This document shows, one piece after another, positions 1 through 64,000 of a DNA stretch of 64,000 nucleotides. How positions within the stretch are numbered: position 1 is the stretch's first letter; each line of letters opens with the position of its first letter. Position numbers and translations under genes: made by a program. This stretch comes from Frigoribacterium sp. Leaf263 (GTDB taxonomy: Bacteria; Actinomycetota; Actinomycetes; Actinomycetales; Microbacteriaceae). Location of the stretch: NCBI RefSeq assembly GCF_001422285.1, contig NZ_LMMO01000007.1, positions 611-64,610 on the forward strand. Reading direction: 5' to 3'. The notes under the pieces were generated by a model, which did no database searches, was not told the DNA's origin, and worked only from the letters and a program-made list of their open reading frames with translations.

Positions 1-610
1 CCCGCCCCTCGAACTCGAACAGCCCGCCGCACCCGTCGACCCCGACCCGGAGCCCGAGCCCAGCCCGGAGCCCACGCCGGACCCGACGCCCGTGCCGCCG
101 GCGCCGACCCCCGAGCCCGCCCCCGACACCGTCTCGATCAGCGGAACGGTGATCGACCTCGACGGGGCCCCGGTCGTCGGCGCACCCGTGGCCGTCGTCC
201 TGGCCGAGTCCGCGGTGGATCCGGTGGACCCGGCCGACCCGACATCGCCCGCCCCGGGTGACGTCGTCGCGGCCACCACGACCGACGACGCGGGCCGCTT
301 CGCCGCTGCAGGGCTCGTCACCGAGACGACCTACCGCGTCGTCGTCGCCGGCCAGACCATCGCGACCGTCACGACCGGCTCGACCGACCTCGCGCTGGGC
401 ACCGTCGTCCTCGCCCGCGACGCCGCGCCCGACGCGCCGCCCTTCGCCGGGGCGCTCCCGGGCGTCGGCCCCTCGCTCGCCTACACGGGCGCCGACGCCG
501 CCGCGCCCCTCGGTTTCGGCGCCGGCCTGCTCGTCCTGGGTCTCGTGCTGGCGACGGGAGCGGCCGTCCGCGGCCACCGCCGACACGCGGCCGCCGAGCG
601 GACCGAGTGA
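1..610 (+). CDS. LAXTG-anchored cell-wall surface protein, C-terminal part
   Basis: The gene begins before the window; its frame is open from base 2. It starts as a Pro/Glu/Asp-rich linker (PEPEPSPEPTPDPTP), typical of a wall-spanning stalk. A compact beta-rich segment follows (about residues 10-105 counting from base 92: SISGTVIDLDGAPVVGAPV...DDAGRFAAAGL), which resembles a carboxypeptidase-regulatory or Cna-B-like fold. The end is a sorting signal: LAYTG, a hydrophobic stretch (GFGAGLLVLGLVLATGAAV), then the basic tail RGHRRH. LAXTG is the motif used by class E sortases of high-GC actinobacteria. A GTG at 92 is internal to the stalk, not the true start. The exposed function cannot be judged because the N-terminus is missing. 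Confidence 0.85.
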   Translation, partial: PPLELEQPAAPVDPDPEPEPSPEPTPDPTPVPPAPTPEPAPDTVSISGTVIDLDGAPVVGAPVAVVLAESAVDPVDPADPTSPAPGDVVAATTTDDAGRFAAAGLVTETTYRVVVAGQTIATVTTGSTDLALGTVVLARDAAPDAPPFAGALPGVGPSLAYTGADAAAPLGFGAGLLVLGLVLATGAAVRGHRRHAAAERTE

Positions 611-614
611 CCCG

Positions 615-652
615 AGGAGGCGCGGTGCGGGACCCCCTGCACCGCGCCTCCT
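615..652 (+). terminator. Hairpin terminator built from the dispersed GAGGAGGCGCGG motif
   Basis: A perfect 14-bp stem (AGGAGGCGCGGTGC at 615-628, reverse complement at 639-652) with a 10-nt loop starts five bases after the stop of the surface-protein gene. There is no T-run, which is usual in this clade. Each arm is a copy of a motif found throughout the window. Confidence 0.75.
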
Positions 653-803
653 GCCGTCCCCGGCCCGACTCGGACACCACCGCGTGCGCGGAGCACCGCC
701 TGATCCGCCGACGCTCCCTCCACATCGCGGTCGGTGACGACGCGCCCCGGCGAGACCGCCCCGTCGGGAATGCGCGGCGGGCCGGCGGGTGTTGACTGAC
801 GCC

Positions 804-1790
804 ATGAAGAACACGACACTCGGCCAGGTCGACGGCGGCCTCGACGTCGGACGCCTGGGCCTCGGCCTGATGGGCATGTCCGCTTTCTACACCGGCAACA
901 GCACGGACGACGCCGAGTCGGTGCGCGTGATCCACCGCGCCCTCGACGTCGGCGTGACCCTGCTCGACACCGCCGACATGTACGGCCCGCACACCAACGA
1001 GCAGCTGCTCGGTCGCGCTCTGAAGGGCCGCCGCGACCAGGCGGTCGTCGCGACCAAGTTCGGCAACGTCACCGAGCCCGAGGCGCGGGCCGAGCGGACC
1101 GTCGACGGTCGCCCCGAGTACGTGCGCAAGTCGGTCGACGGGTCGCTCCAGCGTCTCGGCATCGACCACATCGACCTCTACTACCAGCACCGCGTCGACC
1201 CGCAGGTGCCGATCGAGGAGACGGTCGGCGCCATGGGCGAGCTCGTCACGGCGGGCAAGGTGCGGTTCCTCGGGCTGTCGGAGGCGGCGCCCGAGACGAT
1301 CCGTCGCGCCCACGCCACCCACCCGATCACGGCGCTGCAGACCGAGTGGTCGCTCTGGAGCCGCGAGCCCGAGGCGGAGATCCTGCCGACGGTGCGCGAG
1401 CTCGGCATCGGCTTCGTGCCGTACTCGCCGCTCGGCCGCGGGTTCCTGACCGGCACGATCCGGTCGGTCGACGAGCTGGCACCCGACGACTTCCGGCGCT
1501 TCGCCCCCCGCTTCTCGGGTGACAACCTCGAGGCGAACGTCCGCATCGTGCAGCAGGTCGACGAGGTCGCCCGCGCCGTCGGCGCCAAGCCCGGGCAGGT
1601 CGCGCTCGCGTGGCTGCTCGCCCAGGGCGACGGTATCGTGCCGATCCCCGGTACCAAGCGCCGCGCCTACCTCGACGAGAACGTCGCGGCCGACGACGTC
1701 GTGCTCGACGAGGACCAGCTGCACCAGCTCGACGACGTCGCGAAGCCGAAGGGCGACCGCTACGCCGACATGTCGACGGTCGACCGGTAG
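804..1790 (+). CDS. Aldo/keto reductase (328 aa)
   Basis: Cytoplasmic NADPH-dependent reductase of carbonyl compounds, (beta/alpha)8 barrel. The catalytic tetrad is visible: Asp and Tyr in DTADMYGP, Lys in VATKFG, His in YYQHRVD. The C-terminal nucleotide-binding segment reads [17 protein letters not shown]. Length and motifs fit the large AKR group that includes YajO-, Tas- and AKR13-like enzymes. ATG at 804 is chosen over an in-frame GTG at 789 because it starts directly at the conserved N-terminus (MKNTTLGQ). No clear Shine-Dalgarno precedes it. It is a single gene; the next copy of the dispersed motif (1814) separates it from the acylphosphatase. The substrate cannot be told from sequence. 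Confidence 0.9.
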
Positions 1791-1839
1791 CGGCGGGCCG
1801 GGCGCGGCGCGGCCGAGGAGGCGCGGGTACGGTCGACCG

Positions 1840-2118
1840 ATGGACGACGTGATCAGACGAAGGGCTCTCGTGCACGGCAGCGTGCAGGGGGTCGGATTCC
1901 GTTTCTCGACCGAGGGTGAGGCCGACCGCATCGAGGTCGGCGGATTCGTGCGCAATCTGCCCGGCGGCGACGTCGAGGTGGAGGTCGAGGGCCGCCCCGA
2001 CCGTGTGGCCCTGCTGCTCGAATGGCTGCAGGAGGGCCCCTCGGGCGCGACCGTCGAGTCGGTCGAGGTGACCGAGATCGACCCGGTCGGCGAGACGGCG
2101 TTCACCACCCGTCGCTGA
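1840..2118 (+). CDS. acyP: Acylphosphatase (92 aa)
   Basis: Small cytoplasmic enzyme hydrolysing the carboxyl-phosphate bond of acylphosphates. The family signatures are present: VHGSVQGVGFRF with the phosphate-binding Arg, and GFVRNLPGGDVEVEVEG with the catalytic Asn. Length is that of a standalone acylphosphatase. ATG at 1840 is used; a GTG at 1849 in frame is possible. Just upstream lies a copy of the dispersed motif (GAGGAGGCGCGGG, 1815-1827) whose AGGAGG could act as a distant ribosome-binding site. Confidence 0.93.
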   Translation: MDDVIRRRALVHGSVQGVGFRFSTEGEADRIEVGGFVRNLPGGDVEVEVEGRPDRVALLLEWLQEGPSGATVESVEVTEIDPVGETAFTTRR

Positions 2119-2220
2119 GGCTCGCGCCTCGGCATCCCGCGATCCGGATCCGCACCTCACATCCGGGCCCCGGCCGGCGTCTACAGGGTGAGTAGCATCG
2201 CCGAGTGTGAGGAGCCGTCC

Positions 2221-2766
2221 GTGACGACCGAGATGACCGAGAGCGTCGAGCCGCCGATCGTGCACACGACGGTGGCGACCCCGCTGGGCGAGCTCACCCT
2301 CGTCGGATCGACGGAGGGCCTGTCCGGGCTCTTCTTCCCGGATCACCGCAACCTGCCCGACCCGGCGGGGTTCGGCCGGGTCTCGACGACGGGCGTCGGG
2401 GCGACGGACTTCGCCGAGGTCGAGCGGCAGCTCGGCGAGTACCTCGAAGGCGGGCGCCGCGTCTTCGATATGCCCCTGGCGCCGCGGGGCAACGAGTTCC
2501 GCCGCCGGGTCTGGGCCCTGCTGCGCGACATCCCCTTCGGCGAGACCCGCAGCTACGGCCAGCTGGCCCGGGAGCTCGGCGACGTGGGTCTGGCCCGTGC
2601 GGTCGGCGCGGCCAACGGCCTCAACCCCCTCAGCATCATCGTGCCCTGCCACCGCGTCGTCGGGGCCGGCGGCGCCCTGGTGGGCTACGCCGGCGGGCTC
2701 GAGCGCAAGCGCTGGCTGCTCGATCTGGAAGAGCCCGAGAGCGCCTCCTCGGGTCGACTGTTCTGA
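2221..2766 (+). CDS. ogt: Methylated-DNA--protein-cysteine methyltransferase (Ogt/MGMT), 181 aa
   Basis: Suicide repair protein that transfers the alkyl group from O6-alkylguanine or O4-alkylthymine to its own Cys. The active-site motif SIIVPCHRVVGAGG places the acceptor Cys near residue 143, preceded by the RAVGAANGLNPL helix and an EFRRRVWALL helix-turn-helix segment. GTG at 2221 is preferred: AGGAG lies six bases upstream. An earlier GTG (2188) has no such site. This is the first gene of a five-gene repair operon; the next gene starts one base after its stop. Confidence 0.93.
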   Translation: MTTEMTESVEPPIVHTTVATPLGELTLVGSTEGLSGLFFPDHRNLPDPAGFGRVSTTGVGATDFAEVERQLGEYLEGGRRVFDMPLAPRGNEFRRRVWALLRDIPFGETRSYGQLARELGDVGLARAVGAANGLNPLSIIVPCHRVVGAGGALVGYAGGLERKRWLLDLEEPESASSGRLF

Positions 2767-2767
2767 C

Positions 2768-3268
2768 GTGCTCCCGTTCGACCGCGTCGTCGAGAGGCAC
2801 GGCACGACCGTCTGGCGTGTCTGTCGAGCCGTCCTCGACGAGCACGACACCGACGACGCGTGGTCCGAGACCTTCGTCGCCGCCCTGATCGCGTATCCGT
2901 CGCTGCCCGAGACCGCCGACGTCGGGGCCTGGCTGGTGACCATCGCCCATCGCAAGGCGATCGACGTCGCACGGGCCAGGACGCGGCGGCCCCGCCCGGT
3001 CGAGGTCCTGCCCGAGAGCAGACCCGCGCCTCCGGCGGACGAGGCCCTGACCCGCCGAGACGAGCTGGTCCGGGCGCTCGAGCAGCTTCCGCCCGGCCAG
3101 CGCCGTGCCGTCGTGCACCACCACCTCCTCGGGCTGTCGCATGCCGAGGCCGCCGAGCTGACCGGGGTCAGCCCCGCCGCCGCTCGGCGCGCCTCGTCGG
3201 ACGGCATCGCCCGTCTCCGCAGCATCCTCACCGCAGCCGACCCCTCGCCCCCACGGAGGACTCCATGA
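2768..3268 (+). CDS. RNA polymerase sigma-70 family (ECF-like) factor, 166 aa
   Basis: Two-domain sigma factor. The sigma-2 region (about residues 5-75) contains DTDDAWSETFVAALIAYP and AWLVTIAHRKAIDVARAR. The sigma-4 region (about 100-155) contains QLPPGQRRAVVHHHLLGLSH and the helix-turn-helix EAAELTGVSPAAARR. It lacks regions 1 and 3, so it is ECF-sized. GTG at 2768 begins one base after the ogt stop, and its own stop overlaps the next ATG (ATGA), so translation is probably coupled. No separate anti-sigma gene is nearby. Its place between two alkyltransferase genes suggests that it controls the response to alkylation. That role is inferred. Confidence 0.85.
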   Translation: MLPFDRVVERHGTTVWRVCRAVLDEHDTDDAWSETFVAALIAYPSLPETADVGAWLVTIAHRKAIDVARARTRRPRPVEVLPESRPAPPADEALTRRDELVRALEQLPPGQRRAVVHHHLLGLSHAEAAELTGVSPAAARRASSDGIARLRSILTAADPSPPRRTP

Positions 3269-3906
3269 CCGGACCGACCGATCCCGTGCCGGCCGACGAC
3301 GACGACGCCCGTCTGCGCCGCCTGCTGGACGACTTCGCTCCGGGCGACGATCGTCTCGCGGCTCTGCGCGCCCGCTTCGTGCGATCGGCGTCGGACGCCG
3401 AGGCGATCGACGTGTCGTACCGGACGCTCGACTCCCCCGTCGGCCGCCTGCTCGTCTGCGCGACGACCGTCGGCGTCGTCCGCGTCGCATTCGACGTCGA
3501 GGGCCTCGACGGCGTGCTCGAGCGGCTCGCCGCCGCGATCAGCCCCCGCATCGTCGAGGCCCCCGCCGCCCTCGACGACGCCGCGGCCCAGCTCGACGAG
3601 TACTTCCGCGGCGAGCGCCGTTCGTTCGATCTGCCGCTCGATCGTCGCCTGTCGAAGGGCTTCCAACGCATCGTCCTCGAGCATCTGCCCGACATCGCCT
3701 ACGGCGGCACCGAGTCGTACGCCGCGGTCGCCCGCGCCGCCGGCAGTCCCCGGGCCGTCCGTGCCGTGGGCACCGCCTGCGCGACCAATCCCCTGCCGGT
3801 CGTCGTGCCCTGCCACCGGGTCGTGCGGAGCGACGGCACCCCCGGTCGCTACCGTGGGGGGATGGCCGCGAAGCAGATCCTCCTCGACCTCGAGGCCGCC
3901 TCGTGA
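3265..3906 (+). CDS. Second methylated-DNA--protein-cysteine methyltransferase with N-terminal extension (213 aa)
   Basis: The C-terminal domain is a complete alkyltransferase: GFQRIVLEHL, RAVGTACATNPL and active-site PVVVPCHRVVRSDG with the acceptor Cys at residue 183. About 45 residues precede it, acidic then helical (DDARLRRLLDDFAPGDD, RLAALRARF), which a standard Ogt lacks. ATG at 3265 has GGAGGA four bases upstream and overlaps the sigma-factor stop. The extension could contact the sigma factor, giving an Ada-like link between methyl acceptance and transcription; this is a hypothesis. The 3' end overlaps tag (GTGA). Confidence 0.9.
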   Translation: MTGPTDPVPADDDDARLRRLLDDFAPGDDRLAALRARFVRSASDAEAIDVSYRTLDSPVGRLLVCATTVGVVRVAFDVEGLDGVLERLAAAISPRIVEAPAALDDAAAQLDEYFRGERRSFDLPLDRRLSKGFQRIVLEHLPDIAYGGTESYAAVARAAGSPRAVRAVGTACATNPLPVVVPCHRVVRSDGTPGRYRGGMAAKQILLDLEAAS

Positions 3907-4613
3907 CCGGCGGCGACGGCGACGGCGACGGTCCATCGGTCGACGCGGGGGCCGACCCGTCCGTGATCGTCGGCGACGACGGGCTCGCGCGTCCGCTCTG
4001 GGCCTCTCGTGATCCGCTGATGCGCGAGTACTACGACACCGAGTGGGGCATGCCCGTCCGCGACGAACGCGGCCTCTTCGAGCGGCTGAGTCTCGAGGCC
4101 TTCCAATCGGGGCTGTCGTGGGCGACCATCCTCCGCAAGCGACCGGCGTTCCGCGAGGCCTTCGCCGACTTCGACCCCGACCGAGTCGCGCTCTTCGACG
4201 ACGACGACCGCGCCCGCCTCCTGGCCGACGCCGGCATCGTCCGCAACCGGTCGAAGATCGACGCGACGATCCAGAACGCCCGGGCCGTCGTGGGGCTCCG
4301 CGACGACGGCGGGCTCGCCGATCTCATCTGGTCGTTCCGCCCCGGCGAGACTCCTCGCCCCGAGACGATGGCCGACGTCCCCACGACCTCGCCCGAGTCG
4401 CTCGCCCTCTCGAAGTCGCTCAAGAGTCACGGCTTCACCTTCGTCGGCCCGACGACCATGCACGCCCTGATGGAGGCCGTCGGCATCGTCGACACGCATC
4501 TGGTCGGCAGTCATCGCCGAGGCTCGTCAGGCGTCTGGGCCGAGCCCGTGCCCGGGCCGGCTGCGGCGACCGCGTCCCCGCTGCGGACCGCCTCGACCGG
4601 GTCCGGCTCATGA
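3903..4613 (+). CDS. tag: DNA-3-methyladenine glycosylase I (Tag family), 236 aa
   Basis: Base-excision glycosylase removing 3-methyladenine. Family blocks are clear: DPLMREYYDTEWGMP, LFERLSLEAFQSGLSWATILRKR (with the conserved Glu and Trp), DAGIVRNRSKIDATIQNA, and KSHGFTFVGPTTMHALMEAVGIVDTHLVGSH. The zinc-snap ligands of the E. coli enzyme (C4, H17, H175, C179) are mostly absent: Pro31 and Tyr44 stand where Cys4 and His17 are expected, and Ser replaces the last Cys; only the His of DTHLVG remains. There is a 25-residue Gly/Asp-rich N-terminal extension and a 30-residue Ala/Pro tail. GTG 3903 overlaps the previous stop. Confidence 0.92.
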   Translation: MTGGDGDGDGPSVDAGADPSVIVGDDGLARPLWASRDPLMREYYDTEWGMPVRDERGLFERLSLEAFQSGLSWATILRKRPAFREAFADFDPDRVALFDDDDRARLLADAGIVRNRSKIDATIQNARAVVGLRDDGGLADLIWSFRPGETPRPETMADVPTTSPESLALSKSLKSHGFTFVGPTTMHALMEAVGIVDTHLVGSHRRGSSGVWAEPVPGPAAATASPLRTASTGSGS

Positions 4614-5488
4614 CCCGCCTCGTCGTCCGGCCGGTCGGCGCGTACGACCGGGCCCACGCGCTCGGTCTGCTCGCCGCTCACAGCATCCCCGGTGCCGAGG
4701 CGACCGATCTGGGCGCGGGGTCGCACTCGCGGCTGGTCGAGGCGGGCGACGGACCCGCGCGCGCCTCCTACCGGGTCGATCTGTCGTTCGCGGGCGACGA
4801 GGGCGTCGTCGTCGACGTGGCTGCGACCGATCGCGGGACGCTCGGCGAGATCGAGACGATCGTCCGCCGCTGGCTCGACCTGGACGCCGACACCGACGCG
4901 GTGCGCGACACCTTCGCCGCCGACCCGGTGCTGGGCCCCCTCGTCGCGGCCCGCCCCGGCATCCGCGTCACCGGCAACCCGGAAGGCTTCGAGACAGCCG
5001 TCGTGACCGTGCTCGGGCAGCAGGTGTCGCTGGCTGCCGCACGCACCTTCAGCGGGCGGCTCGTCGCAGGGTACGGCGAGCCTCTCGACGGCACGGGTCT
5101 CACGAGGTTCCCGCGGGCCGAGGTGCTGGCCGCCGCCGACGTCGACGGCCTCCGCGCAGCCGTCGGCATCACGAACAGTCGTGCCCGGACCGTCCAGGCC
5201 CTCGCCCGCACCGTGGCCGACGGACTCGTGATCGCACCCGGCGGCGATCTCGTCGACGTCCGTCGGCGGCTGCTGGCCGTTCCCGGCATCGGCCCCTGGA
5301 CGACCGACTACCTCGCCGTCCGCGCCCTCGGCGACCGGGACGCCTGGCCCGCCGGCGACCTGGTGCTCCGCCGGGTGCTCGGCGGTCTGACCACGAGACA
5401 GGCGGAGGCCGCCGGTGCCGCGTGGTCGCCGTGGCGGGCCTACGCCCTGTTCCATCTGTGGGCCGCGGTGCTGCCGACGGCACCCTGA
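4610..5488 (+). CDS. alkA: DNA-3-methyladenine glycosylase II (AlkA family), 292 aa
   Basis: Broad-range alkylbase glycosylase. The N-terminal AlkA domain (about 1-95) is followed by the helix-hairpin-helix domain with VVTVLGQQVSLAAA, then the HhH motif LLAVPGIGPWTTDYLAVRAL (221-240), then the presumed catalytic Asp250 in AWPAGDLVLRR. It has no fused Ada regulatory part. ATG 4610 overlaps the tag stop (ATGA), making it the last gene of the operon. A short hairpin (CCCTC gctca GAGGG, around 5501) after the stop may end the transcript. Confidence 0.93.
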   Translation: MTRLVVRPVGAYDRAHALGLLAAHSIPGAEATDLGAGSHSRLVEAGDGPARASYRVDLSFAGDEGVVVDVAATDRGTLGEIETIVRRWLDLDADTDAVRDTFAADPVLGPLVAARPGIRVTGNPEGFETAVVTVLGQQVSLAAARTFSGRLVAGYGEPLDGTGLTRFPRAEVLAAADVDGLRAAVGITNSRARTVQALARTVADGLVIAPGGDLVDVRRRLLAVPGIGPWTTDYLAVRALGDRDAWPAGDLVLRRVLGGLTTRQAEAAGAAWSPWRAYALFHLWAAVLPTAP

Positions 5489-5723
5489 CCGGGCCGCATC
5501 CCTCGCTCAGAGGGCCGGACCTGGGCGAACCTGCGAGCGCCCGCTCGGAGACCGCGTAGCGTCTCACTGGTCGAAGGCGTTTCTTTCGTCTTCTCTGGCC
5601 GGTGTTGCTCGCATCCCTGCCCGTGAAGCTCAACTGCGACAACATCGGCACGAGGGGCATCGTCGGCGGCCTGGCCACGACGGTGCCCCTCATCTCCGCC
5701 CTCCCGGCCGCTACCGTGGCCCC

Positions 5724-6572
5724 ATGGATGCCCAGCAGATCACCATCCCGACCCCCGACGGCGGATCACTCGCGACGACGCGACGGCCGGGCGGCGGCCC
5801 CGCCGTCGTGCTCCTCCACGCCGGCGTCGCCGATCGGCGAGCCTGGGAGGGCGTCGCCCTCGACCTGCGCGCCGACCACGATCTCGACCTCGTCGCCTAC
5901 GACCGTCGCGGCTTCGGCGACAGCCCCGCCGCGGCCCCCGACTCGACGTTCACCCACGTCGACGACCTGATCACGGTGCTCGACGCCCTCGACATCCGGG
6001 AGGCCGTGCTCGTCGGCAACTCCCGCGGCGGCGCCCTGGCGTTCGACACCGCGCTGCTCCACCCCGAGAGGGTCAGCCGGGTCGTCGTCATCGGATCGGC
6101 GGTGTCGGGCATGACCGACGACGACACCCCCTTCGACTGGCAGCCGGACGCGGCGTCCGAGCCGTTGATCGCGGCCTCCGACGACCCCGAGGCGAGTGTC
6201 GACGACCGCATCGATGCCCTGGCCCACCTCTGGCTCGACGGGCCCACCGCACCCGCCGAGCGGGTCGCCGGCTCCGCGCGCGACCTGTTCGGCGCCATGA
6301 ACCGCCGCATCATCGAGCTCGGGGCGCCCGGCGGGGCCGGGGGCGGCGACGTCGACGCCTGGTCGCGTCTCGGCGAGGTGACGGTTCCGGTCCTGTGCGC
6401 CTGGGGCGACCTCGACCTGCCGTGCGATCTACCGTTCCTCGTCGAGACCGCCCGGCGGGTCGGTCAGGGGCCGGGCCGCGTCCTGCCCGGTGTGGCGCAC
6501 CTCCCGGGTCTCGAGCGTCCGGAGCTCGTGGCGGGGCTGATCCGCGAGGTGCTCGAGCGTCAGGCGCGCTGA
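5724..6572 (+). CDS. Alpha/beta-fold hydrolase (282 aa)
   Basis: Classic alpha/beta hydrolase: VVLLHAGVADRRAWEG (oxyanion region), YDRRGFGDS, nucleophile elbow VGNSRGGALA with the Ser, acid in WGDLDLPCDLP, and His in GVAHLPGLERPE. No signal peptide, so it is cytoplasmic. The 235 bp upstream separates it from the repair operon. The substrate is unknown. Overall it resembles non-haem haloperoxidase or esterase-type members. Confidence 0.88.
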   Translation: MDAQQITIPTPDGGSLATTRRPGGGPAVVLLHAGVADRRAWEGVALDLRADHDLDLVAYDRRGFGDSPAAAPDSTFTHVDDLITVLDALDIREAVLVGNSRGGALAFDTALLHPERVSRVVVIGSAVSGMTDDDTPFDWQPDAASEPLIAASDDPEASVDDRIDALAHLWLDGPTAPAERVAGSARDLFGAMNRRIIELGAPGGAGGGDVDAWSRLGEVTVPVLCAWGDLDLPCDLPFLVETARRVGQGPGRVLPGVAHLPGLERPELVAGLIREVLERQAR

Positions 6573-6862
6573 GAGGACCGGGAGCGACCGCACGGCGTCA
6601 CGCGCCCCGACTCGTTAATCGGCCAGAGCCCGATCGGCCGCCCGTCGAGGCCGGAGGGGAAAAGCGCAGGTCGGGCCGAGTAGCTAGAGCGACTAGGCAG
6701 AAATGCTCGTTCATCAGGCATTTTCACGTTGAGGATCGGCCTCCGCGAGCGTACGGTCGCCGGGTGCCGACCAGCTGATGGATCGGCGGGTCGCACCTCT
6801 GATCGTCGAGCTTCTCACGGGCAGGGAGCGGAGGCGCGACCCACCCGGCCCGCTGCTGCACC
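6573..6862. other. Intergenic region between convergent genes
   Basis: 290 bp with no convincing gene. It includes an unusually AT-rich pocket for this genome around 6685-6735 with a short inverted repeat (AAATGC, 11 bases, GCATTT at about 6701-6723). This could be a weak bidirectional terminator. Nothing else is evident. Confidence 0.4.
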
Positions 6863-8533
6863 TCACGCCCGCCAGCGCCACCGAGCCGCCCCGACCACGC
6901 CGAGCAGCGTCGCGGACACGACCAGAGGCACGGGCGTCGCCGCCGCGAGCGCCGCGGAGCCGCCGACCAGACCGGCGAGCACGAGTCCGTCGACCGCCCA
7001 GATCACGCGCACCAGGGCCATCGGGTCACCGGCCGGCGACGACACCGGCAGCAGCAGCGCGGGCGGCATCGGCCCCTTGAGCGCGCCGGTCGCCCGGACG
7101 CCCAGCGACAGCACCGCGGCGGCCGCCGCGGCGAGGGGCACCGCACCTCCTGCCGTCGGCCCCACGAGGCCCGCCGTCACGACGCCCGCGGTCACGAGCA
7201 CGACGACGGTCAGGACCAGGGGGAACAGAGCGTGCAACCCGAGGAGGTGCGGGTCGCCCACCCCGTAGAGGGTGACGTCGCCCACGACGGCGGCCGCATG
7301 ACGGAGGCCGTCGGTGATCGGGCCGAGACCGGCGAACACGACGAGTCCGGCGGCGGTGCCGAGCAGCACGGTCGAGTCGACGGCGGACGACGCCGCACCG
7401 GTCGACGTCGCCGCGCCGAGCAGGACCCCGCCCCCGGCCAGCGCCATGACGCCGAGTGCGAGCCGGACCGGCGTGCGGGCCGCACCGATCGCGTCGCGCC
7501 GCACGAAGGTCCACGCCCTCCACCGCGACGGTCGCACCGCCGCGAATCGACGACCGACCCGGGGTCGCGACCGGTAGATCGCGGTCGCCCCGGCGAGGTC
7601 GACGCCCGACACGAGACTCGACGCCGCCTCCCACCGCGACGCCTGCGCCAGCAGATCGTGCGGCCGGAGGCGCGCCAGAAGCCACGGCGTCACGGCGAGC
7701 GCAGCGGCGACCGAGGCGACGAGCGAGAGCACGGCTGCGATCTCCGGAGGCGCGATGCCGCCGACCGGATACGCCCGCTCGACCCAGCCACCCGGCGTCG
7801 CGACCGAGGCGGCGGGCACGAGCCGGCCCACGACCGCGGTCGCGACCGCACCCGCCGCCAGCCAGCCGGCGGCGCAGGGGGCGGCCTGCCCCACCAGCCA
7901 CGACACGAGGATCACGACGCCGACGAGCGCCCCGGCGACGACGAAGAGCAGCGCGGCCCCGGGTGACGCAGCGCCGGCCTGCACCAGCGTCGCTCCGATG
8001 ACGGCGGCCGCACCGGCGCCCGAGACCACGAGGGCCGCGCCGGCCCGGACGAGAGGGCGCCGGAAGGCCTCGAGCCGCGGCAGGTCGGCGGTCGCCAAGG
8101 CGAACACGAGGAGCGGTGTCGACGAGACCGGGCCCCGCTCGCGGCCGAGCACGAGGGCCGCGCCGATCAGCGACGCGACGACGATGCCGGCGGCTCCCGG
8201 CGCCTGGGCCGAGGTCAGCGCGGCGACGCCCTCGGCGCTGACGGCGGTCGTCCAGACGAGCCGCGCGACCGGAGCGACGACGACGAGGCCGAGCGCGACG
8301 ATCACGTAGGCGCGATACCAGCGGTCGTGGCGGGTCCGGGCCGAGCGCGCCTCCCACACGCCCCGGACCGCGGCGACGCGAGCTCGGGCTCGGGCTCGCG
8401 CGCGGACTCGGTCTCGCGCTCGCGTGCCGGGGCGGGGGCGGGGGCGGGGGCGGGGGCGGGGGCGGGGGCGGGCGCTCGCGCCCTCGTGCCGACCGTCGCC
8501 GTCGCGGTCGCCGTCGCGGACTGGCGTGCTCAT
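6863..8533 (-). CDS. Integral membrane protein, probable ABC transporter permease (556 aa)
   Basis: About 12 or more hydrophobic segments, such as AYVIVALGLVVVAPVARLVW and GAALLFVVAGALVGVVILV, follow an N-terminal basic region of alternating Arg-Pro then Arg-Ala residues (about 22-53). That region is encoded by a G/C hexamer repeat. ATG 8533 overlaps the stop of an ABC ATPase gene (ATGA), which is the main reason to call it the membrane partner of that ATPase. The sequence is not a recognised permease family to my eye. Substrate unknown; an export role is more likely because no binding protein is encoded. Confidence 0.7.
   Translation of the reverse strand: MSTPVRDGDRDGDGRHEGASARPRPRPRPRPRPRPGTRARDRVRARARARARVAAVRGVWEARSARTRHDRWYRAYVIVALGLVVVAPVARLVWTTAVSAEGVAALTSAQAPGAAGIVVASLIGAALVLGRERGPVSSTPLLVFALATADLPRLEAFRRPLVRAGAALVVSGAGAAAVIGATLVQAGAASPGAALLFVVAGALVGVVILVSWLVGQAAPCAAGWLAAGAVATAVVGRLVPAASVATPGGWVERAYPVGGIAPPEIAAVLSLVASVAAALAVTPWLLARLRPHDLLAQASRWEAASSLVSGVDLAGATAIYRSRPRVGRRFAAVRPSRWRAWTFVRRDAIGAARTPVRLALGVMALAGGGVLLGAATSTGAASSAVDSTVLLGTAAGLVVFAGLGPITDGLRHAAAVVGDVTLYGVGDPHLLGLHALFPLVLTVVVLVTAGVVTAGLVGPTAGGAVPLAAAAAAVLSLGVRATGALKGPMPPALLLPVSSPAGDPMALVRVIWAVDGLVLAGLVGGSAALAAATPVPLVVSATLLGVVGAARWRWRA
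8429..8472. repeat. GGGGGC hexanucleotide tandem repeat inside a coding region
   Basis: About seven perfect GGGGGC units. On the coding (minus) strand they encode alternating Arg-Pro residues near the N-terminus of the membrane protein. The unit is a multiple of three, so copy-number change keeps the frame. Confidence 0.9.
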
Positions 8534-9165
8534 GCGGCGGCGGCCAGCTCGAGCGTGCTCCCGCCGAGCGCGTCGGCGAGCACGTCGCTGTGGGTGGCCA
8601 CCACGATCGTCGCCCCGTCGTCTCGGCGAGCCCGTAGCACCCGGACGACGGCGGCGAGGTGCTCGGGGTCGAGTCGCTGCTCGGGCTCGTCGACGATCAG
8701 CAGCTCGAACGGCCGGGCCAGCACGAGGGCGAGGCCGAACAGCTGGGTCTGCCCCGACGACAGCTCATGCGGGTACCTCGCTCCCAGCCCGCCGGAGCCG
8801 CCGAGCCCCAGGTCACCCAGGACCGAGCGGGCGAGCGCGGACGCCTCGTCGCCGTCGACCCAGGTCGAGGCGACGAGCAGCACGTGGTCGGCGATCGTCA
8901 GGTCGGGTGCGAAGGGCGGCAGACCGATCAGGGCCGCGACCCTCCGCCGGAACTCGCGGTCCCGGGCGTCGACGTCCGCCCCTCCCACCCTCAGGCGGCC
9001 GCTGGTCGGGTGGCGGGAGCCGGCGAGGAGGCGCAGCAGAGTGGACTTGCCGGCCCCGTTGCCGCCCCGCACCACGAGCACCTCCCCCGCGGCGACCGAC
9101 ACGGACACGGGTGCGAGCAGGGTCACGCCGTCCACCCGGACACCGGCCTGGTCGACATCGATCAT
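8530..9165 (-). CDS. ABC transporter ATP-binding protein (211 aa)
   Basis: Single ABC ATPase domain: Walker A GGNGAGKST (about residues 34-42), signature LSSGQTQ, Walker B LLIVDEPEQRLDPE, H-loop VVATHSD. The length is that of a minimal exporter-type ATPase. ATG 9165 (MIDVDQAGVRV) is preferred; the frame stays open 39 codons upstream, but that extension is Arg/Gly-rich and not ABC-like. It is followed, with overlap, by the membrane protein at 6863-8533, forming a two-gene transporter. Confidence 0.9.
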   Translation of the reverse strand: MIDVDQAGVRVDGVTLLAPVSVSVAAGEVLVVRGGNGAGKSTLLRLLAGSRHPTSGRLRVGGADVDARDREFRRRVAALIGLPPFAPDLTIADHVLLVASTWVDGDEASALARSVLGDLGLGGSGGLGARYPHELSSGQTQLFGLALVLARPFELLIVDEPEQRLDPEHLAAVVRVLRARRDDGATIVVATHSDVLADALGGSTLELAAAA

Positions 9166-9244
9166 GGGTCGAGTCTGCCAAGCCCGCACCCCACCCGTCG
9201 AGCATCCCCGCACCGCGCCCGCTCCCCGCACCGCACCCCGAGCA

Positions 9245-9314
9245 GCGCGACACCCCGTTTCCCGCGTGACACCCCCATCCATCGGGGTGTCGCGCCGATA
9301 ACGGGGTGTCGCGC
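9245..9314. repeat. Large intergenic inverted repeat
   Basis: Arms GCGCGACACCCCGTT (9245-9259) and AACGGGGTGTCGCGC (9300-9314) are a perfect 15-bp inverted repeat. A second pair of the same core, GACACCCC and GGGGTGTCGCG, lies inside at about 9268-9294. It sits downstream of the iron-transport ATPase gene and upstream of the next operon on the same strand, so it may terminate the former. Confidence 0.85.
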
Positions 9315-9378
9315 GGAGTGAGGGCGCGGCGCGGACGCGCGGTGCGGCGGGGGCGTCACGCCCGCGGCGCGCTCCCGC

Positions 9379-10191
9379 CTACGCTCCCGCCGCCGCGCGG
9401 TGGTGCCGTCCGAGCGGCAGCATCATCGGCGACCCCGTCGTCGGGTCGGTGATGACGCGGCTGTCGAGGCCGAAGACGGCCCGCACGCAGTCCTCGGTCA
9501 GCACCTCGTGCGGCGTGCCGACGGCGTGCACGCGCCCCCCGGCGACCGCGACGAGGTGGTCGGCGTACCGCGCGGCGAGGTTGAGGTCGTGCAGCACCAT
9601 GACGACGGTCGTCCCGCGCGACCGGTTGAGATCGGTCAGCAGATCGAGCACCTCGATCTGGTGACTGACGTCCAGGAAGGTCGTGGGCTCGTCGAGCAGC
9701 AGCAGGTCCGTCTGCTGGGCCAGGGCCATGGCGATCCAGACGCGCTGGCGCTGCCCGCCCGAGAGCTCGTCGACGGCGCGGTCGGCGAGCACCGTCGTGT
9801 CCGTCGCATCGAGCGCCGCGGCGACGGCCACGTCGTCGGCAGTGGTCCAGCGCGAGAGGATCCCCTGATGCGGGTGGCGGCCCCGGCCGACGAGGTCGGC
9901 GACGGTGATGCCCTCGGGTGCGACGGGCGACTGGGGCAGCAGACCGAGGGTGCGGGCCACCTGCCGGGCCGGCAGCCGATGCACCTCCGACCCGTCGAGC
10001 ACGACCCGCCCCGAGACGGGCTTGAGCAGCCGCGACATCGATCGCAGCAGGGTCGACTTGCCGCACGCGTTCGCCCCGACGATGGCGGTCATGCGCCCGG
10101 GGGGCACCACGAGATCGAGGTCGTCGACGACGACCCGGTCGCCGTACGCCAGGGTGAGATGCTCGATCTCGAGGGTGTGGTCGATGGTCAC
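9379..10191 (-). CDS. Iron-siderophore ABC transporter ATP-binding protein (270 aa)
   Basis: FecE/FepC-type ATPase: Walker A GANACGKST, Q-loop GLLPQSP, signature LSGGQRQRVWIAMALAQ, Walker B LLLLDEPTTFLDVSHQ, and VLHDLNLAARYADH, all typical of siderophore and cobalamin importers. It begins with GTG at 10191: GGAGG lies six bases upstream, and the start overlaps the permease stop (GTGA). It is the last gene of a four-gene operon with a lipoprotein and two permeases, presumably iron-repressed through the box at 13474. Confidence 0.95.
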   Translation of the reverse strand: MTIDHTLEIEHLTLAYGDRVVVDDLDLVVPPGRMTAIVGANACGKSTLLRSMSRLLKPVSGRVVLDGSEVHRLPARQVARTLGLLPQSPVAPEGITVADLVGRGRHPHQGILSRWTTADDVAVAAALDATDTTVLADRAVDELSGGQRQRVWIAMALAQQTDLLLLDEPTTFLDVSHQIEVLDLLTDLNRSRGTTVVMVLHDLNLAARYADHLVAVAGGRVHAVGTPHEVLTEDCVRAVFGLDSRVITDPTTGSPMMLPLGRHHRAAAGA

Positions 10192-11264
10192 AACGAGCCT
10201 CCGGCGCGATTGGTGCGGACGATGAGGTAGATCAGGTACGGCGCCCCGAGCACGCCCGTGACGACCCCGACGGGGAACCTCGTGCCGAGGGCGTACTGGC
10301 CCACGACGTCGGCGACGAGCACGAGCAGCGCGCCCACGAGCGCCGACGGCACGAGCAGCGCGCCGTTCGGTCCGACGATGCGGGCGGCGATCGGCCCCGA
10401 CAGGAACGCCACGAACGCGATGGGTCCGCAGGCCGCGGTGGCGAACGAGATGAGCCCGACGGCGGCGACGATGACGATCAGGCGGGTGCGGTCGACCCGC
10501 ACGCCGAGCGCCGACGCGGTGTCGTCGCCGAGCTGCGTGACCGACAGGTCGCGCGACTGCGACAGGAGCACCGGCGTCAGCACCGCGAGAGCGATCAGCA
10601 CGGGCACGACCTGCGGCCAGCTCGTCCCGTTGAGGCTGCCGGTCAGCCAGCGGGTCGCCTCCTGGAGGTCCCACTGCGCGGCGCCCGAGAGGACGTACGC
10701 GGTCAGGCTGTCGAGCATCGCGGCGATGCCGATGCCGATCAGCACGAGTCGGGTGCCGGCCACGCCGCCCTTCTTCGACAGCAGGTAGACGAGCACGGCG
10801 ACGGCGAGTCCGGCGACGATCGCGAACGCCGACACCTGGGCGTCGTCGAGCGACAGGGTGATGATGGCGAAGGCGGCGGCCGCGCTGGCGCCCGAGCTGA
10901 TGCCGATGATGTCCGGGCTCGCGAGCGGGTTCCGCAGCATGGTCTGGAACGTCACGCCGCCGAGCCCGAAGCACAGGCCGGCGGCGACCGCGAGCACCGC
11001 TCGGGGCAGCCGGAGGCGCCCGACGGTGAACCCCGCACCGGGGACGTCGTGCCCGAGCAGCACGCCGAGCACCTCGGCGGGTCCGTAGAAGGTCCGCCCC
11101 ACCATGAGGCTCACCACGAACACGACGACGACCGCGGCGACGAGCACCCCGATGACGGTGCGACGCCGACGACCCCGGGCGCGACGCGCGCGTGCGACCT
11201 CGTGGGCGGCGGAGGCGATCGCCGAGGAGGCGCGGGTCGCGTCCCTGACGTCGGCGGCGCTCAC
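10188..11264 (-). CDS. Iron-siderophore ABC transporter permease, FecCD family (358 aa)
   Basis: Inner-membrane permease with about ten helices. Family blocks: RLPRAVLAVAAGLCFGLGGVTFQTMLRNPLASPDIIGISSGAS near the N-terminus (about 85-130), GPIAFVAFLSGPIAARIVGP, and the ending TGVLGAPYLIYLIVRTNR. The N-terminal about 35 residues are Arg-rich and cytosolic. GTG 11264 overlaps the preceding permease stop. It pairs with the other FecCD protein (11261-12307) as a heterodimer. Confidence 0.95.
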   Translation of the reverse strand: MSAADVRDATRASSAIASAAHEVARARRARGRRRRTVIGVLVAAVVVVFVVSLMVGRTFYGPAEVLGVLLGHDVPGAGFTVGRLRLPRAVLAVAAGLCFGLGGVTFQTMLRNPLASPDIIGISSGASAAAAFAIITLSLDDAQVSAFAIVAGLAVAVLVYLLSKKGGVAGTRLVLIGIGIAAMLDSLTAYVLSGAAQWDLQEATRWLTGSLNGTSWPQVVPVLIALAVLTPVLLSQSRDLSVTQLGDDTASALGVRVDRTRLIVIVAAVGLISFATAACGPIAFVAFLSGPIAARIVGPNGALLVPSALVGALLVLVADVVGQYALGTRFPVGVVTGVLGAPYLIYLIVRTNRAGGSL

Positions 11265-12307
11265 AGCGCGCGCACCTTCGACCGGCGCACGATCCAGATG
11301 AAGAAGGGCGCGCCGATCAGCGCGGTGACGATGCCGACGTCGATCTCGGCGGGTCGGGCGACCACGCGGCCGACGACGTCCGACGCGGTCAGCAGCACCG
11401 CGCCTCCCAGGGCCGAGTACGGCAGCAGCCAGCGGTGGTCGACCCCGGTCAGCAGGCGGCAGGCGTGGGGCACGACCAGGCCGACGAAGCCGATCGGGCC
11501 CGTGACGGCCGTGGCGGCGCCGCAGAGCACCACCGCGCCGAGGGCCGCGGCGCCGCGGGCGACGGCGACCCGCTCGCCGAGCCCGGCCGCGAGATCGTCA
11601 CCGAGCGCCAGCGAGTTCAGCGCCTTCGCCGAGAGCAGGCACACCACGAGTCCGACCACGAGGAACGGCATCACCTGACCGAGGCTCGAGAACGTGCCGC
11701 CGCCGACGCCGCCGATCTGCCACGAGCGGATGTTGGCGGCGATGTCGCCTCGGGGCAGCGCCACGGCGGTGATGAACGACGCGAGGGCGGCCGAGGTGGC
11801 GGCCCCGGCGAGGGCGAGCTTGAGGGGCGTCGCGCCGCCGCGCCCGAGCGAGCCGATCGTGTAGACGAACAGGGCGGTCACCGCGGCACCGGAGATGGCG
11901 ACCCAGACGATGCTCGTCGCGGCGCTCAGGCCGAAGAACGCGAGACCCGCGACGACCGCGAGGGAGGCGCCGGTGTTGATCCCGAGGATCCCCGGGTCGG
12001 CCAGGGGGTTGCGGGTCACCCCCTGCATCACCGCGCCCGAGACGGCCAGGGCGGCTCCGGCGACCGCGGCGAGGAGGGTCCGCGGCACCCGCTTCGCCAC
12101 CGACGCGCGGTCGAACCCGTCGGTGGCGCCGCCCAGGGCGGCCCAGACGTCGTCGAGGGCGACGGCGCGCGTGCCGATGACCAGCGACAGGGTCATGACG
12201 ACGGCGAGCGCTCCGATCAGCGCGAACAGCCAGAGGGCGCGCGAACGCCTCGGGCGTCGCACGACGGCGACGCCCGAGGCGGTCTCGGCGGGGAGGGCGG
12301 TGAGCAC
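11261..12307 (-). CDS. Iron-siderophore ABC transporter permease, FecCD family (348 aa)
   Basis: Second permease of the importer: VPRTLLAAVAGAALAVSGAVMQG, RNPLADPGILGINTGASLAVV, GPIGFVGLVVPHACRLLTG, GIVTALIGAPFFIWIVRRS are the usual FecCD blocks. GTG at 12307 shares a base with the TAG stop of the binding-protein gene (TAGTG), so the two are translationally coupled. The frame remains open far upstream but only as antisense-like Arg-rich sequence. Confidence 0.95.
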   Translation of the reverse strand: MLTALPAETASGVAVVRRPRRSRALWLFALIGALAVVMTLSLVIGTRAVALDDVWAALGGATDGFDRASVAKRVPRTLLAAVAGAALAVSGAVMQGVTRNPLADPGILGINTGASLAVVAGLAFFGLSAATSIVWVAISGAAVTALFVYTIGSLGRGGATPLKLALAGAATSAALASFITAVALPRGDIAANIRSWQIGGVGGGTFSSLGQVMPFLVVGLVVCLLSAKALNSLALGDDLAAGLGERVAVARGAAALGAVVLCGAATAVTGPIGFVGLVVPHACRLLTGVDHRWLLPYSALGGAVLLTASDVVGRVVARPAEIDVGIVTALIGAPFFIWIVRRSKVRAL

Positions 12308-13335
12308 TACGACTTCGCGGCGGCCTCGTCGAGCAGGTCGGCGTACTCGTCGAGGATCCACGAGATCGACAGGGGCGTCGGGTTCGCGGCGGTGCCGAGC
12401 GATCCGGTGCCGGGGAGCGCGACGATGGCCTCGTTCGCGACGGCGGGCATCTGCGAGAGCACGGGGTCGCTCTCGAGCGTCTTCACGAGCTCCTCGTCGC
12501 CGTAGGTGACGATGACGTCGACGTCGTCGAAGGTGTCGGCCGTCTCGGCGCTCTGCGTGAGCGAGAACAGGTCGGTCGCGGCCGAGGCGTCCGCGATGCT
12601 CTGCGGCTGCTGCAGACCGAGGTCGTCGAAGAACTGCACGCGGGTGTCGTGGGTCGTGTAGAAGCTGACCTCGCTGAGGTCGGTGGTGTCGACGTGGGTG
12701 AGGAACATCGCCGTCTTGTCGGCGAGCGCGGGGTGATCGGCGGCGACTCCGGCGATCTCCTCCTCGAGGTCGGCCACGAGCTGCTCGCCCTCGGCGGCCA
12801 TGCCCATGCCCGTGCTGTTGAGCTCGATCATGTCGCGCCACGAGGTGCCCCAGGCGGTCTCCGGGTAGGCGACGACGGGCGCGATCTCGCTGAGGGTGTC
12901 GTAGTCCTCCTGCGTCAGGCCGGAGTACGCGGCCAGGATCACGTCGGGCTCGGTGTCGGCCACGGCCTCGAAGTCGACGCCGTCGGTCTCGTCGAAGAGC
13001 ACCGGGGTCTCGCCGCCGAGCTCGTCGAGCTTCTCGCTCACCCACGGCAGGACGCCGTCGCCGTCGTCGTCGCCGAAGTCCGCACGCGCCATGCCGACGG
13101 GGACGACGCCCAGCGCGAGCGGCACCTCCTGGTTGGCCCAGTTGACCGTGGCGACGCGTTCCGGCTTCGTCTCGATCGTCGTCGTCCCGAGAGCGTGCTC
13201 GATCGTGATCGGGCTGAAGTCGGCGGACGCTGCGGGCGCGTCGTCGGTCGCACCGGCGTCGGCGGAGCAGCCGACGAGGCCGACGGCGAGGGCGGACGCG
13301 GCGCTCAGGGCGAGCAGGGTGGAGGTGCGGGACAT
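12307..13335 (-). CDS. Iron-siderophore ABC transporter substrate-binding lipoprotein (342 aa)
   Basis: Extracytoplasmic binding protein of the FecB/FhuD type. A signal peptide ends in the lipobox LVGC (Cys about residue 23). The mature protein has the family features ITIEHALGTTTIETKPERVATVNW near the start and DVILAAYSGLTQEDYDTLSEIAPVV in the middle. It is the first gene of the importer operon and lies 140 bp from a DtxR/IdeR-type box, so it should be repressed by iron. The siderophore is not deducible. Confidence 0.95.
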   Translation of the reverse strand: MSRTSTLLALSAASALAVGLVGCSADAGATDDAPAASADFSPITIEHALGTTTIETKPERVATVNWANQEVPLALGVVPVGMARADFGDDDGDGVLPWVSEKLDELGGETPVLFDETDGVDFEAVADTEPDVILAAYSGLTQEDYDTLSEIAPVVAYPETAWGTSWRDMIELNSTGMGMAAEGEQLVADLEEEIAGVAADHPALADKTAMFLTHVDTTDLSEVSFYTTHDTRVQFFDDLGLQQPQSIADASAATDLFSLTQSAETADTFDDVDVIVTYGDEELVKTLESDPVLSQMPAVANEAIVALPGTGSLGTAANPTPLSISWILDEYADLLDEAAAKS

Positions 13336-13473
13336 GGGTTCCTCTCGAGGCGGGACGGGATGCCGGACAGGGGACGACCGGTGTCGGGAGGGCGCGCGGA
13401 GAGTGCGCCGCGTCGACTGACGCCCCGACCGCTCTGCTGTGGGGAGCGTCGGGGAGGCACGGTGGTCACCGTG

Positions 13474-13492
13474 TTAGGCATGCCTAACCTAA
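13474..13492. promoter_or_regulatory. DtxR/IdeR-type iron box
   Basis: TTAGGCATGCCTAACCTAA closely matches the 19-bp actinobacterial iron box and contains the perfect palindrome GTTAGGCATGCCTAAC (13473-13488). It lies 140 bp upstream of the siderophore-binding protein start on the minus strand and 110 bp upstream of the ArsC-like gene on the plus strand. Iron-loaded DtxR/IdeR would repress the importer; an effect on the ArsC-like gene is possible. Confidence 0.9.
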
Positions 13493-13599
13493 CTGGGATT
13501 CGACGTCGGGGGCAAGTCCGCGACGCGGCTCCTGAGGGGCGGATCGGGCATCATGGGGCGAGCCCTGATCGGGCGCGACCCGCCCGGGAAGGAACCCGC

Positions 13600-14007
13600 A
13601 TGAGCGTCAAGCCCACCGTCCTGTTCGTCTGCGTGCACAACGCCGGCCGCTCGCAGATGGCCGCCGGCTATCTGCAGGCCCTGGCCGGCGACCGCGTCGA
13701 GGTCCTCTCGGCCGGCAGCGAGCCGCGCGACGAGATCAACCCGGTGGCGATCGAGGCCATGGCCGAGGAGGGCGTCGACATCGCCGGCAACCAGCCGAAG
13801 GTGCTCACCACCGACGCCGTCCGGGCGAGCGACGTCGTCATCACGATGGGCTGCGGCGACGCGTGCCCGATCTTCCCGGGCAAGCGCTACGAGGACTGGG
13901 CGCTCGACGACCCGGCCGGTCAGGGCATCGAGGCCGTGCGCCCGATCCGCGACGACATCAAGGAGCGGGTCGAGGCCCTGCTGAGCGAGATCGCGCCCGC
14001 TCCGTGA
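13600..14007 (+). CDS. Low-molecular-weight phosphatase / ArsC-type arsenate reductase (135 aa)
   Basis: LMW-PTP fold: P-loop VCVHNAGRSQMAAGYL with the nucleophilic Cys, the second segment VITMGCGDACPIFPGKRYEDWALDDPAGQ with two further Cys and the DP general acid. The three-Cys arrangement matches thioredoxin- or mycothiol-linked arsenate reductases more than protein phosphatases. ATG 13600 has AAGGAA about eight bases upstream. Its 3' end overlaps the convergent GrpB-family gene by 50 bp. No other arsenic gene is nearby, so the true substrate is uncertain. Confidence 0.85.
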   Translation: MSVKPTVLFVCVHNAGRSQMAAGYLQALAGDRVEVLSAGSEPRDEINPVAIEAMAEEGVDIAGNQPKVLTTDAVRASDVVITMGCGDACPIFPGKRYEDWALDDPAGQGIEAVRPIRDDIKERVEALLSEIAPAP

Positions 14008-14539
14008 TCTCGGCGACGACGTCGTCCTTCGCGTCGGAGTAGGCGTTCGAGTCGGTCCACGACCGCTGCATCAGCGCCTCCTTGACCCCCTGGTAGAGCG
14101 CACGGTCGGCGGCGTCCGCGCGGAGGTGATCGCGCAGGAGGAGGTAGTCGGCGATCGCGCGATGACCGCGCTCGTAGACGTGGACGTGCACGTCCCTGCT
14201 CGGCGTGCGGACGAGACGATGCTCGGGTTCGCGGACCCTCAGCTCGTAACCCGCGACGATGAGGGCGTCGAGGTAGTCCTCCTCCGCCGTGATGTCGGGC
14301 ACCGCGACCACGAGGTCGATGATCGGCTTCGCAGCGAGACCGGCGACGGACGTCGAGCCGATGTGCTCGATCTCGACGTCGAGCCCTGCCAGGGCCAGCG
14401 CGATGCGCTCGCGGTGGACGGCGTACACGTCGGCCCAGCGCGGGTCGTGGGGTTCGAGCCCGACGTGCAGGGGCTGGGGTCCGCCGACGAGCTCCAGCGA
14501 GGTCACGTCGGGGCGTCGGGGCGTGCGGCGGGTCGTCAT
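13958..14539 (-). CDS. GrpB / UPF0157 family protein (193 aa)
   Basis: Nucleotidyltransferase-like fold with the family signature: HDPRWADVYAVHRERI, IEHIGSTSVAGLAAKPIIDLVVAVPD (GST...PxxD) and HVHVYERGHRAIADYLLLRDHLRA. ATG 14539 follows a GAAGGAG site. The last 17 codons overlap the convergent ArsC-like gene and encode a basic RSRSAGPRPAP tail. The biochemical activity of the family is not established. Confidence 0.9.
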   Translation of the reverse strand: MTTRRTPRRPDVTSLELVGGPQPLHVGLEPHDPRWADVYAVHRERIALALAGLDVEIEHIGSTSVAGLAAKPIIDLVVAVPDITAEEDYLDALIVAGYELRVREPEHRLVRTPSRDVHVHVYERGHRAIADYLLLRDHLRADAADRALYQGVKEALMQRSWTDSNAYSDAKDDVVAEITERARSRSAGPRPAP

Positions 14540-14723
14540 CGTGAGGCTCCTTCGAGGGTCGGTCCCAGCGCGGTGGTCGACGGCCAGCCCGCCAACGTAA
14601 CCGGGCGCGCCCCGCGGTGCAAGCCGCCGGGTCGGGTGCACCGCGCCGGCCGGGGGTCCGGGCGGTGTCGAGCCGCGCCTCCTCGGTCTGGTCGGATGTC
14701 GGACCGCCTGCTACTTTGACGCC

Positions 14724-14972
14724 ATGTCCGCGTCGCGTGTGATGGCCCCCGAACCTCCCGCCGACGGCGCGAAGCCGAAGGGGCCGGCCTCGTACTTCGC
14801 CAGCATCGAGAAGACGTACGGCCGGCCCGTCCAGGAGTGGCTCGACCTCGCCGGCGAGCGGCTCGACGAGCACCCTCACATGCAGGTCGTGTCGTGGCTG
14901 AAGTCCGAGCACGGCATGGGCCACGGGCACGCCAACGCGATCGTCGCGTACGTGCGCCAGGCGCGCGCCTGA
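14724..14972 (+). CDS. DUF4287 domain protein (82 aa)
   Basis: Small soluble protein with the DUF4287 block GPASYFASIEKTYGRPVQEWLDLAGERL and the ending HGMGHGHANAIVAYVRQA. This helical domain is common in actinobacteria, sometimes fused to DUF5655. The function is unknown. It stands alone between the GrpB gene (divergent) and the acidic small protein at 15112. Confidence 0.88.
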   Translation: MSASRVMAPEPPADGAKPKGPASYFASIEKTYGRPVQEWLDLAGERLDEHPHMQVVSWLKSEHGMGHGHANAIVAYVRQARA

Positions 14973-15111
14973 TCCGCCGGCCTCCGCCACGGCGCCAGGT
15001 TCTTCACACGACGCCAGCATCATTCACCGCGTCGTGTCCACATCCCGGCGTTTTGCGCCCGCCGCGCTCGGAACGCCTAGCGTCGACCCCACGTCGCACG
15101 AGAGGACCACC

Positions 15112-15567
15112 ATGACCGACCACTCCCCGACCGACACCGGCCCGACCGGCACCGGCCAGGACGTCACCAGCCCCGAGGCCGGCCGCGCCGCGGTGGATGC
15201 GGCGACCCTCGAGGCCGCCGCAGTCGAGACGTACCGGGACAGCCGGGCCGACGGCGACAGCCCGAGCACCGGTGGCGCCGACGAGACCGGCGACACGAGC
15301 ACCGACACCCAGGGCGCACCCGCCGGCCCGGGCGACGCCACTCCCGACGGCGACGTCGTCCAGCCCCTCGGCGGCACCCTCTCGGGTGAGAAGGACTACG
15401 TCGTGGCCGACCCGGCCGGGCTCTCGGGCGAGCGGACCGCCGCTCTCACCGCCGACGACGAGACCGGCCGCGCGCCGGGGAACGAGGCGGACGGCGAGGT
15501 CGACACCGACGGTGCGAACGACGCGGGCGACGTCGGGGCCATGCGCCACGGCAGCGGCGGCCGCTGA
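15112..15567 (+). CDS. Hypothetical acidic low-complexity protein (151 aa)
   Basis: Strongly acidic, rich in Asp, Gly, Thr and Ala, with no hydrophobic segment and little predicted fold; only VVQPLGGTLSGEKDYVVADPAGLSGERTAALTADD looks ordered. GAGAGGA lies before ATG 15112, which supports a real gene. I do not recognise it. The composition resembles small stress or hydration-type proteins, but no function is claimed. Confidence 0.6.
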   Translation: MTDHSPTDTGPTGTGQDVTSPEAGRAAVDAATLEAAAVETYRDSRADGDSPSTGGADETGDTSTDTQGAPAGPGDATPDGDVVQPLGGTLSGEKDYVVADPAGLSGERTAALTADDETGRAPGNEADGEVDTDGANDAGDVGAMRHGSGGR

Positions 15568-15694
15568 CCTCGGCGGCCCACCCGACCGCGCGCGCCGCAC
15601 CGCGCCTCCTCCCCATCCCCACCGCACCCCGGTCGTCCCCGGCCGGCGCAACCGCCCGCCCGGGCGCATGGTCCTGTGGTGCATGCTGGAGGAG

Positions 15695-16993
15695 ATGACT
15701 TCCTCACGCCCCCACCTCGACGACCTCGCCCGCTTCATCACCGCCTCCCCCTCGTCGTTCCACGCCGCGGCCGAGGCCGCCCGGCGCCTCGACGAGGCGG
15801 GGTTCGACCGTCTCGACGAGACCGCGGTCTGGCCCAGCGGCCCGGGTGCGCGGTACATCGTGCGCGACGGCGCCGTCGTCGCGTGGATCGAGCCCGCCGG
15901 GGCGCACGCCACGACCCCGTTCCGCGTGGTCGGGGCCCACACCGACTCCCCCGGCTTCAAGCTCAAGCCGAAGTCGACCACCGGCACCCGCGGCTGGGTG
16001 CAGGCCGGCGTCGAGGTCTACGGCGGGCCGCTGTTCAACTCGTGGCTCGACCGCGACCTCGAGTTCGCCGGGCGGCTCGTGACGCGCCAGGGCGAGACCC
16101 GTCTCGTGCGCACGGGGCCGCTGCTGCGGATCCCGCAGCTGGCCGTCCACCTCGACCGGGGCGTCAACTCCGAGGGGCTCACCCTCGACCCGCAGCGTCA
16201 CCTGAATCCGGTCGTCGGGGCCGGGCCGCTCGATCAGGCCGACGTGCTCGGGCACCTCGCCGCGCTGGCGGGTCTCGACCCGGCCGACGTGACCGGGTAC
16301 GACGTCGTCGTGGCCGACACCGCGCCTCCGGCCCGACTCGGTCTCAGCGGCGAGCTCTTCGCCGCGGGTCGCATGGACAACCTGACCTCGACCCACGCCG
16401 GTCTCGTCGCCCTGATCGAGACCGCGACGAGCTCAGGAGGCGCGGGTGCCGAGCTCGATCACGTCGCCGTCTTCGCCGCCTTCGATCACGAGGAGGTCGG
16501 TTCGGCCACCCCGTCCGGCGCCGCGGGCCCTCTGCTCGAAGACGTGCTCGCCCGCGTGTCCGACGGCCTCGGGGCGACGGCCACCGATCACCGTCGCGCC
16601 CTCGCCGCCTCGTGGTGCCTCAGCGCCGACGCCGGGCACGCCGTCCACCCGAACTACCCCGAGCGCCACGACCCCGCGAACCAGCCCATCGTCAACGGCG
16701 GTCCGCTGCTGAAGATCAACGCGAACCAGCGCTACGCCACCGACGGGCTCGGCGCCGCCGAGTGGTCGCGGGCCTGCGAGCAGGCCGGCGTGCCGTTCCA
16801 GGAGTTCGTCTCGAACAACTCCGTCCCCTGCGGATCGACCATCGGCCCGATCACGGCGACCCGACTCGGCATCCGCACCATCGACGTCGGCGTCCCTCTG
16901 CTCGGCATGCACTCGGCCCGCGAGCTGTGCGGCGCCGACGACCCCGGCCACCTCTCGCGCGCCGCCGCGGCGTTCCTCGCCCCCGCCGCCTGA
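15695..16993 (+). CDS. M18 family aminopeptidase (432 aa)
   Basis: Dinuclear-zinc aspartyl-type aminopeptidase. Metal and catalytic blocks: GAHTDSPGFKLKP (His, Asp), FAAGRMDNLTS (Asp), AFDHEEVGS (Glu pair) and GVPLLGMHSAREL (His). It aligns with PepX/ApeB-type M18 enzymes over its whole length. ATG 15695 is taken; GGAGG lies just before it, and an ATG at 15683 would add MLEE. Cytoplasmic peptide turnover is the likely role. Confidence 0.93.
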   Translation: MTSSRPHLDDLARFITASPSSFHAAAEAARRLDEAGFDRLDETAVWPSGPGARYIVRDGAVVAWIEPAGAHATTPFRVVGAHTDSPGFKLKPKSTTGTRGWVQAGVEVYGGPLFNSWLDRDLEFAGRLVTRQGETRLVRTGPLLRIPQLAVHLDRGVNSEGLTLDPQRHLNPVVGAGPLDQADVLGHLAALAGLDPADVTGYDVVVADTAPPARLGLSGELFAAGRMDNLTSTHAGLVALIETATSSGGAGAELDHVAVFAAFDHEEVGSATPSGAAGPLLEDVLARVSDGLGATATDHRRALAASWCLSADAGHAVHPNYPERHDPANQPIVNGGPLLKINANQRYATDGLGAAEWSRACEQAGVPFQEFVSNNSVPCGSTIGPITATRLGIRTIDVGVPLLGMHSARELCGADDPGHLSRAAAAFLAPAA

Positions 16994-17063
16994 CGCCGCG
17001 GCGCGGCAGGGCGCCGGTGCGGGCGTCGCGGTCTCGCGGCCGCGTCACCACCCCCGGTCCCCG

Positions 17064-17660
17064 TCATTCCGCGCCTGCGCCGAACCCGGCCGCGCCGTCC
17101 GCTCCCAGCGCCCACGACAGCATCTCGGGCCAGGGCCCGAACCCCGTGTCGGGGGTGAGGTGACCGCCTCGGGGGACGAGGTGGAGCGGGGCGTCGACCC
17201 GCGCCTCCCAGGTGTCCCGCAGTCCGAGCGGCAGCCATTCGTCGTCGTCGCCCGCCACGACGACGGACTCGGCGGCGCCGGGGGGCAGCAGCCGGCCGCC
17301 GAACGCGTCGCCCGCGACGAACGCGCTGATGCTCTGACCCGCCACGAGCTCCGGCGACGGCGGCGACACGAGGGCGACGCGATCCACCCGAGGAGGCGCG
17401 TCGCCGGACTGCAGACGCAGCCAGAGCACGGACCCGAGGCTGTGGCAGACGACGGTGACCGGGCCGTCGGGCAGCGCCGCGAGCTCGCTCCGCACGACGG
17501 CCTCCCAGGCCACGGGATCGGGCGCATCGGCGTCGGGCAGCTGCGGGTAGCGGACGACGAGACCGCGTGCGATCAGCGCGTCGGCCAGCCGATGCTGCCA
17601 GTGATCCGCCGGCCGATGGTTCTGCCAGCCGTGGAGCACGAGGTACGAGTGGTCGGTCAC
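17064..17660 (-). CDS. RBBP9/YdeN-type alpha/beta hydrolase (198 aa)
   Basis: Small serine hydrolase: YLVLHGWQNHRPADHWQHRL at the start, nucleophile VVCHSLGSVLWL, acid in GDDDEWLP, His in RGGHLTPDTGFGPWPE. These match the RBBP9/YdeN family (Pfam Ser_hydrolase). It is single, with a convergent M18 gene and a divergent DUF1990 gene. Substrate unknown. Confidence 0.9.
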   Translation of the reverse strand: MTDHSYLVLHGWQNHRPADHWQHRLADALIARGLVVRYPQLPDADAPDPVAWEAVVRSELAALPDGPVTVVCHSLGSVLWLRLQSGDAPPRVDRVALVSPPSPELVAGQSISAFVAGDAFGGRLLPPGAAESVVVAGDDDEWLPLGLRDTWEARVDAPLHLVPRGGHLTPDTGFGPWPEMLSWALGADGAAGFGAGAE

Positions 17661-17708
17661 CCCATGATCCTGCCCCGTGACGGCCGCTCGACGTGCCAGG
17701 CTCGACCC

Positions 17709-18272
17709 ATGACGTCACACGGGTCGAGCGAGTCACCTGACGGGCGCGAGGGGCGCGAGGCGCGCGGCGCCGGCGGGCCCCTCAGCCTCGATGCGCCGGT
17801 CGGCTTCGACGCCCCCGCGCCGCCCGGGTTCCGCGTGACGCGGTGTTCGCGGGTGATCGGGCACGGCGGCGCCGTCTTCCGAGCGGCGGGCGACGCCGTG
17901 CTGCGCTTCGGGGTGCACCGGGGCTCCGGGTTCGTCCCCCTCGAGGTGCCCGACCGGGTCGAGCCGGGGGTCGAGAGCCGGTGGGCCGTGACGTTCGGCC
18001 CGCTGCGCCCCGCCGTGGCCTGCCGCGTGATCGACGTCGTCCGGACCGAGACGTCGATCGGCTTCGTCCACGCGGCGCTCCGAGGCCACCCGCAGCGCGG
18101 CTTCGAGAGTTACGTGGTCGTGCGGCATCCCGACGACTCGGTCACGCTCGACATCCGGGTGGTCTGGCGGCCGGCCGCCTGGTGGATGCGGGCCGCGGGC
18201 CCGTTCGGCGCCATCGCCCTGTCGCTCATCCTGCGGCGGAACCTCCGCGCGCTCGACCCCGTGATCGCCTGA
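17709..18272 (+). CDS. DUF1990 family protein (187 aa)
   Basis: The DUF1990 block CSRVIGHGGAVFRAAGDAVLRFGVHRGSGF is followed by VAVTFGPLRPAVACRVIDVV-type strands and the ending RAAGPFGAIALSLILRRNLRAL. The fold is probably of the SRPBCC/ligand-binding kind. ATG 17709 is the first start; the first 40 residues are low complexity. Function unknown. Confidence 0.85.
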   Translation: MTSHGSSESPDGREGREARGAGGPLSLDAPVGFDAPAPPGFRVTRCSRVIGHGGAVFRAAGDAVLRFGVHRGSGFVPLEVPDRVEPGVESRWAVTFGPLRPAVACRVIDVVRTETSIGFVHAALRGHPQRGFESYVVVRHPDDSVTLDIRVVWRPAAWWMRAAGPFGAIALSLILRRNLRALDPVIA

Positions 18273-18409
18273 CCGGGCCGCGCAGGAGGTGCGGACCGGC
18301 TCCACACCCCCGCCGCACGAGTCCCCCGGGACGGTCGCGCGCCTCCTCCCCGAGCCGCACGACGCGGACACTCGACGAGGCCCCGGAGGGGGCGTGCCAC
18401 ACTGTGTCG

Positions 18410-19501
18410 ATGACCGCCCGCCGCCGCCACGCCGGCTCCTCCCATCGCGCGGCCGCCCGCGACGCGGCCCGCGCCGATGCGCTGGACACGAGCGTCCGCG
18501 TCGAGCGCATCGCGCAGGGCGAGCTGTACGTCCGCGTCAACACCATCGGCCGGACGGGCGACCGGCCGTTCGTGCTGGTGCCCGGCATCGGGGTCTCGTC
18601 GGACTACTTCGAGCGTCTCGCTCCGAACCTCAACCGGTTCGGCCCCGTGCACGCCCTCGACCTGCCGGGCTTCGCCGGTGTGCCGCACCCCGGTCGCGCA
18701 CTGACGATCCGCGAGTACGCCGACCTCGTGGGCGCCGCGATCGACGGGCTCCACCTCAGCGACCCGGTGCTCGTCGGGCACTCGATGGGCACGCAGATCG
18801 TCACCGATCTCGCGGCCCGTCGCCCCGAGCTCTCGACCCTCGTCCTGATCGGGCCCGTCATCGACCCGGCCGAGCGGAGGGTCGTCACCCAGGCGCTGCG
18901 CTTCGCCCGCGCCGCCTGGCACGAGCCGGGTCGTGTGAAGTTCCTGGCCGTCAGCGCCTACGTGCTCTGCGGGGTCCGCTGGTTCTCGCGCATCCTGCCG
19001 AAGATGATGACCTACCCCATCGAGGATCATCTGCCGAACGTGCAGGCCGACACGCTCGTCATCCGAGGCGAGCACGACGCCGTCGCCCCCCGCGACTGGG
19101 TGCGCCGCGTCGGCGACCTGCTGCCCTCGTCACGCCTCTGGGAGATGCCCGGAGCGGCGCACTCGGTCATGCACGCCCACGCCGAGGAGGTCGCCAAGCT
19201 CTGCGTCGAGCACGCGCAGCAGCCGATCACCGCCGACGAGGGCGGGCAGCTGCACCACTACGACGACGCGAGCGACGGCGACGAGAGCGACGACTTCAGC
19301 CCCAGCCCGGCCGACTTCGCCAAGGCCGTGAGCGCGCGGCTGCGCTCGACGGTCGCGACCCTCCGAGGCGACGACGCCGCTCTCGCCGCCGCCAAGACCG
19401 ACCACGCCGAGTCGATGCAGGCGGCGTTCACCCGTCGGCAGGCCGAGAAGGCGGCGGCGGGCATCGAGCCCGACGACGGCCCGCACATCGACACCGCCTG
19501 A
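18410..19501 (+). CDS. Alpha/beta hydrolase with acidic C-terminal extension (363 aa)
   Basis: The hydrolase core (about residues 35-265) contains FVLVPGIGVSSDYFERLAP, LDLPGFAGVPHPGRAL, nucleophile VLVGHSMGTQIV, acid RGEHDAVAPRDW and His PGAAHSVMHAHAEEV. It then extends about 90 residues as an acidic (DDASDGDESDDF) and helical (KAVSARLRSTVATLRGDD, TRRQAEKAAAG) tail not usual for the family. ATG 18410 is the first start after the upstream motif copy at 18340. Substrate unknown. Confidence 0.87.
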   Translation: MTARRRHAGSSHRAAARDAARADALDTSVRVERIAQGELYVRVNTIGRTGDRPFVLVPGIGVSSDYFERLAPNLNRFGPVHALDLPGFAGVPHPGRALTIREYADLVGAAIDGLHLSDPVLVGHSMGTQIVTDLAARRPELSTLVLIGPVIDPAERRVVTQALRFARAAWHEPGRVKFLAVSAYVLCGVRWFSRILPKMMTYPIEDHLPNVQADTLVIRGEHDAVAPRDWVRRVGDLLPSSRLWEMPGAAHSVMHAHAEEVAKLCVEHAQQPITADEGGQLHHYDDASDGDESDDFSPSPADFAKAVSARLRSTVATLRGDDAALAAAKTDHAESMQAAFTRRQAEKAAAGIEPDDGPHIDTA

Positions 19502-19539
19502 CTCGGGCCCGACCACGCCTCGCGTGGCCCGACCGGGCC

Positions 19540-20814
19540 TCAGGCGCCGGTCACGGTCAGCCAGATGAGCGCCAGGTTCAACGCGACGACGACCGCGACG
19601 GCCGCCCACGCGGCGATCCGGATGCCGAGCACGTTGCGGCTCTCGCCCATCAGCGTCGCGTCGCTCGTCGCCCTCACCAGCGGCACGAGGGCGAAGGCGA
19701 TCCCGAAGCTCAGCACGACCTGGCTGAGCACGAGCAGCCACGTCGGGCTGATGCCGGTGGCGAGGAGGATGAGCGCCGGCACGAGCGTGACGACCCGGCG
19801 GACGAACAGCGGGATGCGGACCTTCAGCAGACCCCGCATGATCTCGGCTCCCGCCATCGAGCCGACCGACGTCGAGGCGAGGCCCGATGCGAGCAGGCCG
19901 ACCCCGAACAGCACGCCGACCAGCGGTCCGAGCGCGTCGGCGATCGCGGCGTGCGCCCCCGGGATCGTGTCCGTGCCCGTCCGGCCCTGCAGGGTCGACG
20001 CGGCGAGCACGAGCATGGCGATGTTGACGCCTCCGGCGACGAGCAGGGCCAGCACGACATCCCACCGGGTGGCCTTCAGCACGCGCCGACGATCCGCCCC
20101 CTTGGCGACGTCGCCGTGGTGGTCGCGGACCAGGGCCGAGTGCAGATAGACCGCGTGGGGCATGACCGTGGCCCCGAGCATGGAGGCGGCGAGCAGCACC
20201 GACTGGGCGCCCTCGAAGCGGGGAACGATCCCGCCGAGCATGCCGCCGACCGACGGGGGCGCGAAGAAGAGACCGGCGCAGAAGCCGAGGGTCAGGACGG
20301 CGAGCAGGCCGATGATGATCGTCTGGAAGACGTGACCGCCGCGGTAGCGGGTGAGCGCGAGGATCCCGAGCGACACGACGCCGGTGATGACGCCGCCGAG
20401 CACGAGGGGCACGCCGAACAGCAGCTGCAGCGCGAGCGCCCCGCCGATCACCTCGGCGACGTCGGTCGCGGCGGCGACGAGCTCGGCCTGCCCCCAGTAG
20501 GCCAGGCGACGCCGGCGCGGGAGGCGTCGCCCCATCACCTCGGGCAGCGACTGCCCGGTGACGATGCCGAGCTTGGCCGACAGGTACTGCACGAGCACGG
20601 CCATGGCGTTGGCTGCCACGAGCACCCAGAGCAGCAGGTAGCCGTACTGGGCCCCGGCGGTCAGGTTCGCCGCGACGTTGCCCGGGTCGACGTACGCGAT
20701 CGCGGCGATGAACGCGGGGCCGAGCAGGACCCCGCGGGGTCTCGGGTGGGCGGGCGAGGGGCGCGGGCCGCCCCGCGCCTCCTCGGGGGTCGTCGCAGTG
20801 CTCTCGATGGCCAT
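19540..20814 (-). CDS. mntH: Nramp-family Mn2+/metal transporter MntH (424 aa)
   Basis: Proton-coupled divalent metal importer with about 11 membrane helices. Signature residues: DPGN in IAYVDPGNVAANL (helix 1 metal site) and MPHAVYLHSALV (helix 6), plus GQSLPEVMG. ATG 20814 is preceded by a 70-bp spacer carrying an imperfect TTTCGGC-GA-GCCAAA dyad that may be a metal-responsive operator. Manganese import is the usual role in actinobacteria. Confidence 0.95.
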   Translation of the reverse strand: MAIESTATTPEEARGGPRPSPAHPRPRGVLLGPAFIAAIAYVDPGNVAANLTAGAQYGYLLLWVLVAANAMAVLVQYLSAKLGIVTGQSLPEVMGRRLPRRRRLAYWGQAELVAAATDVAEVIGGALALQLLFGVPLVLGGVITGVVSLGILALTRYRGGHVFQTIIIGLLAVLTLGFCAGLFFAPPSVGGMLGGIVPRFEGAQSVLLAASMLGATVMPHAVYLHSALVRDHHGDVAKGADRRRVLKATRWDVVLALLVAGGVNIAMLVLAASTLQGRTGTDTIPGAHAAIADALGPLVGVLFGVGLLASGLASTSVGSMAGAEIMRGLLKVRIPLFVRRVVTLVPALILLATGISPTWLLVLSQVVLSFGIAFALVPLVRATSDATLMGESRNVLGIRIAAWAAVAVVVALNLALIWLTVTGA

Positions 20815-20830
20815 ACGACGACCCTACCCA

Positions 20831-20850
20831 AATTTCGGCGAGCCAAACAT
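20831..20850. promoter_or_regulatory. Candidate metal-responsive operator upstream of mntH
   Basis: The AT-richer dyad AATTTCGGCGAGCCAAACA lies about 20-35 bp upstream of the mntH start. DtxR-family MntR proteins bind dyads of this general type. The symmetry is imperfect, so this is only a candidate. Confidence 0.3.
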
Positions 20851-20857
20851 TCACTCT

Positions 20858-20877
20858 CGGCAAGGAGAAACTTGCCG
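20858..20877 (-). terminator. Short hairpin after the lipoprotein gene
   Basis: CGGCAAG and CTTGCCG form a 7-bp stem around a 6-nt purine loop, 12 bp beyond the stop of the gene at 20889-21596. It would separate that gene from mntH on the same strand. Confidence 0.5.
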
Positions 20878-20888
20878 CGGGCGGGGAT

Positions 20889-21596
20889 CTAGCGGGTGGC
20901 CACCGTGATGGTCGCGACCCCGACGAGGAGCTCGTCGGGCACGAGGTCGGTCTCGAACGTGGTGTTCAGCAGATCGGCCGCCTCGGGGCTCACGTGCACC
21001 GTCGTGCCCTCGAGGATCGCGTCGGAGCCCTCGATGCGCAGCGGCTCGAGCGTGCCGCCCCACAGGTTGAAGAGGTACGCGTGACCCGCGACGGGCTCGC
21101 CGTTCACCGACACGTCGCCGTAGAGCTTCGAGGCCCCCGGGTCGATGTCGAAGTTCGTCAGCTCCACCACCGTGTCGCCGGCCGTCAGGCTGAGACCCGA
21201 GTCGTCGTGCTGGATGTCGCCCTGCACGTACGGACGGACCTCGCCCTCGGGGTCGTAGTACTCCACGTTGCCGCCCGTGATCGGGAACGAGAAGGTGCCG
21301 CCCTCGAACGTCGCGTCACCCACCACCCCCGGCGTCAGGCCGAGCAGCTCGAGCGCGCTGACGAAGCCCTCGTCGACGGCCACCTGGGTGTCGACGCCCT
21401 GGCCGAGGTCGGCCACGACGGCCAGCGGCGTGGCCTCCGACTCGGGCAGCTCGGGGTTCTCGCGGTGGATCGGTGCGGTGTTGTTGCTCTCGGAGTCCGA
21501 CGTCGAGTAGCAGGCCGTCAGCGAGAACGAGAGGGCGCTGGCGGCGACGACGCCGACGACGGTGCGGGCGAGAGACGGGCGGGCGGTGAGGCGCAT
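20889..21596 (-). CDS. Putative lipoprotein of unknown function (235 aa)
   Basis: Signal peptide (about 1-30) ending in the lipobox LTAC, then an Asp/Glu/Asn-rich spacer and a beta-rich domain (GGTFSFPITGGNVEYY, GDIQHDDSGLSLTAGDTVVELTNFDID, LYGDVSVNG). The last pattern looks a little like HtaA-type domains, but I cannot confirm this. ATG 21596 has AAAGGAA upstream. It is exported and membrane-anchored; no function is claimed. Confidence 0.75.
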   Translation of the reverse strand: MRLTARPSLARTVVGVVAASALSFSLTACYSTSDSESNNTAPIHRENPELPESEATPLAVVADLGQGVDTQVAVDEGFVSALELLGLTPGVVGDATFEGGTFSFPITGGNVEYYDPEGEVRPYVQGDIQHDDSGLSLTAGDTVVELTNFDIDPGASKLYGDVSVNGEPVAGHAYLFNLWGGTLEPLRIEGSDAILEGTTVHVSPEAADLLNTTFETDLVPDELLVGVATITVATR

Positions 21597-21628
21597 GGAG
21601 GTTCCTTTGTTCGGTCGGTTCGAGCTAA

Positions 21629-23134
21629 TCACACCTGGTCGGACGGGATGAACCGGTCGACCTTGCGGTGCCAGCGCTGCCCGAGCAGACCGCCCAGCAC
21701 GGCGCCGACGAAGCTCAGCACGACGACGAGTCCGGCGAAGATCAGAGACTCGATCGAGCTGGGCGAACCGTTCGCCGAGGCGGCGGACGCGTCGGCCGCG
21801 CCGAGGTCGGGCAGCTCGAGGCCGAGGGCCACGAAACCGACGACGAGGAGGATGAGACTGACGACGACACCCCAGATCCACGTCGCCAGACCCTGCTTGA
21901 AGCCCGAGAACCGGGCGACGCGCGACGCCGTGAAGCCGCCGATGAGATAGCCAGTGAAGACGACGATCAGCACGACGATGCCCGTCATGATCGAGAGCAG
22001 TCCGCCGTTGTCGTCGGCGAAGCGCTGCACGCCGACGAGTCCGTTCGAGGCTCCGTCGGACGATGCCGCGATCCAGGCCCCGACGATCGCGCCGTAGATC
22101 GCCATGATGACGAAGCCGAAGCCGGTGGCGGTGAACCAGCCGAGCAGACCGGCGCCGAAGCGGATGCCGCTGAACTCCTCCTTCTGCTGCGTCAGGAGGT
22201 CCCGACGGACGGCGACGTGGTTCACGCCCCCGTCGGCGACGAGCGGGTACGAGCCCGTGCCGGGCTGTGCCGGGTACGACGGCGAACCGGCGGTCGGTGC
22301 GGCCACCGTGGGGGCGTCGTCCGCGCGCGAGCCGTGCTCCGCAGCCGAGGAGGCGCGGGTCGGGTCGGACGAGACCGGCGCGACGACCGTGGGCGCGTCA
22401 CCGGCCGAGCGGCGGTCGTCGTCGGAGCGGCGATCGTCGTCGCGAGACGACTCGCCGGCCCGCGAGGCCTCGGCGGCACGGAGCGCGTCGTCGTCGTGGA
22501 GGGTGCGGCGCTGACCGTCGTCGCCGGTGGTCGCGGACCAGGCGCGGGCGGGCGGTGCCGTCGGGGCGACCATGGGGGGAACGGCGGGGGCCGCGGAGGC
22601 GGCGTCCGCGTCACGGCGGTCGGCGTCCGCGTCGCGCTGCTCGGCGTCGGCGTCGCGGCGGTCCGCGTCGCGCTGCTCGGCGTGCGTGTCCGTGTCCGTG
22701 TCCGCATTCGCGGCCGACACGGGCTCGATGACCTCGGTCTCGCCGTCGCGTGCGTCGCGGGAGTCGGCGTCGCCGGCCGCGTCGCGGGAGTCAGCGTGAT
22801 CGCGGGCGTCACGGGAGTCCGCGCCGACGCCGTCGCCGCGCTCGTCGGCCGGGCGGGCCGCCGGCACGACGAACGGGTCGTGTGCGGGAACGGGCGCGGC
22901 GGCCTCCGAGGCGTCCGAGGGCGCAGCGGCCGGGAAGGCCGGCGCGCCGAAGTCGACGGCCGGAGCGTCGGCCGACGGCGACGGCGACGTCGACTCGGCG
23001 CGCTCGTCGGCGAACGAGGCGTCGGACCCGTCCTGGCGGTCCTCCGGGGCGATGGCGGACTCGCGGGGAGTCGTGTCGTCGGGGTGTCGGTCGTGGTCGG
23101 GGCGGTCGCTCCCGGGCGTGCGTGCGTCCGTCAT
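21629..23134 (-). CDS. Membrane protein with long disordered Asp/Arg-rich N-terminus (501 aa)
   Basis: The first about 320 residues are low complexity, dominated by short repeats such as DSRDARD, EQRDAD and DADRRDAD, plus Pro/Ala linkers. The last about 180 residues hold four helices: LGWFTATGFGFVIMAIYGA, IMTGIVVLIVVFTGYLIGG, WIWGVVVSLILLVVGFVAL, LIFAGLVVVLSFVGAVLGG. ATG 23134 has GAGGAG nine bases upstream. The topology (disordered cytosolic head, four-helix membrane part) is clear; the function is not. It is followed by the lipoprotein gene on the opposite side of no gene, that is, it lies directly upstream of 20889-21596. Confidence 0.8.
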   Translation of the reverse strand: MTDARTPGSDRPDHDRHPDDTTPRESAIAPEDRQDGSDASFADERAESTSPSPSADAPAVDFGAPAFPAAAPSDASEAAAPVPAHDPFVVPAARPADERGDGVGADSRDARDHADSRDAAGDADSRDARDGETEVIEPVSAANADTDTDTHAEQRDADRRDADAEQRDADADRRDADAASAAPAVPPMVAPTAPPARAWSATTGDDGQRRTLHDDDALRAAEASRAGESSRDDDRRSDDDRRSAGDAPTVVAPVSSDPTRASSAAEHGSRADDAPTVAAPTAGSPSYPAQPGTGSYPLVADGGVNHVAVRRDLLTQQKEEFSGIRFGAGLLGWFTATGFGFVIMAIYGAIVGAWIAASSDGASNGLVGVQRFADDNGGLLSIMTGIVVLIVVFTGYLIGGFTASRVARFSGFKQGLATWIWGVVVSLILLVVGFVALGLELPDLGAADASAASANGSPSSIESLIFAGLVVVLSFVGAVLGGLLGQRWHRKVDRFIPSDQV

Positions 23135-23305
23135 GTGTGGCTCCTCGTGCGTCGAAGCCCGGTCGTCCGGGCCCTGTGATCCTCCTGAACGGTACGCCTC
23201 GGGGGCCCCCGAGGGCGGGAGGCCCGCCCGAAGGCCGGAGGACCCGATCCGGGGCGACCGGTAGCGTGGGACCGACCGCCGAGCGACAACGAGGACGAGG
23301 ACGTC

Positions 23306-24208
23306 ATGACCGACACCGCCGACAGCACTCCGACGGGGGCCATCCCCGCTCAGACCACCGGGTCGACCGACCGCGCGGAACGCCGCCGGCCCAACCCCGA
23401 CATCGCCCGCTCCTGGCTCCTGGTGCCGGGCACGGCGCCCGACCGCTTCAGCGGGGCCGCCGCGTCGCGGGCCGACCAGATCGTGCTCGACATCGAGGAC
23501 GCCGTCGACCCGGCCCGCAAGCCCGCGGCCCGTGCGGACGTCGTCGCCTGGCTCCGCGACGGCGGCCGGGCCTGGGTGCGCATCAACGACCACTCGACCG
23601 CATTCTGGTCCGACGACGTCGACGCGCTGCTCGGCCTCCCCGGCCTGCAGGGCGTCATGCTCGCGAAGACCGAGGCCCCGGAGGACGTCACCGAGACGTA
23701 CGACCGCCTCGGCGGATCGCTCCCCGTGCTCGCCCTCGTCGAGTCGGCACTCGGCATCGAGGAGAGCCCCGCGATCGCGAAGGCCCGCGGCGCCTACCGT
23801 CTCGCGTTCGGCAGCGGCGACTACCGCCGCGACACCGGCACCAGCGCCGACGACCTGGCCATGGCCTACCCCCGCTCGCGGCTCGTCGTCGCGAGCCGCA
23901 TCGGCGGACTGCCCGGGCCGATCGACGGCCCGACCGTCGGCAGCAGCCACCCCGTGCTCCGCGAGCAGTCGTCCGTGGCCGTCGCCCTCGGGATGACGGG
24001 CAAGCTCTGCCTCGACGTCGAGCAGCTCCCCGTCATCAACGAGGTCATCAGCCCGACCCCGTCGGACGTCGCCTGGGCGCAGGACTTCCTGGCCGACTTC
24101 GAGGGTCGCGGTCGTGTCATCCGCGACGGCAGCGATCTCCCCCGCCTGGGTCGTGCCCAGAAGATCGAGAAGCTGGCCTCGGCGTTCGGCGTGCTGCCCT
24201 CGAACTGA
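23306..24208 (+). CDS. HpcH/HpaI aldolase / citrate lyase beta (CitE-like) family protein (300 aa)
   Basis: TIM-barrel Mg-dependent lyase: ARSWLLVPGTAPDRFSGAAAS (phosphate or CoA end), ADQIVLDIEDAVDPARKP with the metal-binding region, VMLAKTEAPEDV, LALVESALGIEESPAIA with the metal Glu, LAFGSGDYRRD. Standalone CitE-like proteins act on CoA thioesters such as citramalyl-CoA or malyl-CoA, but no lyase partners are near. GAGGACGAGGACGTC precedes ATG 23306. A strong hairpin ends the transcript at 24227. Confidence 0.88.
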   Translation: MTDTADSTPTGAIPAQTTGSTDRAERRRPNPDIARSWLLVPGTAPDRFSGAAASRADQIVLDIEDAVDPARKPAARADVVAWLRDGGRAWVRINDHSTAFWSDDVDALLGLPGLQGVMLAKTEAPEDVTETYDRLGGSLPVLALVESALGIEESPAIAKARGAYRLAFGSGDYRRDTGTSADDLAMAYPRSRLVVASRIGGLPGPIDGPTVGSSHPVLREQSSVAVALGMTGKLCLDVEQLPVINEVISPTPSDVAWAQDFLADFEGRGRVIRDGSDLPRLGRAQKIEKLASAFGVLPSN

Positions 24209-24226
24209 CCGCCGATCCGAGAGCCG

Positions 24227-24257
24227 AGGAGGCGCACCCGACCCGGGTGCGCCTCCT
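24227..24257 (+). terminator. Hairpin terminator after the CitE-like gene
   Basis: Perfect 14-bp stem, AGGAGGCGCACCCG (24227-24240) and its complement (24244-24257), with a 3-nt loop and a following TTCGCGTTTTCC. The arms are variants of the dispersed motif. Confidence 0.88.
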
Positions 24258-24298
24258 TCGCGTTTTCCTCCGCCCCCCGCTCGGTCCCCGCCCGATCA

Positions 24299-24353
24299 TT
24301 GACAAGCGATAGTCAGCGACATATCTTTGACGCATCGCGACACGACGTCGCGA
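24299..24353 (+). promoter_or_regulatory. Sigma-70-type promoter with overlapping operator of the PadR gene
   Basis: TTGACA (24299-24304), 17 bp, TATCTT (24322-24327) is one of the best housekeeping promoters in the window. Immediately downstream, at about +1 to +20, a perfect 7-bp inverted repeat TCGCGAC-5-GTCGCGA (24335-24353) could be the binding site for autorepression by the PadR protein encoded 30 bp further on. Confidence 0.7.
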
Positions 24354-24381
24354 CATCAGACTCTTGTGAAGGGGATACCTC

Positions 24382-25044
24382 ATGGGTACCGACACCGCTT
24401 TCGACGACCAGGGCGACCCTCGTCGCCACCACCACCCCAGCGCCCGCGACGGCGAATCCGACGGGCGCGGCCGCTTCGGTCGGCCCTTCGGCCGCGGCTT
24501 CCGCCCCGGCCAAGGCTTCGGCGGCTTCGGGGGCTTCGGACCCGGCGGCCCGGGCTTCGGACCCGGCGGCCCCGGCTTCGGCCCGGGTCGCGGCGGACGA
24601 GGGCGCGCCCGTCGCGGCGACGTGCGCCTGGCGATCCTGTCGCTGCTGGCCGACGCACCCTCGAACGGCTACGGCCTGATCAAGTCGATCGCCGAGCGCA
24701 CCGACGGCGCCTGGAAGCCGAGCCCCGGCTCCGTCTACCCCACGCTGCAGCAGCTCGTCGACGAGGAGCTCATCGTCTCGGACGAGACCGCGTCGAAGAG
24801 CGTCTTCAGCCTCACCGACGCCGGCCGGCTCTACGTCGCCGACAACGAGGCCGAGATCGAGAAGGCCTGGGCGGCGACCGCTGACGACGCCAGCGACACC
24901 GACCGCGAGTTCCAGACGAGCCTGCTCAAGCTCATGGGCGTGGTGAAGCAGTTCCACCACGACGGCAGCGAGGCCCAGCGCGCCGCCGCCACCGCCAAGC
25001 TCGACGAGACCCGCCGCGCCCTCTACGCGATCCTGGCCGACTGA
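24382..25044 (+). CDS. PadR family transcriptional regulator (220 aa)
   Basis: Winged helix-turn-helix domain at about 77-150 (GDVRLAILSLLADAPSNGYGLIKSI, PSPGSVYPTLQQLVDEELI, KSVFSLTDAGRLYV), then a helical dimerisation tail. The first about 75 residues are Gly/Phe/Arg-rich (GFGGFGGFGPGG, GRGGRGR), a disordered leader often seen in actinobacterial PadR proteins. GAAGGGG precedes ATG 24382. Likely autoregulated through the palindrome at 24335. No transporter is adjacent, so the regulated target is unknown. Confidence 0.92.
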   Translation: MGTDTAFDDQGDPRRHHHPSARDGESDGRGRFGRPFGRGFRPGQGFGGFGGFGPGGPGFGPGGPGFGPGRGGRGRARRGDVRLAILSLLADAPSNGYGLIKSIAERTDGAWKPSPGSVYPTLQQLVDEELIVSDETASKSVFSLTDAGRLYVADNEAEIEKAWAATADDASDTDREFQTSLLKLMGVVKQFHHDGSEAQRAAATAKLDETRRALYAILAD

Positions 25045-25122
25045 CCGGCGCCGCGCCTCCCGGGTCGCGCGGCGTCGGTGTCGCTCGGCAGCGGGCCCCT
25101 CTCGGCCGATGCGCAAGGAGCC

Positions 25123-25977
25123 ATGCCAGAATCTCGCGCCGTGACCGACTCCGCGCCGACCCCGCCCCTGCCCGACGACATGTCGGGAGCGATCACGGTG
25201 CGACGCGACGAGGACGTCGCGCCGAGCCTCGCGAGCCCGTGGCGCGAGGTGCGAATCGGCTTCGTCGTCCCGGAGTCGTCGACCTCGGCCGCCCACGACG
25301 TGCGCCATCTGCTGCCCGAGCCCGAGCTGCACTGGGCGCCCGGTCTGCGGCGGGGCACCCTCGCGGTGCTCCCCCAGCCGGCCGCCCTCACCCGGGTGCT
25401 GCTCGACTGGGAGTGGTCGGTCGCCGCCGCCGACTTCACGGTGCACTCGTTCGACGACGAGCCGTTCTCGGGTGACGAGCGCGCCGCCCTCGAGGCCTGG
25501 CTGCGGGGAGCCGCGACCCGGCTGCAGCTGCTCGACGGGGCCGTCGACGCGGCGGTCGACCGGGCCGTGACCGACGTGGCCTCCGGGGTCGACGAGAGCG
25601 CGCCTCCTGCCGGGGTCGCCGACGGCCCGCTCGCCTGGGCCGTGCTCGGCACGCGGGTCTCGGTGCCCGATGCGGGGTCCGCGCACTCCCGCGTCGACGT
25701 CGCGCTGCCCGACGGTGCCGACCCGGGCTGGGAGGTCTTCGTCGACGCCGCGACCGGCGAACGCCTCGGCTTCCGCCGGACCCTCGACGAGGCCGGCGAG
25801 GCCTACGCCTTCAGCTACCTCGTCGCCGACCACGTCGACGACGTCTCCCCCGACGACCTGCGACACTGGCACGACCAGCACATCCACCGGCAGCTGCTGG
25901 CCGACGACGTGCGGCAGGCCTACGTGCACCTGCTCGCAGGGCTCGATGCACCGGTGTCGGTGACGTACTCGGGCTGA
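25123..25977 (+). CDS. Conserved hypothetical protein (284 aa)
   Basis: A soluble protein with no signal peptide or membrane segment. The ordered blocks are PWREVRIGFVVPESSTSAAHDVRHLLPEPELHWAPGLRRGTLAVL and the C-terminal DDLRHWHDQHIHRQLLADDVRQAYVHLLAGL. I do not recognise a family. ATG 25123 lies only two bases after AAGGAG, so GTG 25141 or GTG 25078 may be the true start. The PadR gene precedes it by about 80 bp, but the shared promoter is unproven. Confidence 0.65.
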   Translation: MPESRAVTDSAPTPPLPDDMSGAITVRRDEDVAPSLASPWREVRIGFVVPESSTSAAHDVRHLLPEPELHWAPGLRRGTLAVLPQPAALTRVLLDWEWSVAAADFTVHSFDDEPFSGDERAALEAWLRGAATRLQLLDGAVDAAVDRAVTDVASGVDESAPPAGVADGPLAWAVLGTRVSVPDAGSAHSRVDVALPDGADPGWEVFVDAATGERLGFRRTLDEAGEAYAFSYLVADHVDDVSPDDLRHWHDQHIHRQLLADDVRQAYVHLLAGLDAPVSVTYSG

Positions 25978-26021
25978 GTCCGCCCGCCCCGGGCCCGGCC
26001 GGACGGCGGGGTGAGCGTCGG

Positions 26022-26390
26022 CTAGGGCCGCTCGTCGACGATCGCGACGAACCGGCTGCCGACGCCCGCCACCTCGCGTCGGGCGAGACCCGGCTGCGGC
26101 TCGGGCAGCTCGTCGACGCCGTGGTCGTCGCAGCTGAGCCACGTGTAGTCGGGCCACCACTTCTTGGGCCGGGCGGCCTCGTGGAAACCGCAGACGACGC
26201 ACGCCAGATCGACCCAGACCGGCTTACCGGTGCGGTTGGCCCGCGACTGCACGAGCCAGGCCGGCGGCGACTTCTCGAGCTCCACGAGCTCGTCGACCGT
26301 CAGGCGGACGGGGATGCCGTGCCGCTTGGCCATCTCGAGCGGGATGTCGAGTTGCAGGGCGGCGTCTCGTCGCGTGATCACGGCACCCAC
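26022..26390 (-). CDS. Hypothetical protein with Cys/His metal-like cluster (122 aa)
   Basis: The N-terminal half resembles a small helical DNA-binding-like segment (ITRRDAALQLDIPLEMAKRHGIPVRL). The C-terminal half has CVVCGFHE and, about 20 residues on, SCDDHG, which could bind zinc. GTG 26390 is used; GTG 26381 is an alternative. I do not recognise the family. Confidence 0.65.
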   Translation of the reverse strand: MGAVITRRDAALQLDIPLEMAKRHGIPVRLTVDELVELEKSPPAWLVQSRANRTGKPVWVDLACVVCGFHEAARPKKWWPDYTWLSCDDHGVDELPEPQPGLARREVAGVGSRFVAIVDERP

Positions 26391-26430
26391 CTTAAGCGAA
26401 GCCGAGGCCGATCCCGCACCGCTCGCCCGG

Positions 26431-26478
26431 CATCGCCGTCGGCGGCACCGTCGGCATCGCCGTCGGCGGCACCGTCGT
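26431..26478. repeat. 24-bp tandem duplication
   Basis: Two adjacent copies of a 24-bp unit beginning CATCGCCGTCGGCGGCACCG (26431-26454, 26455-26478) lie in the spacer just beyond the GNAT gene stop. Small and probably neutral. Confidence 0.85.
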
Positions 26479-27005
26479 CAGTCGAGCACGCGCTCGAAGC
26501 AGATCGACTGCGGGATGGTCGTGACATAGGGCTCGTAGACGGGGATCGGCGTCCAGCCGACCTTCTCGTACAGGGCGACGGCGTCGGGCTGACGGTCGCC
26601 GGTCTGCAGGATGAGACGACGGGCCCCGCCGGCGCGCCCGATCGCCTCGAGCTCGACCATGATGAGCCGCCCGATGCCGCGGCCGCGGCGCGTGCCGTCG
26701 ACCATCACGCGCTTGACCTCCCACTCGCCGGCGCGGTCGTAGAGCACCGCGTGCCCGACCGCCGCACCCTCGGAGTCGACGACGAGCACGGTCGCGCGCA
26801 CGTTCTCGGGGTGGACCGTCAGCGCGGCGTCGCGTGCGGCGGCCTTCTCGGCCGGCTCGTCGGGGTCGCGGCCGACGGAGTACACGGCCGTCATCTCGGC
26901 GTCCATCCGGGCGCGCATCTCACGGGCGCGGGGGTCGTCGTACTCGACGTGCTCGACGTGGAGAGGAGGGAGGGGGGTGGTCTCGGTGCGGGGCGAATCG
27001 GTCAC
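26478..27005 (-). CDS. GNAT family N-acetyltransferase (175 aa)
   Basis: GNAT core: ATVLVVDSEGAAVGHAVLYDRAGEWEVKRVMVDGTRRGRGIGRLIMVELE with the acetyl-CoA loop RRGRGIG, then ALYEKVGWTPIPVYEPY. About 50 residues of N-terminal extension precede it. Cytoplasmic; substrate unknown. It is single and separated from the M23 peptidase gene by 56 bp on the same strand. Confidence 0.9.
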   Translation of the reverse strand: MTDSPRTETTPLPPLHVEHVEYDDPRAREMRARMDAEMTAVYSVGRDPDEPAEKAAARDAALTVHPENVRATVLVVDSEGAAVGHAVLYDRAGEWEVKRVMVDGTRRGRGIGRLIMVELEAIGRAGGARRLILQTGDRQPDAVALYEKVGWTPIPVYEPYVTTIPQSICFERVLD

Positions 27006-27061
27006 CAGACGATTCTGCCTCGTCTCGCGCCTCCCTCGGTGCCCACGGGCCCGGCGGGCGG

Positions 27062-28471
27062 TCAGCGCAGGCTGACGCCGCGGGCCGACATGAACGGCAC
27101 CGGGTCGGTCGACCCGCCGTTGATGCGCGTCTCGAAGTGCAGGTGGCAGCCGGTCGAGTTGCCGGTCGACCCGACGAGGGCGATCAGCTGGCCTGCGACG
27201 ACCGACTGGCCGTTGGCGACGCGGATGCCGCCGTTGACGATGTGGCCGTAGGCGGTGCTCACCCCGCCGCCGTGGCTGATGCGCACGTAGTTGCCGTAGC
27301 CGCCGTAGTAGCCCGCGTAGCTGACGGTGCCCGACGACGCCGCGTAGATCGGGGTCGAGCAGCCGGGGGCGAGGTCGACCCCGTCGTGCAGACGGTAGAT
27401 GCCCGTCACCGGGTTGATGCGGTAGCCGTAGGGGCTCGACATGTAGCCGCCGCTCGGACGGACCCAGGCGCCGCCGCCGCCGGCCGAGGGTGCCGGGGTG
27501 GAGGGTCGCGCCGGGGTGGGGGCGGGAGCTGCGGGGCGCGGCGCGCTGGGCGTGCTCGGACGCGCGGCGGCGGCAGCGGCCGCGACCCGCGCGGCCTCGG
27601 CGGCTGCGGCGGCCGCCTGCTCCTGCTGGCGCTGAAGCTCGGCCGCCTGTCGTGCGGCCTCCTCTTCGCGGGCCTTCTTCTCGGCCGCGAGACGCTGACG
27701 CTCGGCCTCGACGCCGGCCTCGTAGTCCTGCTGGGTCTTGGCCGTGGTGTCCTGCAGCACGGCGAGCTGAGCCTGCAGGGTGGCTTCGTTCTCCTGCTGC
27801 GCGGTGACCGCGGCGAGGGCGGCGTCCGACGCGGCCTGCGCCTCCTGCATGGAGTCCTCGGCGTCGTCACGGAGGCCGGCCAGCGCCTCCTCGGCGACGG
27901 CCGCCTGGTCTCCGAGAGACGAGGCGACGTTGCGATCGGTGACGGCCTGCTGACGGATGCCGTCGGCCTGCTCGGTGATCTTGCTCATGGCGCCGAGGCG
28001 GTAGAGGAGGTCGCCGGCCCCGGCGGAGTCGCCCGCGAGCTGCGTCGAGACGTCGCCGCCGCCCGTGCGGGCGAGCTGGGCCGCGACCTGACCCGCACGC
28101 TGCTCGCTCTCGTCGGCCACCTTGTTCTGCTCGTCGACCTGCTTCTGCAGCTCGGCGAGCTTCGAGGCGGCCTCGTCGGCTGCGCTCTGCGCCTCTTCGA
28201 ACGCGGCGCCCTTGGCCTCGGCCTCGGACTGCGCGTTCGCAGCGTCGCTCTGCAGCTGCGCGAGCAGCGATTGGAGCTCGTCGATCTGCGCGGCCTTCGT
28301 GTTCTCGTTCGCCACGGCGGCGCGGACGTCGTCCCAGCTGGGGTAGGTCACCGCTCGAGCCGGCGACGCCCCGATGATCGTGCCCGAGATGACGAATGCC
28401 AGGGCGAGGAGGACCGTGAGGACCGTCGCGGGCAGGCTCCGGAAGCGGGCGGCGGTCGCGGGGGAAGTCAC
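27062..28471 (-). CDS. Secreted M23 family peptidoglycan endopeptidase with coiled coil (469 aa)
   Basis: Cell-wall hydrolase or hydrolase activator of the NlpD/EnvC kind. A signal peptide (about 1-41, ending ASPARAV) precedes a long coiled coil (about 55-285, rich in Glu/Gln/Ala), a Pro/Ala linker and a C-terminal M23 domain (about 345-469). The zinc ligands are visible: His and Asp in YRLHDGVDLAPG, and HLHFE near the end. The coiled coil of such proteins usually links them to FtsEX or division control. GTG 28471 is the start; a GC-rich structured leader lies upstream. Confidence 0.93.
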   Translation of the reverse strand: MTSPATAARFRSLPATVLTVLLALAFVISGTIIGASPARAVTYPSWDDVRAAVANENTKAAQIDELQSLLAQLQSDAANAQSEAEAKGAAFEEAQSAADEAASKLAELQKQVDEQNKVADESEQRAGQVAAQLARTGGGDVSTQLAGDSAGAGDLLYRLGAMSKITEQADGIRQQAVTDRNVASSLGDQAAVAEEALAGLRDDAEDSMQEAQAASDAALAAVTAQQENEATLQAQLAVLQDTTAKTQQDYEAGVEAERQRLAAEKKAREEEAARQAAELQRQQEQAAAAAAEAARVAAAAAAARPSTPSAPRPAAPAPTPARPSTPAPSAGGGGAWVRPSGGYMSSPYGYRINPVTGIYRLHDGVDLAPGCSTPIYAASSGTVSYAGYYGGYGNYVRISHGGGVSTAYGHIVNGGIRVANGQSVVAGQLIALVGSTGNSTGCHLHFETRINGGSTDPVPFMSARGVSLR

Positions 28472-28514
28472 GGAGGCGGAACCAATCTCGAAGTCGACGC
28501 CGGGTCGCGCGGTC

Positions 28515-28640
28515 GAGAATCGACCAGGCGAGAACCGGGGAACCCGCTCAGCCTAGGTGCGGAACCCCCGAAGGGTAAACCCTGAGTTCAAGGTTCCCCC
28601 TCAGCCGGATGTCCCCACTTGGGGTGTCTCGTGTGTCGAC
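28515..28640 (-). ncRNA. Structured 5' leader of the M23 peptidase gene, possible c-di-AMP riboswitch
   Basis: On the minus strand the leader can pair GGGGAACC with GGTTCCCC over about 55 nt, enclosing GAAC...GTTC and GGGT...ACCC. The layout (GGGGGAACC near the 5' side, GGGTTTACCC, then GGGGGTTCC and GCTGAGCGGG) recalls actinobacterial ydaO-type leaders, which often precede wall hydrolase genes. The canonical 3' block of that riboswitch is not clear, so the class is uncertain; the structure itself is strong. Confidence 0.4.
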
Positions 28641-28654
28641 TCCAGTCACATGAG

Positions 28655-29164
28655 TCACACGCGTTCGCCGTTCTGTCCCCCGACGCGGCCGCCCGCGGCC
28701 TCGCCGGTCGTGCCGCGGCGCACCTCGGCGGGGTCGTCGCGGTACGCCGAGTTCAGCCGCGCGAGGGAGCTCGCCAGCGTCGCGACCTCCGAGTCGTCCC
28801 ACCCGGCGAGCCGGTCGGCGAGCGCCGCGCGATTGGCGTCGACGGAGCGGGCGAGCATGGCCCGCCCGACCGGCGTGACCGACAGGGCCAGCCCGCGTCG
28901 GGAGTCCGGCCCGTCATCGGTCTCGATGGCTCCGAGCTCGACGAGGTGCGCGAGCTGCCGCGAGACGGTGGACCGGTTCAACGAGAACTCGGCCGCCAGA
29001 TCGATCGCCCGGCGACCGGGTTCGGCGGCGATGACGTCGAGCAGGGAGTGCTCGACGAAGGTCAGCGGCGAGCTCCGTCGACGGGCCCGCGCGACGGCCC
29101 GCCGCGAGACCAGCTCGAGCTCGGCGTAGACGTCGTCGATGCCGGTCGGTACGGGGTCAGCCAC
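28655..29164 (-). CDS. MarR family transcriptional regulator (169 aa)
   Basis: Winged helix: FVEHSLLDVIAAEPGRRAIDLAAEFSLNRSTVSRQLAHLVELGAIE, then the wing SRRGLALSVTPVGRAML, then C-terminal dimer helices. It is divergent from the alditol oxidase gene with a 54-bp shared spacer, so it probably controls that gene and itself. The ligand is unknown. The last 15 residues are Gly/Arg-rich. Confidence 0.92.
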   Translation of the reverse strand: MADPVPTGIDDVYAELELVSRRAVARARRRSSPLTFVEHSLLDVIAAEPGRRAIDLAAEFSLNRSTVSRQLAHLVELGAIETDDGPDSRRGLALSVTPVGRAMLARSVDANRAALADRLAGWDDSEVATLASSLARLNSAYRDDPAEVRRGTTGEAAGGRVGGQNGERV

Positions 29165-29218
29165 CCTCCGAGCCTAAGCGCACGAGCGCGTCGCCGATCG
29201 ACCGAGCAGACTGCCGAC

Positions 29219-30472
29219 ATGACGATGACGCGGAACTGGTCGGGCACCCTGATGTACTCGACCACGGACGTCGTCGTCCCGCGATCCGTCGCAGACCTGC
29301 AGGAGGCGGTGGCCGGCACCGCGCGCATCCGCGCCCTCGGCACCCGCCACTCGTTCAGCGACGTGGCGGACGGTCTCGGCGTCCACCTCTCGACCGAGGC
29401 GCTCCCCCTGGACCTCGTCGTCGCGGCCGACCGCCGGACGGCGACCGTCGGCTCGGGCTCGACCTACGGAGCCGTCGCCCGAGCCCTCGAGGCCGAGCGC
29501 CTGGCCCTGGCGAACATGGGCTCGCTGCCCCACATCTCGGTGGGCGGGGCCGTCGCGACCGGCACGCACGGCTCGGGGGTCCGATTGCAGAGCCTGTCCG
29601 CGTCGGTCGCCGCCCTCGAGGTGGTCGGGTCGGACGGGACGATCCGGACGATCCGCCGCGGCGAGGCCGGATTCGGAGGGAGCGTCGTCAGCCTCGGGGC
29701 CCTCGGCGTCGTGGTGCGCGTGACGCTCGACGTCGAGCCGACCTACCGCATGCGGCAGGACACCTACGTCGCGCTGCCGTGGTCGAGCGTCGACGCTCAC
29801 CTGGTCGACGTGCTGTCGGCCGGGACGAGCGTCTCGCTGTTCCACGAGTTCGACGACTCGGTGCGCGAGGTGCTGGTCAAGTCCCGCGTCGCCGAGGGCG
29901 CGGACGACGTGGACGTCCCCGATGAGCTGCTGGGCGCCTCCCGGGCTCCCGTCGACGAGCACACCGAGGTGACGGGCGACTCGCACACGCCGATGGACGG
30001 CAGCGTCGGGCCGTGGCTCGACCGGCTGCCGCACTTCCGGCTCGACGCGACGCCCTCGCACGGGTCCGAGCTGCAGAGCGAGCACTTCGTCGCGCTCGAC
30101 GACGGCGCCGCGGCACTGCACGCGCTGCGGGCTCTGGGCGCGGACCTCAGGCCGCACCTGCACACCTGCGAGACCCGGGCGGTCGCGGGCGACGACGCCT
30201 GGCTGAGCCCGACTCCCGTCGACAGCCTGGCGATCGCGTTCACCTGGAGGAAGCACCCCGCCGAGGTGGCCGGCCTGGTGGAGAGGGTCGAGGAGGTGCT
30301 CCGTCCGTTCGGATCGCGGCCCCACTGGGGCAAGCTCAGCTCGCTCGCACCCGAGGTCGTCGTCGCCCGGTATCCGCGGTTCGGCTCGTTCGCGGACCTG
30401 GTCGGCGAGGTCGACCCGGGTGGGAAGTTCGTCGGACCGTTCCTCGAGCGCCTCCTGGCCGCGGCTCGCTGA
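29219..30472 (+). CDS. FAD-dependent alditol/gulonolactone-type oxidase (417 aa)
   Basis: VAO-family flavoprotein. The N-terminal PP-loop FAD domain contains RIRALGTRHSFSDVAD, whose His is the likely site of covalent FAD attachment as in alditol oxidase, and SVGGAVATGTHGSG. The C-terminal ALO domain runs from about 180 and ends in SRPHWGKLSS and RYPRFGSFADLVGEVDPGGKF. It should oxidise sugar alcohols or related polyols with O2. ATG 29219 is used (ATG 29225 possible). A paralogue lies at 58920-60176. Divergent MarR gene suggests local control. Confidence 0.92.
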   Translation: MTMTRNWSGTLMYSTTDVVVPRSVADLQEAVAGTARIRALGTRHSFSDVADGLGVHLSTEALPLDLVVAADRRTATVGSGSTYGAVARALEAERLALANMGSLPHISVGGAVATGTHGSGVRLQSLSASVAALEVVGSDGTIRTIRRGEAGFGGSVVSLGALGVVVRVTLDVEPTYRMRQDTYVALPWSSVDAHLVDVLSAGTSVSLFHEFDDSVREVLVKSRVAEGADDVDVPDELLGASRAPVDEHTEVTGDSHTPMDGSVGPWLDRLPHFRLDATPSHGSELQSEHFVALDDGAAALHALRALGADLRPHLHTCETRAVAGDDAWLSPTPVDSLAIAFTWRKHPAEVAGLVERVEEVLRPFGSRPHWGKLSSLAPEVVVARYPRFGSFADLVGEVDPGGKFVGPFLERLLAAAR

Positions 30473-30504
30473 CGGGCGGGCTCCGGTCTCGGTCGCGCAC
30501 CGGC

Positions 30505-30577
30505 CCGGTCGTGTCACCGACCGGTCGTGTCACCGAGCCGGTCGTGTCACCGACCGGTCGTGTCACCGAGCCGGTCG
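30505..30577. repeat. CCGGTCGTGTCACCGA tandem repeat, four copies plus partial
   Basis: Units start at 30505, 30521, 30538 and 30554, alternating 16 and 17 bp, so the higher-order unit is 33 bp; a partial copy follows at 30571. It lies between two convergent genes, 33 bp after the oxidase stop. Confidence 0.92.
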
Positions 30578-30611
30578 CACCCTCTGCCGGTCGTGCCAGC
30601 TCGCTCGAGTG

Positions 30612-31262
30612 CTAGAAGGCCTCACCCGTGGGGTCGAGGTCGTCGTCGTCGAGCTCGGGTCCGCCGACGGGGCGCCCCTCCCACGAGAGCAGCCGCCAGC
30701 CCGACTCGGGGTCGCCCTCGAGCGTGACGACGCCGGTGTTCTCGAGCGGGTGCTCTTTGACGAAGAGCGCCGAGCCGACCGCCCGGGCCCCGCACCACCC
30801 GCGGATGGCGGCACCGTGGCTGACGACGGCGACGGTCTCGTGCCCGCTCGCCACCACCTGCGCCACGGCCTCGTCGAAGCGCGTGAAGAACTCGTGACCG
30901 TCTTCGCCGCCGGGCAGTCGACGGTCCAGCTCGCCCGTCACCCACGACACGACCGTGCCCATGTAGGTCGACACGGCCTCGGGGTCGCTGCGCGCCTCGA
31001 GATCGCCGGCGATCACCTCGCGGAACCCCGCGACCTCGACCGGGTCGAGCGACAGGGCCGACGCGAGCGGCGCGACGGTCTCGTGGGTGCGACGGAGCGA
31101 GCTGACGAAGAGCGCCCCGATGTCTTCGCCGACGAGCGCACCGGGCACGGCCGAGGCCTGCGCCCGACCGAGCTCGGTCAGGCCGGGGCCGGGCGCCTCG
31201 GTGCCGAGTCGACCGGCGACGTTGTCGGGGGTCTGGCCGTGTCGGATGAGCAGGAGACGCAT
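30612..31262 (-). CDS. Histidine phosphatase family protein (216 aa)
   Basis: Phosphoglycerate mutase-like fold: LLLIRHGQTPDNVAGRLGT with the phosphorylated His, the second Arg in SSLRRTHETVAPLA, Glu in FREVIAGDLEAR and the second His in VAVVSHGAAIRGW. Cytoplasmic broad-range phosphatase is the usual assignment. The acidic tail (ELDDDDLDPTGEAF) lies close to the neighbouring tandem repeat. Confidence 0.93.
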   Translation of the reverse strand: MRLLLIRHGQTPDNVAGRLGTEAPGPGLTELGRAQASAVPGALVGEDIGALFVSSLRRTHETVAPLASALSLDPVEVAGFREVIAGDLEARSDPEAVSTYMGTVVSWVTGELDRRLPGGEDGHEFFTRFDEAVAQVVASGHETVAVVSHGAAIRGWCGARAVGSALFVKEHPLENTGVVTLEGDPESGWRLLSWEGRPVGGPELDDDDLDPTGEAF

Positions 31263-31307
31263 GGGTCAACCCTAGAGGGGACCTCCGACACGAGACCTGC
31301 GGGCGGG

Positions 31308-31364
31308 GGCGCTCGGGTTCAGGGGCGCTCGGGTTCAGCGGCGCTCGGGTTCAGGGGCGCTCGG
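31308..31364. repeat. 16-bp tandem repeat at the 3' end of the DedA gene
   Basis: GGCGCTCGGGTTCAGS recurs with an exact 16-bp period at 31308, 31324, 31340 and 31356 (last partial). The array runs into the stop codon and last codons of the DedA gene, so it has shaped that protein's C-terminus (AAAERP). Confidence 0.9.
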
Positions 31365-32061
31365 CGGCGGCACGCGCGCGGCGGCCGCGGAGGATGCTGC
31401 GCAGCCCGGTGATGAGCACCGGCGTCACCGAGAGCAGCACGAGCACGATCGCCCACACGTCGACGTGGTCGCGGATGAGAGGGATCCCGCCGAGCAGCGA
31501 GCCGAGCACCACCATGCCGACGGCCCAGAGGAACGCACCCACGACGTTGAAGAGCAGGAACCTCGGGTACCGGTACCCGGCCGTGCCGGCGGCCAGGGGC
31601 ACGTAGGTGCGGACGATCGGCACGAAGCGACCGAGGATCAGCGAGACCCCGCCGTACCGGGCGAAGAACGCCTCGGCCTTCTCGAGGTGCGCGGTCTTGA
31701 GGACGCGCGCGTCGGGTCGGAACCACCGTCGACCGAACCGGTTGCCCAGCAGGTACCCGACCTGGTCGCCGAGGAACGCCGCCACGAAGGCGCAGAGGGC
31801 GATCGTCCAGACCTGGAGCCCCAGGGCCTCGTGCAGCAGCCCCGCGGTGAACAGCAGCGAGTCGCCGGGAAGGAACGGGAACAGCACGCCCGACTCGATG
31901 AAGATCATGATCGAGATCCCGGCCAGGGCCCACGGCCCGAGGGCGGGCAGCAGCGACTCCGGGTCGAAGAGCAGGAATCCGCCCGACGCGGCGGGCAGGG
32001 CGGTGGCGAGGAGGGAGGCGGTGGTCACCGGAGGACTGTAGCGTCCGCGGCTCGCAGACAC
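31351..32061 (-). CDS. DedA/SNARE-associated family membrane protein (236 aa)
   Basis: DedA family: IFIESGVLFPFLPGDSLLFTAG, GDQVGYLLGNRFGRRWF, FFARYGGVSLILGRFVPIVRTYVPLAAG with the conserved Arg/Pro residues, and FLLFNVVGAFLWAVGMV. Members act as proton-coupled lipid flippases or in membrane homeostasis. GTG 32061 is favoured because AGGAGG sits just upstream, in a copy of the dispersed motif; GTG 32028 is a shorter alternative closer to the family N-terminus. Confidence 0.88.
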   Translation of the reverse strand: MSASRGRYSPPVTTASLLATALPAASGGFLLFDPESLLPALGPWALAGISIMIFIESGVLFPFLPGDSLLFTAGLLHEALGLQVWTIALCAFVAAFLGDQVGYLLGNRFGRRWFRPDARVLKTAHLEKAEAFFARYGGVSLILGRFVPIVRTYVPLAAGTAGYRYPRFLLFNVVGAFLWAVGMVVLGSLLGGIPLIRDHVDVWAIVLVLLSVTPVLITGLRSILRGRRARAAAERP

Positions 32062-32207
32062 CGCGCCTCCTCCTCCCGCGGGACGAGGTCGGCGCCCTCG
32101 ATCTCGTCCGACGGAGGGATACCGCCCGTGAGGGACAGGCTCCTAGGCTGACGTCGGGACGAGGCCGCCGCTGGCGGCCCCCACAGCCACGAGGAGACAC
32201 CCCACCG

Positions 32208-33158
32208 ATGATCGAAGCCCAGGGCTTGACCAAGAGGTACGGCGCCAAGGTCGCCCTCGACCACGTCTCGTTCACCGTCCGCCCCGGTCTCGTGACCGGG
32301 TTCCTCGGGCCGAACGGCGCCGGCAAATCGACCACGATGCGCATGATCGTCGGTCTCGACCGGCCCACCGCGGGCACCGTCACGGTCAACGGCCGTCGCT
32401 ACGCCGATCACGCCGCGCCCCTGCGCGAGGTGGGCGTGCTGCTCGACGCGAAGGCCGTGCACCGCGGCCGGTCGGCCGCCGACCACCTGCTCGCCATGGC
32501 CGCCACGCACGGCATCGGCAGGTCGCGCGTCAAGGAGGTCATCGCCCTCACCGGTCTCGAATCGGTGGCCAAGAAGCGCGTCGGCGGATTCTCGCTCGGC
32601 ATGGGGCAGCGTCTCGGCATCGCCGCGGCCCTGCTCGGAGACCCCGCGACCGTCATCCTCGACGAGCCCGTCAACGGCCTCGACCCCGAGGGCGTCGTCT
32701 GGGTGCGCACGCTGGCCCGCCACCTGGCGAGCGAGGGTCGCACCGTGTTCCTCTCGTCGCACCTCATGAGCGAGATGGCGCAGACCGCCGACCACCTGAT
32801 CGTGCTCGGTCGGGGTCGTGTGCTCGCCGACTCGCCCGTCAGCGACGTCATCGCCCAGGCCTCGGGCGACGCCGTGCGCGTCCGCAGCCCGCGCGCCGAC
32901 GACCTCGTCGCGCTGGTCGGCCCCGGGTCCGCGACCGCCACGGCGCTCGAGCCCGGACTCGTCGAGCTCCGCGGCGTCAGCGCCGCGCGGGTCGGGGAGC
33001 TCGCCGCGGCATCGGGCATCGTGCTGCACGAGCTGACCCCGCTCGTCCGCTCGCTCGAAGACGCCTACATGACCCTGACGCAGGACTCCGTCGACTACCA
33101 CGCAGGAGGCGCGCCCACCACCGACGCGCCCGTCACCACCGAAGGGGCCCAGCGATGA
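32208..33158 (+). CDS. ABC transporter ATP-binding protein, exporter type (316 aa)
   Basis: DrrA/CcmA-like ATPase: MIEAQGLTKRYGAKVALDHVSF, Walker A GPNGAGKST, signature FSLGMGQRLGIAAALL, Walker B VILDEPVNGLDPEG, H-loop FLSSHLMSEM, and a C-terminal regulatory segment (about 220-300) typical of antibiotic or lipid exporters. ATG 32208 follows GAGGAGAC. Its stop overlaps the permease ATG. The pair is a self-contained exporter; the substrate is unknown. Confidence 0.93.
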   Translation: MIEAQGLTKRYGAKVALDHVSFTVRPGLVTGFLGPNGAGKSTTMRMIVGLDRPTAGTVTVNGRRYADHAAPLREVGVLLDAKAVHRGRSAADHLLAMAATHGIGRSRVKEVIALTGLESVAKKRVGGFSLGMGQRLGIAAALLGDPATVILDEPVNGLDPEGVVWVRTLARHLASEGRTVFLSSHLMSEMAQTADHLIVLGRGRVLADSPVSDVIAQASGDAVRVRSPRADDLVALVGPGSATATALEPGLVELRGVSAARVGELAAASGIVLHELTPLVRSLEDAYMTLTQDSVDYHAGGAPTTDAPVTTEGAQR

Positions 33159-34030
33159 GCACCACCGCTCCCACCCGTTCCACCCGCTCGCGCACCACCG
33201 GCAGCGGCGTCACCTTCGGCGGCGTGCTGCGCTCCGAGTGGATCAAGCTGCGCAGCCTCCGCTCGACCGTGTGGTGCTTCGCGATCATCGCGGTGCTCAT
33301 CATCGGCTTCGGCGCCCTCTTCAGCAGCGTCGCCTCCGGCTTCGAGGGCATGCAGTCGACGCCCGAGCAGGACCAGTCGCTCGCGGCCTCGGTCACCACC
33401 ATCGGCGTCGCCTTCGCCCAGCTCGTCGCCGCCGTCCTCGGCGCCCTGATCATCACCGGCGAGTTCGGCACGGGCATGATCCGCTCGACCTTCACGGCCG
33501 TGCCCCGCCGTACGCCGGCCCTCGTCGCCAAGCTGATCCTCGTCGCCCTCGGCACCTTCGTGGTCTCGGCCGTGAGCCTCGGCATCACGTCGCTGCTGGC
33601 GGTCCCGCTGCTGCGCGGCGTCGACATAGAACTCGATCTCGGCGACGGCCGCTACTGGCTCTCGATGCTCGGCGCCGCGGCGTCGGTGGCCTTCATGGCC
33701 ATGATCTCGTTCGGTCTGGGCATGATCATCCGCAACAGCACCGGCGCCATCGCCGCCGCGATCGGCCTCGTGTTCGTCGTGCCGATCCTCTTCTCGATCG
33801 CCATGGGCCTCGTCGCCGGCACCTGGGTGTACTCGGTGTACGAGTTCATCCCGCCGACCGCGGCCTCGCGTCTCTACGAGTACGTCGTCGACGGCGCCTC
33901 AATGCTCACCGGGCCCGCGATCGACGGGGCCATCCGCCTCGAGGCCTGGCAGGCTCTGCTCGTTCTCGTCGGCTGGGTCGTCGTGCTCTTCGGGGCGGGG
34001 CTCGCCCTCGTCAAGCGTCGCGACGTGTGA
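33155..34030 (+). CDS. ABC-2 type transporter permease (291 aa)
   Basis: Six predicted helices with the order expected for ABC-2 permeases: LRSEWIKLRSLRSTVWCFAIIAVLIIGFGAL, GVAFAQLVAAVLGALIITGEFGTGMIRSTF (the TGEFGTGMIRSTF turn is typical), VALGTFVVSAVSLGITSLL, MISFGLGMIIRNSTGAIAAAIGLVFVVPIL, and a last helix before the tail KRRDV. ATG 33155 overlaps the ATPase stop. It ends before a strong double hairpin. Confidence 0.93.
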   Translation: MSTTAPTRSTRSRTTGSGVTFGGVLRSEWIKLRSLRSTVWCFAIIAVLIIGFGALFSSVASGFEGMQSTPEQDQSLAASVTTIGVAFAQLVAAVLGALIITGEFGTGMIRSTFTAVPRRTPALVAKLILVALGTFVVSAVSLGITSLLAVPLLRGVDIELDLGDGRYWLSMLGAAASVAFMAMISFGLGMIIRNSTGAIAAAIGLVFVVPILFSIAMGLVAGTWVYSVYEFIPPTAASRLYEYVVDGASMLTGPAIDGAIRLEAWQALLVLVGWVVVLFGAGLALVKRRDV

Positions 34031-34064
34031 TCCACCCGCACCGCGCCTCCTCGGCGTGACGACC

Positions 34065-34113
34065 GACGGTCCGGCTCGACCGATCCCCACGGATCGGGAA
34101 GAACCGGACCGTC
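34065..34113 (+). terminator. Nested double-hairpin terminator
   Basis: Outer arms GACGGTCCGG (34065-34074) and CCGGACCGTC (34104-34113) are perfect; an inner perfect stem CCGATCC-4-GGATCGG occupies 34080-34097. It separates the ABC exporter from the MFS gene. Confidence 0.85.
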
Positions 34114-34165
34114 TCGTGCGTTCGGTCACCAGGCACACCCAGCCGTCACCCTCGAGGAGCCCCAT

Positions 34166-35641
34166 TTGACCAGCGCGACATCCCCGACGACGACCACCGA
34201 GCACGTCTCCGACGACGACGGGACGGCGGCGCGCAACAAGCTCGTCATCGGCCTGCTGCTCGTCTCGGCGTTCGTCGTCATCCTCAACGAGACGATCATG
34301 GGCGTGGCCCTCCCGAGCCTGACCCGCGACCTCGGCATCACCGTCACCGCCGGCCAGTGGCTGACCACCGGCTTCATGCTGACGATGGCCGTCGTGATCC
34401 CGATCACCGGGTTCCTGCTGCAGCGGTTCAACACCCGACCCGTGTTCATCACGGCCATGAGCCTGTTCAGCCTCGGCACGGCCATCTCGGCCATCGCGCC
34501 GGGCTTCGGCGTGCTGCTGCTCGGCCGGGTCGTCCAGGCGTCGGGCACGGCCATCATGATGCCGCTGCTCATGACGACGGTCCTCACCCTCGTGCCGCCG
34601 GCCACCCGCGGACGCACGATGGGCAACATCTCGATCGTCATCTCGGTCGCCCCCGCGATCGGGCCGACCATCTCGGGCGTCATCCTCAGCGTGCTCGAGT
34701 GGCGCTTCATGTTCATCCTCGTCCTGCCCATCGCCCTGGCGGCGCTGGCGCTCGGAGCGGCCCGCGTCAAGAACGTGACCACACCGAAGAAGGTGCCGCT
34801 CGACGTGCTGTCGGTGATCCTGTCGGCCTTCGCGTTCGGCGGCATCGTGTTCGGACTGAGCTCGATCGGCGAGGGCGCCGAGGCGGCCGTGCCGGCGTGG
34901 GTGCCGCTCGCCGTGGGCGCCGTCGCGCTCGTCGTCTTCGTGCTGCGTCAGCGTTCGCTGCAGCGTCGGGACCGCGCACTGCTCGACCTCCGCACCTTCT
35001 CGTCGCGCACGTTCACGATCTCGGCGACCGTCCTCGGCATCGGCATGATCGCCCTCTTCGGCACGCTCATCGTCCTGCCGATCTACCTGCAGAACGTCCA
35101 CGGTCTCGACCCGCTGGCGACCGGCCTGCTGCTGCTGCCCGGCGGTCTCGTGCAGGGCCTGCTCTCGCCCGTCGTCGGACGCCTCTTCGACAAGCACGGC
35201 CCGACCGTGCTGCTCGTGCCCGGGACGATCCTCGTCAGCGCCGTGCTCTGGTTCATGTCGACCGTGTCGGAGGCGACGCCCATCCCGATGATCCTCGGAG
35301 CCCACGTGGCGCTGAGCATCGGCCTCGCCCTCATGTTCACCCCGCTGTTCACCTCGGGCCTCGGCTCGCTGCCGTCGAACCTCTACTCGCACGGCAGCGC
35401 CATCGTCGGAACGGTGCAGCAGCTGGCGGGCGCGGCGGGCACAGCCGTCTTCATCACGGTCATGACGCTCGCCACGACCGCCGCAGCTCGGGGCGACGTG
35501 GTGGACGTGGCCGCGACCGGCGCCGGCGTGCGCGCGGCGTTCCTGGTGGGTGCGATCATCTCGGTGTTCGCGGTCGTCGGAGCGTTCTTCGTCCGCCGAC
35601 CGCCGGTGACCGAGGGCGCCGCGCCCGTGTCCGCCCACTAG
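34166..35641 (+). CDS. MFS transporter, DHA2 (EmrB/QacA-like) drug exporter (491 aa)
   Basis: Fourteen-helix proton-driven exporter. Motif A is degenerate but motif C is present (SIVISVAPAIGPTISGVIL), along with LNETIMGVALPSLTRDLGIT at the end of helix 1 and QWLTTGFMLTMAVVIPITGFL. The start is a TTG at 34166 with AGGAG seven bases upstream; no ATG or GTG fits better. Likely multidrug or metabolite efflux. No regulator is adjacent. Confidence 0.92.
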   Translation: MTSATSPTTTTEHVSDDDGTAARNKLVIGLLLVSAFVVILNETIMGVALPSLTRDLGITVTAGQWLTTGFMLTMAVVIPITGFLLQRFNTRPVFITAMSLFSLGTAISAIAPGFGVLLLGRVVQASGTAIMMPLLMTTVLTLVPPATRGRTMGNISIVISVAPAIGPTISGVILSVLEWRFMFILVLPIALAALALGAARVKNVTTPKKVPLDVLSVILSAFAFGGIVFGLSSIGEGAEAAVPAWVPLAVGAVALVVFVLRQRSLQRRDRALLDLRTFSSRTFTISATVLGIGMIALFGTLIVLPIYLQNVHGLDPLATGLLLLPGGLVQGLLSPVVGRLFDKHGPTVLLVPGTILVSAVLWFMSTVSEATPIPMILGAHVALSIGLALMFTPLFTSGLGSLPSNLYSHGSAIVGTVQQLAGAAGTAVFITVMTLATTAAARGDVVDVAATGAGVRAAFLVGAIISVFAVVGAFFVRRPPVTEGAAPVSAH

Positions 35642-35790
35642 CGCCAGCCCGCGCCGGCGCGCCGGCGCCGCACCCGCGCCGGCACCTGGCCCGCGCCGGC
35701 GCCTGGTCCGCGCCGGTGCGCCAGCGCCGGCGCCTGGCCCGCGCCGGGCCCGGCCCGGCCCCGGACCACCCCCCTGGCCACCCGGCACCC
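35642..35790. repeat. GCGCCGGCGC-rich low-complexity spacer
   Basis: About 150 bp of near-repeats of GCGCCGGCGCC and CCTGGCCCGCGCCGG between two convergent genes. Many overlapping palindromes could form a cruciform or serve as a bidirectional terminator. Confidence 0.7.
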
Positions 35791-35808
35791 GCACCCTGCC
35801 CCGCGCTC

Positions 35809-36789
35809 TCAGCCGGCCGCCTCTCCCCTGGTTCGCCCGGTCGGCAACTCCTGCGTCCTGCTGACCCTCGGAACGGCGAGGCGCCAGTGTCTGCGGCCCC
35901 GCGGCCCGAGGACTCGCGGCAGGCAGGAGTTACCGGCGGACACGCGCCTCGGCCCGCCCGCCAGGCCGATCAGCGCGTCGATCGCGGCAGCCGTCGGCCC
36001 CCATGTGTCGCGCACCATCCTCGTGCCCGCCCGGAACGGCACGTGACCTGAGCGTGCGATCGCCGCGTCCTTGAGGCGGTCTTCGTCGAACCGCATCTGG
36101 TGATGCTCACGCCCGTCGGTCTCGAACCCCACGATGCCGTCGACGACCATGTCGATGATCTTTCGCGTGCGTCCGACAGGCACCTGACGCTGAACGACGT
36201 GACCCGCGCGCCGCAGGCGGGTTCCCGCCGCGCTCTCGAGGATGCTCTCCGCGCCTCCGTCGCTCCAGGCCACGAGGCCCGCCGCGTCGGCGCGTCGGCG
36301 CGAGAGCACCTCGACCGCGTCGTCATCGTCGTGGAGGAGACCAGACTGCCGGGCCCAGTCGACGAGTATCACGGCGTCCTCCAGCGTTCGCGCCTCGACG
36401 ACGGCCAGAGCGAGCGCATCCCGAGGATCCACCGACCAGGTCGTCCCCCGCTCGCTGAGCTCCACCCGGTCCCAGACCACTCTCACACCGCGGCGTCGTC
36501 GCAGCCGAGAGGCGGTCTCGGGCACGGAGACCGTGACCGTCGGCCGCGTCCACGACCAGGCCCCCAGCTGACCGAGGGCCGCGGCCCCGGTGAGACGCCC
36601 TCCGATACTGACGGCCACGTACCGGGGGTCGTCCCTGTCCCAAGTCGAGTACCACCCTCGACGCGGCCTCGTGACGCTTCTCGAGCGGACTGCCGCCGTG
36701 AGGTGCCGGTCGGTCGCTCCGTGCGCCACGAGATCGTGCTTATGCAGCAGGCCGCCGGCGGACGAGACGAGTTCAGCGATCGTGGTCAT
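35809..36789 (-). CDS. AbiEi-like / DUF559-type nuclease-fold protein (326 aa)
   Basis: The N-terminal part (MTTIAELVSSAGGLLHKHDLVAHGATDRHLTAAV, RRGWYSTW) resembles the winged-helix of AbiEi-type antitoxins. The C-terminal part has a Vsr/DUF559-like core: IIDMVVDGIVGFETDGREHH, RFDEDRLKDAAIARSGHVPFR. Such two-part proteins are frequent and often standalone in Microbacteriaceae; no partner toxin is next to it. The last about 35 residues (GNSCLPRV...RTQELPTG) are encoded by an inverted-repeat element and are probably not part of the ancestral protein. Confidence 0.75.
   Translation of the reverse strand: MTTIAELVSSAGGLLHKHDLVAHGATDRHLTAAVRSRSVTRPRRGWYSTWDRDDPRYVAVSIGGRLTGAAALGQLGAWSWTRPTVTVSVPETASRLRRRRGVRVVWDRVELSERGTTWSVDPRDALALAVVEARTLEDAVILVDWARQSGLLHDDDDAVEVLSRRRADAAGLVAWSDGGAESILESAAGTRLRRAGHVVQRQVPVGRTRKIIDMVVDGIVGFETDGREHHQMRFDEDRLKDAAIARSGHVPFRAGTRMVRDTWGPTAAAIDALIGLAGGPRRVSAGNSCLPRVLGPRGRRHWRLAVPRVSRTQELPTGRTRGEAAG
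35839..35936. repeat. Inverted-repeat element, copy 1
   Basis: Starts GGTCGGCAACTCCTGC and ends GCAGGAGTTACCGG, about 98 bp, with a GC-rich interior. Homologous to copies 2 (36923) and 3 (37377). It lies within the 3' coding end of the DUF559-like gene. Confidence 0.85.
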
Positions 36790-36922
36790 GCCGACAGATC
36801 GTGCCGATGACACGACGCACCCGCGCGCGCCGATCTCGGCACTGTGGAGGCACCGGTCGCAAGACCCGCTGTGGAGGATCTCCTCGGAGGTCAGCACGTC
36901 ACGGAGGACGATCGGCCTCTCC

Positions 36923-37008
36923 GTCGGCAACTCCTGCGGCGTGCAGTCGGAGTGCTCCTCACCCGACTGCCGCAGGTGCCGGGGCCCCCGCCGCCAGGAG
37001 TTGCCGAC
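36923..37008. repeat. Inverted-repeat element, copy 2
   Basis: Perfect 14-bp terminal inverted repeats GTCGGCAACTCCTG (36923-36936) and CAGGAGTTGCCGAC (36995-37008) enclose about 58 bp. Intergenic. The best-preserved copy. Confidence 0.9.
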
Positions 37009-37060
37009 CGTCACGGAGGGGCGTGTGGGGACGTGCGGACGGCGGGAGTGTGCGGACATG

Positions 37061-37140
37061 GGGGGGACGTTGGGGGCGGACGTGGGGGGACGTTGGGGGC
37101 GGACGTGGGGGGACGTTGGGGGGCGTTGGGGGCGGACGTT
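37061..37140. repeat. G-rich 23-bp tandem repeat
   Basis: Two exact 23-bp units (37061-37083, 37084-37106) and a variant third, each made of G6-ACGTT-G5-CGGACGT. Plus-strand G-runs of five or six recur through 37020-37200, so quadruplex formation is plausible. Confidence 0.9.
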
Positions 37141-37277
37141 GGGGGTGCCGGTTGGTGGGGGTGTGTGGGGACGGTGGGGCGTTGTCAGTGGAGGTCGGGG
37201 GTAGCGGAGACGGAGGCTGGTGAGGGTACTGACCGTCGGGCTGAGCGGCGGCCGCCTCCGGGGCGGCGAGGGCGCGC

Positions 37278-37368
37278 GGCGCACGGCGCACGGCGCACGG
37301 CGCACGGCGCACGGCGCACGGCGCACGGCGGGCGGCGGGCGGCGGGCGGCGGGCGGCGGGCGGCGGGC
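37278..37368. repeat. Heptanucleotide array, GGCGCAC x7 then GGCGGGC x6
   Basis: Thirteen consecutive 7-bp units without interruption: GGCGCAC starting at 37278 and every 7 bp to 37320, then GGCGGGC from 37327 to 37368. It ends ten bases before inverted-repeat copy 3. Confidence 0.93.
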
Positions 37369-37376
37369 GCGGGCGC

Positions 37377-37463
37377 GGCTAACTCCTGCCAGGTGCTGCA
37401 AACCGGCGACGCCACGCCCGCAGACGCCCATCTGCGCAGCCGCAGGCAGGAGTTGCCGACCGG
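37377..37463. repeat. Inverted-repeat element, copy 3
   Basis: Starts GGCTAACTCCTGCC and ends GGCAGGAGTTGCCGACCGG. The left end is slightly degraded. Intergenic, next to the heptamer array. Confidence 0.85.
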
Positions 37464-37602
37464 TCGAGACGAGGAGCTGGGGTGGGGAGGTCGTCGAGGG
37501 CTCGGGGCTGACGGTCGTCGAGGACCCGGGCGTGGAGGAGGGGGTCGCCGAGGGGTTAGGGAGTCGAAGAGCGAGCTTCGACGCGCGAGGGTCGCCGGGG
37601 GG

Positions 37603-38313
37603 TTAGGGCGCGGAGGAGCGGGGGTCGCCGGAGGCGTCGAGGGTGGAGAGGTGAGGGTCGCCGAGGGCCAGGCCGATGTCGATCAGCACCACGCGCCCGG
37701 CGAGGTCGGGGCCGCTCCCCCGCAGCAGCCCGGTCTTGCGGCCGCCGAATGTGACGGTCACGTCCGCCGGGAGCACCAGCTCGGCCGTCCCGACGTCGGG
37801 GTGCAGGCCGCTGGGGATGTCGACGGCGACCACCAGGGCGTCGACGCGTCCGAGCGCCTCGACGATGCGCCCCGCGTCGCCTCGCAGTCCGCCGCTCGCG
37901 CCGATGCCGACCATCCCGTCGAGCACCACGTCGTACCCGCCGACCAGGCCCGGCGCGGTGGCGGGGTCGGTCCAGGGCCCCGGTCCGTCGAGGGTCGCTC
38001 CTGCGGCGAGCGCTGCGGCGAGTGCCACCTCGTGCAGGCGCGAGCCGGTGGGCACGATGGTCACGGCGCCACCCGACGGCACCAGGTCCCGGGCGAGCGC
38101 CGCGCCCGCGTAGAGGGTGTCACCGCCGTTGTCGCCGCTGCCGACGAGCAGCAGCACCCGGCCAGCACTCCCCCGGGAGGCCGAGGAGGCGCGGAGCAGG
38201 TCCCGCACGACCTCCGCGAGCCCTGCGGCGGCCCGCTGCATGAGCGGCTCACCGGCGTCGAGGAGCGGCTTCTCGGCGGCGCGGATCTGAGCGGCGGTCC
38301 AGGCGTCTGTCAT
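37603..38313 (-). CDS. nnrE: NAD(P)H-hydrate epimerase (236 aa)
   Basis: YjeF_N-type epimerase interconverting R- and S-NAD(P)HX in nucleotide repair. Motifs: AEKPLLDAGEPLMQRAA near the N-terminus, VLLLVGSGDNGGDTLYAGAALA, VVLDGMVGIGASGGLRG, ALVVAVDIPSGLHPDVG, VTFGGRKTGLL. The dehydratase half (NnrD) is not fused and not nearby. The last about 15 residues (STLDASGDPRSSAP) are encoded by the degenerate repeat and vary from the family. Confidence 0.93.
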   Translation of the reverse strand: MTDAWTAAQIRAAEKPLLDAGEPLMQRAAAGLAEVVRDLLRASSASRGSAGRVLLLVGSGDNGGDTLYAGAALARDLVPSGGAVTIVPTGSRLHEVALAAALAAGATLDGPGPWTDPATAPGLVGGYDVVLDGMVGIGASGGLRGDAGRIVEALGRVDALVVAVDIPSGLHPDVGTAELVLPADVTVTFGGRKTGLLRGSGPDLAGRVVLIDIGLALGDPHLSTLDASGDPRSSAP

Positions 38314-38608
38314 GACTCCACTCTGCGCCGGGGCGGCACCGCGCCGCTCATCTCACGGCGCGGAGGACGGCCCCCACCCTCGGAGTCCACCACCCTCCGC
38401 CCACCGAAGGCCATCCGCCGCTCTGCGCTGTGGCCCGCTGGCTGGTACCCACCACGCACCACCGGCCACCCGCCACCCGCCACCTACCCCGGGCTGCACC
38501 GCACCCGCCCCCGCCCCCTGCACCCACTGCGGGCCGGGCGGCACCCGCCACCACCACCCACCGGGCCAGGCGGCGCCCGCCCCCGCCGGCCGCTGCCAGA
38601 CTGAGGGG
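38314..38608. other. Divergent spacer between nnrE and hydrolase
   Basis: 295 bp, strongly C-biased on the plus strand (CACCCGCC-type runs) between divergent genes. It must hold both promoters, but no good -35/-10 pair stands out, and no gene is evident. Confidence 0.4.
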
Positions 38609-39406
38609 ATGCGTGCTCAGGCGAACAACCCCGTCGACGGAACCGAGATCGCCTACGAGGTGGGCGGTGACGGCCCGCCGCTCGTGCTCGTGCACGGCTC
38701 GGGTCTCTCGCGCGGCACCTGGCGCGGGCTCGGGTACCTCCGGGACCTGCAGCGCGACTTCACGGTCGTGGCGCTCGACATGCGCGGCCACGGCAAGAGC
38801 GGCAAGCCGCACGACGCCGATTCGTACAGCATGGACCTGCACCGCGGCGACATCGAGGCCGTTCTCGAGGCGACGGGGCTGGCCCCGGCTCACTACGTCG
38901 GCTACTCGTTCGGGGCGCGCATCGGACTCTCGATCGCCGCGCACACCCCGGGTCTGCTCCGTACCTTGACGACCGTCGGGGGCAGCTGGGCTCCGATGAA
39001 CGGCAACATCGGCGCGACCTTCGCGCCCGACTGGCACGAGGCGCTGACGACGGGTGGCATGGCCCGCTTCGTCGAGCGGTGGGGCGAGACGATCGGCCGC
39101 CCGATCGACCCGGAGACCCGTCTCGCCTTCATGCACGACGATCCGGAGGCGCTCGCCGCCTTCTTCACCGCGGCCGAGACCGGGGGCGGCCTCACCGTCG
39201 ACCAGCTCGACTCGGTGACCGTCCCGACCCTGCTGCTCGCCGGCACGCGCGACGTCGACCGGCACCGCGAATCTCAGGAGGCCGCGCGCCGCATGCCCGC
39301 CGCCGTCTTCTACTCGCTCGTCGGCCAGGACCACGCGTCGTCGCTGCTGCCCGTCGATCAGGTGACGGACCTGCTCCGCACGTTCCTCGAGACCGTCGAC
39401 GCCTGA
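38609..39406 (+). CDS. Alpha/beta hydrolase (265 aa)
   Basis: Hydrolase core: LVLVHGSGLSRGTWRGLGYL, ALDMRGHGKSGKPHD, nucleophile YVGYSFGARIGLS, acid LAGTRDVDRHRES, His GQDHASSLLP. The length and MRGHGKS block fit the epoxide-hydrolase, haloperoxidase and esterase group. ATG 38609 has GAGGGG just upstream. A tandem repeat array follows the stop. Confidence 0.9.
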   Translation: MRAQANNPVDGTEIAYEVGGDGPPLVLVHGSGLSRGTWRGLGYLRDLQRDFTVVALDMRGHGKSGKPHDADSYSMDLHRGDIEAVLEATGLAPAHYVGYSFGARIGLSIAAHTPGLLRTLTTVGGSWAPMNGNIGATFAPDWHEALTTGGMARFVERWGETIGRPIDPETRLAFMHDDPEALAAFFTAAETGGGLTVDQLDSVTVPTLLLAGTRDVDRHRESQEAARRMPAAVFYSLVGQDHASSLLPVDQVTDLLRTFLETVDA

Positions 39407-39430
39407 GGGCGCCGCGCCGGCCCGTGCGGA

Positions 39431-39738
39431 CCGAGGAGACGCAGGGCGGCCGGCCGGGAGGGCCCGCGCGCTCGAGCTCCGGCTCGAACGAGCCGAGGAG
39501 GCGCGGGTCGACGGACCAGGGATGCCAGCGCGCTCGAGCCCCGGCCCGAGCAGACCGAGGAGACGCAGGGCGTCCGACCGGGAAGGCCCGCACGCGAGCC
39601 CCGGCCCGAGCGGACCGAGGAGACGCAGGGCGTCCGACCGGGAAGGCCCGCGCGCTCGAGCTCCGGCTCGAACGAGCCGAGGAGGCGCGGGTCGACCGAC
39701 GAGGAAGGCGTGCGCGCTCGGGGCCGCGGGCTGCGAGA
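39431..39738. repeat. Five-copy ~62-bp tandem repeat carrying the dispersed motif
   Basis: The block CCGAGGAGRCGCRGGGCG begins at 39431, 39493, 39555, 39615 and 39677 (spacing 62, 62, 60, 62). Each unit continues GACCGGGAAGGCCCGCGCG... and ends in a GAGCTCCGGCTCGAACGAG or GAGCCCCGGCCCGAGC segment. Copies 3 and 4 are nearly identical over 60 bp. The array fills the 341-bp space between the hydrolase stop and the amine oxidase start. Confidence 0.95.
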
Positions 39739-39747
39739 ATCGGGAGC

Positions 39748-41355
39748 ATGGGCATCAGTCGTCGCGCGTTCCTGACGGGCACGCTCTCGGGCGCCGCCGT
39801 GCTCGTGCTCGCCGCGTGCACGACCGACGCGCCCTCTCCGGCGCCGTCGACGGGCGGGCCGACCCCGACGCCGACCGAGGCCCCGACCGCGCCGGCCGGT
39901 GTCGCCGCGGCGGGGTTCCTCCGCAGCAGCTGGGCCGACGACGCCCTGGCCGGAGGGTCGTCGAGCTACCTGGCGACCGGCTCGACGGTGACCGACCGGC
40001 TGACGCTCGCCGGCTCGCTCGACGATCGGCTCTTCTTCGCCGGCGAGGCCGTCGCCGACCGGAACGCGGGCACGGTCTACGGTGCGAGGGCCTCGGGCTT
40101 CGACGTCGCCGACCAGGTCGCGGCCGTCGCCGCCGAGGGTGAGCGCATCGCCGTCATCGGGGCGGGGATCGCCGGTGCGACCGCCGCTCGGGCCCTGGCC
40201 GACCGTGGCTTCGACGTCGTCGTGGTCGAGGCGCGCGACCGCATCGGCGGTCGCATCCACACGGTCGCCGACGACTCGTGGCCGTTCCCGGTCGAGCTGG
40301 GCGTGTCGACGCTGTTCGGCGACGCCTCGCCCGCCCTCGTCGGCGCGCTGACCCTGGCCGGGGTGGACACCGTCCGAGTCGACGGCGCAGGCGTCGCCGG
40401 CGGCTCGACCGACACCTCCGACACCTCCGACACCCCCGGCTCCACCGCCTTCCCCGGCTCCGGCACCGCGCAGGTCGCGGCCCGCACCGCCGACGGCACG
40501 ACCACCGATCTGACCGGCGCACTCGCGGCCGCCGTGACCACCGCCTCCGCGTGGGCTGCCGGCACCGACGGCGTCGACAGCGGCGACGGCACGGGCGGCG
40601 GCCTCGGCACGTCGGCGCGGCAGGTCTTCGCCGAGTCGGGCGCCGACCGGGTCTCGAGCACGCCCGACGCGACGGGCGTGTCCGACGCCGAGCGCGTGGC
40701 GTTCCTGCTCGACACCGTCCTGCCCGCCCGGTTCGGCGCCGAGGCGGGCGACCTGGCGATGAGCCAGATCGGCGACGATCTCCTCCCCGTCGATGCGACC
40801 CTCGTCACGGGCGGCTTCGAGTCGTTCGTCACGGGGCTCCTGGACGGACTCGACGTGCTGCGCGGCAGCACCGTGGTCAGCGTCCAGTACGGCGATCAGG
40901 GGGTCGGCCTGCGACTCGCGACGGGCGAGTCGCTCTCGGCGGACCGCGTCGTGTCGACGATGCCCCTCGGGGTGCTCAAGCGAGGGGCGGTCGAGTTCGA
41001 TCCCGCTCTGCCCGCCGCGTACTCGTCGGCGATCGAGTCGCTCGGGATGGGCGACCAGGAGGTCCTCTGGCTGCGCTTCGATCGGGCGTTCTGGTCGACG
41101 GAGGCCACCGTCTGGGCCGTGCTCGACGACACCGCGAGCGATCGCCTGTTCGTCAACCTCATGCCGTCGACGGGCGAGCCGATCCTGGTGTCGCTGACGG
41201 GCGGCGACGCCGGTCGCGCGGCTGCGGCCCTCGACGACGACGAGGCCGTCACCGCGGCCCTCGCGTCGCTCGAGCCCTACCTCGACCTCGTGTCGGCCTC
41301 GCCGACCCCGTCCGGCGAGCCGACCGTCGACCCCTCGGCGACCCCCGGCTCCTGA
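39748..41355 (+). CDS. Circularly permuted flavin amine oxidase, Tat-exported lipoprotein (535 aa)
   Basis: Signal with Tat motif SRRAFL and lipobox LAAC (Cys24), so it is probably folded before export and membrane-anchored. After a Pro/Thr linker come residues 57-125: W62, GSSSYL (70-75), RLFFAGEA (94-101), GTVYGARASG (108-117). In ordinary amine oxidases this block is the C-terminus. The N-terminal FAD Rossmann motif VIGAGIAG (136-143) and DRIGGRIH (164-171) follow only here, then the substrate domain to about 515. The C-terminus ends ASLEPYLDLV plus a Pro/Ser tail, exactly where the missing block should be. GGGAGC precedes ATG 39748. Substrate amine unknown. Confidence 0.85.
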   Translation: MGISRRAFLTGTLSGAAVLVLAACTTDAPSPAPSTGGPTPTPTEAPTAPAGVAAAGFLRSSWADDALAGGSSSYLATGSTVTDRLTLAGSLDDRLFFAGEAVADRNAGTVYGARASGFDVADQVAAVAAEGERIAVIGAGIAGATAARALADRGFDVVVVEARDRIGGRIHTVADDSWPFPVELGVSTLFGDASPALVGALTLAGVDTVRVDGAGVAGGSTDTSDTSDTPGSTAFPGSGTAQVAARTADGTTTDLTGALAAAVTTASAWAAGTDGVDSGDGTGGGLGTSARQVFAESGADRVSSTPDATGVSDAERVAFLLDTVLPARFGAEAGDLAMSQIGDDLLPVDATLVTGGFESFVTGLLDGLDVLRGSTVVSVQYGDQGVGLRLATGESLSADRVVSTMPLGVLKRGAVEFDPALPAAYSSAIESLGMGDQEVLWLRFDRAFWSTEATVWAVLDDTASDRLFVNLMPSTGEPILVSLTGGDAGRAAAALDDDEAVTAALASLEPYLDLVSASPTPSGEPTVDPSATPGS

Positions 41356-42101
41356 CGCGTGGCGACCGCCAGGTCTCGAGGACCGCGGCGACGCCTGGAC
41401 GACCCTCGCCGCGCCTCCGGGGAGAGCCCCGCCCCCGCCCTGATCGCGGGAGTCCGAGGAGGCGCGCCCGTCACCGCCGGACGATGCCGCGGACGCAGAT
41501 GGCTCAGCCCGACGAGGGCCACCGTCACCCCGATGATCGTGCCGATCGCGATGCCGTTGTAGAGCACGAACTCGTCGGGCCAGCGCACCTGGGCCGGGTC
41601 GAGGAAGAAGTACGGGTACCAGCCGACCCGCGCGCCCCGCCAGATCGTGAACAGCCCCCAGACGACGGGGAACGGCAGGGCCGCGAGCACGAGGCTCCAT
41701 CGGACCCTCGTGCGCCCGGGTGCGAAGATCCAGTCGACGAGCACGAACGTGGACAGATAGAAGTGCAGCACCTGGCTCGACCAGGGGACGCCGATCGTGT
41801 AGTTGTGACTCGCCGACTCGATCACGATGACCCCGTAGACGAGGCCCGACACGATCACGTACGTCGTCACGAGCGCGTGCAGCGAGGCGAACCAGCGCGG
41901 CTCGGGCACTCCCCGCAGCATGAGGATGCCCGACGCGGTCAGCACGACGACGTTCGCGATGTTGCTCTGCTGGGTGAAGTAGCTGAAGTAGTTCACGGTG
42001 CTGAACGTGCTGAAGCCGAGAACGTAGACGAAGTACGAGACGAGGGCCGATGACCCGGCGGCGGCGGCGAGCAGCCGGAGAACGCCCACGAGTCGTCGCA
42101 C
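41277..42101 (-). CDS. Pr6Pr-family membrane protein (274 aa)
   Basis: Six helices with the actinobacterial Pr6Pr pattern: NYFSYFTQQSNIANVVVLTASGIL, LHALVTTYVIVSGLVYGVIV, VLHFYLSTFVLVDWIFAPGR, FTIWRGARVGWYPYFFLDP. The last about 65 residues are Arg/Pro/Gly-rich, unlike the membrane part, and overlap the convergent amine oxidase gene by 79 bp; no earlier in-frame stop exists. Function unknown. Confidence 0.85.
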   Translation of the reverse strand: MRRLVGVLRLLAAAAGSSALVSYFVYVLGFSTFSTVNYFSYFTQQSNIANVVVLTASGILMLRGVPEPRWFASLHALVTTYVIVSGLVYGVIVIESASHNYTIGVPWSSQVLHFYLSTFVLVDWIFAPGRTRVRWSLVLAALPFPVVWGLFTIWRGARVGWYPYFFLDPAQVRWPDEFVLYNGIAIGTIIGVTVALVGLSHLRPRHRPAVTGAPPRTPAIRAGAGLSPEARRGSSRRRRGPRDLAVATRQEPGVAEGSTVGSPDGVGEADTRSR

Positions 42102-42281
42102 GTCGTCACACTCTCCCGGGTCAGGCCGTCGTATCGGAAGAACCGAGCGTACTAGCGGAGCCTGACGGCGACCGGGTCGCGGGGGCCCGCCCCGGGTACG
42201 GCCGACCCGCGCCGCAGACGACGACCGGGCCGCCGCGCACGAGGCGCGACGACCCGGTGGGTGTCTCGAAGCGGGGGCCGC

Positions 42282-43118
42282 TTACGGGATGTAGTTGAAC
42301 TCGTCGGGGTTCGGGCCCGTGCGCTCGTCCTTGTTCAGGGCCGTGATGGCGGCGACGTCCGCGTCGGTCAGCTCGAAGTCGAACAGCGCGAAGTTCTCTT
42401 CGACGCGCGAGCGCGTGACCGACTTCGGGAACACGATGTCGCCGCGCTGGATGTGCCAGCGGAGCGTGACCTGGGCGGTCGACTTGCCGACTCGCTCGGC
42501 GATCTCGGTGATCGTCTCGTCTTTCAGGACGCCGCCCTGGGCGATGGGCGACCAGGCCTCGGTGTGGATGCCCTTCGACACGCCGAACTCGCGGAGCGGG
42601 TCCTGCGTCAGGTACGGGTGCACCTCGATCTGGTTCACGACCGGCACGACCGAGCCCTCGGCGAGCACGCGCTCGAGGTGCGGCTGCTGGAAGTTCGAGA
42701 CGCCGATGGACTTGGCGCGGCCGCTGGCGTGGATCTCCTCCATGGCCTTCCACGTCTCGATGTAGTCGACGTCGATGCCGGGCAGGGGCCAGTGGATGAG
42801 GAACAGGTCGACGTAGTCCTGCTTGAGGGCCTCGAGGGTCCCATCGAACGCCTTCAGCGCGTCGTCGCGCTTGTGGAAGCCGTTGTTGAGCTTCGAGGTG
42901 ACGAAGATGTCGCTGCGGTCGAGGCCGCTCTCGGCGATGGCCTCGCCGACGCCCGCCTCGTTGCCGTACATCTCGGCGGTGTCGATGTGGCGGTAGCCGA
43001 CCTCGAACGCGGTGAGGGTGGCGTCCTTCGTCTCGGCCGGGTCGACCTGGTAGACGCCGAACCCGAGCTGGGGGATCTGGATGCCGTTGTTCAGAGTGAT
43101 GGTGGGGATCGTGGTCAT
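42282..43118 (-). CDS. Aldo/keto reductase, 2,5-diketo-D-gluconate reductase-like (278 aa)
   Basis: AKR5-type reductase: NNGIQIPQLGFGVYQVDPAE, tetrad residues in HIDTAEMYGNEAGVG (Asp, Tyr), VTSKLNNG (Lys) and LFLIHWPLPG (His), then SIGVSNFQ, NQIEVHPYL and IVFPKSV-T-RSRVEENF. Unlike the AKR at 804-1790 it is of the short, diketogluconate or methylglyoxal-reducing type. ATG 43118 (MTTIPT) is preferred to a codon five residues upstream. Confidence 0.93.
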   Translation of the reverse strand: MTTIPTITLNNGIQIPQLGFGVYQVDPAETKDATLTAFEVGYRHIDTAEMYGNEAGVGEAIAESGLDRSDIFVTSKLNNGFHKRDDALKAFDGTLEALKQDYVDLFLIHWPLPGIDVDYIETWKAMEEIHASGRAKSIGVSNFQQPHLERVLAEGSVVPVVNQIEVHPYLTQDPLREFGVSKGIHTEAWSPIAQGGVLKDETITEIAERVGKSTAQVTLRWHIQRGDIVFPKSVTRSRVEENFALFDFELTDADVAAITALNKDERTGPNPDEFNYIP

Positions 43119-43429
43119 GTGAGAAGCCAACACCCGGAAGCTGTCCAGGCTTCCAGATTGGCTCTGGTGTCTGCAGCCCGGGCGTGTTACTGTCGTGAGT
43201 CGCTTGGAGCAGATCTACTCTGATCGTTCCCGGAACAGCAGCAGCCGAGTCCACACCGGCCATCTGATCCGAACAGCCCGACATCATCGGAGCCACCTCA
43301 CCAGGTGCTCACTCCTCCGGTGATCGTGACACGGGCCCGACCGGACACCGTCCGAACCGCCGTCGCATCCCGACGGCCCACGCGAGCCGAGAACGCCGCG
43401 TGCCGCAGAGCACATCGAGAGAACGCATC
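43119..43429. other. Divergent spacer, 311 bp
   Basis: Between the AKR (minus) and the small protein at 43430 (plus). The sequence is slightly less GC-rich around 43140-43250 and must hold two promoters. No conserved site or gene is recognised. Confidence 0.4.
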
Positions 43430-43711
43430 ATGAAGAACACCATCACCACCATCACCGGGACGGTCACGACCGTCCCCACCCTGACCACCGCCCGCCTCGT
43501 CGAGTTCGTCGTCGTCGACGACCGTGGCGCCGAGTTCGCCGTCCGCGCATGGAGCGACGTCGTCACCGACGCCGTGCGCGTCGGCTCGACCGTCACGGTC
43601 TCGGGCACCGAGGGCTGGGTCATCCCCGGCCGCAGCTGGCGCCGCGAGCCGAGCCGCACCATCGTGCAGGCCTACTCGGTCGACGCCGAAGAGCTGCTCC
43701 TCGCCGCCTGA
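43430..43711 (+). CDS. Small beta-rich protein, possible OB-fold (93 aa)
   Basis: The alternation of hydrophobic strands (ITGTVTTVPTLTTARLVEFVVVDDRGAEFAVRAW, VRVGSTVTVSGTEGWVIPG, RTIVQAYSVDAEELLL) suggests a single OB-like domain, as in small nucleic-acid-binding proteins. No family is certain. AGAGAACGC precedes ATG 43430. A very strong terminator 40 bp after its stop supports a real, monocistronic gene. Confidence 0.7.
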   Translation: MKNTITTITGTVTTVPTLTTARLVEFVVVDDRGAEFAVRAWSDVVTDAVRVGSTVTVSGTEGWVIPGRSWRREPSRTIVQAYSVDAEELLLAA

Positions 43712-43750
43712 TCGATCCGACGCGACCCCCACGGTCGCGGGAGTGACTAC

Positions 43751-43785
43751 GAACCGCCCGCACGGCCTCGCCGTGCGGGCGGTTC
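43751..43785 (+). terminator. Strong intrinsic hairpin
   Basis: Perfect 15-bp stem GAACCGCCCGCACGG (43751-43765) with complement at 43771-43785 and a CCTCG loop. It lies between convergent genes and may serve both strands. Confidence 0.88.
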
Positions 43786-43857
43786 GCCGTGCGAGCGATC
43801 CGCCGTGCCGGCGGTGAGCCCCGCGAGCGATCCGCCACGCGGGCGGCGCACCGGCCG

Positions 43858-44535
43858 TCAGGCGGTCAGCAGCCCCTGCGCGCGGACGAGGATCGGCCGG
43901 TGGTCGGAGATCCCCGCCGGCAGCGTGACGATGTCGTCGATCGTGAGGTCGATGCTCGTCGCGAAGTCGAAGTGCCCCTTGACGTAGCGGTAGCCGAGAT
44001 AGGTCGGCGTGTCGCTGCGGGTGAGGATGAACCCGTCGCGTTCGATCTGCTTGCGGAGCCCCTGGTGGAACCAGGGGTAGTTGAAGTCGCCCACCATGAG
44101 CATCGGCACGCCGGGGGCCAGCGCGCGCATCAGCTCGTGCGCCGACGAGACCTGCTTCCGCCGCAGCCCGTTCGACGCCGTCAGGGGCGCCGCGTGGAAC
44201 GACCCGACGAGCACGTCGGTCTTCGAGACGCGGTCGGCGAGATGCATGGCCAGAAGCCGTTCGTGCGCGGGCGACATGACCCGGTCGTGCATCGACTTCT
44301 TCAGGGCGTAGACCTGGGAGCCCAGCAGCTCGAAGCGGTCGGGCCGGTAGTAGGCGGCGAGGCCCAGACGGTTGTTGCGGGTGGACGCCGCCAGCACCAG
44401 GTCGCCGAGTCGCTCGGGGATGTCGTTCGTGTCGGCCTCCTGCAGGCAGAGCACGTCGGCCCGGTGATCCCGCGCCAGGGCCTCGATCTCGCCCTTGGCC
44501 GTGTGCTCGCGCAGGTTGTAGCTGATCACGCGCAT
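43858..44535 (-). CDS. Endonuclease/exonuclease/phosphatase family protein (225 aa)
   Basis: EEP fold: MRVISYNLREHTAK start, VLCLQEADTNDIPERLG with the metal Glu, VLVGSFHAAPLTASNG, MLMVGDFNYPWFHQ (Asp/Asn pair), TIDDIVTLPAGISDHRPILVRA with the final Asp-His. Could cleave nucleic acid or phosphoesters. ATG 44535 is chosen; GTG 44559 would add eight residues. No signal peptide. Confidence 0.88.
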   Translation of the reverse strand: MRVISYNLREHTAKGEIEALARDHRADVLCLQEADTNDIPERLGDLVLAASTRNNRLGLAAYYRPDRFELLGSQVYALKKSMHDRVMSPAHERLLAMHLADRVSKTDVLVGSFHAAPLTASNGLRRKQVSSAHELMRALAPGVPMLMVGDFNYPWFHQGLRKQIERDGFILTRSDTPTYLGYRYVKGHFDFATSIDLTIDDIVTLPAGISDHRPILVRAQGLLTA

Positions 44536-44630
44536 CGAGTTGCCGTCTTCTTCGTTCACGGGGACCGAACCTAGCCCACTCACGTTTCGCGGACGTGCAG
44601 ATCGGGTGGGTTCTTCGCTCTGCGAACAGG

Positions 44631-44677
44631 CAGGAGGCGGTCCGCACCGTCTCTCGACAGGTGCGGACCGCCTCCTG
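44631..44677 (-). terminator. 18-bp-stem terminator after the subtilase gene
   Basis: CAGGAGGCGGTCCGCACC (44631-44648) and its exact complement (44660-44677) around an 11-nt loop. It begins 47 bp beyond the subtilase stop and resembles the other motif-based hairpins. Confidence 0.9.
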
Positions 44678-44724
44678 GTCACCATCCGACGCGGGGCTCA
44701 GGGCCCCGCGCCGTCAGCGGCGGC

Positions 44725-47883
<3,159 letters not shown>

Positions 47884-48059
47884 GGGTGCCTTCCGACGCT
47901 GTCGCCCCCATGGCGAAGTCGTCGAGTAAGAGTTACCTGAGAATTCATCTGCCCCTCAAGCGGGGGTGCTGGCCGATCGATGCCACTGGCCGGGTCAGGC
48001 CGGTTTGTTTACCTGTCGTGACCTGTTCGGGGGACACCGTGTCCACCGAAGGGCCGACG

Positions 48060-49172
48060 TCAGATCCAGCCTCGCCGCGACGCCTCGACGCCGGCGTGGA
48101 AGCGGTTCGTCGCTCCGAGCTCGGCGAGCAGCTCGTGCAGACGCCGACGCACCGTCCGGACCGACACGCCCAGCCGCTGGGCCACGACCTCGTCGGTCGC
48201 CCCGGCCGCGACGAGCGCCACGAGGTCGCGCTCGTCGGCGCTCGGCGGACGTCGTGACCCTCCCGTGGCCGCTCCCCCGGACGCCGCCAGGCCCGCGTCG
48301 GCGACACGGGCGGCGATCAGGGCCCAGTCGCTCGAGGCCGGGCCGGGCACGCCGTCGTCGGGGGCGCGCTCGACGGGCACGGGCACGGCCGAGCGCCATC
48401 GCTGCTCGAACAGCTCGACGAGCGCCGCGACGAGGGCGGGCGACTCGGTGACGAGCGCCTCGGGCGCGGCCGGGTCGTGCCCGAGCGAGACGAGGGCGAT
48501 GCGTTCGTCCGCGACGGCCAGCTTGACGGGCAGGGAGTCGGTGAGCCGCGCCTCCTCGCCGTGACCGCCGAGTCGGCGGACCCCCTGCCACCGGCCGTCG
48601 GCCCCGAAGCTGTCGATCGTGTAGACGGCCCGCCAGCGGACCCCGCGGGCCAGCGCCGTCCGCTCGGTCGCCTCGTTGCCGGCGACCACGTACGGCGGGC
48701 GGTCGAAGGCCAGGAACGAGCGGGTCGCCGTCAGCTCGAGCCGCGAGTACCAGTCGCCGACGGCCGCCCCGCCGACGAGCGTCCGCGTCGTGGCCGACGG
48801 GTCGGCGAGGCGGCGCGTCTCGTCGAACAGCTCGGCGAGGACGGCCGTGGAGGCGCGGGCCGCGGAGAGCGCGTCGGCCCGCTTCGTCACGAGGGCCGGC
48901 ACCGAGACCCGGGGGTCGATGGCGGCCCAGCGCCCCTCGGGGGCGGGCCGCTGATCGGAGCGCGGCGACGGGGCCGGAGCCGCGGCCCCGCGGTGCACGA
49001 GACCGAGCTGACGCAGCTGCTCGAGGGCCACCGCGACCGCTCCCCGGTCGATCACGGGCAGGGCGGCGGCGACGTCGTCGAGCACGACGCCATCGGGCTC
49101 GGCCAGGACGACCTCGAGCACCTCGGCGGCGACCTCGTCGACCCCGAGCGCCGAGAGCTCGGGCAGACTCAT
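48060..49172 (-). CDS. TrmB/LuxR-type helix-turn-helix transcriptional regulator (370 aa)
   Basis: An N-terminal winged-helix-like segment (ALGVDEVAAEVLEVVLAEPDGVVLDDVAAAL, VALEQLRQLGLVHR) and a central unannotated sensor-like region are followed by a LuxR-type HTH (about 312-360: SADERDLVALVAAGATDEVVAQRLGVSVRTVRRRLHELLAELGATNRF). This TrmB-plus-LuxR layout occurs in actinobacterial regulators. It lies immediately upstream of the subtilase gene on the same strand (176-bp gap) and may regulate it; this is inferred. Confidence 0.85.
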   Translation of the reverse strand: MSLPELSALGVDEVAAEVLEVVLAEPDGVVLDDVAAALPVIDRGAVAVALEQLRQLGLVHRGAAAPAPSPRSDQRPAPEGRWAAIDPRVSVPALVTKRADALSAARASTAVLAELFDETRRLADPSATTRTLVGGAAVGDWYSRLELTATRSFLAFDRPPYVVAGNEATERTALARGVRWRAVYTIDSFGADGRWQGVRRLGGHGEEARLTDSLPVKLAVADERIALVSLGHDPAAPEALVTESPALVAALVELFEQRWRSAVPVPVERAPDDGVPGPASSDWALIAARVADAGLAASGGAATGGSRRPPSADERDLVALVAAGATDEVVAQRLGVSVRTVRRRLHELLAELGATNRFHAGVEASRRGWI

Positions 49173-49214
49173 GCGCTCGACCCTAGCCGCGGCGCGCGGA
49201 GACCGAGCGCGCGT

Positions 49215-49269
49215 CGCCCCGGCGGGTCACGCGGCGGAGCGCGCAACGCCCCGGCGGGTCACGCGGCGG
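49215..49269. repeat. Two direct copies of a 23-bp GC-rich sequence
   Basis: CGCCCCGGCGGGTCACGCGG... occurs at 49215-49237 and 49247-49269. The second overlaps the last codons of the LLM gene. Confidence 0.85.
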
Positions 49270-50269
49270 GTGCGAGCTCCATGGCCTCGGCGAGCAGCGC
49301 GACCGACCGCAGCCGCGCCTCCTTCGACGACCCGGCGTGCGCGACGATCAGCTCGTCGGCCTGCGCCGTGCGGGCGAACTGCTCCATGTACTCGCGCGAC
49401 TCGGACGGGGTCCCGACCGCTGTGTAGGTCGTCATCGTCTGCACGTGCTGCCCCACCGGGGTGCGCAGCAGGTGGTCGAGCTCGGCGTCGTCGAACTCGC
49501 GGGCGACGTCGATCTGACCGCTCTGCCGCAGCAGCATCAGCAGACGCTGCCGCTTGACGACCGCGAACTGGGCGTCGGCGTCGTCCGCGTCGTCGGCCAC
49601 GACGGCGTTCACCGCGGCGATGACGTACGGCTCGGCGAGCTGCTCGGACGGCTGGAACTCGCGGCGGTAGGCGGTCACCGCGTCGATCAGGTCGCCGGGC
49701 GCGAAGTGCGAGGCGAACGCGTAGGGCAGACCCAGGGCCGCGGCGAGCTTCGCCCCGAACAGCGACGATCCGAGGATGTACAACGGCACGTTCGTGCCTC
49801 CGCCGGGGACCGCCTGGACGCCGGCCACCCGGGACTCGCCGGCGAGGAACGCCTGCAGCTCGAGGATGTCCTGCGGGAACCGCTCGGACGACGCGGGGTC
49901 GCGGCGCAGCGCGCGGAACGTCGCCTGGTCGCTGCCGGGCGCCCGCCCGAGGCCGAGGTCGATGCGGCCCGGGTGCAGCGTCTCGAGCGTGCCGAACTGC
50001 TCGGCGATGGTCAGCGGCGAGTGGTTGGGCAGCATGACGCCGCCCGAGCCGAGACGGATGGTGGACGTCTGGCTGGCGATGTGGGCGATCAGCACCGACG
50101 TCGCGCTCGACGCGATCGACGCCATGTTGTGGTGCTCGGCGTACCAGACCCGCCGGTACCCGCTCGCCTCGGCCTGCTGTGCGAGGGCCACGGAGGCGGC
50201 GAAGCTGTCGCGCACCGTCTCTCCGGGGGCGACGGGGGCGAGGTCGAGGATCGAGAGGGGAATGCTCAT
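49259..50269 (-). CDS. LLM class flavin-dependent oxidoreductase (336 aa)
   Basis: Luciferase-like TIM barrel of the MsnO8/YhbW type: LSILDLAPVAPGETVRDSF, RVWYAEHHNMASIASSATSVLIAHIA, TIRLGSGGVMLPNHSPLTIAEQFGTLE, GRIDLGLGRAPGSDQ, YILGSSLFGAKLAA. It uses FMNH2 supplied by a reductase; no partner reductase is adjacent. Downstream of LacI on the same strand with a 47-bp spacer containing a motif copy. Confidence 0.93.
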   Translation of the reverse strand: MSIPLSILDLAPVAPGETVRDSFAASVALAQQAEASGYRRVWYAEHHNMASIASSATSVLIAHIASQTSTIRLGSGGVMLPNHSPLTIAEQFGTLETLHPGRIDLGLGRAPGSDQATFRALRRDPASSERFPQDILELQAFLAGESRVAGVQAVPGGGTNVPLYILGSSLFGAKLAAALGLPYAFASHFAPGDLIDAVTAYRREFQPSEQLAEPYVIAAVNAVVADDADDADAQFAVVKRQRLLMLLRQSGQIDVAREFDDAELDHLLRTPVGQHVQTMTTYTAVGTPSESREYMEQFARTAQADELIVAHAGSSKEARLRSVALLAEAMELAPAA

Positions 50270-50316
50270 GCGGGTGCCAACACCGAGGAGGCGCGGTTCA
50301 TGCCCGCGCGCGGCCT

Positions 50317-51324
50317 CTAGTCGGCGACGGTGCGGGGCGGCGCCGTCGAGGCGCGCGCGACGAGCTGGGTGGGCAGCGAGGCCACGGGCGTGGAGTCGCC
50401 GGCGAGAACGGCCTCGACCGTCGTCATGATGAGTCGGCCGAGCGCCTCGAAATCCTGCCGGACGGTCGTCAGCGGCGGCAGGAAGTGCGCCGCCTCGGGG
50501 ATGTCGTCGAACCCGACGATGCTGACGTCGCCGGGCACCGAGACGCCGGCCTCGGCGAGGGCGTGCATGAGGCCGAGCGCCATCTGGTCGTTGCCGCAGA
50601 ACACGGCGGTCACCTCGTCGCGGGCGATCCTCTCGACGATCTCGCGGCCGACCCCGTGACCCGAGGCCGGGGTCCAGTCGCCCCGCAGCAGCACCGACGG
50701 CTCGAGTCCGAGTCGCGTGCAGGCGTCACGCCAGCCCCGTTCGCGGTCGCGACCGTCCATCCAGCCCTCGGGCCCGGCCAGATGCGCGATGCGCGCGTGA
50801 CCGAGCGCGACCAGGTGCTCGACGGCGGACTCCGCGCCCGCGACCTGATCGAGCGACACGGTGTGGTGCCCGGGCTCGGCCTCGCTGTCGGCCGTGACGA
50901 GCGGCACCGACAGATCGGCCCGGCGGAGCACCCGCAGCACCTCGGGGTCGGGGGCGATCAGCACGAGGGCGGCGACGTTCTGACCCAGCAGCGAGTCGAG
51001 GGCCTGCTGCATGCCCTTCCGGTCGGCGACGTCGAGGGTGGCCATCGAGACCTGATAGCCGGCCCGGCGCGCGGCGCCGTTGAAGCCGTGCATCGTGCTC
51101 GAGGGGCCGTAGTACGGGAACCCGGTGCTGATCAGGCCGAGCGAGGTCGTCCTGCGGCTGGCGAGGGCGCGGGCCGCGAGACTCGGCCGGTAGTTGAGCT
51201 CGTCGATGGCCGTGTCGACCTTCGCCTTCGTCGCCGGCCTCACCGACGGATCCCCGTTCACGACCCTCGAGACGGTCTGATGCGAGACGCCGGCCGCGGC
51301 CGCGACGTCGAAGAGGGTTGCCAC
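50317..51324 (-). CDS. LacI family transcriptional regulator (335 aa)
   Basis: N-terminal HTH (ATLFDVAAAAGVSHQTVSRVVNGDPSVRPATKAKV) and hinge (YRPSLAARALASRRT), then a periplasmic-binding-protein-like effector domain (GLISTGFPYYG...FCGNDQMALGLMHALAEAGVSVPGDVSIVGFDDIPEAAHF). It lies downstream of the sugar importer on the same strand. Operators of the expected LacI type (GTGAGCGCTCAC) lie in front of chvE and of the alditol oxidase at 58920, suggesting both are targets. Effector sugar unknown. Confidence 0.93.
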   Translation of the reverse strand: MATLFDVAAAAGVSHQTVSRVVNGDPSVRPATKAKVDTAIDELNYRPSLAARALASRRTTSLGLISTGFPYYGPSSTMHGFNGAARRAGYQVSMATLDVADRKGMQQALDSLLGQNVAALVLIAPDPEVLRVLRRADLSVPLVTADSEAEPGHHTVSLDQVAGAESAVEHLVALGHARIAHLAGPEGWMDGRDRERGWRDACTRLGLEPSVLLRGDWTPASGHGVGREIVERIARDEVTAVFCGNDQMALGLMHALAEAGVSVPGDVSIVGFDDIPEAAHFLPPLTTVRQDFEALGRLIMTTVEAVLAGDSTPVASLPTQLVARASTAPPRTVAD

Positions 51325-51375
51325 GAGATGATCCTAGATCTGTTCGTTTCGCGGGTCGGACGGGCCCGGACGACG

Positions 51376-51413
51376 AGGAGGCGCGGCCCCCTCGATCGGG
51401 AACCGCGCCTCCT
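51376..51413 (-). terminator. Motif-based hairpin between mmsB and lacI
   Basis: Stem AGGAGGCGCGG (51376-51386) with exact complement at 51403-51413. It starts 13 bp after the permease stop on the minus strand. Confidence 0.8.
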
Positions 51414-51425
51414 GGGGTGGTCGCT

Positions 51426-52694
51426 CTACTTGCCTGCCGAGGCGGCGCGACGCTTGTTGAAGACGTCGAACGCGACCGCGGCGAGCAGCACGAGGCCCTT
51501 GATGAGGGACTGGTACTCGGTGCCGACGCCGAGGATCGACATGCCGTTGTTGAGGATTCCGATGATCAGACCGCCGACGATGGCGCCGGTGACGGTGCCG
51601 ATGCCGCCGGTGACCGCCGCACCGCCGATGAAGACCGCGGCGATGGCGTCGAGCTCGAAGCCGTTTCCGGCGCTCGGGCTGGCGAGGTTCAGCTGACCGG
51701 TGAAGACCAGGCCGGCGAGGGCCGAGATGACGCCCATGTTGACGAAGAGCAGGAACGTGACCCGCTTCGTCTTGATGCCCGACAGCTCGGCGGCGTGCAG
51801 GTTGCCGCCGATGGCGTAGACGTGGCGGCCGAAGACCGAGTTCTTCATGACCGTGGAGTACACGACGACGAGGACCGCGAGGACGACGAGGACGATCGGG
51901 GTGCCCGAGTAGCTGGCGAGGAGGAACCCGATGTACATGACGAGGGCGACCGTGAAGACCATCTTCGTGATGAACCACAGGAAGGGCTCGTCCTCGAGCT
52001 GGTACTTGCGCCGCGTGGCCCGACCGCGGAGACCGGTGCCGATCAGGGCGACGGAGGCGATCGCGCCGAGCACGAGGGTCAGCGGCTCGTAGCCGGTCGT
52101 GCCGAACGCCGGCAGGAAGCCCGAGCCGATGTCGCGGAACCCCTGGGGGAAGGGCGAGATCTGCTGACCCTGCAGGGCGATCTGAGCCGCACCGCGGAAG
52201 GCGAGCATGCCCGCCAGGGTGACGATGAACGCCGGGATGCCGAAGTAGGCGATCCAGAACCCCTGCCAGGCGCCGACGAGACCGCCGAGGATGAGGCAGA
52301 GCACGACGGCCAGAGGCCAGGGCAGACCCCACTGGGTGATCATGACGCCGGCCATGGCGCCGGTGAACGCGACGATCGAACCGACCGAGAGGTCGATGTG
52401 ACCGGCGATGATCACCATCACCATGCCGATGGCCAGGATCAGGATGTAGCTGTTCTGGACGACCAGGTTCGACACGTTGATCGGCGCGAGCGTGATGCCG
52501 TCGGTCGTGACCTGGAAGAACAGCACGATCACGATCAGCGCGATGAAGAGGCCGATCTGGCGGAGCTGCCCGCCGAGGTACGAGACCGCACCGACGAGGG
52601 GGTTGCCGCCGGAGCCGCTCTGCGGCTGACGGGAGGTGGGCGACCCGCCCGTGGGCTTCGGGTCGGTGGCCTGGGTGGGGCTAGGCGCGCTCAT
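51426..52694 (-). CDS. mmsB: Multiple monosaccharide ABC transporter permease (422 aa)
   Basis: Inner-membrane permease with about ten to twelve helices and the family segments [50 protein letters not shown] and IYAIGGN-type [22 protein letters not shown] (the EAA-like loop), ending in KRRAAS. Its start overlaps the end of the ATPase gene by 14 bp. With ChvE and MmsA it imports aldoses such as xylose, arabinose, glucose or galactose. Confidence 0.94.
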
Positions 52695-54231
52695 TGACGG
52701 GGCTCTCTCGTTCGAGGGTCATGTACTTCAGGAGGAACTCGGGGGTCGCCTCGGCGATCGGCACGTCGGCCGTGATGCGTCCCTCCGAGAGGGTGTAGAC
52801 GCGGTCGCAGATGCCGAGCAGCTCGGGCAGCTCGCTCGAGATGACGATCACTCCCTTGCCGGCGTCCGCGAGCTGGTTGATGATCGTGTAGATCTCGTAC
52901 TTCGCGCCGACGTCGATGCCTCGGGTGGGCTCGTCGAGGATCAGCACGTCGGGGTCGGTGTACATCCACTTCGACAGCACGACCTTCTGCTGGTTGCCGC
53001 CCGAGAGCTTGCCCGTCAGGGCGGCCACGTTCGGCGCCTTGATGTTCATGCTCTTGCGGTAGCCCTCGGCGACGCGGCTCTCTTCGGAGCTGTTGACGAA
53101 GCCGGACTTCGCCAGCTTGCGGAGGGCCGAGCCCGAGACGTTGCGGGTGATGTCGTCGATCAGGTTGAGACCGTACTTCTTGCGGTCCTCGGTCGCGTAC
53201 GCGAGACCGGCCTTGATGGCCTTGCTCACGGTGCTGGTGTCGATCTTCTCGCCCCGCTTGTAGACGGTGCCCGAGATGCCGGTGCCGTAGCTCTTGCCGA
53301 AGACGCTCATGGCGAGCTCGGTCCGACCGGCGCCCATGAGGCCCGCGATGCCGACGATCTCGCCGGCCTTCACGTTCAGGTTGGCCTGGTGGATGATCTC
53401 GCGGGTCGCGTCGAGCGGGTGGTGGACGGTCCAGTCCTCGATGCGGAGGAGCTCCTCGCCGACGTTCGACTCGTGAGCGGGGTACCGGCTCTCGAGGTCG
53501 CGGCCGACCATGCCCTTGATGATGCGGTCCTCGGTGACCTCGCCGGCGTGCATGTCGAGGGTCTCGATCGTCTTGCCGTCGCGGATGATGGTGACCTTGT
53601 CGGCGATCGCCTTGATCTCGTTCAGCTTGTGACTGATGATGATCGACGTGATGCCCTGCCCCTGCAGGCTCTTGATGAGGTCGAGCAGGTGGGCGGAGTC
53701 GTCGTCGTTCAGGGCCGCCGTCGGCTCGTCGAGGATCAGCAGCTTGACCTTCTTCGAGAGCGCCTTGGCGATCTCGACCAGCTGCTGCTTGCCCACGCCG
53801 ATGTCGGTGACCTTCGTCACGGGGTTGTCGCGCAGCCCGACGCGGGCCAGCAGGCCCGCGGCGTCGAGGTTGGTCTTGTTCCAGTCGATGAAGCCGCCCT
53901 TGGACTGCTCGTTGCCGAGGAAGATGTTCTCGGCGATCGACAGGAACGGGCTCAGCGCGAGCTCCTGGTGGATGATGACGACGCCGGCGGCCTCGGAGTC
54001 GTTGATGTTCTTGAAGTCGACGGGCTGGCCGTCGAGCAGGATCTGGCCGTCGAAGGAACCCGAGGGGTAGACCCCCGACAGCACCTTCATCAGCGTCGAC
54101 TTGCCGGCGCCGTTCTCGCCGCAGATCGCGTGGACCTGGCCGCGCTCGACCTCCAGCGTGACGTTCTGCAGGGCCTTGACGCCGGGGAACGTCTTCGTGA
54201 TGTCGCGCATCTCGAGGATCGTGTTCGCCAC
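52681..54231 (-). CDS. mmsA: Multiple monosaccharide ABC transporter ATP-binding protein (516 aa)
   Basis: Tandem ABC domains typical of CUT2 sugar ATPases. Domain 1: [18 protein letters not shown], Walker [36 protein letters not shown]. Domain 2 has the degenerate Walker [10 protein letters not shown] and [38 protein letters not shown] 54231 follows AAGGAA. It is separated from chvE by a strong hairpin, which likely lowers its expression relative to the binding protein. Confidence 0.95.
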
Positions 54232-54270
54232 GTGTTCCTTCTCTCGTGCATGGGGTGGGGGCGGAGCTGT

Positions 54271-54316
54271 GGGGCGCAGGAGGCGCGGCACGGGTGCCCC
54301 GCGCCTCCTGCGCCCC
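54271..54316 (-). terminator. 18-bp-stem hairpin between chvE and mmsA
   Basis: GGGGCGCAGGAGGCGCGG (54271-54288) and its exact complement (54299-54316) with a 10-nt loop. It sits 15 bp after the chvE stop and 40 bp before mmsA. This is the standard place for a partial terminator or RNA-stabilising stem in sugar ABC operons. Confidence 0.9.
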
Positions 54317-54331
54317 GGGGGGCGGGGCGAC

Positions 54332-55462
54332 CTACTTGAGGTCGGCCTCGGTGAAGTAGCCGCTGTCGACGAGGACCTCTTCGTAGTTGTCCTTCGTGAC
54401 GATCGTCGGCTGGAAGAGGTACGTCGGCACGACCTTCTCGCCGTTGTCGTACGTCTTGTCGTCGTTCGTCTCGGGCGTCTCGCCCTGGAGGATGTCGTCG
54501 GCCATCACGACGGACTGGTCGGCGAGCTGACGGGTGTCCTTGTAGATGGTCGAGTACTGCTGACCGGCGATGATCGACTTGACCGAGGCGGCCTCGGCGT
54601 CCTGGCCGGTCACGACCGGGAGCGCGTCGGAGCTGTAGCCGGCACCCTCGAGGGCCGAGATGATGCCGATCGAGATGCCGTCGTAGGGCGACAGCACGCC
54701 GTCGAGCTTCGTGCCGCCCGAGTAGGTCGACGCGATGAGGTTCTGCATGCGGGCCTTGGCCGTGGCCGGGTCCCACTGCTGGGTGGCGACCTGCGTGAAC
54801 TCGGTCTGGCCGGAGCCCACCGTGATGGTGCCGTCTTCGATGTAGGGCTTCAGGGTGTCCATCGCGCCGTTGAAGAAGAAGGTCGCGTTGTTGTCGTCGG
54901 GGCTGCCGGCGAAGAGCTCGATCGTCTTCTTGTCAGCGCCGTCGATCTTCTTGCCGTCGGCGTCGGCGAGGCCGAGACCGGTGAGGAGGCTGGTCGCCTG
55001 GTCGACGCCGACCTTGTAGTTGTCGAACGACACGTAGTAGTCGACGTTCTCGTTGCCGGTCAGCAGACGGTCGTACGAGATGACGGGGATTCCGGCCGCG
55101 GCGGCCTGGTCGAGCTGGTCGCTGAGCGAGCCGCCGTCGATCGAGGCGACGATCAGGACCTTCGCACCCTTGGTGATCATGTTGCTGACCTGCTGGACCT
55201 GCTGGGGGATCTTGTTGTCGGCGTACTCGAGGTCGACCTTGTAGCCCTTGTCCTCCAGCGCGCTCTTGACGGCGTCGCCGTCCTTGATCCAGCGCTCGGA
55301 GACCTTGGTGGGCATCGCGACGCCGACGAGGGCGCCCGCGTTGTCTCCGCCGGTGTCTCCGCTGCCGGAGTCGGCGCCACGGCCGCCGCCGCCCGAGCAG
55401 GCTGCCAGCGACGTGACGAGGCCGACGGCGACGATGCCGGCGAGGATCTTCTTGTTCTTCAC
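54332..55462 (-). CDS. chvE: Multiple monosaccharide ABC transporter substrate-binding protein, ChvE family (376 aa)
   Basis: Lipoprotein (signal 1-21, lipobox LAAC) with the ChvE pattern: [111 protein letters not shown]. It captures aldose sugars for MmsAB. Transcribed from a strong promoter 400 bp upstream with a LacI-type operator just inside the transcript. Confidence 0.95.
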
Positions 55463-55858
55463 GGTGTGATTCCTTTGGTGTCCGTGTCATCTCGACGACG
55501 TCGTCGATGACGGTGGGAGGGGGGTGAGGGTGAGTCGAGGGGGGCGACCGGCCGAAGTGACCGGTCACACGGGAGGGCGTCGAGTGCGACGGGGAGGCGA
55601 CCGGCGGGGCTGAGACCGCGTCCGGGCCGGCTGCGGAGCAGGCTCGGGGCGACGTGCGGGGCTCCGACCGGGGTGATCGGGGCGGCCGCGGGGCCCGGAG
55701 TCAGCCGAGGAGGCGCGGGGCCGGGCCGTCGGCGACGGGGTGCGGCGAAGAGAGGGCGGCCAGGGGGCGGCGGCTCGCGCGTCGGGTTGTGGTGCTGGTG
55801 TTCACAGGTGACCTCTTCGTCAGGGACTGCTTGCAATGTGAGCGCTCACATCCGAGCG
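55463..55858 (-). other. Long 5' leader of the chvE operon
   Basis: About 400 nt separate the promoter from the chvE start. No strong coding region is evident; a Pro/Arg-rich open frame (from 55836) runs into the gene but looks compositional. A copy of the dispersed motif lies at 55708. The leader may hold a regulatory structure. Confidence 0.5.
55836..55851. promoter_or_regulatory. LacI-type operator of the chvE operon
   Basis: ATGTGAGCGCTCACAT is a perfect 16-bp palindrome at about +9 to +24 of the predicted transcript, a repressor position. A second palindrome CGAGCGCTCG follows at 55853-55862. The 12-bp core GTGAGCGCTCAC recurs at 60232. Confidence 0.85.
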
Positions 55859-55865
55859 CTCGCCA

Positions 55866-55894
55866 ACTATGCGCGTTGCGCAGGCGCGTGTCAA
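55866..55894 (-). promoter_or_regulatory. Sigma-70-type promoter of the chvE-mmsAB operon
   Basis: On the minus strand, TTGACA (55889-55894) is 17 bp from CATAGT (55866-55871). Predicted start near 55859. Confidence 0.75.
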
Positions 55895-55975
55895 GTCGGT
55901 TGTCCCCCTGCGGGGTTAACACGCTCGCCACACGCCGTTCACGTCGCTGAGCGGAAGGCACGGCACAGTGTCCGC

Positions 55976-56293
55976 ATGATCACCGCGACGGCCACCGTCC
56001 ACACCGCGCACGACTCGGCCGGTCTGTTCTGGCTGTCGCGGCGGCTGCTCTCCGAGCACGTCGCCGCCCGGGTCGGCGAGGGCCAGTACCTCGTGCAGCT
56101 CGCCGACGCCGGCACGGTGCTGCTCACCGAGTCGACGGAGATGCTCCGCTTCGACATGGTCGTCCGCGACGAGCTGTCGGCCCGCCGCACGCGTCGCGCA
56201 CTCGAGGCGGCTCTGCACCGCCTCTCACCAGGGTCGGTCTCGGCGACGACCTGGGAGTCCGACCCGGTTGGCACGCGCTCGATGCCGGCCTAG
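55976..56293 (+). CDS. Small conserved hypothetical protein (105 aa)
   Basis: A single beta/alpha-rich domain: GLFWLSRRLLSEHVAARVGEGQYLVQLADAGTVLLTESTEMLRFDMVVRDELSARRTRRALEAALHRL. No signal or membrane segment; I do not recognise the family. It starts 80 bp beyond the chvE promoter region, divergent from it. ATG 55976 has only a distant GGAAGG upstream. Confidence 0.6.
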   Translation: MITATATVHTAHDSAGLFWLSRRLLSEHVAARVGEGQYLVQLADAGTVLLTESTEMLRFDMVVRDELSARRTRRALEAALHRLSPGSVSATTWESDPVGTRSMPA

Positions 56294-56381
56294 ACCGCTG
56301 CACGGCGGGCTGACCGCACCCGAGGGTCAAGGGCCGGTCGACCGCTGCACCCTCGGTCGACCGCACCCGATCGGGTCAGGG

Positions 56382-57902
56382 TCAGTTGATGCAGGCGCCG
56401 GCCGCGTAGCTCGTGCCCGCCGGGGTGGGCGTCGGCGCGGGCTCGGGCGCGACGGTGGCCTCGGGCGCCGTGGTCTCGGCCGGTGTCGAGGGCTCGGGGG
56501 TCTCGGTGACGGGCGGCTGCACGGTGATGCCGTCGCTGCCGAGCACGACCGTGACGGCGGTCACCTGACTCGACGCGACCGCGACCGCTCCGGGCAGGTA
56601 GGCGGCGACCGCCTTGGCCTGGGCCTCCTGCCCCGCGGGGTAGTTCACGACCGTCGCGGCCGTCGCCGACGCCGACGTCGGGGCGCCGGTGACGAAGCCC
56701 GCCGCAGCCAGGGCCTCGGTGGCCGTCGTGGCGGCGCCCGTGACGCCGCTCGCGTTGGCGACACTGACCGAGACGTCGGCCGGTGCGGCCGCGACGGCGT
56801 CGGTGTACGCCTGCGGCGGACCCACGAGCCCCTGGATGAACCCCGGCATGGCGCCCTTGTCGACCTCGACGATCGACAGCGGCGAGCCGCCGACCGAGAT
56901 CGTCGGCGTGCCCAGGATCGGGATGGTGGCTGATCGGACGTTCTCGGGCCGGAGGTTCTTGACCTGATTCGCCAGCTGCAGGAAGTTCAGCCCCGAGTCG
57001 GTCTCCATCGACGAGCTGACGGCGTCGAGCACCGAGCCGAGCTTGGTCGGGTTCAGCAGGGTGCCGGCCGAGAGGATCTTGCGGGCCTCGACGCTGAGGA
57101 AGTACTGCTGACGGACCTGGCGGTCGAGATCGCCGCCGGGGAGGCCGTGCCGCTGGCGCACGAACGACAGCGCCTGCTTGGCGTCGAGCGTCGAGACCCC
57201 CGCGGGCAGATTCACCCCCGAGAAGCTGTCTACGGCGGCCTGGTTGAGGCAGACGTCGACCGGGCCGAGCGCGTCGACGACGCGGTAGAAGCCGATGAGC
57301 GACACGCGCACGTAGTGATCCATCGTCAGACCGGTGAGGTTCTGCACGGTCTGGATGAGCAGCTGCGCGCCGGCGGCCTCGCTGCCCCCGGACTCCTTGC
57401 CGAGCGAGTAGGCCGCGTTGAGCTTGTTCTGCCCGTAGCCCGGGATCTCGACGTACGAGTCGCGCGGCATCGAGATGAGGGTGGCGCTCGAGCCGTCGGC
57501 GGGGATGTGCAGGACGATCATCGTGTCGGTGTTCGACGCTCCCCCGTCGGAGTCGGTGCTCAGCAGCGCGAGCTCGTCGGGGGTGGCGTTGTCGGGTCGG
57601 TGATCGTCGCCGACCAGCAGGATGTTCTGGGCCACGCCGTCGACGTCGTCGTCACCGTCGTCGCCGGCCGACGGGATCGCGTCGACGTGCGTGACTCCGC
57701 CGACGAACCGGTTGTAGCTGTAGGTGGCGTAGCCGCCGGTGAGCAGGAGGAGGGCCGCGAGCACACCCGCCACGGCGGGCAGCACGACGACCCGGCGACG
57801 ACGACCTCTGGCGTGCCGCGGAGGCGTGCGGTCGTCCGTCGCGGCGGCGTGGCCGCCCTCGAGGGGCGCCGTCTCGTCGTGTCGTTCGGATCGTCTGCTC
57901 AC
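56382..57902 (-). CDS. LytR-CpsA-Psr (LCP) family protein (506 aa)
   Basis: Membrane-anchored enzyme that attaches wall polymers to peptidoglycan. A basic N-terminal tail and one helix (VVVLPAVAGVLAALLLLTGGYATYSY, about 35-60) precede the LCP domain (about 90-270) with NILLVGDDHRPDN, SNTDTMIVLHIPADGSSATLISMPRDSYVEIPGYGQNKLNAAYSLG and SFVRQRHGLPGGDLDRQVRQQYFL (catalytic Arg/Asp residues). A C-terminal LytR_C domain (about 375-470) is followed by a Pro/Thr/Glu tail. GTG 57902 is the start. Confidence 0.94.
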   Translation of the reverse strand: MSRRSERHDETAPLEGGHAAATDDRTPPRHARGRRRRVVVLPAVAGVLAALLLLTGGYATYSYNRFVGGVTHVDAIPSAGDDGDDDVDGVAQNILLVGDDHRPDNATPDELALLSTDSDGGASNTDTMIVLHIPADGSSATLISMPRDSYVEIPGYGQNKLNAAYSLGKESGGSEAAGAQLLIQTVQNLTGLTMDHYVRVSLIGFYRVVDALGPVDVCLNQAAVDSFSGVNLPAGVSTLDAKQALSFVRQRHGLPGGDLDRQVRQQYFLSVEARKILSAGTLLNPTKLGSVLDAVSSSMETDSGLNFLQLANQVKNLRPENVRSATIPILGTPTISVGGSPLSIVEVDKGAMPGFIQGLVGPPQAYTDAVAAAPADVSVSVANASGVTGAATTATEALAAAGFVTGAPTSASATAATVVNYPAGQEAQAKAVAAYLPGAVAVASSQVTAVTVVLGSDGITVQPPVTETPEPSTPAETTAPEATVAPEPAPTPTPAGTSYAAGACIN

Positions 57903-57949
57903 ACTCGATGGTAACCAGACGACCCGTGACCGTTCCTGACGATCAGCGC

Positions 57950-58927
57950 TCAGACGATCGCGGCGATGCTCCAGGACGCCTCGTGCGACTCCCCCGGTCC
58001 GAGGTGCACGAGGTCGACGCCGCTCGTGAACGCGTCCGGCGGGCAGGTCATCGGCTCGACGGCCAGACCGCGGCGGTCGTCCTCCGGCTCGGGGCGGTCG
58101 CCGGTGTGCACCTGCACCCAGGGGAGCTCCCGGCCCCAGCTCATCCGCACGCCGGTGCCGTCGGCCGTCGTGACCCGCGCCTCGTGACGCCCGCCGGCCG
58201 CCGCCGCGACGTCGGTGAAGGCGTGATCGACGAAGAGGTCGCCGATGAGCCGACCGTCGCGGAAGTCGAAGCCGTCGCGTTCGGAGACCCCGTGCACGCC
58301 GAGCGGCACGAGGCGGTCGTCGGTCACCTCGAGGTAGCCGTCGGCGGCGAGGGTGAGCGTCCAGTCGTCGACGCGGCCCTCGCCGGCGACGAGGTAGGGG
58401 TGCGGGGCCACGCCGTACGGCGCCCGCCCGGCGGCGGCGTTCGACGCCAGCACGGTCGTGTGCAGACCGTCGTCGTCGAGCCGGTACTCGACCCGCAGGT
58501 CGAGGCGGTACGGGTAGCCGTCGCTCGGCGCCAGGCGGGTGGCCAGCACGACGCGGTCGGGCGTGTGGTGCTCGACGTCCCATTCGGCCCACTGGACGAG
58601 CCCGTGCAGAGCGTGACCGCGCTCGACCTCGGTGATCGGCAGCTGACGCTCGACCCCCTGGTCGTCGTAGAGCCCGTCGACGACCCGGTTGGGCCAGGGG
58701 GCGAGCAGGGCGCCGCGGTAGAGCGGCCGGACCTCGTCGACGCCGAACGGGACCACGAGGTCGCGGCCGTCGTGGGTGAGGGCGCGCAGGGTGGCGCCGA
58801 CACCCGCGATCTCGGCGCGATACGGGCCGTGCTCGATGGTGCTCGCCCGGCCGCTGAGAGGCAGCGGCGCGTCGACCGGACCGGTCGCCGCGGTCGTGGA
58901 CGAGGAGGCGCGGGTGGGGTCAGACAA
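57950..58927 (-). CDS. Aldose 1-epimerase (325 aa)
   Basis: Galactose mutarotase-like fold: ATLRALTHDGRDLVVPFG, ALLAPWPNRVVDGLY, catalytic His in RGHALHGLVQWAEW and GVAPHPYLVAGEG, catalytic Glu in GLAVEPMTCPPDAF. Interconverts sugar anomers. It begins with TTG at 58927, overlapping the stop of the alditol oxidase by eight bases, so the two are co-translated and share the operator at 60231. Confidence 0.92.
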   Translation of the reverse strand: MSDPTRASSSTTAATGPVDAPLPLSGRASTIEHGPYRAEIAGVGATLRALTHDGRDLVVPFGVDEVRPLYRGALLAPWPNRVVDGLYDDQGVERQLPITEVERGHALHGLVQWAEWDVEHHTPDRVVLATRLAPSDGYPYRLDLRVEYRLDDDGLHTTVLASNAAAGRAPYGVAPHPYLVAGEGRVDDWTLTLAADGYLEVTDDRLVPLGVHGVSERDGFDFRDGRLIGDLFVDHAFTDVAAAAGGRHEARVTTADGTGVRMSWGRELPWVQVHTGDRPEPEDDRRGLAVEPMTCPPDAFTSGVDLVHLGPGESHEASWSIAAIV

Positions 58928-60176
58928 CAGGGGACTCCTCGAAGACGGTGCGGGCCAGGTGGTCGTTGCGGAAGCGCCCGTCGGGATCGACGGCGCGGGC
59001 GTGCGCGGCGAAGTCGTCGAGTCTCGGGAAGCGGCGGCGCAGCGTCCCGTGGTCGAGCGTCGCGACCTTGCCCCAGTGCGGGCGGGCGTCGAACGGCGCG
59101 AGGGCCTCCTCGACGACGGGCAGCACGGCGAGTACCTCGTCGGCCAGGCGTCGCCAGGTGAAGTGGAAGGCCACGCTGTCGCGTCCGCCGCTCGGGCTGA
59201 GCCACGCGTCGTCGGCGGCCACGGTGCGGATCTCGCTGACGAACAGCACGTCGGCGAAGCGGTGCCCCACCGCGCGGAGCGCCCCGATCGCGGCGGCGGC
59301 GTGCTCGGCGGGCACGAGGTACTCGCTCTGGATCTCCTCGCCCGCGCTCGGGGTGAAGTCCGCCCGGAAGTGCGGGAGCCGGTCGAGCCAGGGCCCGGGG
59401 ACGCCGAGCTGCGGCGTCACGGCGTCGGCCGCGGTGTCGGGGAGCATGTGGACGGCCGCCTCGGCGGGCACGCCGCCCAGGTCGGCGAGATCGAGCCGGA
59501 CCGGGTCGCCGACGCGGGCCTTGGCCCAGACCTGGTCGACGGCGTCGCCCGTCCACCGCGTGAAGAGGCTGACGCTGTACGCGTGACCGAGCACGTCGTC
59601 GAGCCGATCGAGGGCGGCCCGCCAGGGCAGCGCCGAATGCACGGTCTGCACCACGTCGAACGTCGGGACCGTGTCGAGGACGAGCGCGGTGACCACGCCC
59701 AGGGCCCCGAGACCCACCACCGACGCCTCGAAGCGGTCGTCGCCCCGGCGGACGGTCTCGAGGGAGCCATCGGCGCGGACGAACTCGACGGCCGCGACGG
59801 ACGCCGACAGGGCGGGGTTGCCGACTCCCGAACCGTGGGTGCCGGTCTGCACGGCTCCGGCGACCGAGATGTGCGGCAGCGAGGCGAGGTTCGGCAGGGC
59901 ACGACCCTGACGCTGCAGCTCGACGGCCAGGACGGCGTGCGTCGTCCCGGCCCCGACGCGGACGGTGCCCGCCTCGGCGTCGAGCTCGATGGGCACGTCG
60001 AGCCGATCGAGCGACACGAGAGCGCCGTCGGTGTCGGCGACGCGGTTGAACGAGTGCCTCGACCCGAGGGCCTTCACCCGTCGAGACGAGGTGACGACGT
60101 CACGGACCTCGTCGACGGTGGTGGGACGGCGCAGGTCTGTCGTCGAGTACTCGACGTTGGCGGCCCAGTTGTGCAT
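58920..60176 (-). CDS. FAD-dependent alditol oxidase-type protein (418 aa)
   Basis: Paralogue of 29219-30472 over its whole length: RRVKALGSRHSFNRVADTDGAL (FAD-linking His), LPNLASLPHISVAGAVQTGTHGSG, the C-terminal ALO block RPHWGKVATLDH and RRFPRLDDFAAHARAVDPDGRFRND. It should oxidise a polyol at C1 to an aldose, which fits its mutarotase neighbour. AAGGAG precedes ATG 60176; a LacI-type operator lies at 60231, near its predicted -35. Confidence 0.92.
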   Translation of the reverse strand: MHNWAANVEYSTTDLRRPTTVDEVRDVVTSSRRVKALGSRHSFNRVADTDGALVSLDRLDVPIELDAEAGTVRVGAGTTHAVLAVELQRQGRALPNLASLPHISVAGAVQTGTHGSGVGNPALSASVAAVEFVRADGSLETVRRGDDRFEASVVGLGALGVVTALVLDTVPTFDVVQTVHSALPWRAALDRLDDVLGHAYSVSLFTRWTGDAVDQVWAKARVGDPVRLDLADLGGVPAEAAVHMLPDTAADAVTPQLGVPGPWLDRLPHFRADFTPSAGEEIQSEYLVPAEHAAAAIGALRAVGHRFADVLFVSEIRTVAADDAWLSPSGGRDSVAFHFTWRRLADEVLAVLPVVEEALAPFDARPHWGKVATLDHGTLRRRFPRLDDFAAHARAVDPDGRFRNDHLARTVFEESPVV

Positions 60177-60230
60177 CGGGACTCCTTCGGCTCGGTGGCG
60201 CGTCCACTCTAGACCTCCGCACCCGCCCGA

Positions 60231-60244
60231 AGTGAGCGCTCACT
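60231..60244. promoter_or_regulatory. LacI-type operator of the alditol oxidase gene
   Basis: AGTGAGCGCTCACT is a perfect palindrome sharing the 12-bp core GTGAGCGCTCAC with the chvE operator. It is 54 bp before the oxidase start and about 20 bp upstream of a possible -10 (TAGAGT on the minus strand, 60206-60211). Confidence 0.8.
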
Positions 60245-60426
60245 CGCGTGCCCCTCGACCGACGCGGGCGGGCGACGACACGCGGCGGACCCCCCGGACT
60301 GGGGAGGTGCGACCCCCCTCACTGGGGAGGGGGCGGGCATGCTCCGAGCCGCCCGCACCCTGTTGTCTGGAACAGGACGCCAGGCGAGGGAACGCGGGCG
60401 ACCGAGACGACCAGGGGACGACCACG

Positions 60427-60855
60427 ATGGACACCACCGCATCCGGCACGGATCAGCCGCCCGCCGTCGTCCAGCGCGCCCCACGGACCCTCGGGAGGAT
60501 CCGGTCGGAACGCGCCCCGCGCCTCCGGAGATCCCCCCGCTTCTACCTCACCTACCTCGACGAGCCGCAGGCCTCGGGCGACCTCTCCGTGCCCGCCGGC
60601 AGCTGCCTCGTGCTGCGGTCCATCGGCGGAGACGACCCCCGGCTCGTGGAGGTCCGCCTGCCCGACGACTCGATCGTCGGCATCGCCCGCCTGCGCCGGG
60701 GGTCGTCCGTGGGCGTCGCGTCGCCCGAGTCGCTCGCCGCCCTGGTCTCGCTCGGGACGGTCTTCGTCGACTGGACGTCGCTCGACGGCGTGCGCCGCGC
60801 CTCCTGGCTGCGCGTCCCGCCGATCCCCGCCCGGTACCGCACCCTCGCCGGCTGA
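60427..60855 (+). CDS. Conserved hypothetical protein (142 aa)
   Basis: The first about 35 residues are disordered; then a beta-rich domain, FYLTYLDEPQASGDLSVPAGSCLVLRSIGGDDPRLVEVRLPDDSIVGIARLRRGSSVGVASPESLAALVSLGTVFVDW. No signal peptide. I do not recognise it. ATG 60427 has AGGGGA nine bases upstream. An inverted repeat (CCTGTT-6-AACAGG, 60359-60376) lies 50 bp upstream. Confidence 0.65.
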   Translation: MDTTASGTDQPPAVVQRAPRTLGRIRSERAPRLRRSPRFYLTYLDEPQASGDLSVPAGSCLVLRSIGGDDPRLVEVRLPDDSIVGIARLRRGSSVGVASPESLAALVSLGTVFVDWTSLDGVRRASWLRVPPIPARYRTLAG

Positions 60856-60993
60856 TCGTCGGCGTCGCGATCGACGCCCGGGCAGCAGCCAGGGCGCGAC
60901 TCGGCGCCTGAATGAGCGATCCGCGCGGCCTCTTCGGTCGGTCCAGGATGCGCGAGCCGGGCTTGACTGGGACGACGCCGATCAGGAGACGCC

Positions 60994-61314
60994 ATGAAGA
61001 ACATCCGCTACGACAGCGCCATCATCCTCACCAGCGACGACGTCGCCGACGCCGTCATCGAGTACGCGGCAGCGCTCTCGGGAGGCGACCGCGCCGACAC
61101 CGTCGAAGTCCCCGCCGTCGCCCCGGACGGGATGATGACGACCACGAAGATCCTCATCGGGCCGGCCAGCGAACTCGTCGTCGAGGACGCCGAGGCCGAC
61201 GAGCTCGAGATGGAGAACACGGAGTTCGTCGAGCGCCTCCGCGCGGCGGCCGAGACCTTCGGGCACAGCGAGCCCATCCACGCCGCGGACCGCGAGACCC
61301 CCGAGAAGCTCTGA
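60994..61314 (+). CDS. Conserved hypothetical protein (106 aa)
   Basis: Small acidic protein: a beta/alpha start (IRYDSAIILTSDDVADAVIEYAAAL), a strand TVEVPAVAPDGMMTTTKILIGPASELVV, then an acidic helical tail. A strong CAGGAG six bases before ATG 60994 supports it. Family not recognised. Confidence 0.65.
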   Translation: MKNIRYDSAIILTSDDVADAVIEYAAALSGGDRADTVEVPAVAPDGMMTTTKILIGPASELVVEDAEADELEMENTEFVERLRAAAETFGHSEPIHAADRETPEKL

Positions 61315-61460
61315 GAGCGCGACCGAGCGGCGTCTCCGACGATCATCGCGGCATCGTCGACGCCCTGCCCACGGTGCGGTTCCCGCTCGAGCGGGAGGTT
61401 CACGGTGTCGAGGTCGGAGACGATGGCTTGCGACCCCATGGCGGCGGTCTCGTGGGCTCG

Positions 61461-61509
61461 ATCCAGGGATGACCCGTACCCGGACAACTCATCCCTTCCT
61501 GCCCTGGAT
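61461..61509. promoter_or_regulatory. Candidate operator upstream of the SDR gene
   Basis: Arms ATCCAGGG (61461-61468) and CCCTGGAT (61502-61509) enclose CGGACAACTCATCCCT (61481-61496). The same core recurs before the MmyB-type regulator gene (62422). Confidence 0.65.
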
Positions 61510-61572
61510 GTCGCTCCGTAGAGTCCCGACGGTGACTCGATACGAGTGACATCTACGAAGGAGCTGCACCAC

Positions 61573-62316
61573 TTGAAACTCACTGGTAACACGATTCTCA
61601 TCACCGGTGCCACGTCCGGGATCGGGCTCGGTCTGGCCCGACGTCTCCACACCGCGGGCAACAAGATCATCATCGCCGGCCGTCGAAAAGCCCTGTTGGA
61701 TGAGATCGCTTCCGATCACCCGGGCATCGACGCGATCGAACTGGACGTCGGAGAACCGTCTTCGATCGCCCGAGCAGCCGAGACGCTCAAGGTCACGCAT
61801 CCCGGACTGAATGTTCTCATCAACAACGCGGGCATCATGTACGAAGAGAGCCTCCTCGATCCCGCCGACGTGCGCCTGGCGGAAGACCATGTCACGGTCA
61901 ACCTCCTCGGGACGATCAGGATGACGTACGCCTTCCTTCCGCAGCTCGTCGGTGAGAGTGATGGCACGGTCATCAACGTGACGTCCTCTCTCGCCTTCGT
62001 GCCCTACCCGGCGACACCCACCTACAGTGCGACCAAGGCGGCGCTGCACTCGTTCTCGGATTCGCTCCGCATCCAGGTGGCCGCGTCAGGCATGCAGGTG
62101 ATCGAGGTCGTTCCCCCCGCGGTACGGACCGACTTGATGAACCAGACCGACAGCGCCTACGCGATGCCGCTGGACGAATACCTGACAGAGGTCATGTCGC
62201 TGCTGGAGACCAAGCCGGACGCGGACGAGATCATCGTCGCCAGGGCCGAGGCCATCCGTCACGCGTTCACCCGGGGCGACTACAAGGAGATGTTGAGCTC
62301 GTTCAGCACGATGTAG
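61573..62316 (+). CDS. SDR family oxidoreductase, DltE-like (247 aa)
   Basis: Classical short-chain dehydrogenase: TG-x3-GIG motif ITGATSGIGLGLARRL, NNAG (VLINNAGIMYEE), catalytic Ser in VINVTSSLAFV and YSATKAALH (Tyr, Lys). It starts at TTG 61573 (MKLTGN) with AAGGAG nine bases upstream; a GTG at 61546 is less typical. The GC content is visibly lower than the rest of the window. Substrate unknown. Confidence 0.92.
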   Translation: MKLTGNTILITGATSGIGLGLARRLHTAGNKIIIAGRRKALLDEIASDHPGIDAIELDVGEPSSIARAAETLKVTHPGLNVLINNAGIMYEESLLDPADVRLAEDHVTVNLLGTIRMTYAFLPQLVGESDGTVINVTSSLAFVPYPATPTYSATKAALHSFSDSLRIQVAASGMQVIEVVPPAVRTDLMNQTDSAYAMPLDEYLTEVMSLLETKPDADEIIVARAEAIRHAFTRGDYKEMLSSFSTM

Positions 62317-62410
62317 CCCGGCGCGAGCAGCCGGCCCACGGCAGAACCGCGACCGCCGCGCGGTCGCCGCGGATCCTCGGCGACGTGCCGGCGAACCGGA
62401 CCGACATCCG

Positions 62411-62447
62411 ATCCGCAGCCACGGACAACTCGTCCCTGGCTGCGGAT
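62411..62447. promoter_or_regulatory. Candidate operator upstream of the MmyB-type regulator
   Basis: Arms ATCCGCAGCCA (62411-62421) and TGGCTGCGGAT (62437-62447) are a perfect 11-bp inverted repeat around CGGACAACTCGTCCCT (62422-62437). It lies 25 bp before the regulator ATG and shares its core with 61481. Confidence 0.7.
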
Positions 62448-62471
62448 CAGCCGGTGCCACATGATTGACGC

Positions 62472-63311
62472 ATGAACGAACGTCTGCTGGCAGAATTCCT
62501 GCGGTCTCGGAGGGAGTCGCTGCTCCCCCAGGACGTCGGGCTCACCGGCGGGTCCCGACGTCGTGCGCCTGGACTTCGCAGAGAGGAAGTCGCCCAGCTC
62601 GCGGGGATGTCGACGGACTACCTGGCACGCCTCGAACAGCAACGCGCACCCCGCCCCTCGACGCACATCGCGGCGTCCCTGGCCCGGGCGCTGCGGCTGA
62701 GCACGGACGAGCGAGATCATCTGTTCGCCCTCATCGGGCACAACGCCCCCCGCACGTTCGACACGTCAGATCACGTACCGCCGTCACTCCTGCAGGTTCT
62801 CGATGGCCTCTCGAACGTTCCCTGCCTGGTGCAGAACGACTTGCTGGACACCCTCGCGATGAACTCGCTGGCCAAGGCGCTCTTCGGCGATGAGACATCT
62901 TTCACCGGCCCTTCGAAGAGTGGATTCCACCGCTGGTTCACGGACCCCGAAGAACGCAGGATCTATCCCGCGGATGCGCACGAGCGCCATGGGCAGTACC
63001 TTGCCGCGCGCCTGAGGATGGCCACACAGGACGGCAGCGACACGCGACGCGCACGGGACATCGCGGCAGAGCTCAGTGAGAGCAGCGCGGAATTCCGTCG
63101 CATGTGGGATCTCCACCATGTGGCTCAGACGTACGACGAGTGCGACACGCTGCTCCACCCTGAGCTGGGCAGCATCGCCATCGACGCGCAGGTGCTGTTC
63201 ACCGAGAAAGGGTCGCATCGGCTCGTCATCCTCAATCCAGGCGCAGGCGCGGAGAATCGAAGCAAACTCGACCTTCTTCGCGTCATCGGACATCAGCGAT
63301 TGAGCCGCTGA
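62472..63311 (+). CDS. XRE-type regulator with MmyB-like ligand-binding domain (279 aa)
   Basis: N-terminal helix-turn-helix (about 10-75: SRRESLLPQDVGLTGGSRRRAPGLRREEVAQLAGMSTDYLARLEQ) and MmyB-like PAS-type domain (about 105-270: VPCLVQNDLLDTLAMNSLAKALF, RWFTDPEERRIY, LHHVAQTYDECDTLLHPELG). Such proteins commonly control an adjacent SDR gene. The preceding SDR and this gene carry the same core motif. ATG 62472 has no clear ribosome-binding site, so the mRNA may be nearly leaderless. Confidence 0.92.
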   Translation: MNERLLAEFLRSRRESLLPQDVGLTGGSRRRAPGLRREEVAQLAGMSTDYLARLEQQRAPRPSTHIAASLARALRLSTDERDHLFALIGHNAPRTFDTSDHVPPSLLQVLDGLSNVPCLVQNDLLDTLAMNSLAKALFGDETSFTGPSKSGFHRWFTDPEERRIYPADAHERHGQYLAARLRMATQDGSDTRRARDIAAELSESSAEFRRMWDLHHVAQTYDECDTLLHPELGSIAIDAQVLFTEKGSHRLVILNPGAGAENRSKLDLLRVIGHQRLSR

Positions 63312-63538
63312 GTGCGGCGGCCCTGCGTCGGACCGCACCGAGCGAGATGAACCAGGCCGGTGCTCACCCGCCGTTCGCCTGCCGGGCCCCCTGCGCCAGC
63401 GACTCCAGACGGTAGACGAAGGGGCCAGCCCCGCCGCTGAGGGCCATGAACCCCTCGGTCGTCCCAGGACGGGCTGCGAGGTCGGTGGCGGAGACCGGAC
63501 CTGCGTCCTGCTCCGACACGGTGATCGTGGCGATCAGG

Positions 63539-64000
63539 TCACGTCGTCGCCGGGGCGGGGACCCCGACGAGCACATCGCCCAGGGACGTCCGACGCCATT
63601 CCTCGAGCACGTCGTGGAACGCGACCGGGCCGGGGCCGTAGGAGGAGGTGTTCGGCCTGCCGCGGCCCTCGGCGTTGTAGTAGCCCGGGGTGCACTCGGC
63701 CTGGAAGGTCTCCCGGGGGAACGAGCCGTCCCGAGCACGTCGTGGAACGCGACCGGGCCGGGGCCGTAGGAGGAGGTGTTCGGCCTGCCGCGGCCCTCGG
63801 CGTTGTAGTAGCCCGGGGTGCACTCGGCCTGGAAGGTCGCGTTGTCGATCGCGGTCGTCCGGACGATGCGCCCCCAGTCGTCCTGCGCCTCCTCGGTGGG
63901 CTCGACGGTGCGGGCGCCGGCGGCGCGGGCCGCCCCGATGACGGCTGCGATGTGCTCGGCCTGGTCTTGGAGGATGTGCACGAAGTTGACCGAGTTCGCG
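63539..64000 (-). pseudogene. Flavin (Baeyer-Villiger-type) monooxygenase C-terminus, frameshifted by tandem duplication
   Basis: Entering from beyond the window, the frame reads NSVNFVHILQDQAEHIAAVI...TFQAECTPGYYNAEGRGRPNTSS..GPVAFHDVL, the typical end of cyclohexanone-type monooxygenases. A 107-bp segment is then repeated with a 128-bp period, shifting the frame. The downstream copy, in its own frame, ends properly as FHDVLEEWRRTSLGDVLVG and stops at 63539. Removing one 128-bp unit would restore the end. The FAD and NADPH motifs are outside the window. Confidence 0.85.
63604..63838. repeat. 107-bp tandem duplication with 21-bp spacer
   Basis: 63604-63710 and 63732-63838 appear identical. 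The period (128 bp) is not a multiple of three. Confidence 0.93.

Follow-up and report, generated by a model that had tools for sequence, protein, structure and literature searches.

The window analysed here is the stretch of 64,000 nucleotides at positions 611 to 64,610 of contig NZ_LMMO01000007.1 from Frigoribacterium sp. Leaf263, and the coordinates given below and in Table 1 are counted from its first letter. It contains a gene for a relative of the flavin amine oxidases, for which the start, the end, the strand and all of the motifs quoted in the original prediction were verified. The N-terminal part of the protein carries W62, GSSSYL (residues 70-75), RLFFAGEA (94-101) and GTVYGARASG (108-117), then come VIGAGIAG (136-143) and DRIGGRIH (164-171), and the C-terminus consists of ASLEPYLDLV and a tail rich in Pro, Ser and Thr. 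As a whole, the protein belongs to the superfamily described by Pfam Amino_oxidase (PF01593), with 176.1 bits against a curated cut-off of 19.8. The product of the convergent gene behind it belongs to the Pr6Pr family (NCBIfam NF038065; 116.5 bits, cut-off 30). Directly upstream, on the same strand, lies an alpha/beta hydrolase gene (38591-39406), which occupies the same place in the genus with about 79-94% identity. This hydrolase was dropped as a candidate partner because, in the stretches examined, genomes of the window's genus were the only ones with a close match next to the gene. Between the two genes lie about 4.9 tandem copies of a G+C-rich unit of 62 bases (39417-39720). Short pieces of this array recur at 40 further places in the genome, so that a dispersed intergenic repeat may be part of it; in two other loci (L034 and L036), the hydrolase gene ends about 70-140 bases before the start of the oxidase gene.

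Table 1. Features of the permuted flavoprotein gene and its convergent neighbour, in window coordinates
Feature	Position	Strand	Evidence
Circularly permuted amine-oxidase-like flavoprotein, 535 aa	39748..41355	+	Open reading frame, sequence, Pfam, six-frame search
Predicted twin-arginine signal SRRAFL to lipobox Cys24, residues 1-24	39748..39819	+	Sequence, conservation in the genus, permuted sequences by eye
Pro/Thr-rich tether from the putative lipid anchor to the fold, residues 25-56	39820..39915	+	Sequence, alignment
Moved block, residues 57-128, homologous to the FAD-contacting C-terminal end of flavin amine oxidases (profile 375-442)	39916..40131	+	
New joint from the old C-terminal helix to the old N-terminal strand, residues 129-132	40132..40143	+	Near-constant joint length
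Rossmann FAD motif and remaining amine-oxidase fold, residues 133-515 (profile 1-367)	40144..41292	+	
Val439 codon, aligned with the lysine that faces the flavin in LSD1 (Lys661) and maize PAO (Lys300)	41062..41064	+	
Pro/Ser/Thr-rich C-terminal tail and stop, without a second C-block	41293..41355	+	
Pr6Pr family membrane protein gene, convergent, conserved neighbour, 79-base overlap with the oxidase gene	41277..42101	-	

The original prediction held that the block which closes ordinary flavin amine oxidases here stands ahead of the FAD motif and is absent from the end of the protein, and this was confirmed by the order of the profile matches and by a separate model of the block. When the window's genome was searched in six frames with the Amino_oxidase profile, a single frame gave profile positions 375-442 (E 3.2e-9) first and positions 1-367 (E 5.4e-42) downstream of them; both halves of PF01593 are present, in an order other than the usual linear one with the C-block last. 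A comparison with normally ordered paralogues of the same genome had been proposed, and L037 on contig C3 proved to be one, matching profile positions 2-442 in the usual order. In a phmmer search against solved structures, with LSD1 (2hko) as the best match, residues 133-188 and 353-521 of the query match LSD1 in order, and residues 60-125 match LSD1 578-655, just after the other pieces, at 9.3 bits, which is weak alone. The independent C-block model was built from nine normally ordered proteins and from no permuted ones. In the window's protein, its only positive score is 61.9 bits, at residues 58-126; the best among 2000 shuffles (of which 1676 gave a score) is 13.8 bits. The chain order was read in distinct open reading frames, of which 58 are permuted (including L083, L108 and L110, though these are short, split or cut off), 14 are normal and 4 are undecided; the C-block model matches upstream of the core in all 58 permuted sequences and downstream of it in none. 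A second C-block at the gene, which would have spoken against the permutation, was revealed neither by the block model nor by searching the genome in six frames at E values up to 0.001. The alignment to LSD1, the profile search of the genome, the permuted relatives and the normal-order block model strongly support the circular permutation, and together show, on sequence grounds, a natural circular permutation of a flavin amine oxidase relative.

Homologues with the same order, the search for which had also been proposed, do exist; they were found among 60 relatives, in all 15 other genomes of the same genus. A scan of genome_contigs with the single protein as query, through which other phyla were covered, reached close relatives only and gave three loci, all from Frigoribacterium. 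With a model of the joint alone (A1, 119 columns) and a limit of E 1e-25, matches were obtained in 135 genomes out of the 398 from the window's family and in 31 out of its 85 genera; the match extends over about the whole model in 132 of the 135 and over part of it in G401, G394 and G027. The order itself was read from the open reading frame in the fetched loci only, and the other A1 counts are model matches. The draws at the levels of phylum, class and order overlap, so that their counts are not additive. In the phylum draw, 14 of 396 genomes match A1; eleven matches span both halves, five of them in the window's family including the window itself, and three lie mainly on the block and are normally ordered. 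In the classes of genomes G611, G585 and G566, the matching genomes number 8 of 247, 3 of 66 (one normally ordered) and 9 of 199 (one, L121, normally ordered), respectively. At the level of the order, 13 of 189 genomes match, ten from the window's family and three (L155-L157) from two other families. Within one bacterial family the permuted order is widespread, and it extends to further families. A permuted (L111) and a normally ordered relative (L113) occur together in genome G1002. Among plasmids, eight records were found, none covering 80% of the query in one place and all below 60% identity. No permuted relative was seen in viral contigs, where 8 of 20 loci were checked for the block; loci L138-L141 have the block last, in the usual order.

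The distance from the GAxxSG motif of the moved block to the GxGxxG motif of the Rossmann fold is 18-22 residues in all 58 permuted sequences and exactly 20 in 48 of them. It is 17 residues in L159-L163, from small genomes of the family, and this joint pattern was not found in L155-L157 and L165. In the normally ordered sequences that have the motif (11 of 14), GAxxSG is followed by 9-19 residues to the end of the protein. In FAD folds of this type, the first Rossmann strand and the FFAGE strand are neighbours, and joining the FFAGE side to the Rossmann strand therefore makes a normal beta-alpha-beta turn. The FFAGE strand, the following helix and the first Rossmann strand would then form one continuous beta-alpha-beta unit, and the join would merely close a gap already small in space, with the FAD site rebuilt within a single chain. 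A structure model from a four-row alignment was useless (mean pLDDT 30.6, pTM 0.23). Addition of fragments of normal relatives from viral_contigs gave a partly confident one (mean pLDDT 53.3, pTM 0.46), with residues 61-80 of the moved block at pLDDT 42-45. It is not an independent test of packing, because normal C-blocks had already been lined up with the moved block in the alignment from which it was built. In the modelled chain, about five residues separate a predicted helix (109-127) from a predicted strand (133-137), and the prediction is consistent with both chain ends building the putative FAD site. The best Foldseek match has TMq 0.28 and rmsd 24.3; Foldseek and VIA-align follow the chain order and omit the moved block, and thus give no evidence against its placement.

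The protein had been proposed to be a lipoprotein exported by the Tat pathway, and the prediction agrees with the sequence, in which SRRAFL and LAAC (Cys24) form a motif conserved in the genus. By eye, a twin-arginine signal together with a lipobox was recognised in about 50 of the 58 permuted sequences. The twin-arginine signal occurs without a lipobox in L108, L116 and L118-L120, and a lipobox without twin arginine in L115. The permuted L155-L157, from two other families of the same taxonomic order, have no recognisable signal before the block and may represent a cytosolic branch; such a branch would allow the effect of the permutation to be parted from that of anchoring. The permuted proteins of L159-L163 are lipoprotein-like. 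Among the normally ordered sequences, L086, L087, L093 and L113 also resemble twin-arginine lipoproteins. Export and permutation are thus separable, because both permuted sequences without the signal and lipoprotein-like sequences of normal order exist. The window's protein would be exported by Tat and held by lipid on the outer face of the membrane. Compared with some normal lipoprotein-like relatives, the anchor may have been shifted from the N-terminus of the Rossmann fold to the boundary of the substrate and FAD domains, and such a shift would turn the active site relative to the membrane.

Pr6Pr lies right behind the gene in 40 of the 58 permuted sequences, the frames overlapping in 37 and being 2-133 bases apart in three. 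It was not found behind the other 18, all from outside the family, within the 0-1224 downstream bases examined there. The permuted protein as such would not need Pr6Pr, since it was not found in the stretches examined behind these 18 sequences or behind L159-L163. A Pr6Pr model built from 11 linked copies (A4) matches in 344 of the 398 genomes of the family at 1e-10, so the Pr6Pr family is common there, and the linkage was counted with the strongest A4 match of each genome at 162 bits or more. By this count, Pr6Pr lies within 5 kb in 124 of the 135 genomes with the permuted gene, with a median of 1484 bases between the match starts. It lies elsewhere in three (two on another contig in a fragmented assembly and one about 16 kb away), and eight have no match of that strength. 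Every one of the 126 genomes whose A4 match reaches 173 bits also has the permuted gene, this line having been set after the list was seen; the next genome, G067 (171 bits), is without the permuted gene. The 11 linked copies are strongly conserved around NFFSYFT, LHF and WYPYFFLD. Neither Pfam nor the solved structures (PDB) gave a convincing relative, fold or function for Pr6Pr, the name was not found in the literature searched, and no function is known to us. Because the genetic linkage is strong, we infer a partnership; in the window's family, the flavoprotein may work with Pr6Pr or on the same substrate.

An assembly error, a pseudogene or a chance resemblance of the N-terminal block is a practically negligible explanation of the permuted order. 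Nothing in the window favours it, and a few distant sequences are broken or cut off (L083, L108 and L110) or have the block read in two frames (L166). However, the conservation of the order across independent genomes, the order of the profile matches and the score of the block model refute an artefact, and an assembly slip is ruled out because the same order recurs in independent assemblies. The moved block (residues 57-128) might complete the FAD site of a neighbouring molecule, making an obligate dimer or a chain along the membrane. In favour of this, the block is a small one on a flexible tether at the N-terminus, and its packing in cis is putative; the small gap between helix 109-127 and strand 133-137 and the near-constant joint nevertheless suit a local beta-alpha-beta closure better, and we consider such a swap quite improbable. 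As for the origin of the permutation, the permuted sequences were re-ordered before alignment for the trees. In the 61-row tree, 42 of 47 permuted sequences form one clade (support 100/96); the window's own sequence is absent from this tree, and from the lysine-state counts made on it, and is present in the trees of 40 and 41 rows. Several independent origins are a serious possibility, though on balance we do not favour them. Three order changes are needed on the 61-row tree and four on the two other trees, none of 200 bootstrap trees places the permuted sequences as one side of a branch, and the deep permuted sequences are intermingled with normal ones. However, that mixing occurs at weakly supported forks, the data do not reject a single permuted clade (p-AU 0.081 for 40 rows and 0.138 for 41), and the cut site and the joint length agree across the set. 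The original prediction had suggested that the order could stem from an ancestral tandem duplication followed by loss of the outer parts; no duplication intermediate carrying both blocks was found among the 58 permuted and 14 normal sequences.

With L083 excluded, all 57 permuted sequences and 10 of 14 normal ones retain the Glu of FFAGE, and 56 of the 57 permuted sequences retain the Trp of the moved block, the remaining one having a gap. The lysine that is water-bridged to flavin N5, a canonical hallmark of MAO, PAO and LSD1, is found in all 14 normal sequences and is replaced by Val439 in the window's protein. In the permuted sequences, this column contains Val (23), Lys (20), Gln (7), Thr (3), Ser, Ala and Arg (one each) and one gap. 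The lysine is kept in 5 of the 40 permuted sequences with a Pr6Pr neighbour, all of the window's family. Those in which Pr6Pr was not found and which have a letter in the column, all from outside the family, have Lys in 15 of 16 and Arg in one. Within the family, L159-L163 all keep the lysine, with Pr6Pr not found in the stretch examined; L164 has Thr and Pr6Pr about 16 kb away, and L166 has Ala and Pr6Pr near. These sequences are related, so the association describes a pattern on the tree and its cases are not independent. Mapped on the 61-row tree, the Pr6Pr link requires a single change, against four for the lysine state (3-5 over the bootstrap trees); only one of these four is demanded by branches with good support, and losses and regains are not distinguished by such counting. 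The simplest reading is that the lysine was lost after the link to Pr6Pr arose, perhaps more than once.

Because the catalytic lysine is replaced by Val439, ordinary oxidase chemistry is doubtful, and the part of the original prediction that named the activity an amine oxidase did not stand well. The protein is best called, from its residues, an amine-oxidase-like flavoprotein, the hallmark residue of the activity being absent. It could still be an ordinary oxygen-dependent amine oxidase which tolerates both the permutation and Val439: the remaining recognisable motifs of the FAD site are kept, and the lysine persists in 20 of the 56 permuted sequences with a letter, as well as in L159-L163. 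We regard this as unlikely, since the lysine is invariant in the normally ordered sequences, and since LSD1 Lys661Ala abolishes activity and maize PAO Lys300Met lowers flavin reduction 1400-fold (PMC3184146). A standard amine oxidase would be less likely than a dehydrogenase that depends on FAD or an oxidase that is slow and specialised.

Taken together, our preferred reading, to which we give a probability of about 0.7, is that the protein is a permuted, Tat-exported, lipid-held flavin amine oxidase relative with a rebuilt FAD site, a partnership with Pr6Pr and non-standard chemistry. A more specific and decidedly tentative extension, which we think probably does not hold in full, is that the permutation arose in Actinomycetota and was built into a two-gene system with Pr6Pr, and that the lysine was then lost, perhaps several times, because the flavin hands its electrons to, or works on, something that the partner supplies instead of O2, the moved anchor having turned the active site towards that partner. 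As the prediction had supposed, no permuted flavin amine oxidase was found in the literature searched, namely listings and the openings of abstracts in a collection that includes only a minority of subscription papers. To our knowledge, natural circular permutations within much-studied enzyme superfamilies are rare, and the present protein shows how nature has rearranged the chain order within an enzyme family. Alignment methods that follow the chain order split such proteins, and thus others may be hidden. Since there are normally ordered relatives with a like export signal, the effects of chain order on folding, cofactor loading, Tat export of a folded flavoprotein and placement of the active site at the membrane are directly testable. 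Furthermore, the tight linkage gives a functional lead for the Pr6Pr family, to which the convergent neighbour belongs as a protein distinct from the flavoprotein.

Natural circular permutants are known elsewhere, among DNA methyltransferases and in 1,3-1,4-beta-glucanase; these show the same kind of rearrangement in other folds, and the part of the source available to us names no flavin amine oxidase (PMC2213659). The members of PF01593, such as LSD1/LSD2, maize polyamine oxidase and MAO, have in common with the window's protein the FAD Rossmann motif, GGR, PLGVL and the block of Trp, a GSYSY-like motif, FFAGE and GAxxSG. Unlike them, the window's protein has this last block in front, Val439 in place of the lysine and a predicted Tat lipoprotein signal. 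The normally ordered, Tat-lipoprotein-like relatives from Actinomycetota (L086, L093 and L113) share the twin-arginine signal, a lipobox-like Cys and a similar core with it, whereas they have the usual order, an anchor directly before the Rossmann strand and the lysine kept.
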